Below are positions 1 to 52,236 of a stretch of DNA of 52,236 nucleotides, piece after piece (within the stretch, counting starts at the first letter, position 1; each line of letters opens with the position of its first letter). The notes beneath the pieces are model-generated. The model was not told the origin of the DNA, did not search any database, and was given only the letters and a program-made list of their open reading frames with translations. The translations under genes and the position numbers were made by a program. The stretch is taken from the NCBI GenBank assembly GCA_025355585.1, contig JANXZJ010000070.1:1-52236 (forward strand). Reading direction: 5' to 3'. This DNA comes from Mariniphaga sp. (GTDB lineage: Bacteria; Bacteroidota; Bacteroidia; Bacteroidales; Prolixibacteraceae).

Positions 1-37
1 TAAAAATGAGGTTTTAATCTCACTTTATTAAAACTAA

Positions 38-83
38 GTGGTATCCTTTTCGACTGAAATGTGGTATACTTTTCGATTGAAAT
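38..83. repeat. 23-bp direct repeat, two adjacent copies
   Basis: Copies lie at 38-60 and 61-83 and differ at only two positions. The shared start is GTGGTATNCTTTTCGA and each copy ends TGAAAT. The stretch just upstream (about 20-37) may be a decayed further copy. It is intergenic and does not form a strong hairpin. It resembles the other short tandem repeats of this window in unit size but not in sequence. Confidence 0.8.
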
Positions 84-263
84 ATACATAATTAAGAGAC
101 ACTAGTGAAAATATATTAAAAAATAACTCCTTTTCCTGAAATATTTTACTGAATAGAAAATTGTTAAATCGCAACAACCAAGCAAAAATTCATTTCTTTA
201 TATTTTTTTACTCGTCGGAAAATATTATTTTACGCAGCTCGAACAATTCTTTGATTTTTCAAC

Positions 264-271
264 TACTTTTG
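264..271 (+). promoter_or_regulatory. Possible -7 promoter element for the OmpA-type gene
   Basis: TACTTTTG matches the Bacteroidota -7 consensus TAnnTTTG and lies 64 bases before the start codon at 335. No clear TTTG -33 element sits 19-21 bases upstream, so support is only partial. Confidence 0.4.
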
Positions 272-334
272 TTAAATAATATAAACTTTTCCTGAATACA
301 AATGTTTAACCTTTGGAGCTGACGACTTAATAAG

Positions 335-1504
335 ATGAAAAAACTAATTATAAATCTAATGACCATTTTCTTCTGTTACACGTTTGTTGTTGCACAGGAA
401 AAAAAGCGTCCGGAACCATACAAAAACTGGGAAATTGGAGTTAGCGCCGGGGTAGCAAGCTTCACTGGAGAGTACAATATGTTCAAAAATGCACGTTTTA
501 ATCATTTCAACCACTGGAAAAGTGAATTGAATCTTGGATTTGGGGCTTCTGCAAAAAAGAATTTCTCGCAAGTCTTTGGTTTAGAAGCGATGTGGAATTA
601 TTCAAATCTGACAGGCTCCTGGAAATACGATTCAAGACCTATAGCTGATTTCAAAACTGAGGTAAATGAATATAGTCTAAATTCAGTATGGAATATCACA
701 AACCTCCTTTCCAAAAATAAATTCGATCGAAAAATTTACTGGTATGCAAAAATTGGAATTGGTGCTTCCCACTTGTGGAAGAAGGCCGGGGTGAATTCAT
801 TGAATGATGAACACTGGAAACTTCCGACTATTCCAATGGGAACAGGGCTTTCAGTTCGGATAAGTGATCAGATACAGATTAATCTGGGAACACAGTGGAG
901 TTGGGTAAATACTGATCGTCTCGATGGACGCAGAACAGACATGACTTCTGGAAATATTAAGCCAGGTAATACAGAATCTGATATTTTCGGAACTAAATTA
1001 TATACGCATATCGGATTCGCCTATGCATTTGGAAAAAAGAAGAAGAAAAAGCAGGAACCAATTGTCGAAGTTGCAAAACCTGAGCCAGAGCCAAAGCCAG
1101 AGCCAAAACAACAAATTCAGCAGGCTCACACGAATAACTCAAAACTGACCGTTATCGGGAATGCTTACAATGTTTATTTCGGTTTCAATAAATGGGATCT
1201 GGATAAACAGGGGTTATCAAATCTCGAAAGATTGGCTGAAGATATGATTGAAAATCCATCAGTTGATGTTGAAATCAGATCATATGCAGATTCCAGGGGA
1301 CCCGCCAGTTACAACATGAAATTATCAGAGAAACGTGGAAAATCGGTTATCGACTTTCTTGTTAGTAAAGGGATTAGCGCTTCGCGTGTGAATGCTGCAG
1401 CATTTGGCGAAAGTCGGCTGGTAAATAAATGTGCAGATGGGGTTACCTGCTCAGGCACAGAACATGCATTTAACCGCAGAACTGAAACCATCGTTATTGA
1501 ATAA
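335..1504 (+). CDS. OmpA family outer-membrane beta-barrel protein
   Basis: This is an outer-membrane protein that should span the outer membrane and bind peptidoglycan. Residues 1-20 form a signal peptide ending near VVAQ. Residues about 30-235 have alternating beta strands typical of an eight-stranded porin-like barrel. A Lys/Glu/Pro-rich linker follows at about 236-262 (repeats of PEPKPEP). Residues about 275-389 are an OmpA C-terminal domain with the motif YADSRGPASYNMKLSEKRG, whose Asp and Arg are the usual diaminopimelate-binding residues. The ATG at 335 gives a good signal peptide. It is a single-gene unit, with a terminator at 1559-1587. The barrel family could not be named more precisely. 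Confidence 0.88.
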   Translation: MKKLIINLMTIFFCYTFVVAQEKKRPEPYKNWEIGVSAGVASFTGEYNMFKNARFNHFNHWKSELNLGFGASAKKNFSQVFGLEAMWNYSNLTGSWKYDSRPIADFKTEVNEYSLNSVWNITNLLSKNKFDRKIYWYAKIGIGASHLWKKAGVNSLNDEHWKLPTIPMGTGLSVRISDQIQINLGTQWSWVNTDRLDGRRTDMTSGNIKPGNTESDIFGTKLYTHIGFAYAFGKKKKKKQEPIVEVAKPEPEPKPEPKQQIQQAHTNNSKLTVIGNAYNVYFGFNKWDLDKQGLSNLERLAEDMIENPSVDVEIRSYADSRGPASYNMKLSEKRGKSVIDFLVSKGISASRVNAAAFGESRLVNKCADGVTCSGTEHAFNRRTETIVIE

Positions 1505-1558
1505 TTAAAATCCATTCATTGGCTGACAATAGTCGGTGAAAATGGTTGCAAAAACGGG

Positions 1559-1587
1559 GAGGGTTATCACTTAGATGACCCTCTTTT
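1559..1587 (+). terminator. Intrinsic terminator after the OmpA-type gene
   Basis: GAGGGTTATC (1559-1568) pairs with GATGACCCTC (1574-1583), with one G-T wobble, around the loop ACTTA; TTTT follows. It lies 55 bases after the stop codon. Confidence 0.8.
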
Positions 1588-1685
1588 ATATGTTCAGTTT
1601 AAGCAAAAGAACAGCTACTTAATGTCAAAACAGTGGAGTTTCAAAAATCGGCTGTAATAAAACTTAAAACACTTACAGGGATCTT

Positions 1686-4310
1686 CTATTCCTCTTTTCT
1701 GATAAATGATTTGAAACTAAACGGGTAAGGGATTCCATACATCGCTTTATATTCTTTTGCAAAATACTCATATTCAATAAATGATTGATTATGGTTCTTT
1801 TGTTTGATCAGGGATTCAATCTTTAATTTAAAAGCTTCTTCATTCAATGGATCAGACATTAAAATCAAATTCGCAATACGACAGATCGCTTCGGGGTTTT
1901 TATCTTTTTCAAACGAGTCAGCAAGCATAAAGAGATAATCGAGTAATGAACTCAGAAACTGACTTTTGAATGAATCGAGCCATGGTGTTCTTTCGTCAGC
2001 AACAAATGCACCCTGAGAAAGTATAAGAACTATTCGCTCAAATTCCTCATGGGTGACCGGTTGAAAATCGCCCTTCATCTTTTTGACCAAAAAATGATAA
2101 TCACAAAAAATTTCAGAACTTAACCTTATTGTCCAACTTCCTTCATTATGAACTATTTGAATGCCTTTTAAACCACTGAGCAGATCCCTTAATTTCTTAA
2201 TATTTACATTTCTGTTATTTTTAGCACTTTGCGGAGAGTGGTACATCCAGTGAATTCCGTTTAACTTTTCATTGCTAATGCCATTTTCATTCGTGCCTAA
2301 CAGGAAAACCGACAAAAAGAGATGTTTTAACTTTGATGATAAAAGATGACTAATTTCCCCTCCTTCAGCATCATAAATATGAAATTCTCCAAATAGGTAA
2401 ATGGCATTCTTCCGGGGTAATACTACATGGTTCTTGTTAAAATTTTCCGTTCTGGAAGGGGCTTTATCACTTACCAGCGAATTCATTTTTTGTTCATCCT
2501 CCAAATCTTCTTCAGCTCTGTGAAGTTTTTTCAATAGCAGGTATAGCAGGTAAACCATTATAAAAGAAAGCACCGCGACCATCCAGTAAACGGGGTTCGT
2601 CCAACTTCCGGGAGTTGATAAAATTGTCCTGGACCTAAACGACATCAAAGATCGATTTACAGGTGGATAAGTAAGTGAAAAAATCTTATAATTTGCTGAG
2701 TCTCTCCCTGCCTGTGTTTTTATCACTGCATAAAATTCCTGCGTCTTTCTGAAAAAGAACAAGGAAGCTTTTGATCGTTCTTCATCAAAATAGAAGTGGA
2801 TGGTATCGCTCACGACAGAGTATCCGGCATTATCAAGCGAAATTCGATACAGTTTCAGATAGGTGCCATTCAGAAATGGAGGAAACCCAAGTACATAAAG
2901 TGCAGGATGTTGTTCAGGAACAGTAGTCGAACCCATTGGGATAAAGTTTTCCGAAACATTGTCCATTTGCCACTTTTTTCTGAGAACCGAATCTTTGAGA
3001 TTCAACTGATAGAGATCATACAGACATTGAGGACCAAGCTCCTGCTGTCCAGACGCATTGCCGTAGCCACCAAAGATAAGATATTCGCCGGGATTGCGTG
3101 TTTCGGTTACTGAAGCGTACGAGCGGGGTTCTAATTTGTCTCCTTTAAGCAAGACCTGATCCCAACTCTTCTCCAGAAAACTATAACGCATCAACAGATC
3201 ATAATACCTGTAGCTGCGATAACCTCCTATTGAAAAGGCCGAACCCGACTGTTCATTCATGAAAAATGTTGAATTGATATATTGGGCAGATTCGTTATTT
3301 GGAAGCGCCTTTTCCCATTCATTCTTCCCTTCATCATAAACATTTACCTGCTTAGGAAGAGAGCCCATGCAATATATTTTTTTTTCCGATAAGGAATAAA
3401 AATAGGATTCTGATTTTAAACCCGAAGGCTTGACATTATTTACAATTTGCTCGGTTCTTTCGGATGTAACAATATCATAGGAAACAATTTTGTGTCTGCC
3501 AACAAAGATAATCCGGTTTTGAAGCGTATCGAAAGTCACACCGGACGAAACATCCAATCGCATTTCATCCTTTTTAGTCCAGAAAAAGTGGTTATTTATG
3601 AGCCAGGTAGGATTGGCTATATGTGCCGTAAAATTCCCTTCAAGATCGGTGGCCTCTTCCCCATCAGACTCATTTAACAACCAATTGTGGCGCGACTTTC
3701 CCCGATAATCAGTAATCCTGATATTGCGAATTGCCATTTGGGGAACATCAGTTGTTGGAAAATAGTTTGATTGGTTGGCACCAAAACAGAAATTTAACCG
3801 ACGAATACCGGTCAGATCAACCTTATCATCTGAATAAATAATATCGCCTAAATTTAATTCAACGATTCCAGTCAATAAATCAAACGACAGATTCAGATGG
3901 AGCCAGTTGTTCCTGACCAAATCCTTCTCTGCCAATGCGACATTTATCAAAGTTGGACGCCCGTTTACAACCAGTTTCAAAATTGCCAATGTGCTACTTT
4001 TGGGAATATAAACCAGATCGATATTGTGATGCTGCTTGTCGAAGATCCTGAATACATAACCAAATTGTTCCCGATTCCAAATCGCAAAATCGAACTCAAG
4101 ACTAAATTTATTGCGCACAGTGATTGGAGAATCCGGAGTAAGATTCAATGAGGTCCTCTGCTCCTTTGGTTGAGGTGCTGCCGTAAAAAGAAGTCCTGTA
4201 TGGTACAGATTCTGAGAAGATATTTTATTCGTCAATAACATCAGAAAAACCAGTCCCAAAAATATCCACGACCGATTATTCATACTCGACCCAATTAATT
4301 GTTTATACAT
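1686..4310 (-). CDS. Membrane-tethered regulator: periplasmic LamG/Kelch-like sensor with SARP-like DNA-binding output
   Basis: This 874-residue protein appears to be a one-component regulator that senses outside the cytoplasm and binds DNA inside. Residues about 10-33 are a signal or membrane segment. Residues 40-230 look like a concanavalin/LamG-type beta sandwich. Residues about 250-560 contain Kelch-like propeller blades (for example YLIFGGYGNASG). A single transmembrane helix lies at about 574-595 (MVAVLSFIMVYLLYLLLKKL). After a charged linker, residues about 635-735 resemble an OmpR/SARP winged helix (starting IYLFGEFHIYD). Residues about 745-865 resemble the bacterial transcriptional activator (BTAD) helical repeat, including MSDPLNEEAFKLKIESLI. 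It lies just downstream of the GH130 enzyme, so control of the susC operon is likely. ATG at 4283 is an alternative start. Domain assignments come from motif reading only. Confidence 0.72.
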   Translation of the reverse strand: MYKQLIGSSMNNRSWIFLGLVFLMLLTNKISSQNLYHTGLLFTAAPQPKEQRTSLNLTPDSPITVRNKFSLEFDFAIWNREQFGYVFRIFDKQHHNIDLVYIPKSSTLAILKLVVNGRPTLINVALAEKDLVRNNWLHLNLSFDLLTGIVELNLGDIIYSDDKVDLTGIRRLNFCFGANQSNYFPTTDVPQMAIRNIRITDYRGKSRHNWLLNESDGEEATDLEGNFTAHIANPTWLINNHFFWTKKDEMRLDVSSGVTFDTLQNRIIFVGRHKIVSYDIVTSERTEQIVNNVKPSGLKSESYFYSLSEKKIYCMGSLPKQVNVYDEGKNEWEKALPNNESAQYINSTFFMNEQSGSAFSIGGYRSYRYYDLLMRYSFLEKSWDQVLLKGDKLEPRSYASVTETRNPGEYLIFGGYGNASGQQELGPQCLYDLYQLNLKDSVLRKKWQMDNVSENFIPMGSTTVPEQHPALYVLGFPPFLNGTYLKLYRISLDNAGYSVVSDTIHFYFDEERSKASLFFFRKTQEFYAVIKTQAGRDSANYKIFSLTYPPVNRSLMSFRSRTILSTPGSWTNPVYWMVAVLSFIMVYLLYLLLKKLHRAEEDLEDEQKMNSLVSDKAPSRTENFNKNHVVLPRKNAIYLFGEFHIYDAEGGEISHLLSSKLKHLFLSVFLLGTNENGISNEKLNGIHWMYHSPQSAKNNRNVNIKKLRDLLSGLKGIQIVHNEGSWTIRLSSEIFCDYHFLVKKMKGDFQPVTHEEFERIVLILSQGAFVADERTPWLDSFKSQFLSSLLDYLFMLADSFEKDKNPEAICRIANLILMSDPLNEEAFKLKIESLIKQKNHNQSFIEYEYFAKEYKAMYGIPYPFSFKSFIRKEE

Positions 4311-4324
4311 TTTTGATTATGGAT

Positions 4325-4380
4325 CTAAAATAGAAATTAATCTTGAATTAATCGCCTATTAACCCCCGTTAACCGATTAA
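4325..4380 (-). promoter_or_regulatory. Possible promoter and phased TTAA boxes upstream of the regulator gene
   Basis: On the minus strand TATTTTAG (4325-4332) is close to TAnnTTTG. Further upstream TTAA cores occur at 4337, 4348, 4359, 4369 and 4377, at spacings of 11, 11, 10 and 8 bases. Two are in the CGATTAA/TTAATCG context also found before susC. Binding by any regulator is inference. Confidence 0.35.
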
Positions 4381-4511
4381 AACGTATTAGACACATCAAT
4401 AGTTTCGATTTTTTAATTTCTTTTAAAAATCAGTACTCTGAAATCATAAAAAGGAGTATCCGCGTTTTCAATTTGTAGCTGATTTAAGAGTACGGTATTT
4501 AGCTAAAAGGC

Positions 4512-5711
4512 TTAATATGCGATATAGGGATACTGTTTTTCTAAAATTTTTAGATTTTTAAGAATCAGTTCATCGCGTTGTGCGGCACACAATTGAGTAT
4601 ATCCCGGATCTTCTGGTGTATTACACACAAAATCAACCAATTTATCAAGCGTAGTAGTGGCAACATGCATCCGGGTATCTGAAGATGCATAATAAATAAA
4701 TACGGTACCATCGTTATCCAAAATCCATCCGTTGCAGAAGACAACATTCGATACATCGCCCATTCTTTCCTCCCCCAGCGGTTCAATAAAATGTCCTCCG
4801 GGACGCTTGACCACCCGCCAGGGCTCTTTAAGATCAGTCATGAATAAATACAATACATAACGTAAACCGGCAGCAGTTCGCCTGACGCCATGCGCCAGAT
4901 GCAACCAACCTTTTGAGGTTTTTAAAGGTGCCGGCCCTTGTCCGTTTTTCACTTCTTTGATTGTGTGATACTCTCTAGGGTCTACCATAATTTCGTTTTC
5001 AATCGCAGCATGTACCATTGAATCGCAAAAACCTGCACAGATACCGCTATCGCCCGTATCAATAAAACTCTTTTGAGGGCGCGTATAAATCATATACTTT
5101 CCATCAACAAACTCCGGGTGAAGCACGCAATTCCTTTGCTGCAATGCATTAGATTTCAAGTCGCCTAAACGTTCCCAATCAATCAGATTTTTTGTGCGGG
5201 CAATTCCACAACTTGCCAATGCAGCCGATGAATCTTCAAGATTGCTTTTGTCTTTTCGCTCAGCGCAAAACAAACCGTATATCCATCCATCTTCATGTTG
5301 TGTTAACCTGATGTCATAAACATTTTTCTCAGGATCATCATTGACTGGCATTACGATTGGCCTGTTCCAAAATTTCCACTTATCGATACCATTGGGACTT
5401 TCGGCCACCGCGAAAAAAGATTTCACGTCAAAACCTTCCACCCGGGCAATCATCAGGTACCTTCCATTCAATTTTACAGCCCCGGCATTGAAAGTTGTAT
5501 TAATGCCTAAGCGAATCATCAGGCTTGGATTCGTTTCGTAATTTAAATCATATTGCCAAAAAACAGGGGCATGATCGCGAGTCAGAACGGGAAATTCGTA
5601 ACGGTCATAAATACCATTGCCATTCACCTGCACTTTGTTTGACCTGTTAACCAAGGCATTGTAATCAAAGAATAATTTAAGAAGCTTATTGTCAAATATT
5701 TGTTTTTCCAT
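4512..5711 (-). CDS. GH130 family 4-O-beta-D-mannosyl-D-glucose phosphorylase
   Basis: The predicted reaction is reversible phosphorolysis of beta-1,4-mannosyl-glucose to alpha-mannose 1-phosphate and glucose in the cytoplasm. The sequence carries GH130 landmarks in order: TRDHAPVFWQYDL, NTTFNAGAV, ARVEGFDVKSFFAVAESPNG, NVYDIRLTQHEDGWIYG, RNCVLHPEFVDGKY, GWLHLAHGVR and YYASSDTRMHVAT. Asp at about residue 133 (in VYDIRL) matches the proposed proton-relay Asp131 of the Bacteroides fragilis enzyme. The frame extends upstream to a TTG at 5768, but the ATG at 5711 gives the usual family N terminus (MEKQIFDNKLLKLF) and was preferred. It directly follows the symporter gene, a pairing known from mannan loci of Bacteroides. 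A related mannoside phosphorylase specificity cannot be excluded. Confidence 0.88.
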   Translation of the reverse strand: MEKQIFDNKLLKLFFDYNALVNRSNKVQVNGNGIYDRYEFPVLTRDHAPVFWQYDLNYETNPSLMIRLGINTTFNAGAVKLNGRYLMIARVEGFDVKSFFAVAESPNGIDKWKFWNRPIVMPVNDDPEKNVYDIRLTQHEDGWIYGLFCAERKDKSNLEDSSAALASCGIARTKNLIDWERLGDLKSNALQQRNCVLHPEFVDGKYMIYTRPQKSFIDTGDSGICAGFCDSMVHAAIENEIMVDPREYHTIKEVKNGQGPAPLKTSKGWLHLAHGVRRTAAGLRYVLYLFMTDLKEPWRVVKRPGGHFIEPLGEERMGDVSNVVFCNGWILDNDGTVFIYYASSDTRMHVATTTLDKLVDFVCNTPEDPGYTQLCAAQRDELILKNLKILEKQYPYIAY

Positions 5712-5774
5712 AACGCAAAATGAGTTTCCATCCAAAGGACGAATGCAATTACACGATACTTCTTTCAATCAGAT

Positions 5775-7595
5775 CTAATTCTCGAGTCTGTTGTACCAGT
5801 ATACCTTCAGCAAAACAGAGGTTATCACGAAAACAACCAGGGCAATGGTCATTGATCTGAATTCACGAATAACCAAGTAAATAGGCATAACGACCATTGA
5901 CATTTGCCACACAATGCCTACAACACAGTTCATCATATCGCGTTTAAAATCTGTATTTTTCTGAAAAGCCAGGTTTTCTGCCTTCACCTTTACATAAATA
6001 GGTCTCCAGAATCCCCATGGGCGAACATTCGAATAGAATCTCTTCAGAACCTCCTCATCATCAGGCGCTGTTAACAGACTTCCAGCAATTGAACCAATTG
6101 ATGAAATCAATAAAATAATTGGGAACGAGTTGAGTGCCGAAATATTAGGTAAGAAAAGAGGAATAAATAATGAAGCGACCAATCCGGTAAGCATACCCCA
6201 AAAATAACCATATCCGTTGAAACGCCACCAAATCCATTTTAAAACATTGGCGGCTGTATATCCGCCATATAAGGAGGAAACAATCCATTTGGTCATTGAA
6301 TCAATGGAATCGATAAAAAAACCAAAAATAATTCCAATCGTTACAACAACGAGCGATACAAGGTAGCTCATGTTGATATAGCGTTTGTTAGAAGCATTGG
6401 GATTGACGAATTTTTTGTATATATCGTTCACAATGTAGGCGGGCCCGGCATTCACATATGCGGCATAAGTTGACATAAAAGCAGCAATCAATCCAGCCAG
6501 CAATAATCCCAGTAAACCAGTAGGTATAAAATTACTGACAGCATAAGGTAAAACCATTTCGAAGTCGATGCCTGGTCCCATGGCGACCAGTTTTGGGCTG
6601 AAGTAGACAAGCACCAATACAGTAAAACCGGCAACCATAAAAAACCGGGGAATGAAAAGCACGAGTGAGGTAAAGCCAGTCATACGTGCAGCATCCCGCG
6701 GGCTTTTTGTTGAAAGTATCCGCTGCAAATCGTAGCTTGGGACAGGACCGGCTATACTTGCTAAAATACCTTTAAAGATCATAATCATGAAAATAATGGA
6801 GAAATACTCATAGCCATCAGCCTTAATTTTATTTGTTACAGTAGGAATGAGGTTACTCCAATCGAGGTTCAATTTCCATCCAAAAAACAAATCCTTCCAA
6901 CCTACTGGTATAACTGCATTTAATTGTTCTGCACTCACAAGGTTCATTGCAATAACCCCAACTATAAAGCAGGAAATTGTCATCACAAGGAATTGCATGA
7001 TCTCAGTTGCTACTACACTGTACATTCCTCCTTTTATCGCATAAATCGATGTAAATCCCATTATTAACAAAGCATATATATTCTCGGAAGAGATTACTTT
7101 AGATCCGATTTCAGTGGTTAGGTCCCAAGGGAAAAAAGAGGTTGCAAATTTCCCAATACCAGCAAAAGTGTATGCAATAAAACCTATTACGCTGATAATC
7201 GCAAACACCACAACAATGATATGTGACAGTCGACCTCCTTTATCTTCACCGAAGCGGGTCTTCAACCACTCAGCACCGGTCATGACATTCGAACGCCTCA
7301 GCCAGGTTGCAAGGAAAACCATCAGAAAAATCTGGTTCCAAATTGGCCACATCCAAGGCATCCAGGCCCCTTTGAGACCGTAAACAAAAAGAATAGAAAC
7401 AAACCACATTGTTCCGGTAATATCAAACATACCTGAAGCGTTAGAAATACCCAAAATATACCAGGGAATACTTCTTCCACCAAGAAAATATGAATCAAGA
7501 TTTTTATTGGCACGTTTTGATATCAGAAAGCCAATCAGTATTGTTAAAACCAGGTAACCGATTACTATACCAATATCTAAAGGTTGCAAATTCAT
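5775..7595 (-). CDS. Sodium:solute symporter (SSS/SLC5 family), probable mannoside uptake
   Basis: This 606-residue polytopic inner-membrane protein belongs to the sodium/solute symporter family. It has the typical start (IGYLVLTILIGFLISKRANK), the motif LDSYFLGGRSIPWYILGISNASGMF in the first helices, and about 13-15 hydrophobic segments. The family is known to couple sodium entry to sugar, amino-acid or vitamin uptake. Its place between SusD and the GH130 phosphorylase suggests that it carries a mannose-containing oligosaccharide or disaccharide into the cytoplasm. The ATG at 7595 is well placed. A hairpin at 7689-7720 separates it from susD, so its transcription may be attenuated relative to susCD. 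The substrate is inferred from context only. Confidence 0.85.
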   Translation of the reverse strand: MNLQPLDIGIVIGYLVLTILIGFLISKRANKNLDSYFLGGRSIPWYILGISNASGMFDITGTMWFVSILFVYGLKGAWMPWMWPIWNQIFLMVFLATWLRRSNVMTGAEWLKTRFGEDKGGRLSHIIVVVFAIISVIGFIAYTFAGIGKFATSFFPWDLTTEIGSKVISSENIYALLIMGFTSIYAIKGGMYSVVATEIMQFLVMTISCFIVGVIAMNLVSAEQLNAVIPVGWKDLFFGWKLNLDWSNLIPTVTNKIKADGYEYFSIIFMIMIFKGILASIAGPVPSYDLQRILSTKSPRDAARMTGFTSLVLFIPRFFMVAGFTVLVLVYFSPKLVAMGPGIDFEMVLPYAVSNFIPTGLLGLLLAGLIAAFMSTYAAYVNAGPAYIVNDIYKKFVNPNASNKRYINMSYLVSLVVVTIGIIFGFFIDSIDSMTKWIVSSLYGGYTAANVLKWIWWRFNGYGYFWGMLTGLVASLFIPLFLPNISALNSFPIILLISSIGSIAGSLLTAPDDEEVLKRFYSNVRPWGFWRPIYVKVKAENLAFQKNTDFKRDMMNCVVGIVWQMSMVVMPIYLVIREFRSMTIALVVFVITSVLLKVYWYNRLEN

Positions 7596-7688
7596 AATTC
7601 AGTTATTAGGTTTGTCACAAATACAATGTCAGGTTCTTGAGGCGAATACAGCAAATCCAATAAATTACTATACACTTAAAAACTAGAA

Positions 7689-7720
7689 AATACCCCCCTA
7701 CAATAAAGTAAAAGGGTATT
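7689..7720 (-). terminator. Hairpin between susD and the symporter, possible attenuator
   Basis: On the minus strand AATACCC pairs with GGGTATT across an 18-base loop and is followed by TTC and mixed sequence. It lies 27 bases beyond the susD stop. The stem is only 7 bp and the T-tract is short, so partial termination is more likely than a full stop. Confidence 0.4.
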
Positions 7721-7746
7721 CTCATATTGGTTGTCAAAAACTCAGC

Positions 7747-9309
7747 TTAGAAATTTGGGCCTGTAGTATCCCACCATAAGCGGGTGCTGATAAGGTCTGG
7801 TCCACCAAGTTTTGTAGTTGCATCAGCAACGCCAGGAGCATTACCAGTTCTTTCACCATTGGTAAAAGGCATCCTTTTAATCCATTGATCAGCTGGAATA
7901 ACACCCCAGTCCGGACTGCTGTCATTCTTGGCAACATGAGGGATTTTAGGATAACCCGTTCTTCTGAAATCAGTCCACGATTCAAGGGTATTGGTGAAAT
8001 TATTGATCCATTTCTGTGTCATTATTTTTTCAAGTTTCAACTCATTGCTGTCGCCTGCATTCCAGGCAACTGTGATTGTAGAAGATGCTGAAAAATTATT
8101 TCTTGCATCCTTTGGATCAACATAATTAAGTGGTTTGCTCGTTGCATCTGCCAGGTAGGCATCTACACCACCTGCGCCCCAATCGGCAAAGGATAGCTTG
8201 ACACCATCTTCATAATTGGTCTTTGCATCGCCTGCACCTGCCCAACCCCTAAGAGCTGCTTCAGCTTTAAGAAAACTTACTTCAGCAGCAGTTATTGATC
8301 TCCTGGTTTGTACAGTTTGAAAATCATTGGCTACCCTTGAATAAGGTACTCTATCGATTTTGGCATTATCATAAGCACCGTTACGGATTCCTAAGTAGGT
8401 ATATGACGAAAGTGAAGCGTCCTGGCTAAGATTTGGACCCTGGTAGTATTTTGAAATTCTTCCATCCTTTAATCCCATCAGGAAGGATTGCATTACCGCA
8501 CCCATTCGTGTATCGTCCCATTCAAAGCAAATTACGGCCATATACATCTTATTACCTAATAAGGAGATGTTAAAGTTATCTGCATTGGTGGTTATTAACC
8601 CTGCCGGATCGCTCATTGCTTTTTCGCCCTGAGTTTTTGCCAGTGCAGGGGCAATTTTTGTCAGACGCATAGCCAATCTCAATCTCAAGGAATTCACAAC
8701 TTTCATCCATTTTGTAATATCACCATTGTAACTTGGATCGAATTTAGTAAAACCGACGTAAGTTTTGTTCGCGGCAAAATCAGTCTGGATGGAATCTAAC
8801 TGTGCAAAAAAAGTATTGTACAAATCCGACTCTTTGTCATACATTATATTGTTGTCTGTTTTTCCATAATTGGAATAGATCACTGGTCCATGAATAGCAG
8901 TCAGTTTTGAGACAGCAAGTACCCTTATCAATTTTGCCCATGTTGCAAAAAGTGGTAAACCATTGTCTTTCGCCAATTGGATCACTTGTTTAGAAGGGGA
9001 CATTACAGAACCATAAATCCGGTCCCAATAGGCGTTCCACCGTATGTAGTAGGTCGTATTATTGACATTACCAACAAAAGGGGTCGGCGTATTCAAATAG
9101 CCCATCCACGAATCCTGACATAAATCTTCTTCAATCTGATGTCCATTAATATTGAAGAGTAATCCTGAGAACGGCGAACCCACCAGGTTAAAGTCCTGCT
9201 TAAGCATCTCATCAGAAATCTGATAAGGATTCTGGTTCTCAGATACAAATTTATCAGTACAGGATGCTAGTGCACCCAGAAATAGTAATACTATAATTAA
9301 TTTTTTCAT
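7747..9309 (-). CDS. SusD/RagB-like outer-membrane glycan-binding lipoprotein
   Basis: This surface lipoprotein should bind oligosaccharide and cap the SusC channel. It begins with a lipoprotein signal, KKLIIVLLFLGALASC, whose cysteine would be lipidated. A start three codons upstream at 9318 is also an ATG; the one at 9309 gives the more usual MKKL start. The mature part is helical and carries SusD-like features such as WDRIYGSVMSPSKQV near the N terminus and the C-terminal ending around LESWTDFRRTGYP, close to the SusD-like_2 subgroup. The gene begins about 20 bases after the susC stop, so the two are surely co-transcribed. The ligand is presumed to be a manno-oligosaccharide because of the neighbouring GH130 enzyme. 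Confidence 0.88.
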   Translation of the reverse strand: MKKLIIVLLFLGALASCTDKFVSENQNPYQISDEMLKQDFNLVGSPFSGLLFNINGHQIEEDLCQDSWMGYLNTPTPFVGNVNNTTYYIRWNAYWDRIYGSVMSPSKQVIQLAKDNGLPLFATWAKLIRVLAVSKLTAIHGPVIYSNYGKTDNNIMYDKESDLYNTFFAQLDSIQTDFAANKTYVGFTKFDPSYNGDITKWMKVVNSLRLRLAMRLTKIAPALAKTQGEKAMSDPAGLITTNADNFNISLLGNKMYMAVICFEWDDTRMGAVMQSFLMGLKDGRISKYYQGPNLSQDASLSSYTYLGIRNGAYDNAKIDRVPYSRVANDFQTVQTRRSITAAEVSFLKAEAALRGWAGAGDAKTNYEDGVKLSFADWGAGGVDAYLADATSKPLNYVDPKDARNNFSASSTITVAWNAGDSNELKLEKIMTQKWINNFTNTLESWTDFRRTGYPKIPHVAKNDSSPDWGVIPADQWIKRMPFTNGERTGNAPGVADATTKLGGPDLISTRLWWDTTGPNF

Positions 9310-9328
9310 ATCAAACATTTTTAAGATA

Positions 9329-12300
9329 TTAGAAAGTGACTTTTAAGTTAAACCCGTAAGTCCTTGTGGCAGGCATACTAAATACCTCATTTGACTGCAT
9401 ATTATTAGCGGTACTCATTGATTGTTCCGGATCGTACGGAGCTTTTTTGTAGAAGAAGAATAAGTTCCTACCAATCAAGGATATCGAAGCTTCTTTTAGC
9501 GGTAAATTGAGTTTTTGCATATTCAGGTTATAACCAATGACAAATTGAGCCAATCTGACATTTGTTCTTGAGAAGACATAAGGTTCCATAATCCTGTTTC
9601 TGTCACCAACTGCACCATAATAAACTACGGGATCGATTGAAGTTACCGCAGTAGTTCCCTGGATAGCGTTAATCGGCATTGTAGCGCCTGCATCACGAAC
9701 ATCTCCTGTTCTTTTGCTTACGCCGTAGGAATCAAGAAATGCTTCTGTTTTTGAGAATGCAACACCACCAAACTTACCATTGATAAGAAAACTAACGTAG
9801 AAATCTTTAATATTAATGGTATTATTCCATCCTGCAACATAATCGGGATTTACATTTCCAACTTTTTCCTGTTTGGCTGCCTTTGTAGGAACCCCTTTGT
9901 CATCAAGAATGATCTGACCGGCAGCATTTTTCGCAAACTTATAGATCCATACATCGTTAAAAGATCCACCTGCTTTGATGATGGCAGCAAAACCTTCGTT
10001 ATCGCCCCCAACCTGGTAATCAGGATTCGAAGCTATAAGCTCCTCAATTTTATTTTTATTTTGCGATAAATTCAGCGATGATTTCCAACTTACAGTGGTT
10101 GTTTTTACAGGTTCAACGTCTAAGGTTAGTTCAAAACCTTTATTCGTTATTTTACCGGCATTTACATAGTAACTGGTATAGCCTGAACCTGATGGAGCAG
10201 CTAATGTCAGGAATTGATTCTTGCTTATATCACTATAGTAAGTGAATTCCAATCCAGCTCTTCCATTGAAAAATCTCATTTCAGCTCCAAGTTCATTACT
10301 GGTTACCTCTTCAGGTTTCAGATTGGTAAAAGGAACCTGCGTATTTCGGTTAATACCACCGATTCCGGTAGGTGTACCTGTACCACCAATACTATTCTGA
10401 GGATTTACCACATTAAATGGCACTTCGTTGGCGGTTCGGGATACAGAACCCCTTATTTTAGCGAAGGAGATTACTTCAGGCATTTTAATCATTTGACTTA
10501 CAATTGCTGAAAGTCCGGCAGCAGGATATAAATAGGATTCATTACCGGTAAGCGCCAAGGTAGATGCCCAGTCGTTACGAGCAGACAAATCCAAAAACAA
10601 CATCTCTTTATATCCTATTTGTGCATTTGCAAATGCTCCTTCTTTAATTATTTTATTGATTGACTGATTAAACATGACGTTGTAAGGCATGTTCGCGAAT
10701 GAAAAGAAGTTGGGGTACATCAAACTAGTTGTACCATTTGAAACAGACATACCATCGTTGAAAATATTATGCTGATAGCTGGCACCCAAAAGAGCATTTA
10801 AACTGAAGTCGCCAAACTTATTATTATAGCTCAATATTCCGTCAGTATAAATCTGCTTATCATTGTATTTAGAATAATTCCATGATCCGTTAGGACTAAC
10901 ACTCACAGAGTTTCCGGCTGCAGCATACCTGTAATCATTAACTCTATCGTTATAATCAATGTTTCCCCTGACATCAAATTTAAGATTCTTGGAAATATCC
11001 CACGACAACTTTAAACTGGCAATTGCACGATAGGATGTATTTTCTTTGGGATCATTGTAGAGCTCCCAGAAAGGATTATTTTGCTTTTCCTCGGTAGAAT
11101 ACCAATTCATCTGGTTTAAATTCCTGTCCTTATTAAAAACCTGATAGTTCGTTTTGTAGTCGCCAAAATTTCTTTCGCGTGCAAACAAATACAACCCGGT
11201 AAGTGGGTTATTGTAATAACCGGCACCTGGGCGATTGTGAGTCAACTCACTTGAAAACATCACATTTGAGCTGATTGTGACTTTATCATTAAACAACTTT
11301 GTTGACTGATTAAAGGCAAAGTTATTTTTATCATACCGGTTTGTTGGTAAAACACCTGTGGCAGTGACATTGGAATATGAAAAATAGGTTGTGGTTTTGT
11401 CATTTCCGCCACTGACAGAAATTGAATTCGTAAGATTCAACCCATGTTGGAAAAAATCTTTGATATACGAACTTTGATAATTTCCTTTTGTCTTTGACCA
11501 GCTATAATCTGATCCGCCAACTGCGCCATAACTATACTGAAATTCTGGTAAGCCAGATACAGTTTCAACCATTGTGCTGGAACTAATGTTCACACTGATT
11601 TTTCCTGCTTTACCTTTCCTTGTAGTGATGAGAACGACACCATTTGCGCCCTGGCTACCGTAAAGTATAGAGGCGTTTGCACCCTTAAGGACGTTGATAC
11701 TTTCAATATCATCACTATTCAACGCTGAAAGTCCATCACCGCTATCGGTTCCTCCATATGAATCAGGCTGACCACCTTTATTGTTGACCATCGGAATACC
11801 ATCAATTACATAAAGAGGTTCGCTGAGGCCTACAAGTGATTTATTTCCTCTTAATACCGCTTTGGTGGAACCACCGGCTCCTGAACTGCTCGTTTTAATA
11901 TCCAAACCGGCTGTTTTCCCACTAAGGGCATTCATAAAATTCTGATCTCTTGCTTTCAACATCTCATCTCCGGAAACTTGCTGAGAAGCATAAGTCAAAG
12001 TTTTCTTTTCGCGCTGGATACCTAAAGCCGTAACAACAACTTCAGTAACTCCAATTGACTCGGATTCCATCTTTACATTGATGACCGATCTGCCATTGAC
12101 AACTTCCTCGACAGGTCTCATTCCTACAAATGTAAATTGAAGAACAGCATTTGAAGAATTCAAATTCAAAGAGAATTTCCCATCATTGTCGGTAGACGTT
12201 CCAATAGTCGTGCCTTTCTGAACAACAGACACGCCAGGAATTTTGCTTCCGTCGGGATCTGTGACAGTCCCGCTTACTTTTACCTGAGCCATTGCACTGG

Positions 12301-12349
12301 CAAACGAAGCAAACAGTAAGATAAGAATAACGTACATTCGTTTCTTCAT
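9329..12349 (-). CDS. SusC/RagA family TonB-dependent outer-membrane transporter
   Basis: This 1006-residue outer-membrane barrel imports oligosaccharides using energy from TonB. Residues 1-21 are a signal peptide (ends FASAMAQ). Residues about 22-105 are a carboxypeptidase-regulatory-like domain (VSGTVTDPDGSKIPGVSVV). The plug follows, with LRGNKSLVGLSEPLYVIDG and the SusC signature ANGVVLITTRKGK. The remaining 750 residues are barrel strands ending in aromatic VTF. There is no N-terminal secretin/STN domain, so transfer of a signal to an anti-sigma factor is not expected. It is the first gene of the locus; the promoter region contains spaced CGATTAA boxes. Confidence 0.93.
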   Translation of the reverse strand: MKKRMYVILILLFASFASAMAQVKVSGTVTDPDGSKIPGVSVVQKGTTIGTSTDNDGKFSLNLNSSNAVLQFTFVGMRPVEEVVNGRSVINVKMESESIGVTEVVVTALGIQREKKTLTYASQQVSGDEMLKARDQNFMNALSGKTAGLDIKTSSSGAGGSTKAVLRGNKSLVGLSEPLYVIDGIPMVNNKGGQPDSYGGTDSGDGLSALNSDDIESINVLKGANASILYGSQGANGVVLITTRKGKAGKISVNISSSTMVETVSGLPEFQYSYGAVGGSDYSWSKTKGNYQSSYIKDFFQHGLNLTNSISVSGGNDKTTTYFSYSNVTATGVLPTNRYDKNNFAFNQSTKLFNDKVTISSNVMFSSELTHNRPGAGYYNNPLTGLYLFARERNFGDYKTNYQVFNKDRNLNQMNWYSTEEKQNNPFWELYNDPKENTSYRAIASLKLSWDISKNLKFDVRGNIDYNDRVNDYRYAAAGNSVSVSPNGSWNYSKYNDKQIYTDGILSYNNKFGDFSLNALLGASYQHNIFNDGMSVSNGTTSLMYPNFFSFANMPYNVMFNQSINKIIKEGAFANAQIGYKEMLFLDLSARNDWASTLALTGNESYLYPAAGLSAIVSQMIKMPEVISFAKIRGSVSRTANEVPFNVVNPQNSIGGTGTPTGIGGINRNTQVPFTNLKPEEVTSNELGAEMRFFNGRAGLEFTYYSDISKNQFLTLAAPSGSGYTSYYVNAGKITNKGFELTLDVEPVKTTTVSWKSSLNLSQNKNKIEELIASNPDYQVGGDNEGFAAIIKAGGSFNDVWIYKFAKNAAGQIILDDKGVPTKAAKQEKVGNVNPDYVAGWNNTINIKDFYVSFLINGKFGGVAFSKTEAFLDSYGVSKRTGDVRDAGATMPINAIQGTTAVTSIDPVVYYGAVGDRNRIMEPYVFSRTNVRLAQFVIGYNLNMQKLNLPLKEASISLIGRNLFFFYKKAPYDPEQSMSTANNMQSNEVFSMPATRTYGFNLKVTF

Positions 12350-12405
12350 AATGATAAAAATTAGTTTAAAATTAATGAGTCTTTATTTAATTTAAAAACT
12401 CATCA

Positions 12406-12462
12406 CAAAACTAAAAGGAGACGATTAACAGAACGATTAATTTAACGATTAATAACAATTAA
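12406..12462 (-). promoter_or_regulatory. Probable susC promoter with three ACGATTAA boxes at 12-bp spacing
   Basis: On the minus strand TAGTTTTG (12406-12413) fits the TAnnTTTG -7 element, 56 bases before the susC ATG. There is no TTTG at the -33 position. Instead ACGATTAA (written on the plus strand) occurs at 12421, 12433 and 12445, exactly 12 bases apart, and a TTAA follows at 12459. This arrangement suits an activator-dependent promoter; the binding protein is unknown. Confidence 0.45.
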
Positions 12463-12735
12463 AAATTTGATATAGTGATGTTTTAAAAATATGGGCTTCA
12501 AATGTTAAAATTTGTATCAATTGTTTGTTTATAAGCATTATAAATAAATCAAGACGAATATTAAAGATTATTTAGGAATTAAGTTTACATTTATTTTGAA
12601 ATATCAAGCTCCGAAAAGGCATTAATCACAAAAATTTTGGGACTTAATAATTTTCAGGTGTAAAAAAATCTTTCGCTTAGTTTAGTGAGGTAATAAGCAG
12701 GTGAAGCAATGATGAATCTTCAATAGAGTTCATTT

Positions 12736-13100
12736 TACGCTATCATTATTACTTTTGAATAATGACCTGCTAGATTAGAATGGACACCTTACACTTTTGA
12801 ATAGCGACCTGCGAGATTAGAATGGTCACCTTACACTTTTGAATAGCAACCTGCGAGATTAGAATGGTCACCTTACACTTTTGAATGACGACCTGCGAGA
12901 TTTGAATGATCGCCTTACATCCTTTAATAGCGACCTGCGAGATTATAATGATCGCCTTACATCCTTTAATAGCGACCTGCGAGATTATAATGATCACCTT
13001 ACATCCTTTAATAGCGACCTGCGAGATTTGAATGATCGCCTTTCATCCTTTAATAGCGACCTGCGAGATTTGAATGATCGCCTTTCACTTTTGAATAGGG
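12736..13100. repeat. 42-bp tandem repeat, eight copies, each made of two 21-bp halves
   Basis: Full units start at 12757, 12799, 12841, 12883, 12925, 12967, 13009 and 13051, each exactly 42 bases. The first half reads like GAATAGCGACCTGCGAGATT and the second like GAATGGTCACCTTACACTTT; both begin GAAT/TAAT and share ACCT or GCCT, so the 42-bp unit arose from a 21-bp unit. A decayed half copy sits at 12736-12756 and a partial copy at 13093-13100. Copies 1-3 and 4-8 form two variants. The array lies between the susC promoter and the maeB terminator. No unique spacers separate the units, so it is not CRISPR. Confidence 0.93.
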
Positions 13101-13138
13101 CCCCGGCAAAAGTCCAAACCTGATTGCTCCGATTTAAC

Positions 13139-13178
13139 TAAAAAAAAGATCCCGCAAATTTTACTTCGCGGGATCTTT
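13139..13178 (-). terminator. Intrinsic terminator after maeB
   Basis: AAAGATCCCGC (13145-13155) and GCGGGATCTTT (13168-13178) form an 11-bp perfect stem. On the minus strand a run of Ts follows (the A-run at 13139-13147 on the plus strand). It lies 43 bases past the maeB stop. Confidence 0.88.
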
Positions 13179-13221
13179 GTATATTTCACTGCAAGCCTTT
13201 AAAGGGCCTATTGCAGATGTC

Positions 13222-15528
13222 TTACACCAACTTCTGCCTTAGCTTTTGCTCTTCAACCTGCGCATCGATAACCGCAATGGTAACCATGTTCAGGATATCA
13301 CGAACAGTGCTTTCAACATTCAGGATGTGAATTGGTTTATTCAATCCCATCTGAATTGGTCCGATCGTATCGCTCATTCCGTTCTCAAGCATCAGCTTGT
13401 AGGCAATGGTTGACGAACTAAGGTTCGGGAAGATGAGGGTATTTACATTTTTACCATCAATCTTCGAGAATGGGAATTTATCGTGACGCAAATCTTTATT
13501 TAAAGCAAAATTCAATTGTAACTCGCCGTCAACCATCATTTCAGGATTATTCTCATGCAAATATGCCACAGCATCGTGCACCATTCCTGGGCTTCCGGTG
13601 GCTCTTGCGCCAAAGTTTGAATAAGAAAGCATCGCTATCACCGGTTCAGTATTAAACAATTTCACTGCATCTTGTGTCAGCTTGGCAACATCAATCAATG
13701 TTTCTTTGGTTGGGTGACTGTTTACCATGGTATCAGCAAAGAAGAGAGTTCCCTGTTTAGTGGTAACAATGTTCATTCCTGCAATGTGGTTCAAGCCTTC
13801 GCGCATACCTACAATTTCGATAGCAGGAGTAATAGCATCAGCGTACTTTGTATAAACCCCGGTGATAAACGCATCAGCATCACCAGCTTCAACCATCATC
13901 ATACCGAAATAGTTGCGATCGAACATTTTCTCGAAAGCTTCCTCATAAGTCATCCCCTCACGCTGGCGTTTGGCAGTAAACATTTTGGCATACTTTTCCC
14001 GTTTTGAAAATTCACGGTCGTGACGAAGATTGACAATTTCAACTCCTTCAAGTTCAATGCTATTATTCTTGATAAGCTTTCCAATGATCTCTTCGTTGCC
14101 AAGCAAAATCGGGATACAGATTCCTTCAGCCCTGGCAACTGAAGCAGCTTTCAACATATTGATATGGTTCGCTTCTGCAAAAACAACCCGTTTCGGATTT
14201 TCTTTTGCTTTTTCGGTCAAACCACGAATCATCTTATTATCAAGCCCCATACGCAGGCGTAATTCTTCTTCATACTTATCCCAATCGGTAATCGGCTTGC
14301 GGGCAATACCGCTTTCCATAGCAGCTTTCGCAACTGCCGGGGCGACGGTAACCAACAGACGTGGATCGAGTGGTTTCGGAATAATATACTGACGTCCAAA
14401 ACTTAAATGATTTGCATTATAGGCTGCAGTCACTACTTCAGGAACCGGTTTTTTAGCAAGTTCTGCAATTGCAAGTACTGCAGCCACCTTCATTGCTTCG
14501 TTAATGCCAGTTGAACGCACATCCAATGCACCACGGAAAATATAAGGGAACCCTAGTACATTGTTGACCTGGTTAGGATAGTCACTACGTCCTGTTGCAA
14601 AAATAATATCTGGACGCGAAGCCATCGCATCCGCATATGAAATTTCAGGATTTGGATTTGCACAAGCAAACACAAGTGGATTTTCATTCATGCTTCGAAC
14701 CATTTCAATGGTAAGACAACCTTCAACCGAAAGTCCAAGGAAGACATCGGAACCAGCAACTGCTTCTGCAAGCGTATTGCATGGTAGTGAGGTGGCAAAT
14801 GGAAGCTTGCGGCTGTTCAGATCAGTACGACGTGTTGAAATAACACCCTTACTGTCAACCATTACAATATTTTCAAGTTTGGCACCAAGTGCCATATAAA
14901 GCGTGGTACATGAAGAAGCAGCTGCTCCTGCACCATTGACGACTATTTTAATGTCTTCGATTTTCTTGTCAACCAGTTCAAGAGCATTGATCAGGGCAGC
15001 GGCTGAAATAATAGCAGTTCCGTGTTGATCATCATGCATGAGCGGGATGTCTAACGCTTCCTTCAGTTTTTCTTCGATTTCAAAGCATTCAGGAGCTTTA
15101 ATATCTTCGAGATTGATTCCTCCAAAAGTAGGCGCTATGGCTTTCACCACTTCAATAAATTTCGCCGGATCTTTTTCATCGACTTCAATATCAAACACGT
15201 CGATATCAGCAAATATTTTGAATAACAGACCTTTTCCTTCCATTACTGGTTTTCCGGCCAGCGCACCAATATCGCCCAAACCGAGAACTGCCGTTCCATT
15301 CGAAATTACAGCAACCAGATTTCCTTTGGCTGTGTAATCGTATGCACATTGAAGATCTTTTTGAATCTCCAAACAAGGGAAAGCCACACCTGGTGAATAC
15401 GCAAGCGCCAAATCACGCGCGGTACTGTAAGGTTTTGTTGGTATAACCTGTATTTTCCCAGATCTGCCATTTTTGTGGTAATTTAATGCATCGGTACGTA
15501 AAGCATCATTACGTTTAGAATTTTCCAT
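13222..15528 (-). CDS. maeB: NADP-dependent malic enzyme fused to phosphotransacetylase-like domain
   Basis: The 768-residue protein has the MaeB architecture: oxidative decarboxylation of malate to pyruvate plus a C-terminal phosphate-acetyltransferase-like domain that in known members is regulatory. Residues about 1-170 are the malic N-terminal domain ([48 protein letters not shown]). Residues 170-410 are the NAD(P)-binding domain ([22 protein letters not shown]). Residues about 430-768 form the PTA-like domain ([28 protein letters not shown]). Length matches the family. It is downstream of sbcC but has its own likely promoter at 15604-15611 and a terminator at 13139-13178. Confidence 0.95.
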
Positions 15529-15603
15529 AATTCAAATATTTTTGTTGTTTGTCGCTGATAATTTATTACAAGAGAAAGCTCTCCTCTAAAAAAATTTGGC
15601 AAA

Positions 15604-15611
15604 CAAAAGTA
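15604..15611 (-). promoter_or_regulatory. Possible -7 promoter element for maeB
   Basis: On the minus strand TACTTTTG matches TAnnTTTG, about 76 bases upstream of the maeB ATG and inside the sbcC-maeB gap. No matching -33 element is evident. Confidence 0.4.
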
Positions 15612-15671
15612 GATTTAATTTCCAATCAAGAGCCGGCAGCTCGAAAAGTTTACAAATTGATAATATTGCAC

Positions 15672-18600
15672 TCAGTTTTCCCAGCTTCTGTAAACCTTGC
15701 TTCCGGTTTCTTCGTCGTTGACAATCCGCAAATGTGTGTCAATCTCCTGTTGCATCTCCTCAACATGTGAAATCACACCTACAATCCGGCTCTCTTTCCT
15801 CAACGATTTAAGGGTCTCAAATACTACGTCAAGTGACTCTTTATCAAGCGATCCGAATCCTTCATCCAAAAAGAAAAAATTCTGCGATGAGTCAGTAAAT
15901 TGCTGAATGCTATCGGCTAATGACAGTGCCAGCGATAAAGCTGCCTGGAATGTCTGGCCACCTGAGAGGGTTTTTACACTCCTCACTTTTCCGCCATTTA
16001 AAAAATCACGTACCTGAAAGTTATTGTCCTGTGTGATCTCCAGGCTCATTTTTTGCCGTACCAGCTTATAAAACCGGTCGTTGGCTGCAAGACAAAGGTT
16101 ATGGAGATGAACAGAAGAGACATAGTTTACAAATCCGCTCCCTTTAAACAATTGCTTCATTGTTTTAATATCCTCACCCCGCAATTCGAGGTTATCCAGG
16201 TGCTTACGGATCTCCTTCTGTTGATCCAGGTCACTGCTCAGCTTGCGAATATCACCCTCTGTTTTTCCAAGTTCACGGTTTTTCTCTGCCTGAATTTCAT
16301 TTAATTTCGAAACCTCTTCCTTTAGTTTCTGATGATCTTCTGCGGAATAAATACGGCCTCCAATTTCAACTTTCAACAAAGACAATTGATTTTCTGAAAG
16401 TTGAAAATGCTGCCTGAAGTCCTGAATCTTTTTCTTTTCTAATTCAATGTCAATTTTCTGATTCAGAATCTCTTTAATCTGACCGGTGAAGGTATAATCC
16501 GAAGCTGACAACAATTCATTAATCTGATCATTAACAGCGATTTGTTCTTTTTGCCTTTCGAGTAACATTGATCTGTTTACCTGAAGCTTGCCGGATGATT
16601 CATCTCTTCGTTTTTGAAGGCGCATAATCTCTGTCGTCGTTCTTAAAAAAACAGATTCAATTTCAGAATATTTTAATAATAAACTATTCGACAACTGTTT
16701 AACCTCGTCTACCGATTGTGAAATATAAGCTTGCAGATCCAATTTTTCGATTTGCCTTGTTAATAGGTGGATTTCTGACTGATTAATGGTCTGCTGTTCT
16801 TTGATAGTTTCGAGTCCCTTATTATAATTCTCAAGTAATTTTTGCTCATTATCAACTTCCTTGCTTAGTTTCTCAAGCTCACCATCATTTAACCTAATAG
16901 ACTGTTGTATAGCGACTGCAGACTGAAATGATTTATTCAGGACAAGCTCATCCTTATAATCTGGCCAAATAAAGAGGGCTTGATGCATTTCTGTCTTTTC
17001 CTGATTTTCAACCCGCTTTAACTTCAGTTTCTGAGCCGATTCGTGCTTCAGAAAAAGCTGAGTTTCGATCTGGCGTAAACTAACACTCAATTTGTCAAGC
17101 GATTCAATAGACTTTTCCTGCTTCAGTTTCGAATCGCGTTCCCTTTGCAGCGCCATCATTACATCATCACTACCCAGAATATCGGGGTGCGACAAGGAAC
17201 CACACAACGGACAGGGTTTACCGTCCTCCAGATTTGCAGCATAATCTTCAAGTTTTGCACGGATCAAAAGATGCTCAATATTCTTGTCGGTCACAGAAAT
17301 CGAATCCTTCGTTTTCAGAACTCTTTGCAACAGTAATTCAAGCACTTCACGAACCTGTAGGTTTCGATCTGGTCTTTCTAATTGGTCTTCTGTACTTTTT
17401 ATAAACTGATCATTCAGAATGTTAATCTCATTTTGAATCGTATCAAGCTCTTTCGAAAATTCGAGATCCGCTGCTACAAGCGATTTTCGGATAGTAAACC
17501 AATTCTGCACATTCGAAAGTTCCGCGAGATCAGGCAAACTGGATTTAAGTGATTTCAGCTCTTGGACCATCCGATCTTGCTTCGCTTTGTGATTCTGAAT
17601 CTTTTCTTTCGAATTTTCGCACAATGCCGTTCCTTTTAATACACGCTCACTAATTTTATGATTCTCAGCGTTTAATTCGATGATCCGGGCAATCTTGATC
17701 AACTCACCTGCCTGTTGTTTAAGCAGATCACGATGCTCATAATCTGCTTTTATTACTACAAATTCTTTTTCGAAAATCGATAATTGATTGGCGCTATCTT
17801 TCAGTATAAAGTCTTCATCTGCAATCGATTTTTCAAGCTGAAGGACACCTTTGCCCACCTCATCCGCCCGGTTAAATAAGTTTTTATAATTTACAAGGCA
17901 ATATTCATACTCTTTGAGCAATTGCTCTGATTTCAGAATTTCCGCCTCCTTTGTTTTAAGAAATTCCAGGTGAACTTGTTGTTCTTTCGACTTCGCAACA
18001 AGTTCTTTTAACTTATTTAAATCAATCTCTTCCTTTTGTTTTAATGACAATTGCGAAATCATCTGTTTGATCTCCTCATTGATCACCTCCATCCGAATCT
18101 TCGCCTCCTCCAATTGCTCAGGTTTTACTTCTCCCAATTGCTGAAGTTGTCCCTGAAGTTTCTGCATCTGCTCATTATTCTTTGTTTCGAGCGCAACTGT
18201 TTTGTAATAAAGCTCAAATTTTCCGAGGTTAAATAGCTCCTTCATCATCTGTGTCCGGTCTTTATTCCCCAACTGAAGAAACTCCTGAAACTTCCCCTGC
18301 GGGATGATGATGGTCCGTTTAAAATTTTCGTAGCTAAGTCCGATAATCGGTTGTAATTGTTCAACATCAATGGGTTCCCAAACTCCATCCAGGTTTTTAT
18401 AGGCAGAGCGATCCAGTGTTTTCACATCGTCAAACCGTTTTCGATTGCGCTTGCCCTTTACCACCGAACGATACTTTGTACCCCCAATACCAACGCTGAA
18501 ATCGAACTCAATAAACAGTTCATCCGATTTCAGGTTCATCATATTGTAGTTTCGGTTGTCGCGTGCATTCATTCGCTCAGTCTCGCCGTACAACGCATAG

Positions 18601-18746
18601 GTGATGGCATCAAGTATTGATGACTTTCCACTTCCAACTGATCCGAAAATACCAAACAGATGAGCCTCGGTAAGTTTTTGAAAATCGATGGTCTGTTTTT
18701 CCTGGTAAGAAAAAAGACCTTGTATCGTGAGTTTAATTGGAATCAT
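15672..18746 (-). CDS. sbcC: SbcC, ATPase subunit of the SbcCD DNA nuclease
   Basis: SbcC is the Rad50-like ATPase that works with SbcD to cut hairpins and protein-blocked DNA ends. Walker A is GSVGSGKS at residues 35-42. Long coiled coils run from about 175 to 860 and are interrupted near residue 510 by the zinc hook CPLCG. The C-terminal ATPase half carries the ABC signature LSGGQTFQAALSLALSLAD and Walker B FFFLDEGFGSLD. The length of 1024 is normal. Its ATG overlaps the sbcD stop in ATGA, indicating translational coupling. Confidence 0.96.
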   Translation of the reverse strand: MIPIKLTIQGLFSYQEKQTIDFQKLTEAHLFGIFGSVGSGKSSILDAITYALYGETERMNARDNRNYNMMNLKSDELFIEFDFSVGIGGTKYRSVVKGKRNRKRFDDVKTLDRSAYKNLDGVWEPIDVEQLQPIIGLSYENFKRTIIIPQGKFQEFLQLGNKDRTQMMKELFNLGKFELYYKTVALETKNNEQMQKLQGQLQQLGEVKPEQLEEAKIRMEVINEEIKQMISQLSLKQKEEIDLNKLKELVAKSKEQQVHLEFLKTKEAEILKSEQLLKEYEYCLVNYKNLFNRADEVGKGVLQLEKSIADEDFILKDSANQLSIFEKEFVVIKADYEHRDLLKQQAGELIKIARIIELNAENHKISERVLKGTALCENSKEKIQNHKAKQDRMVQELKSLKSSLPDLAELSNVQNWFTIRKSLVAADLEFSKELDTIQNEINILNDQFIKSTEDQLERPDRNLQVREVLELLLQRVLKTKDSISVTDKNIEHLLIRAKLEDYAANLEDGKPCPLCGSLSHPDILGSDDVMMALQRERDSKLKQEKSIESLDKLSVSLRQIETQLFLKHESAQKLKLKRVENQEKTEMHQALFIWPDYKDELVLNKSFQSAVAIQQSIRLNDGELEKLSKEVDNEQKLLENYNKGLETIKEQQTINQSEIHLLTRQIEKLDLQAYISQSVDEVKQLSNSLLLKYSEIESVFLRTTTEIMRLQKRRDESSGKLQVNRSMLLERQKEQIAVNDQINELLSASDYTFTGQIKEILNQKIDIELEKKKIQDFRQHFQLSENQLSLLKVEIGGRIYSAEDHQKLKEEVSKLNEIQAEKNRELGKTEGDIRKLSSDLDQQKEIRKHLDNLELRGEDIKTMKQLFKGSGFVNYVSSVHLHNLCLAANDRFYKLVRQKMSLEITQDNNFQVRDFLNGGKVRSVKTLSGGQTFQAALSLALSLADSIQQFTDSSQNFFFLDEGFGSLDKESLDVVFETLKSLRKESRIVGVISHVEEMQQEIDTHLRIVNDEETGSKVYRSWEN

Positions 18747-19969
18747 TCTTCACCCTCCTCTGCTAAAACTTCTTTAAGCAAGCTCAAAATTCGTTGATTT
18801 GGTTCCTGTCCTTTCTCGTATCTGAAATAATCAGTGAATAGTTCGTCCATTCCTTTACTTAGGTCGATTGTCTTTCGGAAATTCGACTGACCATCATCTC
18901 CTGGTTTTACATCAGGGATGATCGAGATAATCCCATTGTGGGAAGCATTCAGCAATTTGCGTTCCTCAGCAGTCAGGTATGTTTCAGTACACATCGTCAG
19001 TTCAATAAGCGCTGATTGATGGTTATTCAACCACTCAACCGCCTCATTTACACTGTCTGCTCTTTTACGTAACAACCGTTTTGCTTTTGTTAGCACATGA
19101 TTTGAGATGACCGGTATTTTTCCGGGTTCCATATCAAGAACAATCACATATTTTTCCTGGTCTGCTTCGGCAAAACTATAGGAAAGCGGGCTCCCCGCGT
19201 AGATGACCGGGCAAGGATTTGTATCGATTGTTTGTTTACGGTGCAGGTGACCCAAAGCAACATACTGAATTTGTGGAGGAATATTTTCTGAATAGATTAC
19301 CTGGGCACCACCAACATGAAGGATCGGCTTTTCATCTTCGGGTTCTTCGGGCAGTGCAGCACCTTTCCGGGCGAAAAAAAGATGGGAAATCAAGATGTTT
19401 ATTCCTTTGAGATCGCAGTATTTTTGAGCGAGTGACGACCATTTGTCATTCAATAATTTACGCAACTCTTCCTCTGAATCTTCGTGACCCAGGTATGCTT
19501 TAAGCCTGAATTCATTCGCAAATGGGGTTAATAAAATGCGCAAGGGATCGGAGCATCCGGGTAAATGGAGTTCCGCAAAACCTTCTTCACTTCGGATAAG
19601 CCTCAACTCTGATTCGAGTTCAAAGGGTGGAATAATTACATCAGGATATCCGGCAAACAAAATCCCGCATTCGCGGGCCAGTGGATCGGGAGCTGCAATC
19701 CGGTCAGGAGAATCGTGATTACCGGCAATGGCAATCACCGCGCGTTTCCCGTTGTTTGCAAGACGTTTAAGGGTTCTATAAAACAGATCAACAGCTTCGG
19801 CAGAAGGATTGTAGGTATCAAAAAGGTCACCCGAAATAATCACTGCGTCAACCTGTTCGGCTTCAGCAATTCCACAGATTTCATTTAAAACGTCCTTTTG
19901 TTCTTCGAATCTTGATAAATTTTCCAGCCGTTTGCCCAGGTGCCAGTCGGAGGTGTGAAGTAGCTTCAT
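18743..19969 (-). CDS. sbcD: SbcD, nuclease subunit of SbcCD
   Basis: SbcD is the Mre11-like metallophosphoesterase partner of SbcC. Metal-binding motifs are seen in order: HTSDWHLGK (residues 5-13), ISGDLFD, AGNHDSPDR and ALGHLHRKQ. The C-terminal part (about 300-408) is the capping and SbcC-binding region. The 408-residue length is typical. It is the first gene of the sbcDC pair; the ATG at 19969 leaves a metal motif at the very N terminus as expected. Confidence 0.96.
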   Translation of the reverse strand: MKLLHTSDWHLGKRLENLSRFEEQKDVLNEICGIAEAEQVDAVIISGDLFDTYNPSAEAVDLFYRTLKRLANNGKRAVIAIAGNHDSPDRIAAPDPLARECGILFAGYPDVIIPPFELESELRLIRSEEGFAELHLPGCSDPLRILLTPFANEFRLKAYLGHEDSEEELRKLLNDKWSSLAQKYCDLKGINILISHLFFARKGAALPEEPEDEKPILHVGGAQVIYSENIPPQIQYVALGHLHRKQTIDTNPCPVIYAGSPLSYSFAEADQEKYVIVLDMEPGKIPVISNHVLTKAKRLLRKRADSVNEAVEWLNNHQSALIELTMCTETYLTAEERKLLNASHNGIISIIPDVKPGDDGQSNFRKTIDLSKGMDELFTDYFRYEKGQEPNQRILSLLKEVLAEEGEE

Positions 19970-20047
19970 CAGAGTTAGATTATGATTACGCTATATTACA
20001 TCAAAAGCTGATAGTTTTCAAATCCGGAACAAAAAACTTTATCTTTA

Positions 20048-21034
20048 TCAGACTTTTTTTGCCGGTTCTTTTATTGGGCTAAGCTGAAGATTGTCGAGAT
20101 TCCTTTTCTCAATTTGCAGCAGACGTTCGCGTTCAACATCTTCGCGTGATTTACTCGTTGTAACAAAATAAACACCCGCAAAAATTAATATTGCAGAAAG
20201 TGGTTTGGACCATGAAAAAACATCGTGACCCCACATAATTGCAATATACGAAGCAACAAGCGGTTGCAAATAATTATACATCCCGATGGTTGTCGGACGA
20301 ATTTGCTTTTGAGCTATTGGGATCAACAGATACGTGATAAAAGTGGCACCAATCAACAAATAGAGATAGCTGCTCCATGCTGCTGAAGAACCTTCAACAA
20401 ATATTCTCGCCGAAGACACTTCTTTATAACCAAACGGAGCAAACATGATCGCGGAGAAAAGAAACATCCATTTCATGATGGTGACTGAACTATACCGTTT
20501 TGAAATTCCGCGTGTCAAAACCAGGAAGAAGGCATACGAAAGGCTACTTAAGATACAAAGGAAGTCGCCTATAAATGAAGCTTCACGACCCGAAGCAGAT
20601 ACTTCTGATGTTAAAATCATTGACAGAACTCCGACTAAACCAATAACTACACCTCCTGCTTTTTTGAATGTAATTGGCTCTTTCAGAATAAAAAAAGAAA
20701 TAATCATCGCCAGAATCGGGGTGATTGTAATCACGATGGAGGCATTGGTTGCTGAGGTCATTTGTAATCCGGAGATAAACGCGGCCTGGTTAACACCAAC
20801 ACCTAACAGCGAGCCCAGAAATAGCGTTCCCATATCTTTTCGGGTTACTTTTTCTGATTTAAGAAACAATGAAAGCAACCAAAAAGCCATTGCACCGAAT
20901 GCAAAACGCGAATAGGTCAAACCTAATGGGCTCATCCAGTCGGGCATCAGGTTCTTTGAAAGGGGAATATTCACTCCAAAAATCAGTGAAGTGAATAACA
21001 TGGCGACATGACCTTGTATTTTTGCTTTGTTCAT
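20048..21034 (-). CDS. EamA/DMT family transporter
   Basis: This 328-residue inner-membrane protein has about ten transmembrane helices arranged as two EamA repeats (about residues 8-143 and 155-297). Typical DMT features include FGVNIPLSKNLMPDW in helix 1, NASIVITITPILAMIISFFILKEPITFKK at the end of repeat one, and PLVASYIAIMWG in repeat two. Family members export amino acids, metabolites or drugs; the substrate cannot be read from sequence. The C terminus is a short charged cytoplasmic tail. It stands alone between sbcD and clpB; a hairpin at 21111-21138 lies in its upstream region. Confidence 0.88.
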   Translation of the reverse strand: MNKAKIQGHVAMLFTSLIFGVNIPLSKNLMPDWMSPLGLTYSRFAFGAMAFWLLSLFLKSEKVTRKDMGTLFLGSLLGVGVNQAAFISGLQMTSATNASIVITITPILAMIISFFILKEPITFKKAGGVVIGLVGVLSMILTSEVSASGREASFIGDFLCILSSLSYAFFLVLTRGISKRYSSVTIMKWMFLFSAIMFAPFGYKEVSSARIFVEGSSAAWSSYLYLLIGATFITYLLIPIAQKQIRPTTIGMYNYLQPLVASYIAIMWGHDVFSWSKPLSAILIFAGVYFVTTSKSREDVERERLLQIEKRNLDNLQLSPIKEPAKKV

Positions 21035-21110
21035 TTTACGATACTCTGTTTATCGCTGACTGTTGCGACTCTTTAATAAGGCAATAACCCCGAAAATTGT
21101 TTTTAAAAGA

Positions 21111-21138
21111 GTAGGAACACAGAAGTTTGTGTCCCTAC
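21111..21138. repeat. REP-like palindrome upstream of the EamA gene
   Basis: GTAGGAACACA (21111-21121) pairs with TGTGTCCCTAC (21128-21138) with one mismatch and a 6-base loop. The GTAGGGAC...GTCCCTAC type of ends resembles palindromes dispersed in intergenic regions of some bacteria. It is not next to the end of a gene on either strand, so it is not an obvious terminator. Confidence 0.55.
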
Positions 21139-21241
21139 CCGGTCATGTAAGGAGCGGCAAAGTTATTATAAACGAGGAATAAGTAGTTTTTAATGAATGA
21201 TCTGTGAGGTACCCGAGGCAAATATTAATCATTATTTAAGA

Positions 21242-21280
21242 AACAGAAAAGGATAAGCGTTTAACCTATCCTTTTCTGTT
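21242..21280 (-). terminator. Intrinsic terminator after clpB
   Basis: AACAGAAAAGGATA (21242-21255) and TATCCTTTTCTGTT (21267-21280) form a 14-bp perfect stem with an 11-base loop, starting four bases beyond the clpB stop codon. On the minus strand TTCTT follows. Confidence 0.8.
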
Positions 21281-21284
21281 AAAA

Positions 21285-23876
21285 CTATTCGCTGACAAAA
21301 AACAGCTTGTCATCTTTTACATCGATTGCAACCGGATGACCAGCAGTCACTTTTCCCGCAAGAATATCTTTCGATAAATCATTGAGTAAGTATTTCTGCA
21401 TCATTCGTTTTACAGGACGTGCTCCAAACTGAGGGTCGAAACCTGCTTCCGCAATCCAATCCACGGCTGCATCTGTAATCGTTGTCTCATATCCGCTCTT
21501 CTTTAACCGCTCAGCAACCAGGGCAAATTGTAACCTTACAATCTGGTAGATCTCCTTACGGGTTAAAGGTGTAAACATGATAATATCATCGATCCGGTTC
21601 AGAAATTCGGGCCGGATGGTTTGTTTAAGCAACTCGAACAATTCTGTCCGCAAATCTTCAACAACCTTTACCCTGTTACCTTCATTGAGATGGGCAAACC
21701 GTTCACGAATGATTTGTGATCCGATATTAGAAGTCATGATGATGATTGTATTTTTAAAATTGACTGTCCGCCCTTTATTGTCGGTAAGTCTTCCATCATC
21801 AAGTACCTGAAGCAGAACATTAAAAATATCAGGATGTGCTTTCTCTATTTCATCAAACAGTACAACAGAGTAAGGTTTACGCCTGACAGCTTCTGTCAGC
21901 TGCCCGCCTTCATCGTATCCGACATATCCCGGAGGCGATCCGATCAACCGCGTGACAGAAAATTTTTCCTGGTATTCCGACATATCGATACGTGTCAGCA
22001 TATTTTCGTCATCGAAAAGATATTCCGCCAAGGCTTTCGCAAGTTCAGTCTTTCCTACACCAGTTGTTCCCAAAAAGATAAAGGATCCGATCGGCCTCTT
22101 GTCGTCCTGCAAACCGGCACGTGAGCGCCGTACGGCATCCGAAACTGCTGCGATTGCCTCATCCTGACCAATTACACGCAAATGCAACTCGTCTTCGAGA
22201 TGAAGCAGTTTATCGCGCTCGCTCTGAAGCATTTTCTGAACAGGAATTCCAGTCCAGCGGGCAACCACTGCAGCAATATCTTCACTGTCGACTTCCTCTT
22301 TTATAAGCGATTTACCAGCCTGCAACTCGATCAGTTCCTTTTGTAACCGGGCAATCTCTGCTGCGGCTTCCTTGATTTTACCGTAGCGAATTTCGGCAAC
22401 ACGCCCGTATTCCCCTTGACGTTCAGCCTGATCAGCCTGCAACTTCAGGTCCTCAATCAATAGCTTTTCGTTTTGGACAGCCTCAATCGCCCCTTTTTCG
22501 GCTTGCCATGACGCCCTGTATTTCGTTTGATCTGCTTTTAAGTTGGCAATCTCCTCTTCCAGTTTCTCGAGTTTGGAGGTATCATTTTCGCGTTGAATGG
22601 CAGCGCGTTCAATCTCGAGCTGTGTCAATTTACGATCAATCTCGTCCAGACCTTCAGGAAGTGAGTCCATTTCCATCCTGAGTTTTGCTGCAGCTTCATC
22701 CATCAGGTCAATCGCTTTGTCCGGAAGAAACCGATCGGTGATGTAGCGCTGCGAAAGTTCGACAGCCGCAATGATTGCATCATCTTTGATCCTTACCTTA
22801 TGATGATTTTCATATCGCTCCTTCAATCCACGAAGAATTGAGATGGCATCTAATGTAGTTGGCTCGTCAACCATTACCAACTGGAAACGTCTTTCGAGCG
22901 CTTTATCCTTTTCGAAATATTTTTGATACTCTCCCAAAGTCGTTGCCCCGACTGCCCTTAGTTCTCCACGTGCCAAAGCCGGCTTAAGGATATTAGCAGC
23001 GTCCATGGCACCTTCGCCTTTGCCTGCACCAACAAGGGTATGAATCTCGTCAATAAAAAGGATCACATTACCTTCGGCCTGAATCACCTCATTAATAACA
23101 GCTTTCAGACGTTCTTCGAATTCCCCCTTGTATTTCGCACCGGCGATAAGTGCCCCCATATCGAGTGAAAAAACCTGTTTGTCTTTCAAATTTTCAGGAA
23201 CATCACCCCTGACAATTCTTTGGGCAAGACCCTCAACAATTGCTGTTTTGCCCGTTCCCGGCTCTCCTATCAGGATCGGATTATTTTTTGTGCGTCGGGA
23301 CAAAATCTGTAAAACGCGACGTATCTCTTCATCGCGTCCAATAACGGGATCAAGTTTTCCCAATTTTGCCCGTTCATTCAGGTTCACGGCGAAGCGATTC
23401 AACGAGTTAAAGGTATCTTCAGCTGTCTGACTATCAACCTTCGACCCCTTGCGTAAGGATTTGATTGCTTCCTCAAGTTCTTTGTGACTCATTCCGCTGT
23501 CCTTCATCAACCGGCTAACAGCGTCACTTCCATCCAGAAGTCCCAGCAATAAATGTTCAACCGAGACATATTGATCACCCATTTTCTGCGAAATCGAAAC
23601 GGCCTTTTGTACTGCCGAATTGGCGGCAGACGAAAGGTACGACACGCCACCCGTAACTTTGGGGTAACTTATGATTATTTTGTCGAGTGCGGCATTGAAT
23701 ATCAAAATATTAACACCCAATTTCTTGAGCAGAAATCCCGTTACACTCTCTGCATTGACCATCAACCCTTTTAGAAGGTGCCCTGTTTCAATAGCCTGCT
23801 GATTATTCCCTTCGGCAATTTTAACAGCCTGATTTACGGCCTCTTGTGCCTTAATTGTATAATTGTCAAAATTCAT
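21285..23876 (-). CDS. clpB: ClpB, ATP-dependent protein disaggregase
   Basis: ClpB is a hexameric AAA+ chaperone that extracts proteins from aggregates together with DnaK. Residues 1-145 are the Clp N-domain repeats. AAA-1 has Walker A GEPGTGKT near 202 and Walker [16 protein letters not shown]. The coiled-coil middle domain lies at about 400-525, which distinguishes ClpB from ClpA/ClpC. AAA-2 has [16 protein letters not shown] near 605 and [13 protein letters not shown]. The protein ends after the D2 small domain, as usual. The 863-residue length is typical. No heat-shock operator could be recognised upstream. Confidence 0.97.
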
Positions 23877-24146
23877 ATCTTCGATTTTTTAGTTTTTATA
23901 CTAAGGATAACTATTCAGAGTAATTTGAATGAAAATTATCAGTTCTGATTACTCAAAACACTTGCCAATCTGATTATCAGACATTTTGGCGTATAAAAAA
24001 TTCAAAATCTGAAATATTGGCCTATTAAACAAGAAAGAACAGTCAATATTGACAGTTTTTCATTTTTCGGAAATTCAAACGGACAGTGGACCATTCGTAT
24101 TTTTTAATGCAGATCAATTAATATTTTAGGAAAAGCAAAGGAATAA

Positions 24147-27100
24147 TCATTCACCAACCTTCTCTGCAATACCCGTCAACATACTCACGGCCTTTCGTAT
24201 TGTTTTGATTTCGGTAAAATTGATACTTAGTTTTCCTTTCCCCTCTTTTACCCGGCATTTCGATGGATTCTGAACGATCCACTGCATTAGTTTTTGAAAA
24301 TGAATCGTTTGGTAGTAATTCGACGAGGGATCAGAAGGCAAATAACAGATCATCTTCGACTCTTTGAGTATGATCCGTTCAATATTGAGCGATATGGCAA
24401 TCCATCTCAGCCGGACAACATCAATCAGCTCACGCGACGGTTCCGGAATTGGTCCGAACCGGTCGATAAGCCCTTTTTCAAATAGTTGCACCATCGTTTC
24501 GTTTTCCATATTATCCAATTCGCGGTAGAGCAACATGCGCTCCGATACGCTTGAGATGTATTGGTCAGGAAATAACAATTGAAGGTCAGTGTCAATATTA
24601 CAGTCGTTTACGTATCTCAGATCGAGAAAAGCACCCGAAGCTTCTGAATTCTCATCTTCGAAAAGATCCTGGAACTCGCCTGTTTTCAACTCCATCATGG
24701 CTTCATTTAAAATCCGATGGTAAGCCTCGAAACCAATGTCTGCAATAAATCCGCTCTGTTCTCCTCCCAACAGATTTCCAGCGCCGCGAATATCAAGATC
24801 CTGCATTGCAATGCTGAAACCGCTTCCGATTTCGGAGAACTCTTCAATGGCCTGCAACCGCCGGCGGGCATCGGCAGACATTGCATTTAATGGAGGTGCC
24901 AATAAGTAGCAAAATGCTTTTTTATTCGAGCGGCCCACACGTCCCCTCAACTGGTGAAGTTCACTTAATCCAAAGTTCTGTGCATTGTTGATTATGATGG
25001 TATTGGTATTTGGGATATCCAAACCTGATTCAATAATAGTGGTTGCAATAAGCACATCAAAATCGCCGTTCACAAAGTCAAACATCACCTTCTCGAGCTT
25101 ATTCCCTTCCATTTGACCATGCCCTACTACTGTCCTGACCCCGGGACAAAGCCGGTTGATCAACAATTCAATTTCATAGATATTCGACACCCTGTTATTG
25201 ATAAAAAACGCCTGTCCTCCGCGTGCAACTTCGTAACTAATCGCATCACGGATAATCTCTTCATTAAAGATGCTGACTTCTGTATTGATCGGATACCGAT
25301 TCGGTGGCGGAGTATTAATGATAGAAAGGTCGCGCGCACCCATAAGTGAAAATTGCAGCGTTCGCGGAATTGGTGTTGCAGTCAATGTCAAGGTATCGAC
25401 ATTTGCTTTAAGCTGTTTCAATTTCTCTTTAACTGAAACGCCAAAGTGTTGTTCCTCGTCTATTATAAGTAACCCAAGGTCCTTAAATTTCACATCCTTC
25501 CCGATCAGTTTATGGGTGCCAATTATGATATCAACTTTCCCTTCACTCAATTCTTTAAGAACATTCTTAACATCACCAGAATTCCTGAGTCGGCTAATAT
25601 ATTGCACGTTACAAGGAAAATCCTTTAATCGTTCCTTAAAAGTTTTATAGTGTTGCAGCGCCAAAATCGTTGTTGGAACCAAAACTGCCACCTGCTTGCT
25701 ATCCGTTACAGCCTTGAATGCTGCACGGATCGCTACTTCAGTCTTGCCAAACCCAACGTCACCACAAACCAAACGATCCATGGGCATTGGTTTCTCCATG
25801 TCTTCCTTGATGGAATAGGTCGCTTTCAATTGATCGGGTGTATCCTCGTAAATAAAACTTGCCTCCAACTCCTCCTGAAGGTAAGAATCGACCGAAAAAG
25901 CAAACCCATTCTCCATCTTACGCTTCGCATAAAGCGCGATCAGTTCGCGGGCAATATCTTTAACCTTATTCTTGGTTTTTGTCTTAAGGTTCTGCCATGC
26001 TGCAGTTCCCAACTTATTAATTGTTGGCTCCTGCCCTTCCTTCCCTTTATATTTGGCGATGCGATGTAACGAATGTATGCTAACCAATAACGAATCGTTA
26101 TCTCTGTATGTCAATCGTATAGCCTCCTGAATTTTGCCATTGACCTCTGTTTTTACAAGACCTGCAAATTTCCCTACGCCATGATCGATGTGAACAACAA
26201 AGTCTCCCGGATGGAGCTTACTCAACTCTTTTATCGTAATAGCTTGTCGCGATGATTTCTTCGAACGTAACTTAAAGCGGTGATACCGCTCGAAAATCTG
26301 GTGATCGGTGTAGCAACAGATTTTAAGGTCGTTATCTATAAATCCTTCATTAATTGCGAATAATAGACTGTCTATCTTTTGGGGATCACCTTTGTCATCA
26401 AAAATAGCATGAAGCCGCTCGATCTGCTTTGGACTTGATGTCAAAAGTATATTCCGATACCCTTTTTGTCGGTTCGATTTGAGGTTCTGACCCAACAAAT
26501 CGAAGTTTTTATTAAATACGGGTTGTTTGGAAGTATTGAAAATAAATTCATCAGCCGGACTAAAATAATGTGCCGATCCAAATTCAACGCAAGTAAAATC
26601 CGCAATTCCGTTTTTGAAGTCCTTTCCTGAGATGACCAGGTCGGCAATTTCAGTGTCGCTAAATTTCTCTGATGCTTCCTGATACAATTGCTTAATCTGA
26701 GCCGAAACGTACGTGAAACTTTTCGCGGCAACAACCATTTTTTTATCAAGAAAATCAAAAATGGAAACCCGTTTTTCATCTTGCAGCCCTTCCTGAATAT
26801 TCGGAATTATTGAAATTCGGGTCAGTGTCTCTTTCGAAATCTGGTCTTCGATATCAAAAGTTCTGATAGAGTCGACTTCATCACCAAAGAAGTCAATGCG
26901 ATAAGGATCTTCATTCGAGAACGAGAAAATATCAATGATTGACCCTCGAAGTGAGTATTGTCCGGGTTCGTAAACAAACTCAACCCGTTCAAATCCATAT
27001 TCATACAATACCTCGTTGATAAAAGAAATGGAGAGTTTTTCTCCTTTCCGGATGTGAAGCGTATTTTTAGCAAGTCCCATTCCAGAGATCACTTTTTCCA

Positions 27101-27488
27101 TGATTGCCTCAGGATAAGTGATTACCATATAACCCGTTTCGTTGAGCGCCAGTTTATTCAGCACCTCAGTCCTAAAAATAATATTCTCGCTCTCAATTCT
27201 TTCGTGGACAAAACTACGGCGGTAAGATGACGGGAAAAACAATACGTTCTCCTCGAGACCCAAAGCGTTGAGATCATCATAGAAATAGGCGGCTTCTTCC
27301 CGGTCACTTAATATTGCAATTGTACTAAACGGATTTATCTGATAGGCAGCATTTAATACGACAGCGGAAGACGATCCTGTCAATCCTTTGAGTGAAATTT
27401 TTGCGGCACCAGATTCAGCAATCTTTTCGCGCAACCCGATTACAGAAGGGTGTGAAGTGTAATATTTGAGCAGTTCCTTGAGTTCCAA
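24147..27488 (-). CDS. mfd: Mfd, transcription-repair coupling factor
   Basis: Mfd removes RNA polymerase stalled at lesions and recruits UvrA. The N-terminal UvrB-like region covers about 1-400. The RNA-polymerase interaction domain near 425-490 begins LHPGDFVVHIDHGVGKF. The SF2 motor has Walker A GDVGFGKT (near 574), LLIIDEEQHFGV and RGRVGRSNKKAFCYLL. The C-terminal TRCF domain ends the protein. The start is TTG: no ATG is available upstream before an in-frame stop, and the residues after it (MELKELLKYYTSHPSV) match the usual N terminus of Bacteroidota Mfd. The 1113-residue length is typical. Confidence 0.96.
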   Translation of the reverse strand: MELKELLKYYTSHPSVIGLREKIAESGAAKISLKGLTGSSSAVVLNAAYQINPFSTIAILSDREEAAYFYDDLNALGLEENVLFFPSSYRRSFVHERIESENIIFRTEVLNKLALNETGYMVITYPEAIMEKVISGMGLAKNTLHIRKGEKLSISFINEVLYEYGFERVEFVYEPGQYSLRGSIIDIFSFSNEDPYRIDFFGDEVDSIRTFDIEDQISKETLTRISIIPNIQEGLQDEKRVSIFDFLDKKMVVAAKSFTYVSAQIKQLYQEASEKFSDTEIADLVISGKDFKNGIADFTCVEFGSAHYFSPADEFIFNTSKQPVFNKNFDLLGQNLKSNRQKGYRNILLTSSPKQIERLHAIFDDKGDPQKIDSLLFAINEGFIDNDLKICCYTDHQIFERYHRFKLRSKKSSRQAITIKELSKLHPGDFVVHIDHGVGKFAGLVKTEVNGKIQEAIRLTYRDNDSLLVSIHSLHRIAKYKGKEGQEPTINKLGTAAWQNLKTKTKNKVKDIARELIALYAKRKMENGFAFSVDSYLQEELEASFIYEDTPDQLKATYSIKEDMEKPMPMDRLVCGDVGFGKTEVAIRAAFKAVTDSKQVAVLVPTTILALQHYKTFKERLKDFPCNVQYISRLRNSGDVKNVLKELSEGKVDIIIGTHKLIGKDVKFKDLGLLIIDEEQHFGVSVKEKLKQLKANVDTLTLTATPIPRTLQFSLMGARDLSIINTPPPNRYPINTEVSIFNEEIIRDAISYEVARGGQAFFINNRVSNIYEIELLINRLCPGVRTVVGHGQMEGNKLEKVMFDFVNGDFDVLIATTIIESGLDIPNTNTIIINNAQNFGLSELHQLRGRVGRSNKKAFCYLLAPPLNAMSADARRRLQAIEEFSEIGSGFSIAMQDLDIRGAGNLLGGEQSGFIADIGFEAYHRILNEAMMELKTGEFQDLFEDENSEASGAFLDLRYVNDCNIDTDLQLLFPDQYISSVSERMLLYRELDNMENETMVQLFEKGLIDRFGPIPEPSRELIDVVRLRWIAISLNIERIILKESKMICYLPSDPSSNYYQTIHFQKLMQWIVQNPSKCRVKEGKGKLSINFTEIKTIRKAVSMLTGIAEKVGE

Positions 27489-27603
27489 TATCGATATGTT
27501 TCGGACAACCGGCCAAAATTACAAAAATATCGCAGTTATACTGCTGTAATACTAAAACCAAACCGTATTCCGTTAATAGTGAGTCTTACAGATCTTTAGA
27601 TTC

Positions 27604-28146
27604 TCACAGATCAGCTAGTTTCACCAATTCCATTAATGTTCGCAGGTTTCTTGTAGTAGCTTTTATCTTCAACTTATTTTCGAAAAAATTATTACTCAAC
27701 TTGGTAGTGCCATATCCGTTTGGACAAAACAAATAAATCGTCCGATCCACAATAATATATTTATCAGGCAAATACGAGCCGTTTTCAATACTTTCCGAAA
27801 ATTGCTTTTCAGGAGACTTTGATAAAAATGTAATGTAAAGTTTGCCAATGTCTTCTTTTATCTCATTTAAAAATGGATTCAGGGCTAAGATTTTTTTCAA
27901 TTCAGAAGCCTCCTGTACCAAAACCGGGACATTCGCGGCGAATCGTTTCAGTATACTTTCCAAAATTATTCGCTCCAATTCTTCCAAATTAGTTTCAGGA
28001 CTTTGAAAGACGACATTCCCACTTTGGATGTAAGTCTTAACTTTCTGCAAACCCAAACCTTCATACATTTCCTTCAAAGAATTCATCCTGATAAGGTTCT
28101 TTCCGCTAACGTTAATTCCTCTTAATATTGAAATATAAGTTTTCAT
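27604..28146 (-). CDS. DUF1697 domain-containing protein
   Basis: This soluble protein of about 180 residues belongs to DUF1697, a family without established function. It shows the typical start KTYISILRGINVSGKNLIRM, then LKEMYEGLGLQKVKTYIQSGNVVFQS, and the C-terminal NNFFENKLKIKATTRNLRTL. The frame also extends upstream to a GTG at 28170 that overlaps the stop of the preceding gene as GTGA, but the ATG at 28146 corresponds to the conserved family start and was chosen. It follows a small membrane protein and precedes mfd on the same strand. Confidence 0.88.
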   Translation of the reverse strand: MKTYISILRGINVSGKNLIRMNSLKEMYEGLGLQKVKTYIQSGNVVFQSPETNLEELERIILESILKRFAANVPVLVQEASELKKILALNPFLNEIKEDIGKLYITFLSKSPEKQFSESIENGSYLPDKYIIVDRTIYLFCPNGYGTTKLSNNFFENKLKIKATTRNLRTLMELVKLADL

Positions 28147-28166
28147 ACCTGGTTCTCTCAAATTTT

Positions 28167-28406
28167 TCACGACTTAGATTCTTCAATATCTGCACTTTGT
28201 ACAACTTTATTTTTAGCGATTTTTATACCTTCAATAATTGAAAATACGCCCATTGTGATCATTGCCCCCGAAGCAATCCAATCGATAAGTCGTATATCCA
28301 ATATATAGGTATAGCGAAATGCGATGTAAATCATTGCAATTAAAGTCCACACGAGACCCTTGAAGATCCTGGAATTCAGTTTGGGAATTTTGCTCATAAA
28401 ACTCAT
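28167..28406 (-). CDS. Small two-helix membrane protein of unknown function
   Basis: The 79-residue protein has two hydrophobic segments at about 17-37 and 42-62, a basic N terminus (MSFMSKIPKLNSRIFKG) and an acidic tail. I do not recognise its family. Its stop overlaps the alternative GTG start of the DUF1697 gene, suggesting that the two are transcribed together. The ATG at 28406 is the only good start. It could be a real small membrane protein because the hydrophobic pattern and codon choice are normal. Confidence 0.6.
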   Translation of the reverse strand: MSFMSKIPKLNSRIFKGLVWTLIAMIYIAFRYTYILDIRLIDWIASGAMITMGVFSIIEGIKIAKNKVVQSADIEESKS

Positions 28407-28647
28407 CTCTTTCTATGTTAAAATATTCTGCAATTTATAAATGGTTTTTGATTCGGGAATATTTCTAATACAAACCTACCAATCAATTTCCAAACTGCCA
28501 AAATTTAAATACCAAAATCATCTATATTTCAACAGTTTACCATCTAAACAGTTTTATAACATTAAAAATAAAATTAATCTTTCAGTGTTTCTTCAATTCT
28601 GGCAGAATTTTTGTTTGCGATTAGGTGTACAACTAAAATTGTAAGTC

Positions 28648-30564
28648 ATGAAAACTTTAAATCAACTCAGAAAGTCCACCTGCAACATACTGCCTTTTAT
28701 ATTTTTAGGAATATTAATGAGCATTTCAATCCAGGGGAAAGCTCAATCAGAGAATAAAAATGCACTATTGCAAATGATTGACGAAGACCGCACTACAGTT
28801 GATGCAATTGCAGGATACGACGAAAAAGTTCAAAGTAACATTCTTCAGGTTGCTCAAACACCTGAAGTGCTGAACAAGATGGAGGAGTTGCAAAATAGAT
28901 CTAAGAATCAGTTCAGGTCTATTATTAATGACTATGACCGTGATGCACAGGCCGCGTTTTACGATATGGCCCGTTATCCAAACCTTATCGCTGATTTGGT
29001 AAGCAACGGAAAACCCACCTCTTCTGAAGTTAATAATATTGTGTCGAAATACCCCGAAGATATTCGCGAAACGACAAAAAAATATGCGCGAATGGACTTT
29101 GATGTTCTTCGACGTATCGACCAGCTAAACAGCGAAATTGACGGGGCATTTCAATCATATCTCGAACCTTATAATCCACAGACATGCGAAAGCGTAAATG
29201 CATTGCTGGCGTATCCGGAGATTGTTTCTATTCTTGTTGAAGATAAGGATTTTACAACTTTACTTGGTGAAACTTACAGCGAGGATCCTCAATGGGTCAT
29301 GGGAAATCTCAATAGAATTTCACAGGAGCTTGCCGAACAGAACAAAGAAGATTTAGATGCCTATAAGAATCAGATACAGAACGATCCTGAGGCATATAAC
29401 GAAATGCTCGATGCATCGGAAAAATTTGCTCAGGAAAACAATGAGGCAAGGTATGAAAGTTCATCAGAGCCAATTGTAAACGTGAGGATCATAAATAGTT
29501 ATCCTTACTGGTTTGGGTATCCTTACTGGTATTCTGACCCTTACTGGCGACCACTACCCTATTATTGCCACACCGGATTTTACAGAAATCATTATGGGAA
29601 TGTTGTTTTTGTTGGACTTCCATCCTATCACTTCCTTCATTGGCAATCTTATTACCATCCTACGTTGTTCCCTCATTTATCTTATAATTACTACAGTTAT
29701 TACGAAAACCATTACGTCAATCGTTATCGCAACTCGAATCGTTCGATGCCACATAATGGATTTTACAGATCGATTGAATCGAACGTGATTAATAATCCAA
29801 GGGTAAACAACTCAAACCTTGAAAAAATTGATCATCAGAGGGGTAACAACATTGTACGTCGACCAAATGCAATGGAATCCGCGTCAACCAGAAGAAGCGA
29901 TTCCGGTAATACAAGACAGCGGGAATATTCAAACTCACGACCGAGAGCAGGAATAAGCGGTACTGTTAATCGTCGTGGCTACGAATCAATAAACAACGGA
30001 AGTAACGGACAAAGAAGTTTTGAAAGGCCAGGTGGAGCCGTCAATCACAGAGAATATAATACGGTTAATCCGAGAAGGTCTGAAGGCTCCATAAACCGAA
30101 GAGGTTCCGGAACGGGAAGTGGCACAATTCGCAGGGAATCAGCTCCAACCTATAACAATCAAGGTGGAACTTCCGTAAAAAGGACCCGGCAAGCAGCATC
30201 AATGAATCAGAGATCCAACGAAAATCCACGATTCAATCAATCATCAAATAGCGGCAGAGTAAGTGAGAACGCTTCACCATCTGCGACCAGACAACGTCCT
30301 TCTTCAAACAATGCCGAGAGCAGAGCTGCATCAGGCAGAAATACCTCACAGTACGAAAGATCAGCCGCCCCGCAGAGAAGAGAGGCGTCACAGTCTCAAA
30401 GACCTGCTGCTCCTCAAAGGGCTAACCAATCGGAACAACGTCAAAACCGAGCTGTAAATACGCAATCATCAAGCAGAAGGCAAACACGCGAAAAAAGTTC
30501 CTCTACACCAATAGTTTCTTCTCAAAACTCAAGCAGAGAGAGGGGCAATGGAAGACAACGTTAG
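28648..30564 (+). CDS. Secreted protein with helical N-terminal domain, Tyr/Trp-rich centre and basic low-complexity tail
   Basis: Residues 1-33 are a signal peptide (ends SIQGKAQ). Residues about 35-270 are helical and acidic, with repeated short motifs such as YPEDIRE and YPEIVSIL. Residues about 275-360 are very rich in Tyr, Trp, Pro and His, with three copies of YW-containing turns (YPYWFGYPYWYSDPYWRPLP). The last 260 residues are a disordered Arg/Ser/Asn/Gln tail (for example NRRGSGTGSGTIRRES). I do not recognise a characterised family; it recalls cell-surface proteins of the DUF3300 type only loosely. A DUF4136 lipoprotein gene follows after 55 bases, suggesting a shared envelope role. 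Function is unknown. Confidence 0.75.
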   Translation: MKTLNQLRKSTCNILPFIFLGILMSISIQGKAQSENKNALLQMIDEDRTTVDAIAGYDEKVQSNILQVAQTPEVLNKMEELQNRSKNQFRSIINDYDRDAQAAFYDMARYPNLIADLVSNGKPTSSEVNNIVSKYPEDIRETTKKYARMDFDVLRRIDQLNSEIDGAFQSYLEPYNPQTCESVNALLAYPEIVSILVEDKDFTTLLGETYSEDPQWVMGNLNRISQELAEQNKEDLDAYKNQIQNDPEAYNEMLDASEKFAQENNEARYESSSEPIVNVRIINSYPYWFGYPYWYSDPYWRPLPYYCHTGFYRNHYGNVVFVGLPSYHFLHWQSYYHPTLFPHLSYNYYSYYENHYVNRYRNSNRSMPHNGFYRSIESNVINNPRVNNSNLEKIDHQRGNNIVRRPNAMESASTRRSDSGNTRQREYSNSRPRAGISGTVNRRGYESINNGSNGQRSFERPGGAVNHREYNTVNPRRSEGSINRRGSGTGSGTIRRESAPTYNNQGGTSVKRTRQAASMNQRSNENPRFNQSSNSGRVSENASPSATRQRPSSNNAESRAASGRNTSQYERSAAPQRREASQSQRPAAPQRANQSEQRQNRAVNTQSSSRRQTREKSSSTPIVSSQNSSRERGNGRQR

Positions 30565-30619
30565 GTTAATCAGTTATAATTCAAGATTCAATACAATGTA
30601 TTATTTAAATTTTACCGCT

Positions 30620-31144
30620 ATGAAAACTAATTTTTTAAAAATGATTTTACCAGTTATACTGGTAATTGTTGTGGCCGGATGTGCCAGCATTAAAGTTAGC
30701 TCCGACTACGACCGGAAAGCTGACTTCTCGAAATACAAAACATTCAATTTCAGCAAAGAAGTTGACAAGGTAACACTGAATGATTTAAATCGCCGCAGGT
30801 TAAAAGATGCCATTACAAAAGAAATGCAGGGTAAAGGTTATCAAGTATCTGAATCTCCTGATGTTCTGGTAAATGCTTTTGTAAAAGGGAAAACCAAATA
30901 TTCTGCCACCGCAAATACCAATTACTACGGAGGAATGTACTATCGGGGATTTGGAATGTCCAACACTTATGTTGATGTTAACAAGTCGATCGAAGGAACA
31001 CTTTTTATTGATTTGATTGATGTTCAGCAAAAAACAATGATCTGGGAAGGTGTTGCAGAGGGGTTGGTTAACCCGCGAACCGAAACCAGGGAAGATCAAA
31101 TAAATAGCGTAGTTGGATTGATTTTTAAGAATTATCCAAGATAA
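30620..31144 (+). CDS. DUF4136 domain lipoprotein
   Basis: The protein has a lipoprotein signal with lipobox VVAGC, followed by SIKVSSDYDRKADFSKYKTF, the hallmark start of DUF4136. A second conserved block is LFIDLIDVQQKTMIWEGVAEG near the C terminus. It should be anchored in the outer membrane or periplasmic face; no activity is known for the family. An open frame runs back to 30548, but the ATG at 30620 gives the correct lipoprotein signal. It probably shares an operon with the secreted protein ending at 30564. A strong terminator follows at 31164-31201. Confidence 0.9.
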   Translation: MKTNFLKMILPVILVIVVAGCASIKVSSDYDRKADFSKYKTFNFSKEVDKVTLNDLNRRRLKDAITKEMQGKGYQVSESPDVLVNAFVKGKTKYSATANTNYYGGMYYRGFGMSNTYVDVNKSIEGTLFIDLIDVQQKTMIWEGVAEGLVNPRTETREDQINSVVGLIFKNYPR

Positions 31145-31163
31145 CCAATAGTCATTTGTCGAT

Positions 31164-31201
31164 GAAACAGGCCGGATAAAAATTCAGGCCTGTTTCGTTT
31201 T
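31164..31201 (+). terminator. Intrinsic terminator after the DUF4136 gene
   Basis: GAAACAGGCC (31164-31173) and GGCCTGTTTC (31187-31196) form a 10-bp perfect stem with a 13-base loop, followed by GTTTT. Confidence 0.88.
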
Positions 31202-31526
31202 ATAATACATGTCCCCGTCCATTCGGAACGGTTTTTAATTTCTAATATTCAAATCATTACCAATCGAATAAGTAAATTCCCGTTCACAGAAAAATTGCCG
31301 CCATAAGAATTATAAATCAAATCAGATAGGAAAAAATCAGAACTTTTACCCCATTAAACTTGTTGTCATTAAAATAAATCATAGTTAAGCATTTAATAAT
31401 CTTCAAGTTGATTCACACTGATTTCAGATTTAAAATTTCATGTACCTAATGACTGTTCAATGTTATTTTTGAATAAATTCCGTACTTGGGTTTATCGTCT
31501 ATAATGTATTATGTGCTTAATTTTCC
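31202..31526. other. Intergenic region before the decarboxylase gene
   Basis: This A/T-rich stretch of about 325 bases shows no open frame, repeat or RNA gene that I can support. A TATTTTTG at about 31465-31475 could be a second, upstream promoter element; it is not certain. Confidence 0.5.
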
Positions 31527-31534
31527 TAATTTTG
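31527..31534 (+). promoter_or_regulatory. Probable -7 promoter element of the decarboxylase gene
   Basis: TAATTTTG followed by CAGCGC matches the Bacteroidota -7 element and lies 22 bases before the ATG at 31557, so the leader would be short. A -33 TTTG is not evident at the usual distance. Confidence 0.45.
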
Positions 31535-31556
31535 CAGCGCTTTAATTTAAAATTTT

Positions 31557-32822
31557 ATGACTGAAAAGAAACTTCCTTTTACAAAAGAAGCATTAGAGAA
31601 AATAATCGAAAAGTACCCGACTCCTTTTCATATCTACGACGAAAAAGGGATGAAATTATATGCCAAAAGGTTTGTAAAGGCATTTTCCTGGAATGAAGGA
31701 TTTAAAGAATATTACGCGATTAAAGCGGCGCCGAACCCATATCTGATGAAAATTCTTCGCAATGAGGGTTTTGGAATCGATTGCAGTTCTATTGCCGAGC
31801 TTGAATTAGCCGAGAGGATTGGGATGAGAGGCGAAGAGATCATGTTTACTTCTAATGACACTCCTGCCGAAGAATTCAGGAAAGCCATGGAATTGGGAGC
31901 CATTATCAACCTTGACGACATTTCTCATATTCAATATCTTGACGAAAACATTGGACTTCCGGAGCTTGTTTGTTGCCGTTACAATCCTGGTTCACTTAAA
32001 GAAGGGAATGCAATTATCGGTCATCCCGAAGAAGCAAAATATGGTTTTACGAGAAGCCAGCTTTTTGAAGGTTACCAATTATTGATAGACAAAGGTGTAA
32101 AACGTTTTGGAATTCATACAATGGTAGCATCAAATGAACTCGACTCTGACTATTTTGCCGGAACAGCTCAAATTCTTTTTGAACTGATTGCCGATCTCTC
32201 GAAAAAATTGAATATCACCTTCGAATTTGCCAACCTTGGCGGCGGAATCGGAATTCCGTACAAACCAGAACAGGTTGAGGTAAACCTGGAAAAGATGAGC
32301 GAAGGGATCAGGGCCAATTACGAAAAATACATACTCGGAAATGGGCTGAAACCCATTAAACTTTACTTTGAATCGGGGCGTGCAATTACTGGACCATTTG
32401 GCTATCTCGTGAGTAAGGTGCTTCATATCAAAAACACCTACAAGAAATATGCTGGTCTTGATTCGAGCATGGCCAATCTGATGCGGCCTGCTTTGTACGG
32501 TTCTTATCATCACATTTCCGTTCCTGGCAAGGAGGACGTAACGACAAAAATCCTGTATGATGTAACAGGATCGTTGTGCGAAAACAATGATAAATTTGCC
32601 ATTAACAGGGTATTACCCAAATTGGCTTCAGGTGATATTGTTGTAATTCACGACGCTGGTGCACACGGACATTCAATGGGTTTTAACTATAACGGAAAAC
32701 TTCGATCGGCAGAGTTATTACTACGCGAAGATGGTGAAGTAATTCAGATCCGTAGAGCCGAAACCGTTGAAGATTATTTTACGACACTTGATTTCAACGG
32801 AGTACCTGGATTTAAGGTATAA
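31557..32822 (+). CDS. lysA: Diaminopimelate decarboxylase-like PLP enzyme
   Basis: The predicted role is decarboxylation of meso-diaminopimelate to lysine. The N-terminal barrel (about 25-290) has the PLP lysine in YYAIKAAPNPYL (near residue 56), the loop GIDCSSIAELELA, and the phosphate-binding glycine segment ANLGGGIGIPY. The C-terminal domain has DVTGSLCENNDKFA (catalytic cysteine) and VVIHDAGAHGHSMGFNYNGKLRSAE, both typical of the diaminopimelate/ornithine/arginine decarboxylase fold. It is a single-gene unit. Within fold type III PLP enzymes, other basic amino-acid decarboxylases are possible, but the conserved tail favours diaminopimelate. Confidence 0.85.
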   Translation: MTEKKLPFTKEALEKIIEKYPTPFHIYDEKGMKLYAKRFVKAFSWNEGFKEYYAIKAAPNPYLMKILRNEGFGIDCSSIAELELAERIGMRGEEIMFTSNDTPAEEFRKAMELGAIINLDDISHIQYLDENIGLPELVCCRYNPGSLKEGNAIIGHPEEAKYGFTRSQLFEGYQLLIDKGVKRFGIHTMVASNELDSDYFAGTAQILFELIADLSKKLNITFEFANLGGGIGIPYKPEQVEVNLEKMSEGIRANYEKYILGNGLKPIKLYFESGRAITGPFGYLVSKVLHIKNTYKKYAGLDSSMANLMRPALYGSYHHISVPGKEDVTTKILYDVTGSLCENNDKFAINRVLPKLASGDIVVIHDAGAHGHSMGFNYNGKLRSAELLLREDGEVIQIRRAETVEDYFTTLDFNGVPGFKV

Positions 32823-32948
32823 ACTAATAGGTATTCAAGTAATTACTCAATATAAATACCCATGGAATACCCGTTATTCTGCGTTTCGCAAACACGAATG
32901 AAGATAATATTTGGTGTCCCATCAGCCACTTAAAAAACAAATTATCTG

Positions 32949-33836
32949 ATGAAAGTTTGCGGTTTAAGTTTTGTAAAAAGCGCATTAAAATACGATTATA
33001 GTGTAGTTGAAGCCATCACATCAATTTTACCAGTCTGCGACAAATTTATTGTGGCAATTGGTTGTTGTGATGACTGCACGAGGGAATTGATAGAATTGAT
33101 TGATTCCGATAAAATTGAAATCATTGATACAGTTTGTGATCCGTCAATACATGGACAAAGGCATGTACTCACTTCAGAAATCAATAAAACAATTGACACT
33201 ATTCCCGCCGAATACGATTGGTGTTTCTACATTCAGCGAGGTGAAGTAATGCACGAAAAGTACTTGCCGGGAATTGTGCTATCGATGAAAAAATACCTGA
33301 ACATCAAAAATGTTGACGGTCTGATAATGCCCTTTACTCATTTTTACGGCACCTTCGACTACTATGCCGATTCCAGGCGGTGGAATAAAAGTAAAATTCG
33401 TATTGTAAGGAATAACAAAGAGATAAGATCGTGTAATGATGCCAATGGTTTTAGGTGGAAGAATGCAAAAAGAGTGAACGGCATTCATATTGATGCCAAA
33501 ATGTACCATTATGGATGGGTTAGGCCACCTGAGCTGCTGCTGAAGAATTTAAACGGAGCAAAAGATTATTGCCTTGTCAACTCTAAACATATCAGGACTA
33601 CCGGGCAAAAATCTGAAGCGTTCAAATTTGAAGAGGATACTGAAAACCTTAAACAATTCAGAGGTTCACATCCCAAAGTAATTCAAGCCCGTATTGATGC
33701 ACTAAATTGGCATCCAGAGCTCTCAACGAAAAAGAAGAAATTTAACGTCCTCTATTTTGTCACGAGCTATTTTGAAAAATTGTTCAACCCTCGGACGTTC
33801 GGGAATAAACAATTAATTGAATACAAAGAATCATGA
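32949..33836 (+). CDS. Glycosyltransferase family 2-like protein
   Basis: This 295-residue cytoplasmic protein looks like a GT-A glycosyltransferase of the kind common in Bacteroidota. It starts with a beta strand and helix (KVCGLSFVKSALKYDYSVVEAI), then a strand holding DKFIVAIGCCDDCT. The segment DWCFYIQRGEVMHEKYLPG occupies the place where related proteins usually carry an ADE/DxD-type metal site. Here the Asp is replaced (QRGE), so activity or metal use may be altered. A lysine-rich C-terminal stretch (STKKKKFNVLYF) may contact the membrane. The donor and acceptor are unknown. It is bounded by palindromic and repeated intergenic sequence. Confidence 0.65.
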   Translation: MKVCGLSFVKSALKYDYSVVEAITSILPVCDKFIVAIGCCDDCTRELIELIDSDKIEIIDTVCDPSIHGQRHVLTSEINKTIDTIPAEYDWCFYIQRGEVMHEKYLPGIVLSMKKYLNIKNVDGLIMPFTHFYGTFDYYADSRRWNKSKIRIVRNNKEIRSCNDANGFRWKNAKRVNGIHIDAKMYHYGWVRPPELLLKNLNGAKDYCLVNSKHIRTTGQKSEAFKFEEDTENLKQFRGSHPKVIQARIDALNWHPELSTKKKKFNVLYFVTSYFEKLFNPRTFGNKQLIEYKES

Positions 33837-33891
33837 AATAGCCATGATTATAAAATCATAGATTTGAATGAATATTCTCTTCATGGCTATT
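33837..33891 (+). terminator. Palindrome after the glycosyltransferase gene, possible terminator
   Basis: AATAGCCATGA (33837-33847) and TCATGGCTATT (33881-33891) are perfect 11-bp inverted arms separated by 33 bases. They begin right after the stop codon. There is no T-run after the stem, so it may instead stabilise the transcript end. Confidence 0.4.
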
Positions 33892-33918
33892 CCATCTGTC
33901 CTTAAAAAAACAAATTAT

Positions 33919-34023
33919 ATGCAGATGAAACGAGCATGGTTTATCAAACACAAAATAGGATGTATAAATTGTTCACACGAGTTTCACACCGTTGATTCGG
34001 AACGAAAGAATGATAACTTTTAA
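33919..34023 (+). CDS. Possible small protein of 34 residues
   Basis: An ATG-started frame encodes a basic peptide with one CINC motif (MKRAWFIKHKIGCINCSHEF). It follows the same leader motif found before the glycosyltransferase and the YrdC gene, with the start at the same distance. Nothing like it is known to me and it may be chance. It overlaps an inverted repeat arm at 33973-33989. Confidence is low. Confidence 0.2.
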   Translation: MQMKRAWFIKHKIGCINCSHEFHTVDSERKNDNF

Positions 34024-34076
34024 TACGAATTGAATATTAATAACTTACAAAAATTTAAACGTGTGAAATCTTGTGA
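33973..34076. repeat. Imperfect inverted repeat with long spacer
   Basis: TCACACGAGTTTCACAC (33973-33989) is the near reverse complement of GTGTGAAATCTTGTGA (34061-34076), differing by one inserted base and one substitution. The spacer of 71 bases has no open frame beyond the end of the possible small protein. It could be the remnant of a small mobile element or a regulatory stem. Confidence 0.5.
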
Positions 34077-34146
34077 CAATATTCTGCACGAAAAGATGAA
34101 AATCCATGAGGGTTCCAGTGACTTTTAAAAAACAAATTATCTATAT

Positions 34147-34722
34147 ATGATTACCAGTTTTGTTGACGATATCATTAAAGCGCTAGAGGTACTGCGCTCA
34201 GGAGGGATCATTCTTTATCCAACTGATACCATCTGGGGAATAGGTTGCGATGCAACCAACCCTGCAGCTGTTAACCGTATCTATGAAATAAAGCAGCGTC
34301 AGGATACAAAGAGTATGCTTGTTTTGATGGAAAATCCAAATTTGCTCAACTCCTATATTTCAGAAGTTCCTGAAGTAGCATGGGAGCTTATCGATGTCGC
34401 TGACACCCCGCTTACCATTATTTATTCAGGTGCTAAAAACTTAGCTGCCAATTTATTAGCCAAAGATGGCAGCGTTGGAATCAGGATAACGAATGAAGCC
34501 TTCACACAACAACTGATCCAAAGATTCCGAAAGCCGGTGGTATCAACTTCTGCCAATATCAGCGGACAAAAATCGCCACAGAATTTCGCCGAAATCAGTG
34601 ATGAAATAAAGAAATCAGTTGATTTTATTGTCAATTTTCGTCAGGACGACCTATCGAGGTCGAACCCGTCTGGTATAATCAAACTGGGCGTTGGCGGTCA
34701 GATAGAAATTATCAGGAAATAG
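34147..34722 (+). CDS. tsaC: L-threonylcarbamoyladenylate synthase (YrdC/Sua5 family)
   Basis: The enzyme makes threonylcarbamoyl-AMP from threonine, bicarbonate and ATP, the first step of the t6A modification of tRNAs reading ANN codons. The 191-residue protein is a YrdC domain without the extra Sua5 domain. Key segments are GGIILYPTDTIWGIGCDATN (substrate site), KQRQDTKSMLVLM and VSTSANISGQKSP, all typical. The ATG at 34147 lies 7 bases after a repeated leader motif. It converges with the DUF2807 gene on the other strand; a palindrome at 34730-34779 separates them. Confidence 0.9.
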   Translation: MITSFVDDIIKALEVLRSGGIILYPTDTIWGIGCDATNPAAVNRIYEIKQRQDTKSMLVLMENPNLLNSYISEVPEVAWELIDVADTPLTIIYSGAKNLAANLLAKDGSVGIRITNEAFTQQLIQRFRKPVVSTSANISGQKSPQNFAEISDEIKKSVDFIVNFRQDDLSRSNPSGIIKLGVGGQIEIIRK

Positions 34723-34729
34723 CCCCTAT

Positions 34730-34779
34730 TGCTTGCAACCCGCTATACGAATTTATTTGTAAGCAGCAGGTTGCAAGCA
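34730..34779. terminator. Palindrome between converging genes, possible bidirectional terminator
   Basis: TGCTTGCAACC (34730-34740) and GGTTGCAAGCA (34769-34779) form an 11-bp perfect stem with a 28-base loop. AGCAGCAGG is also repeated directly at 34762 and 34776. It begins 7 bases past the stop codon of the plus-strand gene. The long loop and poor T-runs make it less like a standard terminator than the others here. Confidence 0.45.
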
Positions 34780-34803
34780 GCAGGTATCCCATTTTTATTC
34801 ACC

Positions 34804-35511
34804 TTACTTATCTTCTTTCACCTTACCTGAGCCAGCGATACTCGAGTCAACCGATGGATTTCCACGGTAAACTACATTGCCTGATCCGGCGAGTTTGACG
34901 ACCAGATTTTTGGTGGAATTTACCCAGCAATTCCCAGACCCTGAGATTTTAACATCAACTTTATCAGCTGGGAATTCTATTGCTTTTACATTACCTGAAC
35001 CAGAGATTGCAACCTTAAGTTCTGATGCATTCTGCTTCCCGAAAAGATGAATATTTCCGGAGCCGGAAAGCGTGGCTGAAACCTTCTCTGCTTTGAGATC
35101 CACCAATTTAATATCACCACTCCCGCTAATTGATGCATCTAAAATTCTGGATTCAATTTTCCCTTCAGAAAAAATTGATCCTGATCCAGAGATAACGAGT
35201 GCATCAATCTGAGGCATCGTCACATAAATATCAACGGGTCCCGGATTCCATTTACTAAACCAGGTATCATTTGGATATCTGATTATTAACTTCCGGTCGC
35301 TCACTTCTGTAATCAACTTGGCAAGTGCAGACTCACTGCATTTCACTTCGATAGACTGAGGCTCTCCCTGTTTAAGATGAACATTTGCCCCGATCCTCAA
35401 TGAAATTTCAGTAAATGCAGAAACCTCCCTTTTTTGGCTTGACTGGGCGACGAGTAACTGTGTTCCGGCAATTACCAGAATTGCAACTAATGTAATTAAT
35501 CGTGATTTCAT
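34804..35511 (-). CDS. DUF2807 (head GIN domain) secreted protein
   Basis: Residues 1-23 are a signal peptide (ends GTQLLVAQ). The rest is a single DUF2807 domain, a right-handed beta helix with repeated SGSG turns (VISGSGSI, SISGSGDI, TLSGSGNI, AISGSGNV, KISGSGNC, KLAGSGNV), which is the family signature. The start of the mature domain, VSAFTEISLRIGANVHLKQG, is also typical. The protein should be periplasmic or surface exposed; function is unknown. It stands as a single gene downstream of rimM on the same strand, with about 150 bases between them. Confidence 0.93.
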   Translation of the reverse strand: MKSRLITLVAILVIAGTQLLVAQSSQKREVSAFTEISLRIGANVHLKQGEPQSIEVKCSESALAKLITEVSDRKLIIRYPNDTWFSKWNPGPVDIYVTMPQIDALVISGSGSIFSEGKIESRILDASISGSGDIKLVDLKAEKVSATLSGSGNIHLFGKQNASELKVAISGSGNVKAIEFPADKVDVKISGSGNCWVNSTKNLVVKLAGSGNVVYRGNPSVDSSIAGSGKVKEDK

Positions 35512-35660
35512 GATAAAGTAATTGAGTTAATAAATTATAATTGAGCACGTTATTGCGAAACTCACCCCGGTAAAAGGAGATTCATTTCCAACTTTCAAAT
35601 TAAATACTTTCTAATAAGGACGCACGAACAAGCTGAAAGTTGCAATATCAATAAAATATT

Positions 35661-36200
35661 TTAATCAAGGTATATTTCAATTAATCCATTGGGACAATTC
35701 AGGTGCATTTCCCGCTTTTCTTCATCCACCGAGGTGATGACCTCGTCAGAAAGCGGTATCATGATTTCGGCACGTGGATGATCAACCGTAATTACCAGGT
35801 TTCCCGAAAAATCATCAACCCGGCTGATAAGTCCGATATCACCAAATTTCGCATCAAAAATTCTCATTCCGATCAAAGTTGAAGCGATCCCCTGATCTTC
35901 AGAATCAATTACAGCATGATCAAATACATAAACCTTGCTCCCAACCATATCCTTTGCTTTCGAAAGCGTATCGACAAACTTAAGTTTGCAAATGGCACTT
36001 TCATCGGTTCGAAAATTTAATCCCTCATCTTCAATATGATATGGAACAAGCCCACCGTCGATTTCAACGAAAAGAAATTCAAGCTCTTCAATCGTTTCTT
36101 CATACTCTTTTTCGAATACTAAAATGACTTCACCTTTAAGTCCATGCGGCTTCTGAATATAACCTACCTCAACACAACCTTCCTTATTTATTTGAATCAT
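35661..36200 (-). CDS. rimM: RimM, ribosome maturation factor
   Basis: RimM helps to mature the head of the 30S subunit and binds S19. The N-terminal RimM domain starts GYIQKPHGLKGEVIL, the usual family start, and the C-terminal half is a PRC-barrel (GDIGLISRVDDFSGNLVI, EIMIPLSDEVI). Although the frame opens at a TTG (36212), the ATG at 36200 gives the expected N terminus. The 179-residue length is normal. It follows rpsP on the same strand as is common, but a strong terminator at 36233-36269 lies between the two. Confidence 0.94.
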   Translation of the reverse strand: MIQINKEGCVEVGYIQKPHGLKGEVILVFEKEYEETIEELEFLFVEIDGGLVPYHIEDEGLNFRTDESAICKLKFVDTLSKAKDMVGSKVYVFDHAVIDSEDQGIASTLIGMRIFDAKFGDIGLISRVDDFSGNLVITVDHPRAEIMIPLSDEVITSVDEEKREMHLNCPNGLIEIYLD

Positions 36201-36232
36201 AGTAAAATACAAATAATGAAATACAAAGATAT

Positions 36233-36269
36233 AAAAAAAGGGTGATGGTTTTAATAACCATCACCCTTT
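36233..36269 (-). terminator. Strong terminator between rpsP and rimM
   Basis: AAAGGGTGATGGTT (36237-36250) and AACCATCACCCTTT (36256-36269) form a perfect 14-bp stem with a 5-base loop. On the minus strand a run of Ts follows. It sits 41 bases after the rpsP stop. Confidence 0.9.
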
Positions 36270-36310
36270 GTAATTTTTTCAGCTAATTGCTGCAAAAAAC
36301 ATTTTCAGTT

Positions 36311-36856
36311 TTATGCTTCTTCAGTTGGTTCAGCTACTTCAGCCTCCGCTTCTGGTTCAGCTTCTTTTACCGGTTTCACGATAAGAGCAGCGGCAGCAGC
36401 AGCATTTTTCTTCGCAATTTCAGCAATACGGGTCTCATTTACCTTTGTTTCAGCTACAAGACGTTTTTTCATGTCTTCGTTGAATCCGGCTGTAAGACCA
36501 TCTTTCTTTGCCTGAACTGCATTTTCTTTTTCTTTCATCCATGCATCAAACCTTTTATCGGCTTCAGCTAGATCGAAAGCTCCTTTTTTAACACCTTCGA
36601 GAAGGTGTTTTTTCATCATTACCCCCTTGTGCGACAATATTGTGCGACAAGTATCGGTAGGCTGGGCGCCATTGTTAAGCCATTCAATGGCTTTATCAAA
36701 ATTAAGATCGATGGTGGCAGGATTAGAATTTGGATTGTATGAACCAATCCTTTCAATAAACCTGCCATCTCGTGGCGACCTGCTGTTTGCTACCACAATG
36801 TGGTAATAAGCATGTTGTTTCCGACCATGCCTTGCCAAACGAATCTTTACTGACAT
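36311..36856 (-). CDS. rpsP: 30S ribosomal protein S16 with long C-terminal extension
   Basis: The first 80 residues are ordinary S16 ([41 protein letters not shown]). The last 100 residues are a charged helical extension ending in an Ala/Glu-rich tail ([20 protein letters not shown]). Such extended S16 proteins are known in Bacteroidota; the tail is of unknown purpose. The ATG at 36856 is preceded by a good promoter at 36896-36903. A terminator follows within 45 bases, so it may be mostly monocistronic. Confidence 0.95.
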
Positions 36857-36895
36857 AACGTTTTACGTTAAAATTTATAATTTTTATTTGCGGGG

Positions 36896-36903
36896 CAAAG
36901 ATA
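36896..36903 (-). promoter_or_regulatory. -7 promoter element of rpsP
   Basis: On the minus strand TATCTTTG followed by CCCCGC is a textbook Bacteroidota -7 element, 40 bases upstream of the rpsP ATG. The -33 position holds a T-run rather than TTTG. Confidence 0.6.
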
Positions 36904-37016
36904 CAATATTATTTGGTACTAAAAATAGCAGTCTTGTTTTAAGGAATCAATTAAGCAAACGCAACCGTTCGAAATGACGAATCGTCTTGCAAGTAGTTGT
37001 TATGCGCTGCACCGAA

Positions 37017-37049
37017 TTGAAGTAAATAGACAGATTTTGGTTAACTTTG
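37017..37049 (+). promoter_or_regulatory. Promoter of the first lipoprotein gene
   Basis: TTGA (37017-37020) lies 21 bases before TAACTTTG (37042-37049), which fits TTTG-N19-21-TAnnTTTG apart from the -33 box. The leader to the ATG at 37132 would be about 75 bases. Confidence 0.5.
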
Positions 37050-37131
37050 CTCTGCATTTTGGTAGGACAAAACGACTTTTAAACGGTATTTACCGTGAAA
37101 AAAGATACAACTATTTATTAATAAACTAAAA

Positions 37132-37827
37132 ATGAGAATACTACATTTAATATCACTAACCGCTCTGGTTATATTGAGTTTTTCAGGATGTGAAAAAGCA
37201 AAAGTTACAAATCAGGCAACTGCAGATGTTTTTGTAAAATCAATTAAGAATGCTCAGGGAGCAACTGTTTATGCAGTAATTCACTCAGTATTTTCATACA
37301 ATGTCATGAAAAGTGTGAGTGTTACCTCCCCGGATGGAACAACAAAGCAATTGACGAATTATGAAAATGGAGGTAATTCATTTTTTAATGAACCAGCAGT
37401 AACTGATTATTCAGTCACCGCTCCACTTGCCGGCACTTATACATACCTTGCAAAGTTCAATGACGGAGAGGAAATAACATATACCAATGCATTGTCCGCT
37501 GCTACAATTTTACCGGCGAATATTACTTTGCTGGCAAAATCAGCAACTGCAGACTCTGTTTATATTAAATGGGATGCAATAGCCTCTGCACATGCGTACC
37601 AGCTTAAAGTAATGAAAGGGACAACCCAGGTTTATTATCAACCCGCCTTTGTTGATGCCAGTGTTCCACTGAAACCGAATCTAAGACTCGGGTTTCGTGT
37701 CAGCAATCTAACATCGAATGCCGGATCTGGAACCTTTGACTTTGAATTAACTGGATTATTATTTGAATCTACGACATACGATTATCTTCAGGCCATCAGT
37801 TCATCAATTCAACGTATAGTGCTTTAG
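37132..37827 (+). CDS. Lipoprotein of unknown function (paralogue 1)
   Basis: Residues 1-20 form a lipoprotein signal with lipobox SFSGC. The mature 212 residues show two beta-rich parts: a first with VSVTSPDGTTKQLTNYENGGNS and FNDGEEITYTNALS, and a second resembling a fibronectin type III strand pattern (DSVYIKWDAIASAHAYQLKVM). I do not recognise a named family. The next gene encodes a clear paralogue with the same layout, so the pair arose by local duplication. It is probably exposed at the outer membrane. Confidence 0.75.
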   Translation: MRILHLISLTALVILSFSGCEKAKVTNQATADVFVKSIKNAQGATVYAVIHSVFSYNVMKSVSVTSPDGTTKQLTNYENGGNSFFNEPAVTDYSVTAPLAGTYTYLAKFNDGEEITYTNALSAATILPANITLLAKSATADSVYIKWDAIASAHAYQLKVMKGTTQVYYQPAFVDASVPLKPNLRLGFRVSNLTSNAGSGTFDFELTGLLFESTTYDYLQAISSSIQRIVL

Positions 37828-38076
37828 CTCAACCTGAATTTATAGAAATAGTCTCTTTGATCAACGGGGAGAAACAATTCGTTGGACCATTCAAATTAAC
37901 CTGGCCGGAATAATTCCGATAAGAACAAAACGAAGGATTTCGATCAATTTCGTCTATTGTAATATAATTTTGCCATTTCCAGAATGGAATGAACAGACAT
38001 TAAATGAAATAGTGCACAATTGATTACGATGACATTCAAGAAATGAAATAATAAAATACACATTTAACCATTGAAG

Positions 38077-38778
38077 ATGAAAAAATTACATTTATTGGCC
38101 TTAGTTGTTTTGATTATGGCAGGTTTATCTGGATGCAAAAAAGAAAAAGTTGCAAATCAGGCATCAGTTGATGTTTTCATAAAAGCGATTAAAACCCCCC
38201 AGGGTGCAACATTATACACAGTAATCCATTCTGTGTTTTCATATAACATAATGACAAGCGTAAGCGTTGCATCGCCCGACGGTACAACAAAACAGCTTGT
38301 TAATCCCGGCGGTGCTGGTAATTCGTTTTATAACATACCTGTAGATGCTGATTATTTACCAACTTTACCTACTTCAGCAATTGGTATTTACACTTACATC
38401 GTAAAATTTAATGACGGAGAGGAAATTACCTATACCAATTCATTGTCAAACCTGACTATTCAACCGGCAAACATTACATCGCTTGCGAAGTCAGCAAATG
38501 GAGACTCTGTTTATATTAAATGGGATGCAATACCCAATGTAAATTTTTACCAGATAGAAATTACGAAAGGAACTACCCAGCTTTACTATTCAGATAAATT
38601 TTACGATGGAAGTAGTCCTCTAAAGCCAAACCTGAGATTAGGTTTTAATCTGTACAACCTCAATTCTGCTGGTGGTACCGGAACTTTTACATTTAATATC
38701 AATGGATTGTTGTATGAAACAACAGCATACAGTTATTTACAGGCAACAAGTACATCATCTTCGGATATTGCACTTTAG
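38077..38778 (+). CDS. Lipoprotein of unknown function (paralogue 2)
   Basis: This protein closely resembles the one encoded at 37132, with matching segments SVDVFIKAIKTPQGAT, VIHSVFSYNIM, SPDGTTKQL, KFNDGEEITYTNSLSNL and DSVYIKWDAIPN. The lipobox is GLSGC. The frame begins at a TTG (38071), but the ATG two codons later at 38077 is the better start. Differences are spread along the length, so the duplication is not recent. Its own promoter may use TAATTTTG at 37965-37972. A terminator follows at 38881-38913. Confidence 0.75.
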   Translation: MKKLHLLALVVLIMAGLSGCKKEKVANQASVDVFIKAIKTPQGATLYTVIHSVFSYNIMTSVSVASPDGTTKQLVNPGGAGNSFYNIPVDADYLPTLPTSAIGIYTYIVKFNDGEEITYTNSLSNLTIQPANITSLAKSANGDSVYIKWDAIPNVNFYQIEITKGTTQLYYSDKFYDGSSPLKPNLRLGFNLYNLNSAGGTGTFTFNINGLLYETTAYSYLQATSTSSSDIAL

Positions 38779-39107
38779 TCAACCTAAATTTAAAGATCTT
38801 ATAAACACAATTAAATGGTGAGGAATATGGAAATTGCTCTTTATTTTTCCATTTGAATTGAAAAGTACTGATCAGAGATAAAAGAAGGAAGTCCGACGGG
38901 TTTCCTTCTTTTAGTTTGCATACTATCTCCAATATTTTACAAAAAACCAACACATCAACATACCTTATTGAATTTCAATATTTTATCTGTCATTTTCTAA
39001 TAGTTATCAACACCTCAATGGATTCGGTTTAAATTTCCTATTTTTAACCGCGCCTCATAAAGCACCATCGGAAAGGGATATTCCTATTCATTCAAAAGGT
39101 TTTAACT
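38779..39107. other. Intergenic region before dnaE
   Basis: It holds the terminator of the upstream lipoprotein gene at 38881-38913 and a possible -7 element TATTTTTA at 39039-39046 for dnaE. A minus-strand open frame at 38699-38953 runs across the terminator and was judged spurious. Nothing else is supported. Confidence 0.5.
38881..38913 (+). terminator. Intrinsic terminator after the second lipoprotein gene
   Basis: AAAGAAGGAA (38881-38890) and TTCCTTCTTT (38902-38911) form a 10-bp stem with an 11-base loop, with TTAGTTT following. Confidence 0.8.
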
Positions 39108-42100
39108 ATGGTTTCATTTACCCATCTTCATGTCCACAGCCAATATTCAATCCTCGACGGTGCAGCGGCAGTTTCAGATCTGGTAAAAAAGGCGAAAAAG
39201 GATGGTATGACCGCCCTGGCGCTCACTGATCATGGCAATATGTTCGGGATCAAAGAGTTTCATGAAACCTGCAAGAAATTTGGAATTAAACCAATTCTTG
39301 GCGTTGAAACCTATGTTGCGTCACGCGGAATCCATTTCAAAGATAAAAGCGAAAAAGAGGACAGGTCGGGTGACCATTTGATTTTACTGGCCAAGAATGA
39401 AAAAGGATACCGTAATTTACTGAAATTAGTCACATTAGCCAATACGGAAGGGTTTTATTATAAACCTCGTATTGATAAAAATCTGCTTGAAAAATACAGT
39501 GAGGGAATAATTGTCTCGTCAGCATGTATTGGAGGTGAGATTCCACAGTGTATTTTGAAAGGAGATCTGGCCGCTGCAGAAGAGGCGATAAAGTGGTTTC
39601 AAAGCATTTTTAAAGACGATTTCTATCTGGAACTTCAGCGTCATAAAACGACTGATTCACAATTACCAACCGATGTTTACGAAAGTCAGGTGATTGTAAA
39701 TAAGGAACTCATAAGTCTTGGCGAAAAGTTCGGTGTAAAGGTTATTGCCACAAATGACAGTCACTTTACCAACGGTGAAGATGCTGATGCTCATGATCTT
39801 CTAATATGCTTAAATACGGGAAAAGATCTCGACGATCCGTCACGAATGCGTTATACCAAACAGGAGTGGCTAAAGACGACTGCCGAGATGAATCAATTGT
39901 TTGCTGATATGCCAAATGCGCTTGCGAACACGCAGGATATCACCGAAAAAATCGAATTCTTTGAATTGGACTCCGATCCGATTATGCCCGAATTTCCCAT
40001 TCCCAAAAGCTTCGGAACAATGGAAGATTACAGGAAGAGGTTTTCGGAAGAGGATATGATCGAAGAGTTTAAAAATGCCCCTAAAAAATCAGAAAGCTAC
40101 GAACATTCCCTAAGGGTAAAGTTCGAATGCGATTATCTGACCTATCTTGTCTACCGGGGAGCGACATCCCGTTATGGCGAAGTGCTTGATAAGGAAGTGA
40201 AAGAGCGGATCGAATTTGAGCTTGATACGATAAAATCGATGGGATTTCCAGGTTATTTTCTTATTGTGCAGGATTTTATTGCAGCAGCGCGCGGAATGCA
40301 GGTAATCGTGGGTCCGGGTCGTGGGTCTGCAGCCGGTTCAGTTGTTGCATATTGCACAGGAATTACAAATGTCGATCCGATTAAGCACGATCTCCTCTTT
40401 GAACGGTTCCTTAATCCCGACAGAATATCGATGCCTGATATTGACATTGACTTCGATGATGATGGACGCCAAAAGGTGCTCGATTGGGTGAAAGAAAAAT
40501 ACAGCCGTGAGAATGTAGCACATATCTGCACATTTGGAACAATGGCCGCAAAAATGGCAATCAGGGACGTTTCTCGCGTGCTGAAATTACCACTCGCGGA
40601 AGCCGACAGACTTGCCAAAATGGTTCCTGAAACACCTAAGATTACACTTGAAAAGGCATACAGCGAAAACCCTTTGCTTGAAGCCGAAAAAAAATCAAGC
40701 AATCCATTAATTGTCAAAACATTAAAATTTGCCGAAACGCTTGAAGGGTGTATCCGTCAATTTGGTGTACATGCCTGTGGAATTCTGATAGGAAGGGATA
40801 AGCTCGACAATCATATCCCGTTAATGCCAACAAAGGATGAGGATCTGCTTACAACCCAGTACGATGGACACTTTGTTGAATCGATCGGCTTATTAAAAAT
40901 GGACTTTCTTGGGCTGAAAACCCTTTCAATTATTAAGGATTGCCTCGAGAATATTCACCTTTCGAAAAAAATAGACCTCGATATTGACAAGATTCCGTTC
41001 GACGACAAAAAAACATTTGAACTTTTTAGTAACGGTAACACAACTGCAATATTCCAGTTCGAATCGCCAGGGATGAAAAAGTGGCTCAGGCTATTGCAAC
41101 CCAGCCGTTTTGAAGATCTCGTTGCCATGAATGCCCTTTATCGGCCAGGTCCGATGGACTACATCCCTAAATATGTAAACCGGAAAATGGGAAGGGAGGA
41201 AATTGTTTACGATCACCCCATCATGGAACAGTTTTTATCTGATACCTATGGAATTACTGTATATCAGGAACAGGTAATGCTTCAATCACGCGCCTTGGGA
41301 TTGTTTACACGAGGTGAGTCTGACTCACTGCGTAAAGCGATGGGAAAAAAGAACTTACCAATGATGGAAAAGCTAAAAGCCAAGTTCATCGAAGGTTGCA
41401 AAAGCAATCCCCTTTTCCTTGAAGGTTGCAAAACAGTAGGCAAATCGACTGATAACCTGATTGATAAAATATGGAAAGACTGGGAAGCGTTTACCCAATA
41501 TGCCTTTAACAAATCACATTCGGTGTGTTATGCCTATATCGCTTACCAAACCGGATATCTGAAAGCCAACTATCCTTCAGAGTTTATGGCCGCAGTATTA
41601 AGCTGTAACCTTACAAATGCTGACAAGATCTCCATCTTTATGGATGAAAGCAAGCACATGGGATTGGCTGTATTGGGGCCAGACGTAAACGAATCGCGCT
41701 CAAAATTTTTCGTCAATAAAACCGGCGGACTTCGATTCGGATTGTCGGCTATCAAAGGTGTCGGAGCAGGTGCCGTAGCTGACATCGTAAATGAAAGAGA
41801 TGCAAATGGTGATTTTAAATCAATATTCGATTTTGTTGAAAGAGTTAATTTACAAACCATTAATAAAAAGAATCTTGAGTCACTCGCGATGGCCGGTGGC
41901 TTCGACAGCTTTATAAATATTCATCGGTCGCAATACTTTGGTGATACAGGCGACGGAAACTCATTTATTGAGGCGTTGATCAAATATGGCAACCGGATTC
42001 AAAGTGATAAACAATCATCGATGGCCTCGCTATTTGGCGGATTTCAAACGATAGAAGTTAAGTTGCCAACGATTCCAAATGTTCCCGAGTGGCCAAAAAT

Positions 42101-42746
42101 TGTGGCGCTCGAAAAAGAGAAGAACCTGATCGGCATCTATCTTTCGTCGCATCCGCTTGATGATTATACACTGGAAATCAAAAGCTTCTGCACTAAAGAT
42201 ATCAATCTGTCGATGCTTAACAGCGAAATGGAAACGCTGAAAAACCGCGATCTGACTTTTGCCGGAATTGTGACCGAGACGCAGGAAGGGTTTACGAAAA
42301 ATGGTAAACCATTTGCATCACTAATACTTACCGATTATACCGATTCGTATAAGCTGATGTTCTTTGGAAACGACTTTGTGAATTTTGGGAATTTCTGCAA
42401 AAAAGGGTTATTCCTGTTAGTTCGGGGAAAAGTTGCTATTAAATGGCAGGGAGGTGATCAACTTGAATTTAAGGCAAGTAAAATTGAATTGCTTCAGGAA
42501 TTAGCAGAGAAAGCCGAGAGTCTCCGAATAGCGGTTACGGCAGAAATATTGACAGCAGATCTGATTGAAGAGTTCGATTCAACTTTTGCCAAATCACCCG
42601 GAAAAACGTTATTGAAATTTTCGGTTTACGATCAGACAACAAATATCAAACTTCACTTGTTTTCAAGAACAAGGCGGATCGGGTTATCGGGCGAACTGAA
42701 AGCATATCTTCAAAAAAACCCTGATATCGTTTTTACAATAAATTAA
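39108..42746 (+). CDS. dnaE: DNA polymerase III subunit alpha
   Basis: This is the replicative polymerase. The N-terminal PHP domain begins THLHVHSQYSILDGA. The palm carries GPGRGSAAGSVV and the catalytic aspartates in MPDIDIDFDDDGR (near residue 445). The fingers include NALYRPGPMDYIP and YAFNKSHSVCYAYIAYQTGYLKA. A helix-hairpin-helix region (LSAIKGVGAGAV) and an OB fold (RDLTFAGIVTETQEG) follow. The length of 1212 fits the Bacteroidota form. No proofreading exonuclease domain is present, as normal for DnaE. The trxA gene follows after 57 bases but has its own promoter element. Confidence 0.97.
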   Translation: MVSFTHLHVHSQYSILDGAAAVSDLVKKAKKDGMTALALTDHGNMFGIKEFHETCKKFGIKPILGVETYVASRGIHFKDKSEKEDRSGDHLILLAKNEKGYRNLLKLVTLANTEGFYYKPRIDKNLLEKYSEGIIVSSACIGGEIPQCILKGDLAAAEEAIKWFQSIFKDDFYLELQRHKTTDSQLPTDVYESQVIVNKELISLGEKFGVKVIATNDSHFTNGEDADAHDLLICLNTGKDLDDPSRMRYTKQEWLKTTAEMNQLFADMPNALANTQDITEKIEFFELDSDPIMPEFPIPKSFGTMEDYRKRFSEEDMIEEFKNAPKKSESYEHSLRVKFECDYLTYLVYRGATSRYGEVLDKEVKERIEFELDTIKSMGFPGYFLIVQDFIAAARGMQVIVGPGRGSAAGSVVAYCTGITNVDPIKHDLLFERFLNPDRISMPDIDIDFDDDGRQKVLDWVKEKYSRENVAHICTFGTMAAKMAIRDVSRVLKLPLAEADRLAKMVPETPKITLEKAYSENPLLEAEKKSSNPLIVKTLKFAETLEGCIRQFGVHACGILIGRDKLDNHIPLMPTKDEDLLTTQYDGHFVESIGLLKMDFLGLKTLSIIKDCLENIHLSKKIDLDIDKIPFDDKKTFELFSNGNTTAIFQFESPGMKKWLRLLQPSRFEDLVAMNALYRPGPMDYIPKYVNRKMGREEIVYDHPIMEQFLSDTYGITVYQEQVMLQSRALGLFTRGESDSLRKAMGKKNLPMMEKLKAKFIEGCKSNPLFLEGCKTVGKSTDNLIDKIWKDWEAFTQYAFNKSHSVCYAYIAYQTGYLKANYPSEFMAAVLSCNLTNADKISIFMDESKHMGLAVLGPDVNESRSKFFVNKTGGLRFGLSAIKGVGAGAVADIVNERDANGDFKSIFDFVERVNLQTINKKNLESLAMAGGFDSFINIHRSQYFGDTGDGNSFIEALIKYGNRIQSDKQSSMASLFGGFQTIEVKLPTIPNVPEWPKIVALEKEKNLIGIYLSSHPLDDYTLEIKSFCTKDINLSMLNSEMETLKNRDLTFAGIVTETQEGFTKNGKPFASLILTDYTDSYKLMFFGNDFVNFGNFCKKGLFLLVRGKVAIKWQGGDQLEFKASKIELLQELAEKAESLRIAVTAEILTADLIEEFDSTFAKSPGKTLLKFSVYDQTTNIKLHLFSRTRRIGLSGELKAYLQKNPDIVFTIN

Positions 42747-42750
42747 TTAG

Positions 42751-42758
42751 TAAATTTG
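42751..42758 (+). promoter_or_regulatory. Possible -7 promoter element of trxA
   Basis: TAAATTTG matches TAnnTTTG and lies 45 bases before the trxA ATG, just after the dnaE stop. The -33 region has a T-run but no clear TTTG. Confidence 0.4.
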
Positions 42759-42803
42759 TTCGCTTATTTTTTAGACTTTTCAAACATTTAAAAATATATT
42801 GAT

Positions 42804-43121
42804 ATGGCAATAGAGGTAACAGATGCGAATTTTGATGAGATTGTTATTCAGTCAGATAAGCCTGTATTAGTTGATTTTTGGGCTGAGTGGTGCGGACCTT
42901 GCAGGATGATCGGACCACTTGTAGCTGAGCTTTCTGACGATTACAACGGGAGAGCTGTAATAACAAAAATGGATGTTGACTCCAACCCCGGAACTGCGGC
43001 AAAGTTTGGAATACGTAATATCCCAACAATTTTATTTTTCAAGAATGGTGAAGTTGCAGATAAACAGGTAGGTGCTGTTCCAAAAACAATCCTTGCCTCT
43101 AAGATTGATGCCCTGTTGTAG
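42804..43121 (+). CDS. trxA: Thioredoxin
   Basis: The 105-residue protein is a classical cytoplasmic thioredoxin that reduces disulfides in target proteins. The active site is WAEWCGPCRM with cysteines at 30 and 33. The conserved cis-proline segment is FGIRNIPTILFFKNG. There is no signal peptide. It is bounded by a strong bidirectional terminator at 43133-43187. Confidence 0.97.
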   Translation: MAIEVTDANFDEIVIQSDKPVLVDFWAEWCGPCRMIGPLVAELSDDYNGRAVITKMDVDSNPGTAAKFGIRNIPTILFFKNGEVADKQVGAVPKTILASKIDALL

Positions 43122-43132
43122 GTCACTAATTC

Positions 43133-43187
43133 ATCAGTAAATAATTAAGGCACAAGAGTTTTTCTTGTGCCTTAATTATTTACTGAT
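43133..43187. terminator. Bidirectional terminator with 25-bp perfect stem
   Basis: The arms at 43133-43157 and 43163-43187 are perfect reverse complements of 25 bases with a 5-base loop (GTTTT). The stem is GC-rich at the top (GGCACAAGA) and A/T-rich at the base, giving a T-run on both strands. It separates the converging trxA and EEP genes. Confidence 0.92.
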
Positions 43188-43192
43188 AGGTA

Positions 43193-44260
43193 CTACTCAA
43201 GAAATAACTGACTTCTAACCGGAAAATGGTCGGAGAGGTAGACCCTGTCACGATTGTAATTCCTCACAACAAACTTTTGATTACAAAGGACATAATCAAT
43301 TCTGAAAGAGGGTAATACTCCGTTGTAGGTATTCGAAATACCCCATCCTGCCTCTACAAAAGCATCTTTCAGATCTCCCCTTACTTTCCTGTATGCATAA
43401 GATACAGGAGTATCATTAAAATCACCACAGACGATAACAGGGAAAGGCGACTTTCTGATATGATCGGAAACAGTTCTTGCCTGTAATGCACGCATTTCAA
43501 AACCTGATTTAAGTTTATAACTTATTTTTCGGGCTTCGTTGATTTGCTTGCCCTTTGATCCGGCACCAAGGGAATCGATAATAGAGTAGTCATCCGGATC
43601 GATGGAATATGACTGGAAATGACAGTTATACACCCGAATAGTCTGACGTTCATTTATTTTTATATCTGAAAAAAGCACAAGATTTGAAGATCCGGAAAAC
43701 CTAATTTCGCCCAGGTTAATGATCGGATACTTTGAGAATGTTATTGAACCCGCATTTGAACTCATCGATGCCAACTGGTAGTATTTAATTCCCGGCAATG
43801 CATCCCTTATTCCTTGCGGGCTAAGCGATCCTGTCTTGGATAGCGTCGCTTCCTGAAGGCATATAATTTCGGCTCCGGTTGATTTAAAATATTCCAAAAC
43901 CTTTGGAGCATTCGTCCTCTTATTTCTTAAATCGCTTTTAAACCCATGAACATTAAAACTAAGAATCTCAAACCCCTGTTGATGTGACTGAGTCCGAGGT
44001 AGGAGTTGAAAGGTATTTGTGAAATCATAATACCCTAACAAAAAGGCCATTAATGGCAGCAATAATTTTTTTGATGGTTGTAAGATCCAAATTATCAGAA
44101 AAATCAAATTAACAAGTACCAGGTAAGGATAGGCTAATCCAAAAAAAGAGAGTGGCCAAAAAAAATCAGGTGGTACAAACGGAGCCAAATATGCCAGTAA
44201 AAGCAGGAATGATGCCCCAATATTAAGGGTAAAGCCAAATTTTGAAAAAAATTTCTTCAC
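43193..44260 (-). CDS. Membrane-anchored endonuclease/exonuclease/phosphatase (EEP) family protein
   Basis: The first 95 residues contain about three hydrophobic helices. The rest is an EEP hydrolase domain with FEILSFNVHGFKSD, AEIICLQEAT, PVIVCGDFNDTPVSYAY (near 276) and LSDHFPVRSQ, all metal and catalytic motifs. The family acts on DNA, sphingolipids or inositol phosphates; the substrate here is unknown and the active domain probably faces the periplasm. The frame opens at a TTG (44308), overlapping the rhomboid gene. The GTG at 44260, five bases past the rhomboid stop, gives the usual start KKFFSKFGFTLNIG and was chosen. It is the last gene of the mutL-rhomboid cluster. Confidence 0.86.
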   Translation of the reverse strand: MKKFFSKFGFTLNIGASFLLLLAYLAPFVPPDFFWPLSFFGLAYPYLVLVNLIFLIIWILQPSKKLLLPLMAFLLGYYDFTNTFQLLPRTQSHQQGFEILSFNVHGFKSDLRNKRTNAPKVLEYFKSTGAEIICLQEATLSKTGSLSPQGIRDALPGIKYYQLASMSSNAGSITFSKYPIINLGEIRFSGSSNLVLFSDIKINERQTIRVYNCHFQSYSIDPDDYSIIDSLGAGSKGKQINEARKISYKLKSGFEMRALQARTVSDHIRKSPFPVIVCGDFNDTPVSYAYRKVRGDLKDAFVEAGWGISNTYNGVLPSFRIDYVLCNQKFVVRNYNRDRVYLSDHFPVRSQLFLE

Positions 44261-44264
44261 ACAA

Positions 44265-45143
44265 TTAATTTTTTCGACCCATTTTGAACAACATTTCCCG
44301 TTCTTCAAAAGTCAGACTATCATAACCCGACTTGCCAATTTTATCCAGAACCCGGTTGATTTCATCCTGCTGGCTCCCCTTGTTCCTGTTGTATTCATAA
44401 TCAGGATTTGCCTTATTATGTTTGATTTTAAGCTTCCGGCGCGGTCTGAACCACGAAAAAAAAGTATCAGTCATTCTATCAAACCGACCTGTTATATTTC
44501 TGCCCGCAATCAGTTGCGACATATAGATCCAGCCCCATAAAGCGCCACCAATGTGCGCAAAATTTCCGCCGGCATTATCACCCGAAAGGTTAATGACATA
44601 TAGCACAACCGATACAAAGGCAATCCATTTTATTTTAACCGGTCCAATAAATACAAGATGGATCAAATGATTTGGCACATATACGGCAATAGCGATTACA
44701 ATAGCAATGACTGAGGCAGAAGCACCCAGCAATTGAACTTCTAAAATTGCCGGCCTGAAAACAGGTATAAGATTATACGCCAACATATAAGCTAATCCTC
44801 CGGAAAATCCTCCAACCAAATATAGGCTTAACAGTTTTTGCTGGCTGTGATATTCAAGGAAAATCTTTCCAAACCAATAGAGCCAAAGCACATTGAAAAG
44901 AATGTGCAAAAAATCGAAATGCAAAAACATGTAGGTCAAAATCGTCCACGGACGCGAGACAAACAGCTCAAAAGAAGCAGGAAGTGAGAGCCATCCCAAA
45001 AATTGGGAACCATCGGCTCCACTAAGTTTATAACCCACGAAAACAAGCCGAACGAATACCCAAATCGCTATGTTGATATAAATGAGCTTTGTAAGATAGG
45101 TGCCATTCCTGAACGATAGTTTTATTTCATCAATAATTCCCAT
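44265..45143 (-). CDS. Rhomboid family intramembrane serine protease (second copy)
   Basis: This six-to-seven-helix membrane protein has the rhomboid catalytic serine in LLGASASVIAIV (near residue 137) and the catalytic histidine in NFAHIGGALWGWIY (near 194). The helix-2 motif HFDFLHILFNVLWLYWFG is also typical. The C-terminal 90 residues are a soluble charged tail (PRRKLKIKHNKANPDYEYNR). Rhomboids cut transmembrane substrates within the bilayer; targets are not predictable. It is preceded by another rhomboid gene after 4 bases. Confidence 0.92.
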   Translation of the reverse strand: MGIIDEIKLSFRNGTYLTKLIYINIAIWVFVRLVFVGYKLSGADGSQFLGWLSLPASFELFVSRPWTILTYMFLHFDFLHILFNVLWLYWFGKIFLEYHSQQKLLSLYLVGGFSGGLAYMLAYNLIPVFRPAILEVQLLGASASVIAIVIAIAVYVPNHLIHLVFIGPVKIKWIAFVSVVLYVINLSGDNAGGNFAHIGGALWGWIYMSQLIAGRNITGRFDRMTDTFFSWFRPRRKLKIKHNKANPDYEYNRNKGSQQDEINRVLDKIGKSGYDSLTFEEREMLFKMGRKN

Positions 45144-45147
45144 CGGC

Positions 45148-45963
45148 TCAGTATAATTTGTTTGTATGTTTATCCCAATACTTCAATAAGATAAACCCAA
45201 AGAGCATCCCTCCCAAATGTGCAAAGTGTGCAATATTGCTATTCGACTGAGTTATTCCCAAATACAATTCAATAGCCCCATAACCAATTACAAAATATTT
45301 CGCCTTGATCGGAACAGGTGGAAAGAGCAACATCAATTCTGTATTAGGAAAGAGATATCCAAAGGCAAGCAAAACTCCAAAAACAGCTCCTGAGGCCCCA
45401 ATAGTTGGAATATCAACGCGTTCTACAAGAACACGCTGCACAAGATCCGTGGCCTGCTGAATATAGACTGGATTATTAGGAGCATCACCCCAATTGTTCA
45501 CGAGATCAGCAACCCATGTAGCGGGATGGCTAAGATTAGACTTCACAAAGGCAGCCAATAATTCGGGAGATGGGGTATTGACAAATGCAGCAACATGCTT
45601 CTGCAATGATTGAATCTCGAGATAAGTTACAAATGAATGAAGTGCAGCAGCGCCAAGTCCGGTGACAAAAAAGTAGATTAAAAACCGATTGGAACCCCAC
45701 ACCATTTCGAGCATCTTCCCAAACATATATAAGGCAAACATATTAAAAAACAGGTGCCAAATATCTGCATGCATAAATAAATGAGTAACAAACTGATATG
45801 GCCTAAAATGTTCCGAACCCGGATAAAACAGTCCAAGCTTTTCATTGAGATCTATCCCAATGTTTTTTAAAGCCCAGGTTGCGACCAACATAACAACGTT
45901 GATCATGATCAGGTTTTTTACAACCGGCGGCATCGAAAAGGGTGATGTCTGATATTGGTTCAT
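45148..45963 (-). CDS. Rhomboid family intramembrane serine protease (first copy)
   Basis: Typical rhomboid motifs are seen: HLFMHADIWHLFFNMFALYMFGKMLE in the first helices, catalytic serine in TIGASGAVFGVLL (near residue 190) and histidine in NIAHFAHLGGMLFGF (near 246). A long loop of about 70 residues precedes the serine helix and is an insertion relative to short rhomboids. It starts with the ATG at 45963, 54 bases past mutL. It is directly followed by a second, more diverged rhomboid gene. Confidence 0.93.
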   Translation of the reverse strand: MNQYQTSPFSMPPVVKNLIMINVVMLVATWALKNIGIDLNEKLGLFYPGSEHFRPYQFVTHLFMHADIWHLFFNMFALYMFGKMLEMVWGSNRFLIYFFVTGLGAAALHSFVTYLEIQSLQKHVAAFVNTPSPELLAAFVKSNLSHPATWVADLVNNWGDAPNNPVYIQQATDLVQRVLVERVDIPTIGASGAVFGVLLAFGYLFPNTELMLLFPPVPIKAKYFVIGYGAIELYLGITQSNSNIAHFAHLGGMLFGFILLKYWDKHTNKLY

Positions 45964-46017
45964 CGTAAATTTATCTTGTTAATAATGCAAAAATAACGAA
46001 TCGAATCGGATAGTTGA

Positions 46018-47898
46018 TCACTTGAGCAGTTTTTCAAAATCAGGAAATGAAACGATGGAGATTATAGTTTTTCCAGTCGGCGAATAATGGGGAGTCTTGC
46101 AGGCAAAAAGGTTATTGAAGAGCTCCGAAATCTCCTCTTGTTTTAATGATACGCCATAATTAATTGCCGTTGACTGGGAAAGAAGCAACGCAAGATGTTC
46201 TTTAATCTCCTCTTTCACATCCACTGGCCTGTTTTTAAAATCTTCGATAAGTTTTTGTACGAGATCAGAGGCGTTCAGATGGCTCAGCAGCGCAGGGATT
46301 CCTTCAACCACGAAATCATCATTTTCACCTTGACGGATTTCGAAACCGAGCGCTTTAAGTTCCTCGTTAAGAACAATCAATATTTCTTTATCAACAGCAT
46401 TAAGTTCAAGCACTGCCGGAAATAATTGCCTCTGACTCAAAGCCAAATGATTATCGATGATCCGCATGAAGTTCTCGAACAAAATCCGCTCGTGTGCCCG
46501 GCGCTGATCAATGACCATTAATCCCGATTTAACCGGAGTAATTATGTATTTGTTCTTGAATTGAAGGAAATTATAATTTTCCTTCATTGCAATGTCGTCG
46601 TCCGTAAATGTTTGCTGAACAGCTTCCTGCTCAATTTCATTCGAAATAGCCGAAGGAAATACAGGAGTTTGATCGCTTTGTCCTCTCTCCTGCTCAAATC
46701 CTTTGTAAAGTGCTTGCCAATTATCGAGATTCTGTCCGTCTCTGTATGAAGTTGCTCTTGAATAGTCACGATCCGCACCTCGCTCCTGTTCAAACGGGTT
46801 GAAGTTGGGATTAATTCTTATTTCGGGTTCCGGAATTCTAGAACCAGGAATCGGGCTGAGAGGAATATCGATTGACCCGGCCTGGTCGAAATCGATGGAA
46901 GGCATCAGGTTGAATTTCCCCATTGCTTCGCGAACCGAGGCTTGAATAATATGCCAGGCAGAACTCTCATCCTCAAATTTAATCTCCGTTTTTGTGGGAT
47001 GAATATTGATGTCAATCGTTGCCGGATCAACCTCAAAATAAAGAAAGTACGAAGGAAATGTTTCGGGTGGAAGAATCCGGTCGTAAGCCTGTTGAATAGC
47101 CCGGTTGAAAAACGGATGTTTCATAAATCGTCCGTTCACGAAAAAAAACTGCTCCCCTAAGGTCTTCTTTGCATATTTGGGCTGGCCAATGAAACCTGAT
47201 ATATTAATCACTGATGTGCTGGTATCAACAGGAATAAGGCTTTGGTTGATGTTCTTTCCAAAAAGGGAAACAATCCGCTTACGGACATTCTCGGAGGGAA
47301 GGTTATAGATGACGGAATTGTTGTGATACAGTTCGATAGCCAGTTCCGGGTTCGCCAGGGCTATCCGCTGCACTTCCGTGATGATATATTTAAGCTCGGA
47401 ACTATTAGATTTCAGGAATTTACGCCGTGCAGGAATGTTGAAAAAAATGTTTTTCACAGAAAAGTTCGTTCCTTCTGCACATTGATCGGCTTCCTGTTTC
47501 TGGATTGCAGAACCCAGAATATGAATGAATGTTCCAAGTTCCTCTCCATGAGGGCGTGTGCGAAGTTCAACATCAGCGACACCCGCAATCGAAGCAAGCG
47601 CTTCACCCCTGAAACCCATCGTCCGGATTGCAAACAGGTCGTTAGCTTCGCGTATTTTGGAGGTGGCATGACGTTCGAATGACATCCTTGCATCGGTAGG
47701 CGACATCCCTTTCCCATTATCGATCACCTGGATCAAAGTCCGCCCTGAATCTTTGATATTAATTGTAATTAAAGTTGCACCAGCATCAATCGCATTTTCG
47801 ACGAGTTCCTTTACGACCGAAGCCGGACGTTGAATGACCTCCCCTGCAGCAATTTGATTTGCAACTGAATCGGGTAAAAGTTGGATAATATCCGGCAC
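46018..47898 (-). CDS. mutL: MutL, DNA mismatch repair protein
   Basis: MutL links mismatch recognition by MutS to strand incision. The GHKL ATPase domain has ELVENAIDAGATLI, VIDNGKGM and RTMGFRGEALASIAGV in the first 110 residues, then the S5-like domain (INIHPTKTEIKFED). The C-terminal dimerisation domain starts near 440. The endonuclease-type motif is present in an altered form, DQRRAHERILFE. The start is GTG, because an in-frame TAA lies directly upstream; the resulting MPDIIQLLPDSVANQIAAGEV is the standard N terminus. The 626 residues are normal. A nucleotidyltransferase gene ends 40 bases upstream. Confidence 0.96.
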   Translation of the reverse strand: MPDIIQLLPDSVANQIAAGEVIQRPASVVKELVENAIDAGATLITINIKDSGRTLIQVIDNGKGMSPTDARMSFERHATSKIREANDLFAIRTMGFRGEALASIAGVADVELRTRPHGEELGTFIHILGSAIQKQEADQCAEGTNFSVKNIFFNIPARRKFLKSNSSELKYIITEVQRIALANPELAIELYHNNSVIYNLPSENVRKRIVSLFGKNINQSLIPVDTSTSVINISGFIGQPKYAKKTLGEQFFFVNGRFMKHPFFNRAIQQAYDRILPPETFPSYFLYFEVDPATIDINIHPTKTEIKFEDESSAWHIIQASVREAMGKFNLMPSIDFDQAGSIDIPLSPIPGSRIPEPEIRINPNFNPFEQERGADRDYSRATSYRDGQNLDNWQALYKGFEQERGQSDQTPVFPSAISNEIEQEAVQQTFTDDDIAMKENYNFLQFKNKYIITPVKSGLMVIDQRRAHERILFENFMRIIDNHLALSQRQLFPAVLELNAVDKEILIVLNEELKALGFEIRQGENDDFVVEGIPALLSHLNASDLVQKLIEDFKNRPVDVKEEIKEHLALLLSQSTAINYGVSLKQEEISELFNNLFACKTPHYSPTGKTIISIVSFPDFEKLLK

Positions 47899-47938
47899 TT
47901 ATAAATTCTTAGTTTAAATTACAAATATAACTCAAATT

Positions 47939-48565
47939 TCATTTCAGGTAATCACTTACCACCTTTGAAATACCCTTTTTAACCAGTTCCCAGGTTTGCT
48001 TTTTGAAACTTACTGGTGCATCACTCTCATCCGCATCGGCGAAGTAGGTGATGGCATTTGGAATGCTAATAGCGAGCATCTGGCTGGGATATTTTTGTTT
48101 GTGCCAGTCAATCAATTGTTGCAGTGGGTAATGCTGAAGTAATTCATATAAATCCCAAAAATCCTTTTTCTGCCCTCGCCCAAGTATGGCCTGGATTTTC
48201 ATAGCTGAAATATCAGCGTTACTGTACATCCTGATATTGTCTTCCAAAACAAATTCTGCAATAGGGAGATGCGGAAAGTAAACAATATCAACCTTAATTC
48301 TTTGAATGTTACAGAAAATTCCAATCTTCTTATGTCCACTTTCATAATCGAAATCGCTCCCAAATTCAAGCGTCAATTCGTTTTCAATACTTAGATGGTC
48401 AAATTTTTCATGATAGAATAAATCCAGATCCACCGAACTGCGATGTCCATATCGAAGCGAAAGCGCTGTTCCTCCCACCAACGAAAATGAATGAAGAGAT
48501 GGTAGTTCCATCAGGCTTTTCAGTAGGGAAAAAGTTCGGGATTCAACTGCCTCAGTATGTAACAT
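47939..48565 (-). CDS. Nucleotidyltransferase AbiEii/AbiGii family protein (toxin-like)
   Basis: This protein belongs to the nucleotidyltransferase fold family that includes AbiEii toxins. The motif SLVGGTALSLRYGHRSSVDLDLF (GG at 31-32, DLDLF at 46-50) is the nucleotide and metal site. KDFWDLYELL near 135-145 is the second family signature. AbiEii-type toxins are known to transfer nucleotides to tRNA or other targets; the target here is unknown. It overlaps by 46 bases the end of an upstream 109-residue gene, the likely partner or antitoxin. The 208-residue length is shorter than classical AbiEii but usual for this subgroup. Confidence 0.82.
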   Translation of the reverse strand: MLHTEAVESRTFSLLKSLMELPSLHSFSLVGGTALSLRYGHRSSVDLDLFYHEKFDHLSIENELTLEFGSDFDYESGHKKIGIFCNIQRIKVDIVYFPHLPIAEFVLEDNIRMYSNADISAMKIQAILGRGQKKDFWDLYELLQHYPLQQLIDWHKQKYPSQMLAISIPNAITYFADADESDAPVSFKKQTWELVKKGISKVVSDYLK

Positions 48566-48849
48566 CTGAATTCATTTAATGGTTTATCTATGACTGCGCT
48601 GGCAAGATGTATCCTATGCTCAGGTAGATATTTTGCGTGTAATAAAGCATCTATCACCTTTTCATCGCCATAATACCTGCGGCACTGACGGATATCCTCA
48701 ACATCGCCACGCGAAAAAACCCGTTCAATCACAAAATTAGCCTTGGCGTCGTAGTCAATCAGCTCAAAGTTCACATCCCAAAAAATGCGCTTTTCGAATA
48801 TGGGTTTTACCTTTAAATCCATATTGCGAAGGTAATAAAAACGGTTCAT
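48520..48849 (-). CDS. Small partner protein of the AbiEii-like gene (DUF6922-like)
   Basis: The 109-residue protein shows the features of a family often encoded just before AbiEii-like nucleotidyltransferases in Bacteroidota: FEKRIFWDVNFELIDYDAKA, then FVIERVFSRGDVEDIRQCRRYYGDEKV. This resembles a short antitoxin-like helical protein. Its end overlaps the next gene by 46 bases, so the two are coupled. An alternative ATG lies at 48822. A role as antitoxin is inferred from gene order, not seen directly. Confidence 0.7.
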   Translation of the reverse strand: MNRFYYLRNMDLKVKPIFEKRIFWDVNFELIDYDAKANFVIERVFSRGDVEDIRQCRRYYGDEKVIDALLHAKYLPEHRIHLASAVIDKPLNEFRCYILRQLNPELFPY

Positions 48850-48945
48850 GATAATGAATTTCCGGATTCATGTTTTGTAAAAAGTAACGATTGATAATTC
48901 GTTTATTTATTGTAATTTCATCTAACGTTAGTTAACTACCTAAAA

Positions 48946-50481
48946 ATGCTTGTAAAAACCTATGGTAGTGCAGTTCATGGAATTGATGCTACCACAATTA
49001 CAATAGAAACAGACGTCTCCAGGGGAATTCGCTTTAACCTTGTTGGCTTGCCCGACAATGCCGTAAAGGAGAGCCAGCAACGCATCGATTCGGCTTTGCG
49101 CTTTAATGGGTATAAACTTCCCGGGAAAAAGATAGTTATCAATATGGCACCTGCCGATATCCGCAAGGAAGGATCGGCTTACGACCTACCCATCGCCATA
49201 GGAATTCTGGCCGCCTCTGAACAGATAGTCGCCCCTGACCTTCATAAGTATATGATGATGGGAGAACTTTCACTCGATGGCGGATTGCAAACAGTGAAAG
49301 GGATTCTTCCCATCGCGATCCGGGCGCGTGAAGAGGGCTTTGAAGGGTTTATCCTTCCAAAACAAAATGCCCGCGAAGCGGCAGTCGTCGACAAACTAAA
49401 GATTTTCGGTGTCGAGAACCTTAAAGAGGTGATTGATTTCTTATCCGGTCGTTTAGTTATCGAACAGACAATTATTGATACACGCGAAGAGTTTAAAGCC
49501 AAAATTTCGAATTACGATATCGATTTTGCAGACGTCAAAGGTCAGGAAAATGTAAAGCGTGCGCTCGAAATTTCGGCCGCCGGGGGACACAATTTAATAA
49601 TGATCGGACCGCCAGGAGCAGGTAAAACCATGCTCGCCAAGCGAATACCTACAATACTTCCACCTTTCAGTCTCAAGGAGGCACTCGAGACTACAAAGAT
49701 TCATTCCGTAGCAGGAAAGATTGAGCGCGAAACATCATTGATGACCTTGCGGCCTTTTCGGTGCCCACATCATACAATTTCTGATGTTGCACTCGTAGGT
49801 GGCGGAACCTTTCCTCAACCTGGTGAAATTTCCCTTGCACATAATGGCGTTTTATTTCTCGACGAGTTGCCAGAATTTAAACGGACGGTTCTTGAGGTTT
49901 TACGCCAACCTCTTGAAGATAGACTGATCACAATTTCAAGAGCGAAATTTTCCGTTGAATATCCTGCCAGTTTTATGCTTGTTGCCTCGATGAACCCTTG
50001 TCCTTGCGGATTTTACAACCACCCTACAAAACCATGCGTTTGTGGTCCCGGAATGGTGCAAAAATACCTGAGCCGAATATCCGGACCGTTGCTCGACCGG
50101 ATCGATATCCACCTCGAAGTAGTTCCGGTTCCGTTCAGCGATCTTACGGAAATGAAACCGGGAGAGAAAAGCGAAACTGTTCGTCAACGCGTAATCAGTG
50201 CACGCGAAATTCAACGTGAAAGATTTCACGACACCGAAATTTATTGTAATGCGCAGATGAGTTCAAAAATGTTGCATCAATATTGTAATCCCGATCAGGC
50301 CGGCCATCAGCTTCTTAAGAATGCAATGGAGAAACTGGGTTTGTCTGCCAGGGCTTATGATCGTATTCTGAAGGTTTCCCGGACAATAGCGGACCTCGAA
50401 GGTATTGAATCCATTCAGGCCGACCATCTTGGCGAAGCTATTCAATACCGGAGTCTTGACCGCGAATCGTGGGGGGCTTAG
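48946..50481 (+). CDS. comM: YifB/ComM family Mg-chelatase-like AAA ATPase
   Basis: The 511-residue protein matches the ComM/YifB family. The N-terminal Lon-like fold (about 1-170) starts LVKTYGSAVHGIDATTITIETDVSRG. Walker A is GPPGAGKTMLAK near 222, and the sensor and arginine regions include FRCPHHTISDVALVGGG and SMNPCPCGFYNHP, with two cysteine-bearing loops. ComM acts as a branch-migration helicase during natural transformation in other bacteria; whether this organism is transformable is unknown. It is divergent from the AbiEii pair. Confidence 0.93.
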   Translation: MLVKTYGSAVHGIDATTITIETDVSRGIRFNLVGLPDNAVKESQQRIDSALRFNGYKLPGKKIVINMAPADIRKEGSAYDLPIAIGILAASEQIVAPDLHKYMMMGELSLDGGLQTVKGILPIAIRAREEGFEGFILPKQNAREAAVVDKLKIFGVENLKEVIDFLSGRLVIEQTIIDTREEFKAKISNYDIDFADVKGQENVKRALEISAAGGHNLIMIGPPGAGKTMLAKRIPTILPPFSLKEALETTKIHSVAGKIERETSLMTLRPFRCPHHTISDVALVGGGTFPQPGEISLAHNGVLFLDELPEFKRTVLEVLRQPLEDRLITISRAKFSVEYPASFMLVASMNPCPCGFYNHPTKPCVCGPGMVQKYLSRISGPLLDRIDIHLEVVPVPFSDLTEMKPGEKSETVRQRVISAREIQRERFHDTEIYCNAQMSSKMLHQYCNPDQAGHQLLKNAMEKLGLSARAYDRILKVSRTIADLEGIESIQADHLGEAIQYRSLDRESWGA

Positions 50482-50584
50482 TCATTTCCAAAGTAAAAGT
50501 ATAATTTTACAGTCGATATTGATTCAAGGTTACGAATTTAAAACAATATATCTTTATTATTGTTTTAATTAAAAATCGATTAAC

Positions 50585-51259
50585 ATGCCAGATAAATTCT
50601 CAGATCCAATTGGTCGGCTCATGGGTTTGCGCTACAAGTCGCATCCATGGCACGGTGTTCACATTGGTGATCACGTTCCAGAAAAGGTAACCGCTTTTAT
50701 TGAGGTGGTCCCAACAGATACCGTTAAGTATGAAGTCGATAAAGATACAGGATATCTCAAAATAGACCGGCCGCAGCAGTATTCAAATGTAGTTCCGGCG
50801 CTTTATGGATTCATTCCTCAGACTTATTGTGGCAAGAAAGTGGCTAAGTTTTGTATGGATAAAGCCGGACTTAAAGGGGTGAAAGGAGATGGAGATCCGC
50901 TTGATATTGTGGTACTTACCGAAAAATCGATTCACCATGGTGATATTCTTGTCACTGCACGGCCAATCGGTGGATTTAGAATGATCGACGGAAATGAGGC
51001 CGATGATAAGATTATCGCGGTGCTCAACAATGACTTTGTTTATGGCCATTTTAACGATCTAACCGATGTTCCCGAAACGATTATCACGCGACTCCGACAT
51101 TACTTCCTTACTTATAAAGACTTGCCGGGTGAAGAGAAAAATTCTGTGATCACACATGTTTACAGCAAAGAAGAAGCTTATGAAGTGATCCAATGCGCGA
51201 TTGATGATTATCATTCACGTTTTGAAAATCTCGGAAAATTACTTCTTCTTGATGACTAA
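50585..51259 (+). CDS. ppa: Inorganic pyrophosphatase
   Basis: The enzyme hydrolyses pyrophosphate to phosphate in the cytoplasm. It shows the family I signature GDGDPLDIVVL with the metal-binding aspartates, and YGFIPQTYCG and HFNDLTDVPE in the expected order. The 224-residue length fits the longer family I form known in Bacteroidota. The gene stands alone, with a terminator at 51302-51350. Confidence 0.95.
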   Translation: MPDKFSDPIGRLMGLRYKSHPWHGVHIGDHVPEKVTAFIEVVPTDTVKYEVDKDTGYLKIDRPQQYSNVVPALYGFIPQTYCGKKVAKFCMDKAGLKGVKGDGDPLDIVVLTEKSIHHGDILVTARPIGGFRMIDGNEADDKIIAVLNNDFVYGHFNDLTDVPETIITRLRHYFLTYKDLPGEEKNSVITHVYSKEEAYEVIQCAIDDYHSRFENLGKLLLLDD

Positions 51260-51301
51260 ACGATCGTTACTGCAGCAACCATCTGAAAAACAATAACTAT
51301 T

Positions 51302-51350
51302 AAACACCCGGAAATTCTGCCACTTAGATTTTCCGGGTGTTTTGTTTTTA
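51302..51350 (+). terminator. Intrinsic terminator after ppa
   Basis: AAACACCCGGAAA (51302-51314) and TTTCCGGGTGTTT (51330-51342) form a 13-bp perfect stem with a 15-base loop, followed by TGTTTTTA. Confidence 0.9.
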
Positions 51351-51432
51351 TTTTCCCCATCACTGCCTGGTTTTTCATTTTCATGTCAAATAACCGAATC
51401 ATCCGGCAATAAATATTAACCGCCTTGCATTA

Positions 51433-51573
51433 CAGTACTATGAAAAATCCTGTAGGGCAGCTTCAATCATAACAGGACGGTGAAAACACCTGCAGGTCGG
51501 AATACTTTTCAGCAGGATGGCGAAAAAACGTGCAGGACCGTAAGAATCGGTGCAGGACTTATTTTCCCTATAG
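51433..51573. repeat. 20-bp degenerate tandem repeat, about seven copies
   Basis: Units start at 51433, 51453, 51473, 51493, 51513, 51533 and 51553, with the last 21 bases long; a possible eighth begins at 51574 (CAGATC). The best copies read CAGGACGGTGAAAACACCTG, CAGGTCGGAATACTTTTCAG, CAGGATGGCGAAAAAACGTG and CAGGACCGTAAGAATCGGTG. The repeated core is GCAGGWC. Its reverse complement (GWCCTGC) is the core of the 42-bp array at 12.8 kb, so the two arrays look related. It is intergenic, between the ppa terminator and the promoter of the next gene. Confidence 0.82.
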
Positions 51574-51657
51574 CAGATCACTTTTTTATGTGAAAAGCAT
51601 GAGAAAAACTGATCATCTGTTTAAAAAAATATGATTACTTTTCGACGCTCGTTTCAT

Positions 51658-51690
51658 TTTGAATCCGGCAACCTACAAATCGTATTTTTG
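51658..51690 (+). promoter_or_regulatory. Promoter of the MFS transporter gene
   Basis: TTTG (51658-51661) lies 21 bases before TATTTTTG (51683-51690), an exact match to the Bacteroidota consensus. The ATG at 51716 is 25 bases further. Confidence 0.72.
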
Positions 51691-51715
51691 CATTCACACC
51701 GAATTAATTAAGGTT

Positions 51716-52236
51716 ATGGGGATCAGGTATCGTCTTACATTAATGAATTTTCTGCAGTTTTTTATCTGGGGATCGTGGCTGATCTCGCTCGGCAGTTACA
51801 TGGGGAACACCCTCAGTTTCACAGGAGGTCAGATCGGAAGCATTTTTGCCACAATGGGAATCGCCTCCTTGTTTATGCCAGGATTGCTGGGTATCGTTGC
51901 TGACCGCTGGATCAATGCGGAGCGCGTACTTGGAATGTGCCATATTGTTGGCGCCACACTTCTATTCTGGGCATCCACCGTCACCGATCCGCAGCTTATG
52001 TATTTAATCATGCTGTTTAATGCAATGGCGTACATGCCAACAATTGCATTAAATAACACTGTATCTTATAATGTCCTTGAACAAAAAGGGTTTGATGTGG
52101 TGAAAGATTTTCCCCCTATCCGGGTATGGGGTACTGTTGGTTTTATCTGTGCGATGTGGGTCGTCGATTTATGCGGATGGAGTCTTAGTCCTTTGCAACT
52201 CTATATCGGAGCGGCATCTTCATTATTTATAGGAAT
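51716..52236 (+). CDS. MFS nucleoside transporter (NHS/NupG type), N-terminal part
   Basis: The open frame runs from an ATG at 51716 off the end of the window, covering 173 codons. The translation starts RLTLMNFLQFFIWGSWLISL, has MPGLLGIVADRWI in the loop after helix 2 and NTVSYNVLEQKGFDVVKDF followed by PPIRVWGTVGFICAMW, all typical of the nucleoside:proton symporter branch of the MFS. About five helices are visible. It is an inner-membrane importer of nucleosides in known members. The rest of the gene is outside the window. Confidence 0.85.
   Translation, partial: MGIRYRLTLMNFLQFFIWGSWLISLGSYMGNTLSFTGGQIGSIFATMGIASLFMPGLLGIVADRWINAERVLGMCHIVGATLLFWASTVTDPQLMYLIMLFNAMAYMPTIALNNTVSYNVLEQKGFDVVKDFPPIRVWGTVGFICAMWVVDLCGWSLSPLQLYIGAASSLFIG

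Follow-up and report, generated by a model that had tools for sequence, protein, structure and literature searches.

A predicted membrane-tethered SARP-type regulator and a candidate operator at a Sus operon of Mariniphaga

Described regulators of Sus operons and the SARP proteins

The sections of PMC3878776 that we draw on ascribe the control of polysaccharide loci in Bacteroides to hybrid two-component systems (HTCS), SusR-like proteins and ECF sigma systems, and the control of a Sus operon by a tethered one-component protein is already known from SusR of B. thetaiotaomicron, a single membrane protein with a periplasmic sensor and a cytoplasmic DNA-binding end. In an HTCS, too, periplasmic sugar sensing switches on the neighbouring Sus operon through one polypeptide. 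Outside these systems, ToxR and CadC are membrane regulators with an OmpR-type winged helix. SARPs such as AfsR, EmbR and PimR combine a winged helix of this type (ODB) with a BTAD domain, both placed at the N-terminus of proteins that have no membrane segment. In the excerpts that we use, a SARP site is made of direct repeats spaced by 11 or 22 bp, with the 3' one lying 8 bp from the -10 element (PMC10936776), the operator of PimR consists of three heptamers (PMC5930380), and SARPs are "exclusively found in actinobacteria" according to a review of 2024 (PMC10972967).

The DNA analysed here, called the window, is a stretch of 52,236 nucleotides from a draft genome of Mariniphaga sp. One of its genes very likely encodes a SARP-type regulator that is tethered to the membrane and controls the Sus operon beside it; the regulator's ligand and the sign of regulation we infer. 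Like the SARPs, the protein is predicted to carry a winged helix followed by BTAD, and the direct repeats at its presumed target end 8 bp from the -7 box. Unlike them, it has the SARP domain at the C-terminal end, behind a membrane helix and a periplasmic sensor; its family occurs in Bacteroidota, and the family's repeats are of a TTAA type with a period of 11-12. It shares with the HTCS the control of a neighbouring Sus operon by one polypeptide, but differs from them in that HisKA, HATPase, receiver and AraC domains are all absent by Pfam. With the transmembrane transcription regulators surveyed in PMC10269533 it shares, as far as prediction goes, a DNA-binding domain joined to a membrane segment within one protein; its DNA-binding end, however, is C-terminal and includes a BTAD domain, and the available main text of that survey contains neither the word Kelch nor the word BTAD.

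Architecture of the predicted regulator

The regulator gene is a single intact ORF of 874 aa (1686-4310, minus strand) and the sole match of its kind in its own draft genome. Eight same-genus orthologues (66-86% identity) bear on its start codon. In four of the eight the frame is interrupted by stops upstream of the equivalent of M10, which led us to consider a pseudogene reading; the ORFs of these four are nevertheless intact from the conserved start (862-865 aa), and we dropped this reading. Because of these in-frame stops and of the upstream alignment, the real start is probably M10 (MNNRSW...) at coordinate 4283, which gives a gene at 1686..4283 (-) and a protein of 865 aa. Residue numbers below follow the 874-aa numbering.

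The sensor part begins with a signal peptide (4212..4283, -; residues 10-33), recognised by eye; many relatives also have hydrophobic N-termini. It is followed by a predicted LamG/ConA-like beta domain (3591..4205, -; residues ~36-240), a feature absent from the earlier sequence-only reading of this DNA, which is all-beta in the structure model and matches Laminin_G_3 in hhalign at a moderate level (Prob 64, E 6.5e-5; neurexin E 0.0015). A Kelch-type beta-propeller (2670..3578, -; residues ~245-547) is indicated by Pfam, by PDB profile matches and by Foldseek, for which the best matches are Kelch structures. The Pfam match to PF24681 spans residues 317-500 and lies below the curated cut-off in the window protein; the same family is found in all 25 aligned relatives (E<=0.1). 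The transmembrane helix (2526..2591, -; residues 574-595) corresponds to the single hydropathy peak of the protein (residues 574-592), and a peak at the same place of the alignment occurs in 24 of the 25 relatives, L006 being the one without it. The AlphaFold2 model built on the 25 relatives (mean pLDDT 83.7) places these parts in the order signal helix, beta domain (~40-232), strands up to residue 547, a helix at 571-605, a low-confidence linker, and a winged helix followed by further helices.

Behind the membrane helix come basic residues and the low-confidence linker (600-628), which is probably disordered and would suit an alternative in which a signal triggers cleavage within the membrane and the SARP domain, once free, works as a soluble factor. 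We consider this unlikely, as no protease is found by Pfam among the genes of the cluster, and SusR, which is also tethered, is described without mention of cleavage in the relevant sections of PMC3878776. The arrangement is best explained by a regulator predicted, from sequence and model, to remain membrane-bound and to contact the promoter with its SARP domain.

The cytoplasmic end consists of a predicted OmpR-type winged helix (2121..2411, -; residues 634-730, with the recognition helix at 693-711) directly followed by an all-helical, BTAD-like domain (1701..2102, -; residues 737-870), each supported by model, Foldseek and profile. Modelled alone, this C-terminal domain reaches a pLDDT of 93.5, and Foldseek matches it at E<=0.001 to six chains of the PDB, three of EmbR and three of AfsR, aligned over about 250 columns. 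The link by sequence profile runs through intermediates. The window protein's DNA-binding part has no match in Pfam or NCBIfam, and a PDB search with the single sequence also left the C-terminus unlabelled. Among the 25 relatives, Pfam recognises Trans_reg_C in two C-termini and BTAD in one, all weakly. The profile of the 25 C-termini, searched against the PDB, found neither AfsR nor EmbR at E<=10; it reached only PhoB/SaeR-type winged helices (PhoB-family best, 0.009) and TPR proteins, and the profile of the type II relatives reached AfsR at 0.12 only. The bridge is formed by the five Pfam-scanned proteins (L174, L176, L177, L182 and L184; Pfam BTAD E 8.7e-9 to 3.7e-25) among 15 loci (L173-L187) with distant matches to the SARP module: the window family profile matches their alignment with E 7e-24 over 228 columns, and the alignment in turn matches AfsR (5.5e-20) and EmbR (5.4e-15) over their SARP domains. 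The window protein is thus called SARP-type by its predicted fold and by this profile chain only, not by Pfam cut-offs. Together with the protein of L242, the five form a set of Pfam-positive BTAD proteins in Bacteroidota, one of which carries AAA and TPR regions like the large SARPs and one a MEDS domain.

Residue roles in AfsR, including DNA contacts, can be taken from the available text of PMC10936776. All 25 relatives retain W74 of AfsR, and 23 of them retain R94; at the position of T88 all 25 have V, and at that of R92 19 have K or R. Most of the base-contact residues of AfsR differ in the window family.

The sequence-only reading had described a single-protein membrane sensor-regulator made of a signal segment, a Kelch-like region, one transmembrane helix, a winged helix and a BTAD-like repeat. 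Profiles and models recover this whole layout. That reading would have given up its proposal had the C-terminus lacked a winged-helix fold; the structure prediction and profile search that it suggested for this region instead return a model with the SARP fold, matched to EmbR and AfsR by Foldseek and by profile through the intermediates.

The adjacent cluster and the candidate operator

On the same strand as the regulator lie genes for a GH130 enzyme (PF04041; 4512..5768, -), a sodium:solute symporter (PF00474; 5775..7595, -), a SusD-like lipoprotein (PF12741; 7747..9318, -) and a SusC-like TonB-dependent transporter (9329..12349, -), all assigned by Pfam; the last of these is the predicted target. 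The group is flanked by an OmpA-family gene and a malic enzyme gene. Sigma-70 region 2/4 and FecR domains are found by Pfam neither in the regulator nor in the cluster genes. The order SusC-SusD-symporter-regulator is kept down to a regulator of 35% identity (L156). GH130 was also considered as a necessary partner, an idea that we dropped, as it is missing from L021/L148 (one contig), L149, L150, L152 and L153. The earlier description of the cluster as a mannoside locus has its basis in one GH130 gene, which several orthologous loci lack. In one of these, L021, which is 86% identical, the symporter is split into two ORFs (8003-9827) and GH130 was not found.

Upstream of susC we find a candidate operator, which is new here and which the sequence-only reading did not contain. 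It consists of three TTAATCG direct repeats with a period of 12 (12422..12452, -; 12452-12446, 12440-12434 and 12428-12422), and 8 bp beyond the last repeat lies the candidate -7 promoter box TAGTTTTG (12406..12413, -), 56 nt from the start codon. The box fits TAnnTTTG, which we take to be the Bacteroidota -7 consensus. When the susC upstream regions of the window and of six orthologous loci are aligned, the main conserved block is formed by TTAATCG-like repeats and the box, with a spacer of 8 bp (9 in L155) and one mismatch to TAnnTTTG in L156.

An 18-base pattern made from this site occurs once in the 4.09-Mb draft genome at <=1 mismatch, and its reversed control not at all. The view that a membrane-tethered one-component regulator controls the adjacent locus, put forward in the sequence-only reading, gains support from this uniqueness of the susC promoter array. 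Without mismatches the pattern is present once each in seven of nine same-genus genomes with an orthologue of the regulator (own included), versus none of six without (p 0.0056), and in seven of 11 versus none of 16 among all 27 genomes searched (own again included; p 0.0004). In the two same-genus misses the contig with the regulator ends before the susC promoter, and because of this their site may be unassembled or different. The sites of G664 and G668 are off by one base in the box and one in the spacer. In G647 the site is on another contig, and in G646 it lies on the contig of the regulator but ~43 kb away from it; the G646 operator pattern is at 80716-80762 of contig C79, and the ORFs near the regulator (L152) include some of SusC/D size that are unmatched by the seeds. 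A lax two-repeat pattern is not special, with three occurrences in the window at <=2 mismatches, a number reached by 9 of 100 shuffles.

The window array agrees with the SARP geometry in its direct repeats and in the distance from the 3' repeat to the box, which is 8 bp here and in most family sites (7-9 allowed); its period is 12 (11 or 12 in the family), not 11. This spacing also bears on the possibility that protein and operator are the same, but that susC is kept off by the tethered SARP domain for as long as the ligand is missing. The repeats overlap the core promoter, which would suit a repressor, and the sequence cannot tell the sign of regulation. The 8 bp to the -7 box, however, are those of SARP activators in the excerpted text of PMC10936776, and the BTAD domain, which in AfsR contacts sigma region 4, is present; we regard repression as quite improbable and favour activation of susC by the tethered protein.

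The stretch before the regulator's own gene (4325-4353, -) contains two GATTAAT repeats (4336..4353, -; period 11) of a sense opposite to that of the susC repeats. They abut a TATTTTAG box, 3 bp ahead of it, and similar pairs occur in several orthologues. Judged by its sequence, this may tentatively be an autoregulatory site.

The operator was followed through the family with a strict rule: three TTAA cores with a period of 11 or 12, the last 14-16 bp before a box with <=1 mismatch. In the first set this gave nine sites in eight of 19 loci, all intergenic, versus none in 37 controls (p 5e-5), a comparison to be read with the fact that the TTAA core was suggested by a blind repeat scan of these first loci and hence chosen after viewing them; the 19 also include L066-L068, which are not of the full Kelch type. 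The clean test is provided by 34 later, unseen loci, many of them orthologues, to which the rule was applied unchanged. Seven carry strict sites and 12 strict or relaxed ones, all intergenic (12/34 vs 0/57 controls, p 1.7e-6; 11/34, p 6e-6, without L204). Twenty SusC promoters without the regulator have no site, nor does the strict rule find any in reversed letters. When the 61 full-type loci are collapsed at 45% identity into 27 clusters, 18 of them carry a site, as do 17 of 26 without the window's own cluster, versus none of 57 control loci; nine of the 26 have no site. A stricter count, which removes the clusters of L155 and L156 as members of the discovery alignment and scores L204, whose site precedes no gene, as a miss, still gives 14/24 (p 1e-9). 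By hand count, the two sets hold 24 sites, of which 13 precede SusC and six precede GH92, GH76 or GH99 genes; four more stand before a sulfatase, a GFO/IDH oxidoreductase, a LamG protein and a CarboxypepD_reg protein, and one (L204) before none. The distances from site to gene are 18-333 bp, L204 excepted.

These controls weigh against assigning the repeats to a different regulator or to susC promoters in general. Many regulators act on SusC promoters, and the operator here is a predicted one; but 0/20 SusC promoters without the regulator and 0/37 random loci carry the array, whose presence tracks the regulator gene and whose geometry suits the SARP fold, and we judge such an assignment very improbable. 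Least probable of all is that the protein is a SusR-family regulator: SusR, from which it is set apart by description only, is likewise a membrane protein with a periplasmic sensor, and its C-terminal DNA-binding part belongs to no known family according to the SusR sections of PMC3878776, but the predicted SusR direct repeats given there are 67 or 77 bp apart, versus 11-12 bp here.

The operator type has limits within the family. None of 16 type II loci has the TTAA operator. In two of them (L165 near 6856 and L172 near 8353), TTACCCC-like direct repeats lie 8-9 bp before TAnnTTTG, directly 3' of the regulator genes, and are perhaps the type II regulators' own operator type. In nine loci outside Bacteroidia the strict rule found a site twice, within an ORF in L041 and between genes in L049. 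The L049 site (10601, +) has three perfect TTAACCC repeats with a period of 12 ahead of a box and of a SARP module present as a short tandem copy; in L047 there are three GGGTTAA repeats.

In the mechanism that we propose, an oligosaccharide would enter the periplasm via SusCD and bind the LamG/Kelch module. Ligand binding would gather SARP domains on the tandem repeats covering the -33 region, or free them for these repeats, and the domains would keep sigma region 4 over a promoter whose -7 box is good, activating the operon as AfsR does in Streptomyces. Membrane insertion and DNA binding are predicted by sequence and model, whereas the periplasmic ligand, and with it glycan sensing, as well as oligomerisation, activation and the sigma contact, are steps that we infer.

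Genomic context, sensor variants and meaning

Protein matches occur, own genome included, in 15 of 395 genomes sampled at the level of the phylum, 5 of 395 at that of the class, 12 of 247 at that of the order and 93 of 140 at that of the taxonomic family; these counts take in relatives that match in the C-terminal part only. Sixteen such ORFs (L157-L172) all have a hydropathy peak right before the SARP module, and in the 15 that were scanned (L167 left out) Laminin_G_3 lies ahead of it. A small sensor is seen in two short ORFs, of 479 and 511 aa. Because relatives that match in the C-terminal part only carry other sensors, the membrane-SARP output is a module whose sensor can be exchanged.

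The sequence-only reading would also have failed if homologues never occurred near glycan loci, and it asked whether they sit beside SusC/D pairs. In Bacteroidia, 12 of 19 loci have a SusC at a distance of up to 8 kb, versus 11 of 37 random loci of these genomes (p 0.017); the numbers are 9/19 versus 5/37 for 5 kb (p 0.008) and 5/19 versus 2/37 for 2 kb (p 0.038). Three of originally 40 random controls (L091, L094 and L097), two of which hold SusC, were removed, as they overlap or adjoin regulator loci. Among the 34 further loci SusC is present in 26 (p 8.4e-5 versus the same 37 controls, which come from other genomes and were called at another cut-off: E 1e-10 in the first set, 1e-8 for the 34). 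Thus, homologues do occur near SusC. As a universal partner SusC was dropped: outside the class it exceeds the family cut-off in one of the eight searched genomes that carry the gene. In L042, genes for an ECF sigma factor and FecR (5702-7662) stand between regulator and susC, which makes two kinds of regulator at a single locus, and no repeat array was found. At L065, L067 (by eye) and L068, membrane SARP regulators lie beside genes for a DcuC carrier and an amidohydrolase, at L065 also an M14 peptidase, which suggests a non-glycan substrate. Because of these three observations, the family as a whole cannot be labelled "glycan regulator". At L057 a complete HTCS (4788-7589; Peripla_BP_4, HisKA, HATPase, receiver and AraC) stands beside a GH32 set; the regulator adjoins it and faces a GH76/SusC set.

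As for the substrate, GH92, GH76 and GH130 genes are not enriched in the first set (5/19 vs 6/37). With GH99 added, the 34 further loci give 19/34 versus 6/37 (p 5e-4), in which the loci are partly orthologous, the controls come from other genomes, and GH99 and GH76 were sought after viewing L199 and L221, members of the same 34. Overall, 25 of 53 non-independent loci have GH76, GH92 or GH99 neighbours, versus 6 of 37 (p 0.002). Mannan specificity is kept as a hint, with the first set alone not significant; for the window, with its GH130 gene, a mannoside ligand is plausible.

Among the matches listed in the openly licensed literature, we found no paper on SARPs with Bacteroidetes or Bacteroidota and membrane, Kelch or SusC; the papers found there on BTAD in Bacteroidetes concern contractile injection systems. 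We think it likely that a further class of Sus-locus regulators exists, for which we suggest the name tmSARP: membrane SARPs with exchangeable sensors (LamG plus Kelch; X plus LamG; short and beta-like) that would read TTAA-type direct repeats beside the -7 box. Through sigma adaptation they would provide the contact at -33, which would be the mechanism of Streptomyces carried out from the membrane in Bacteroidota. If this is true, the tmSARPs, together with the Pfam-positive BTAD proteins that have no membrane sensor, contradict the statement that SARPs are found in actinobacteria only, and the best-studied fold of antibiotic regulators would be placed in an unrelated phylum and a membrane setting. 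The predicted operator would provide a sequence rule for target genes and sensor-substrate pairs to test, and the system would make it testable whether a factor held in the membrane can dock sigma region 4 on DNA.
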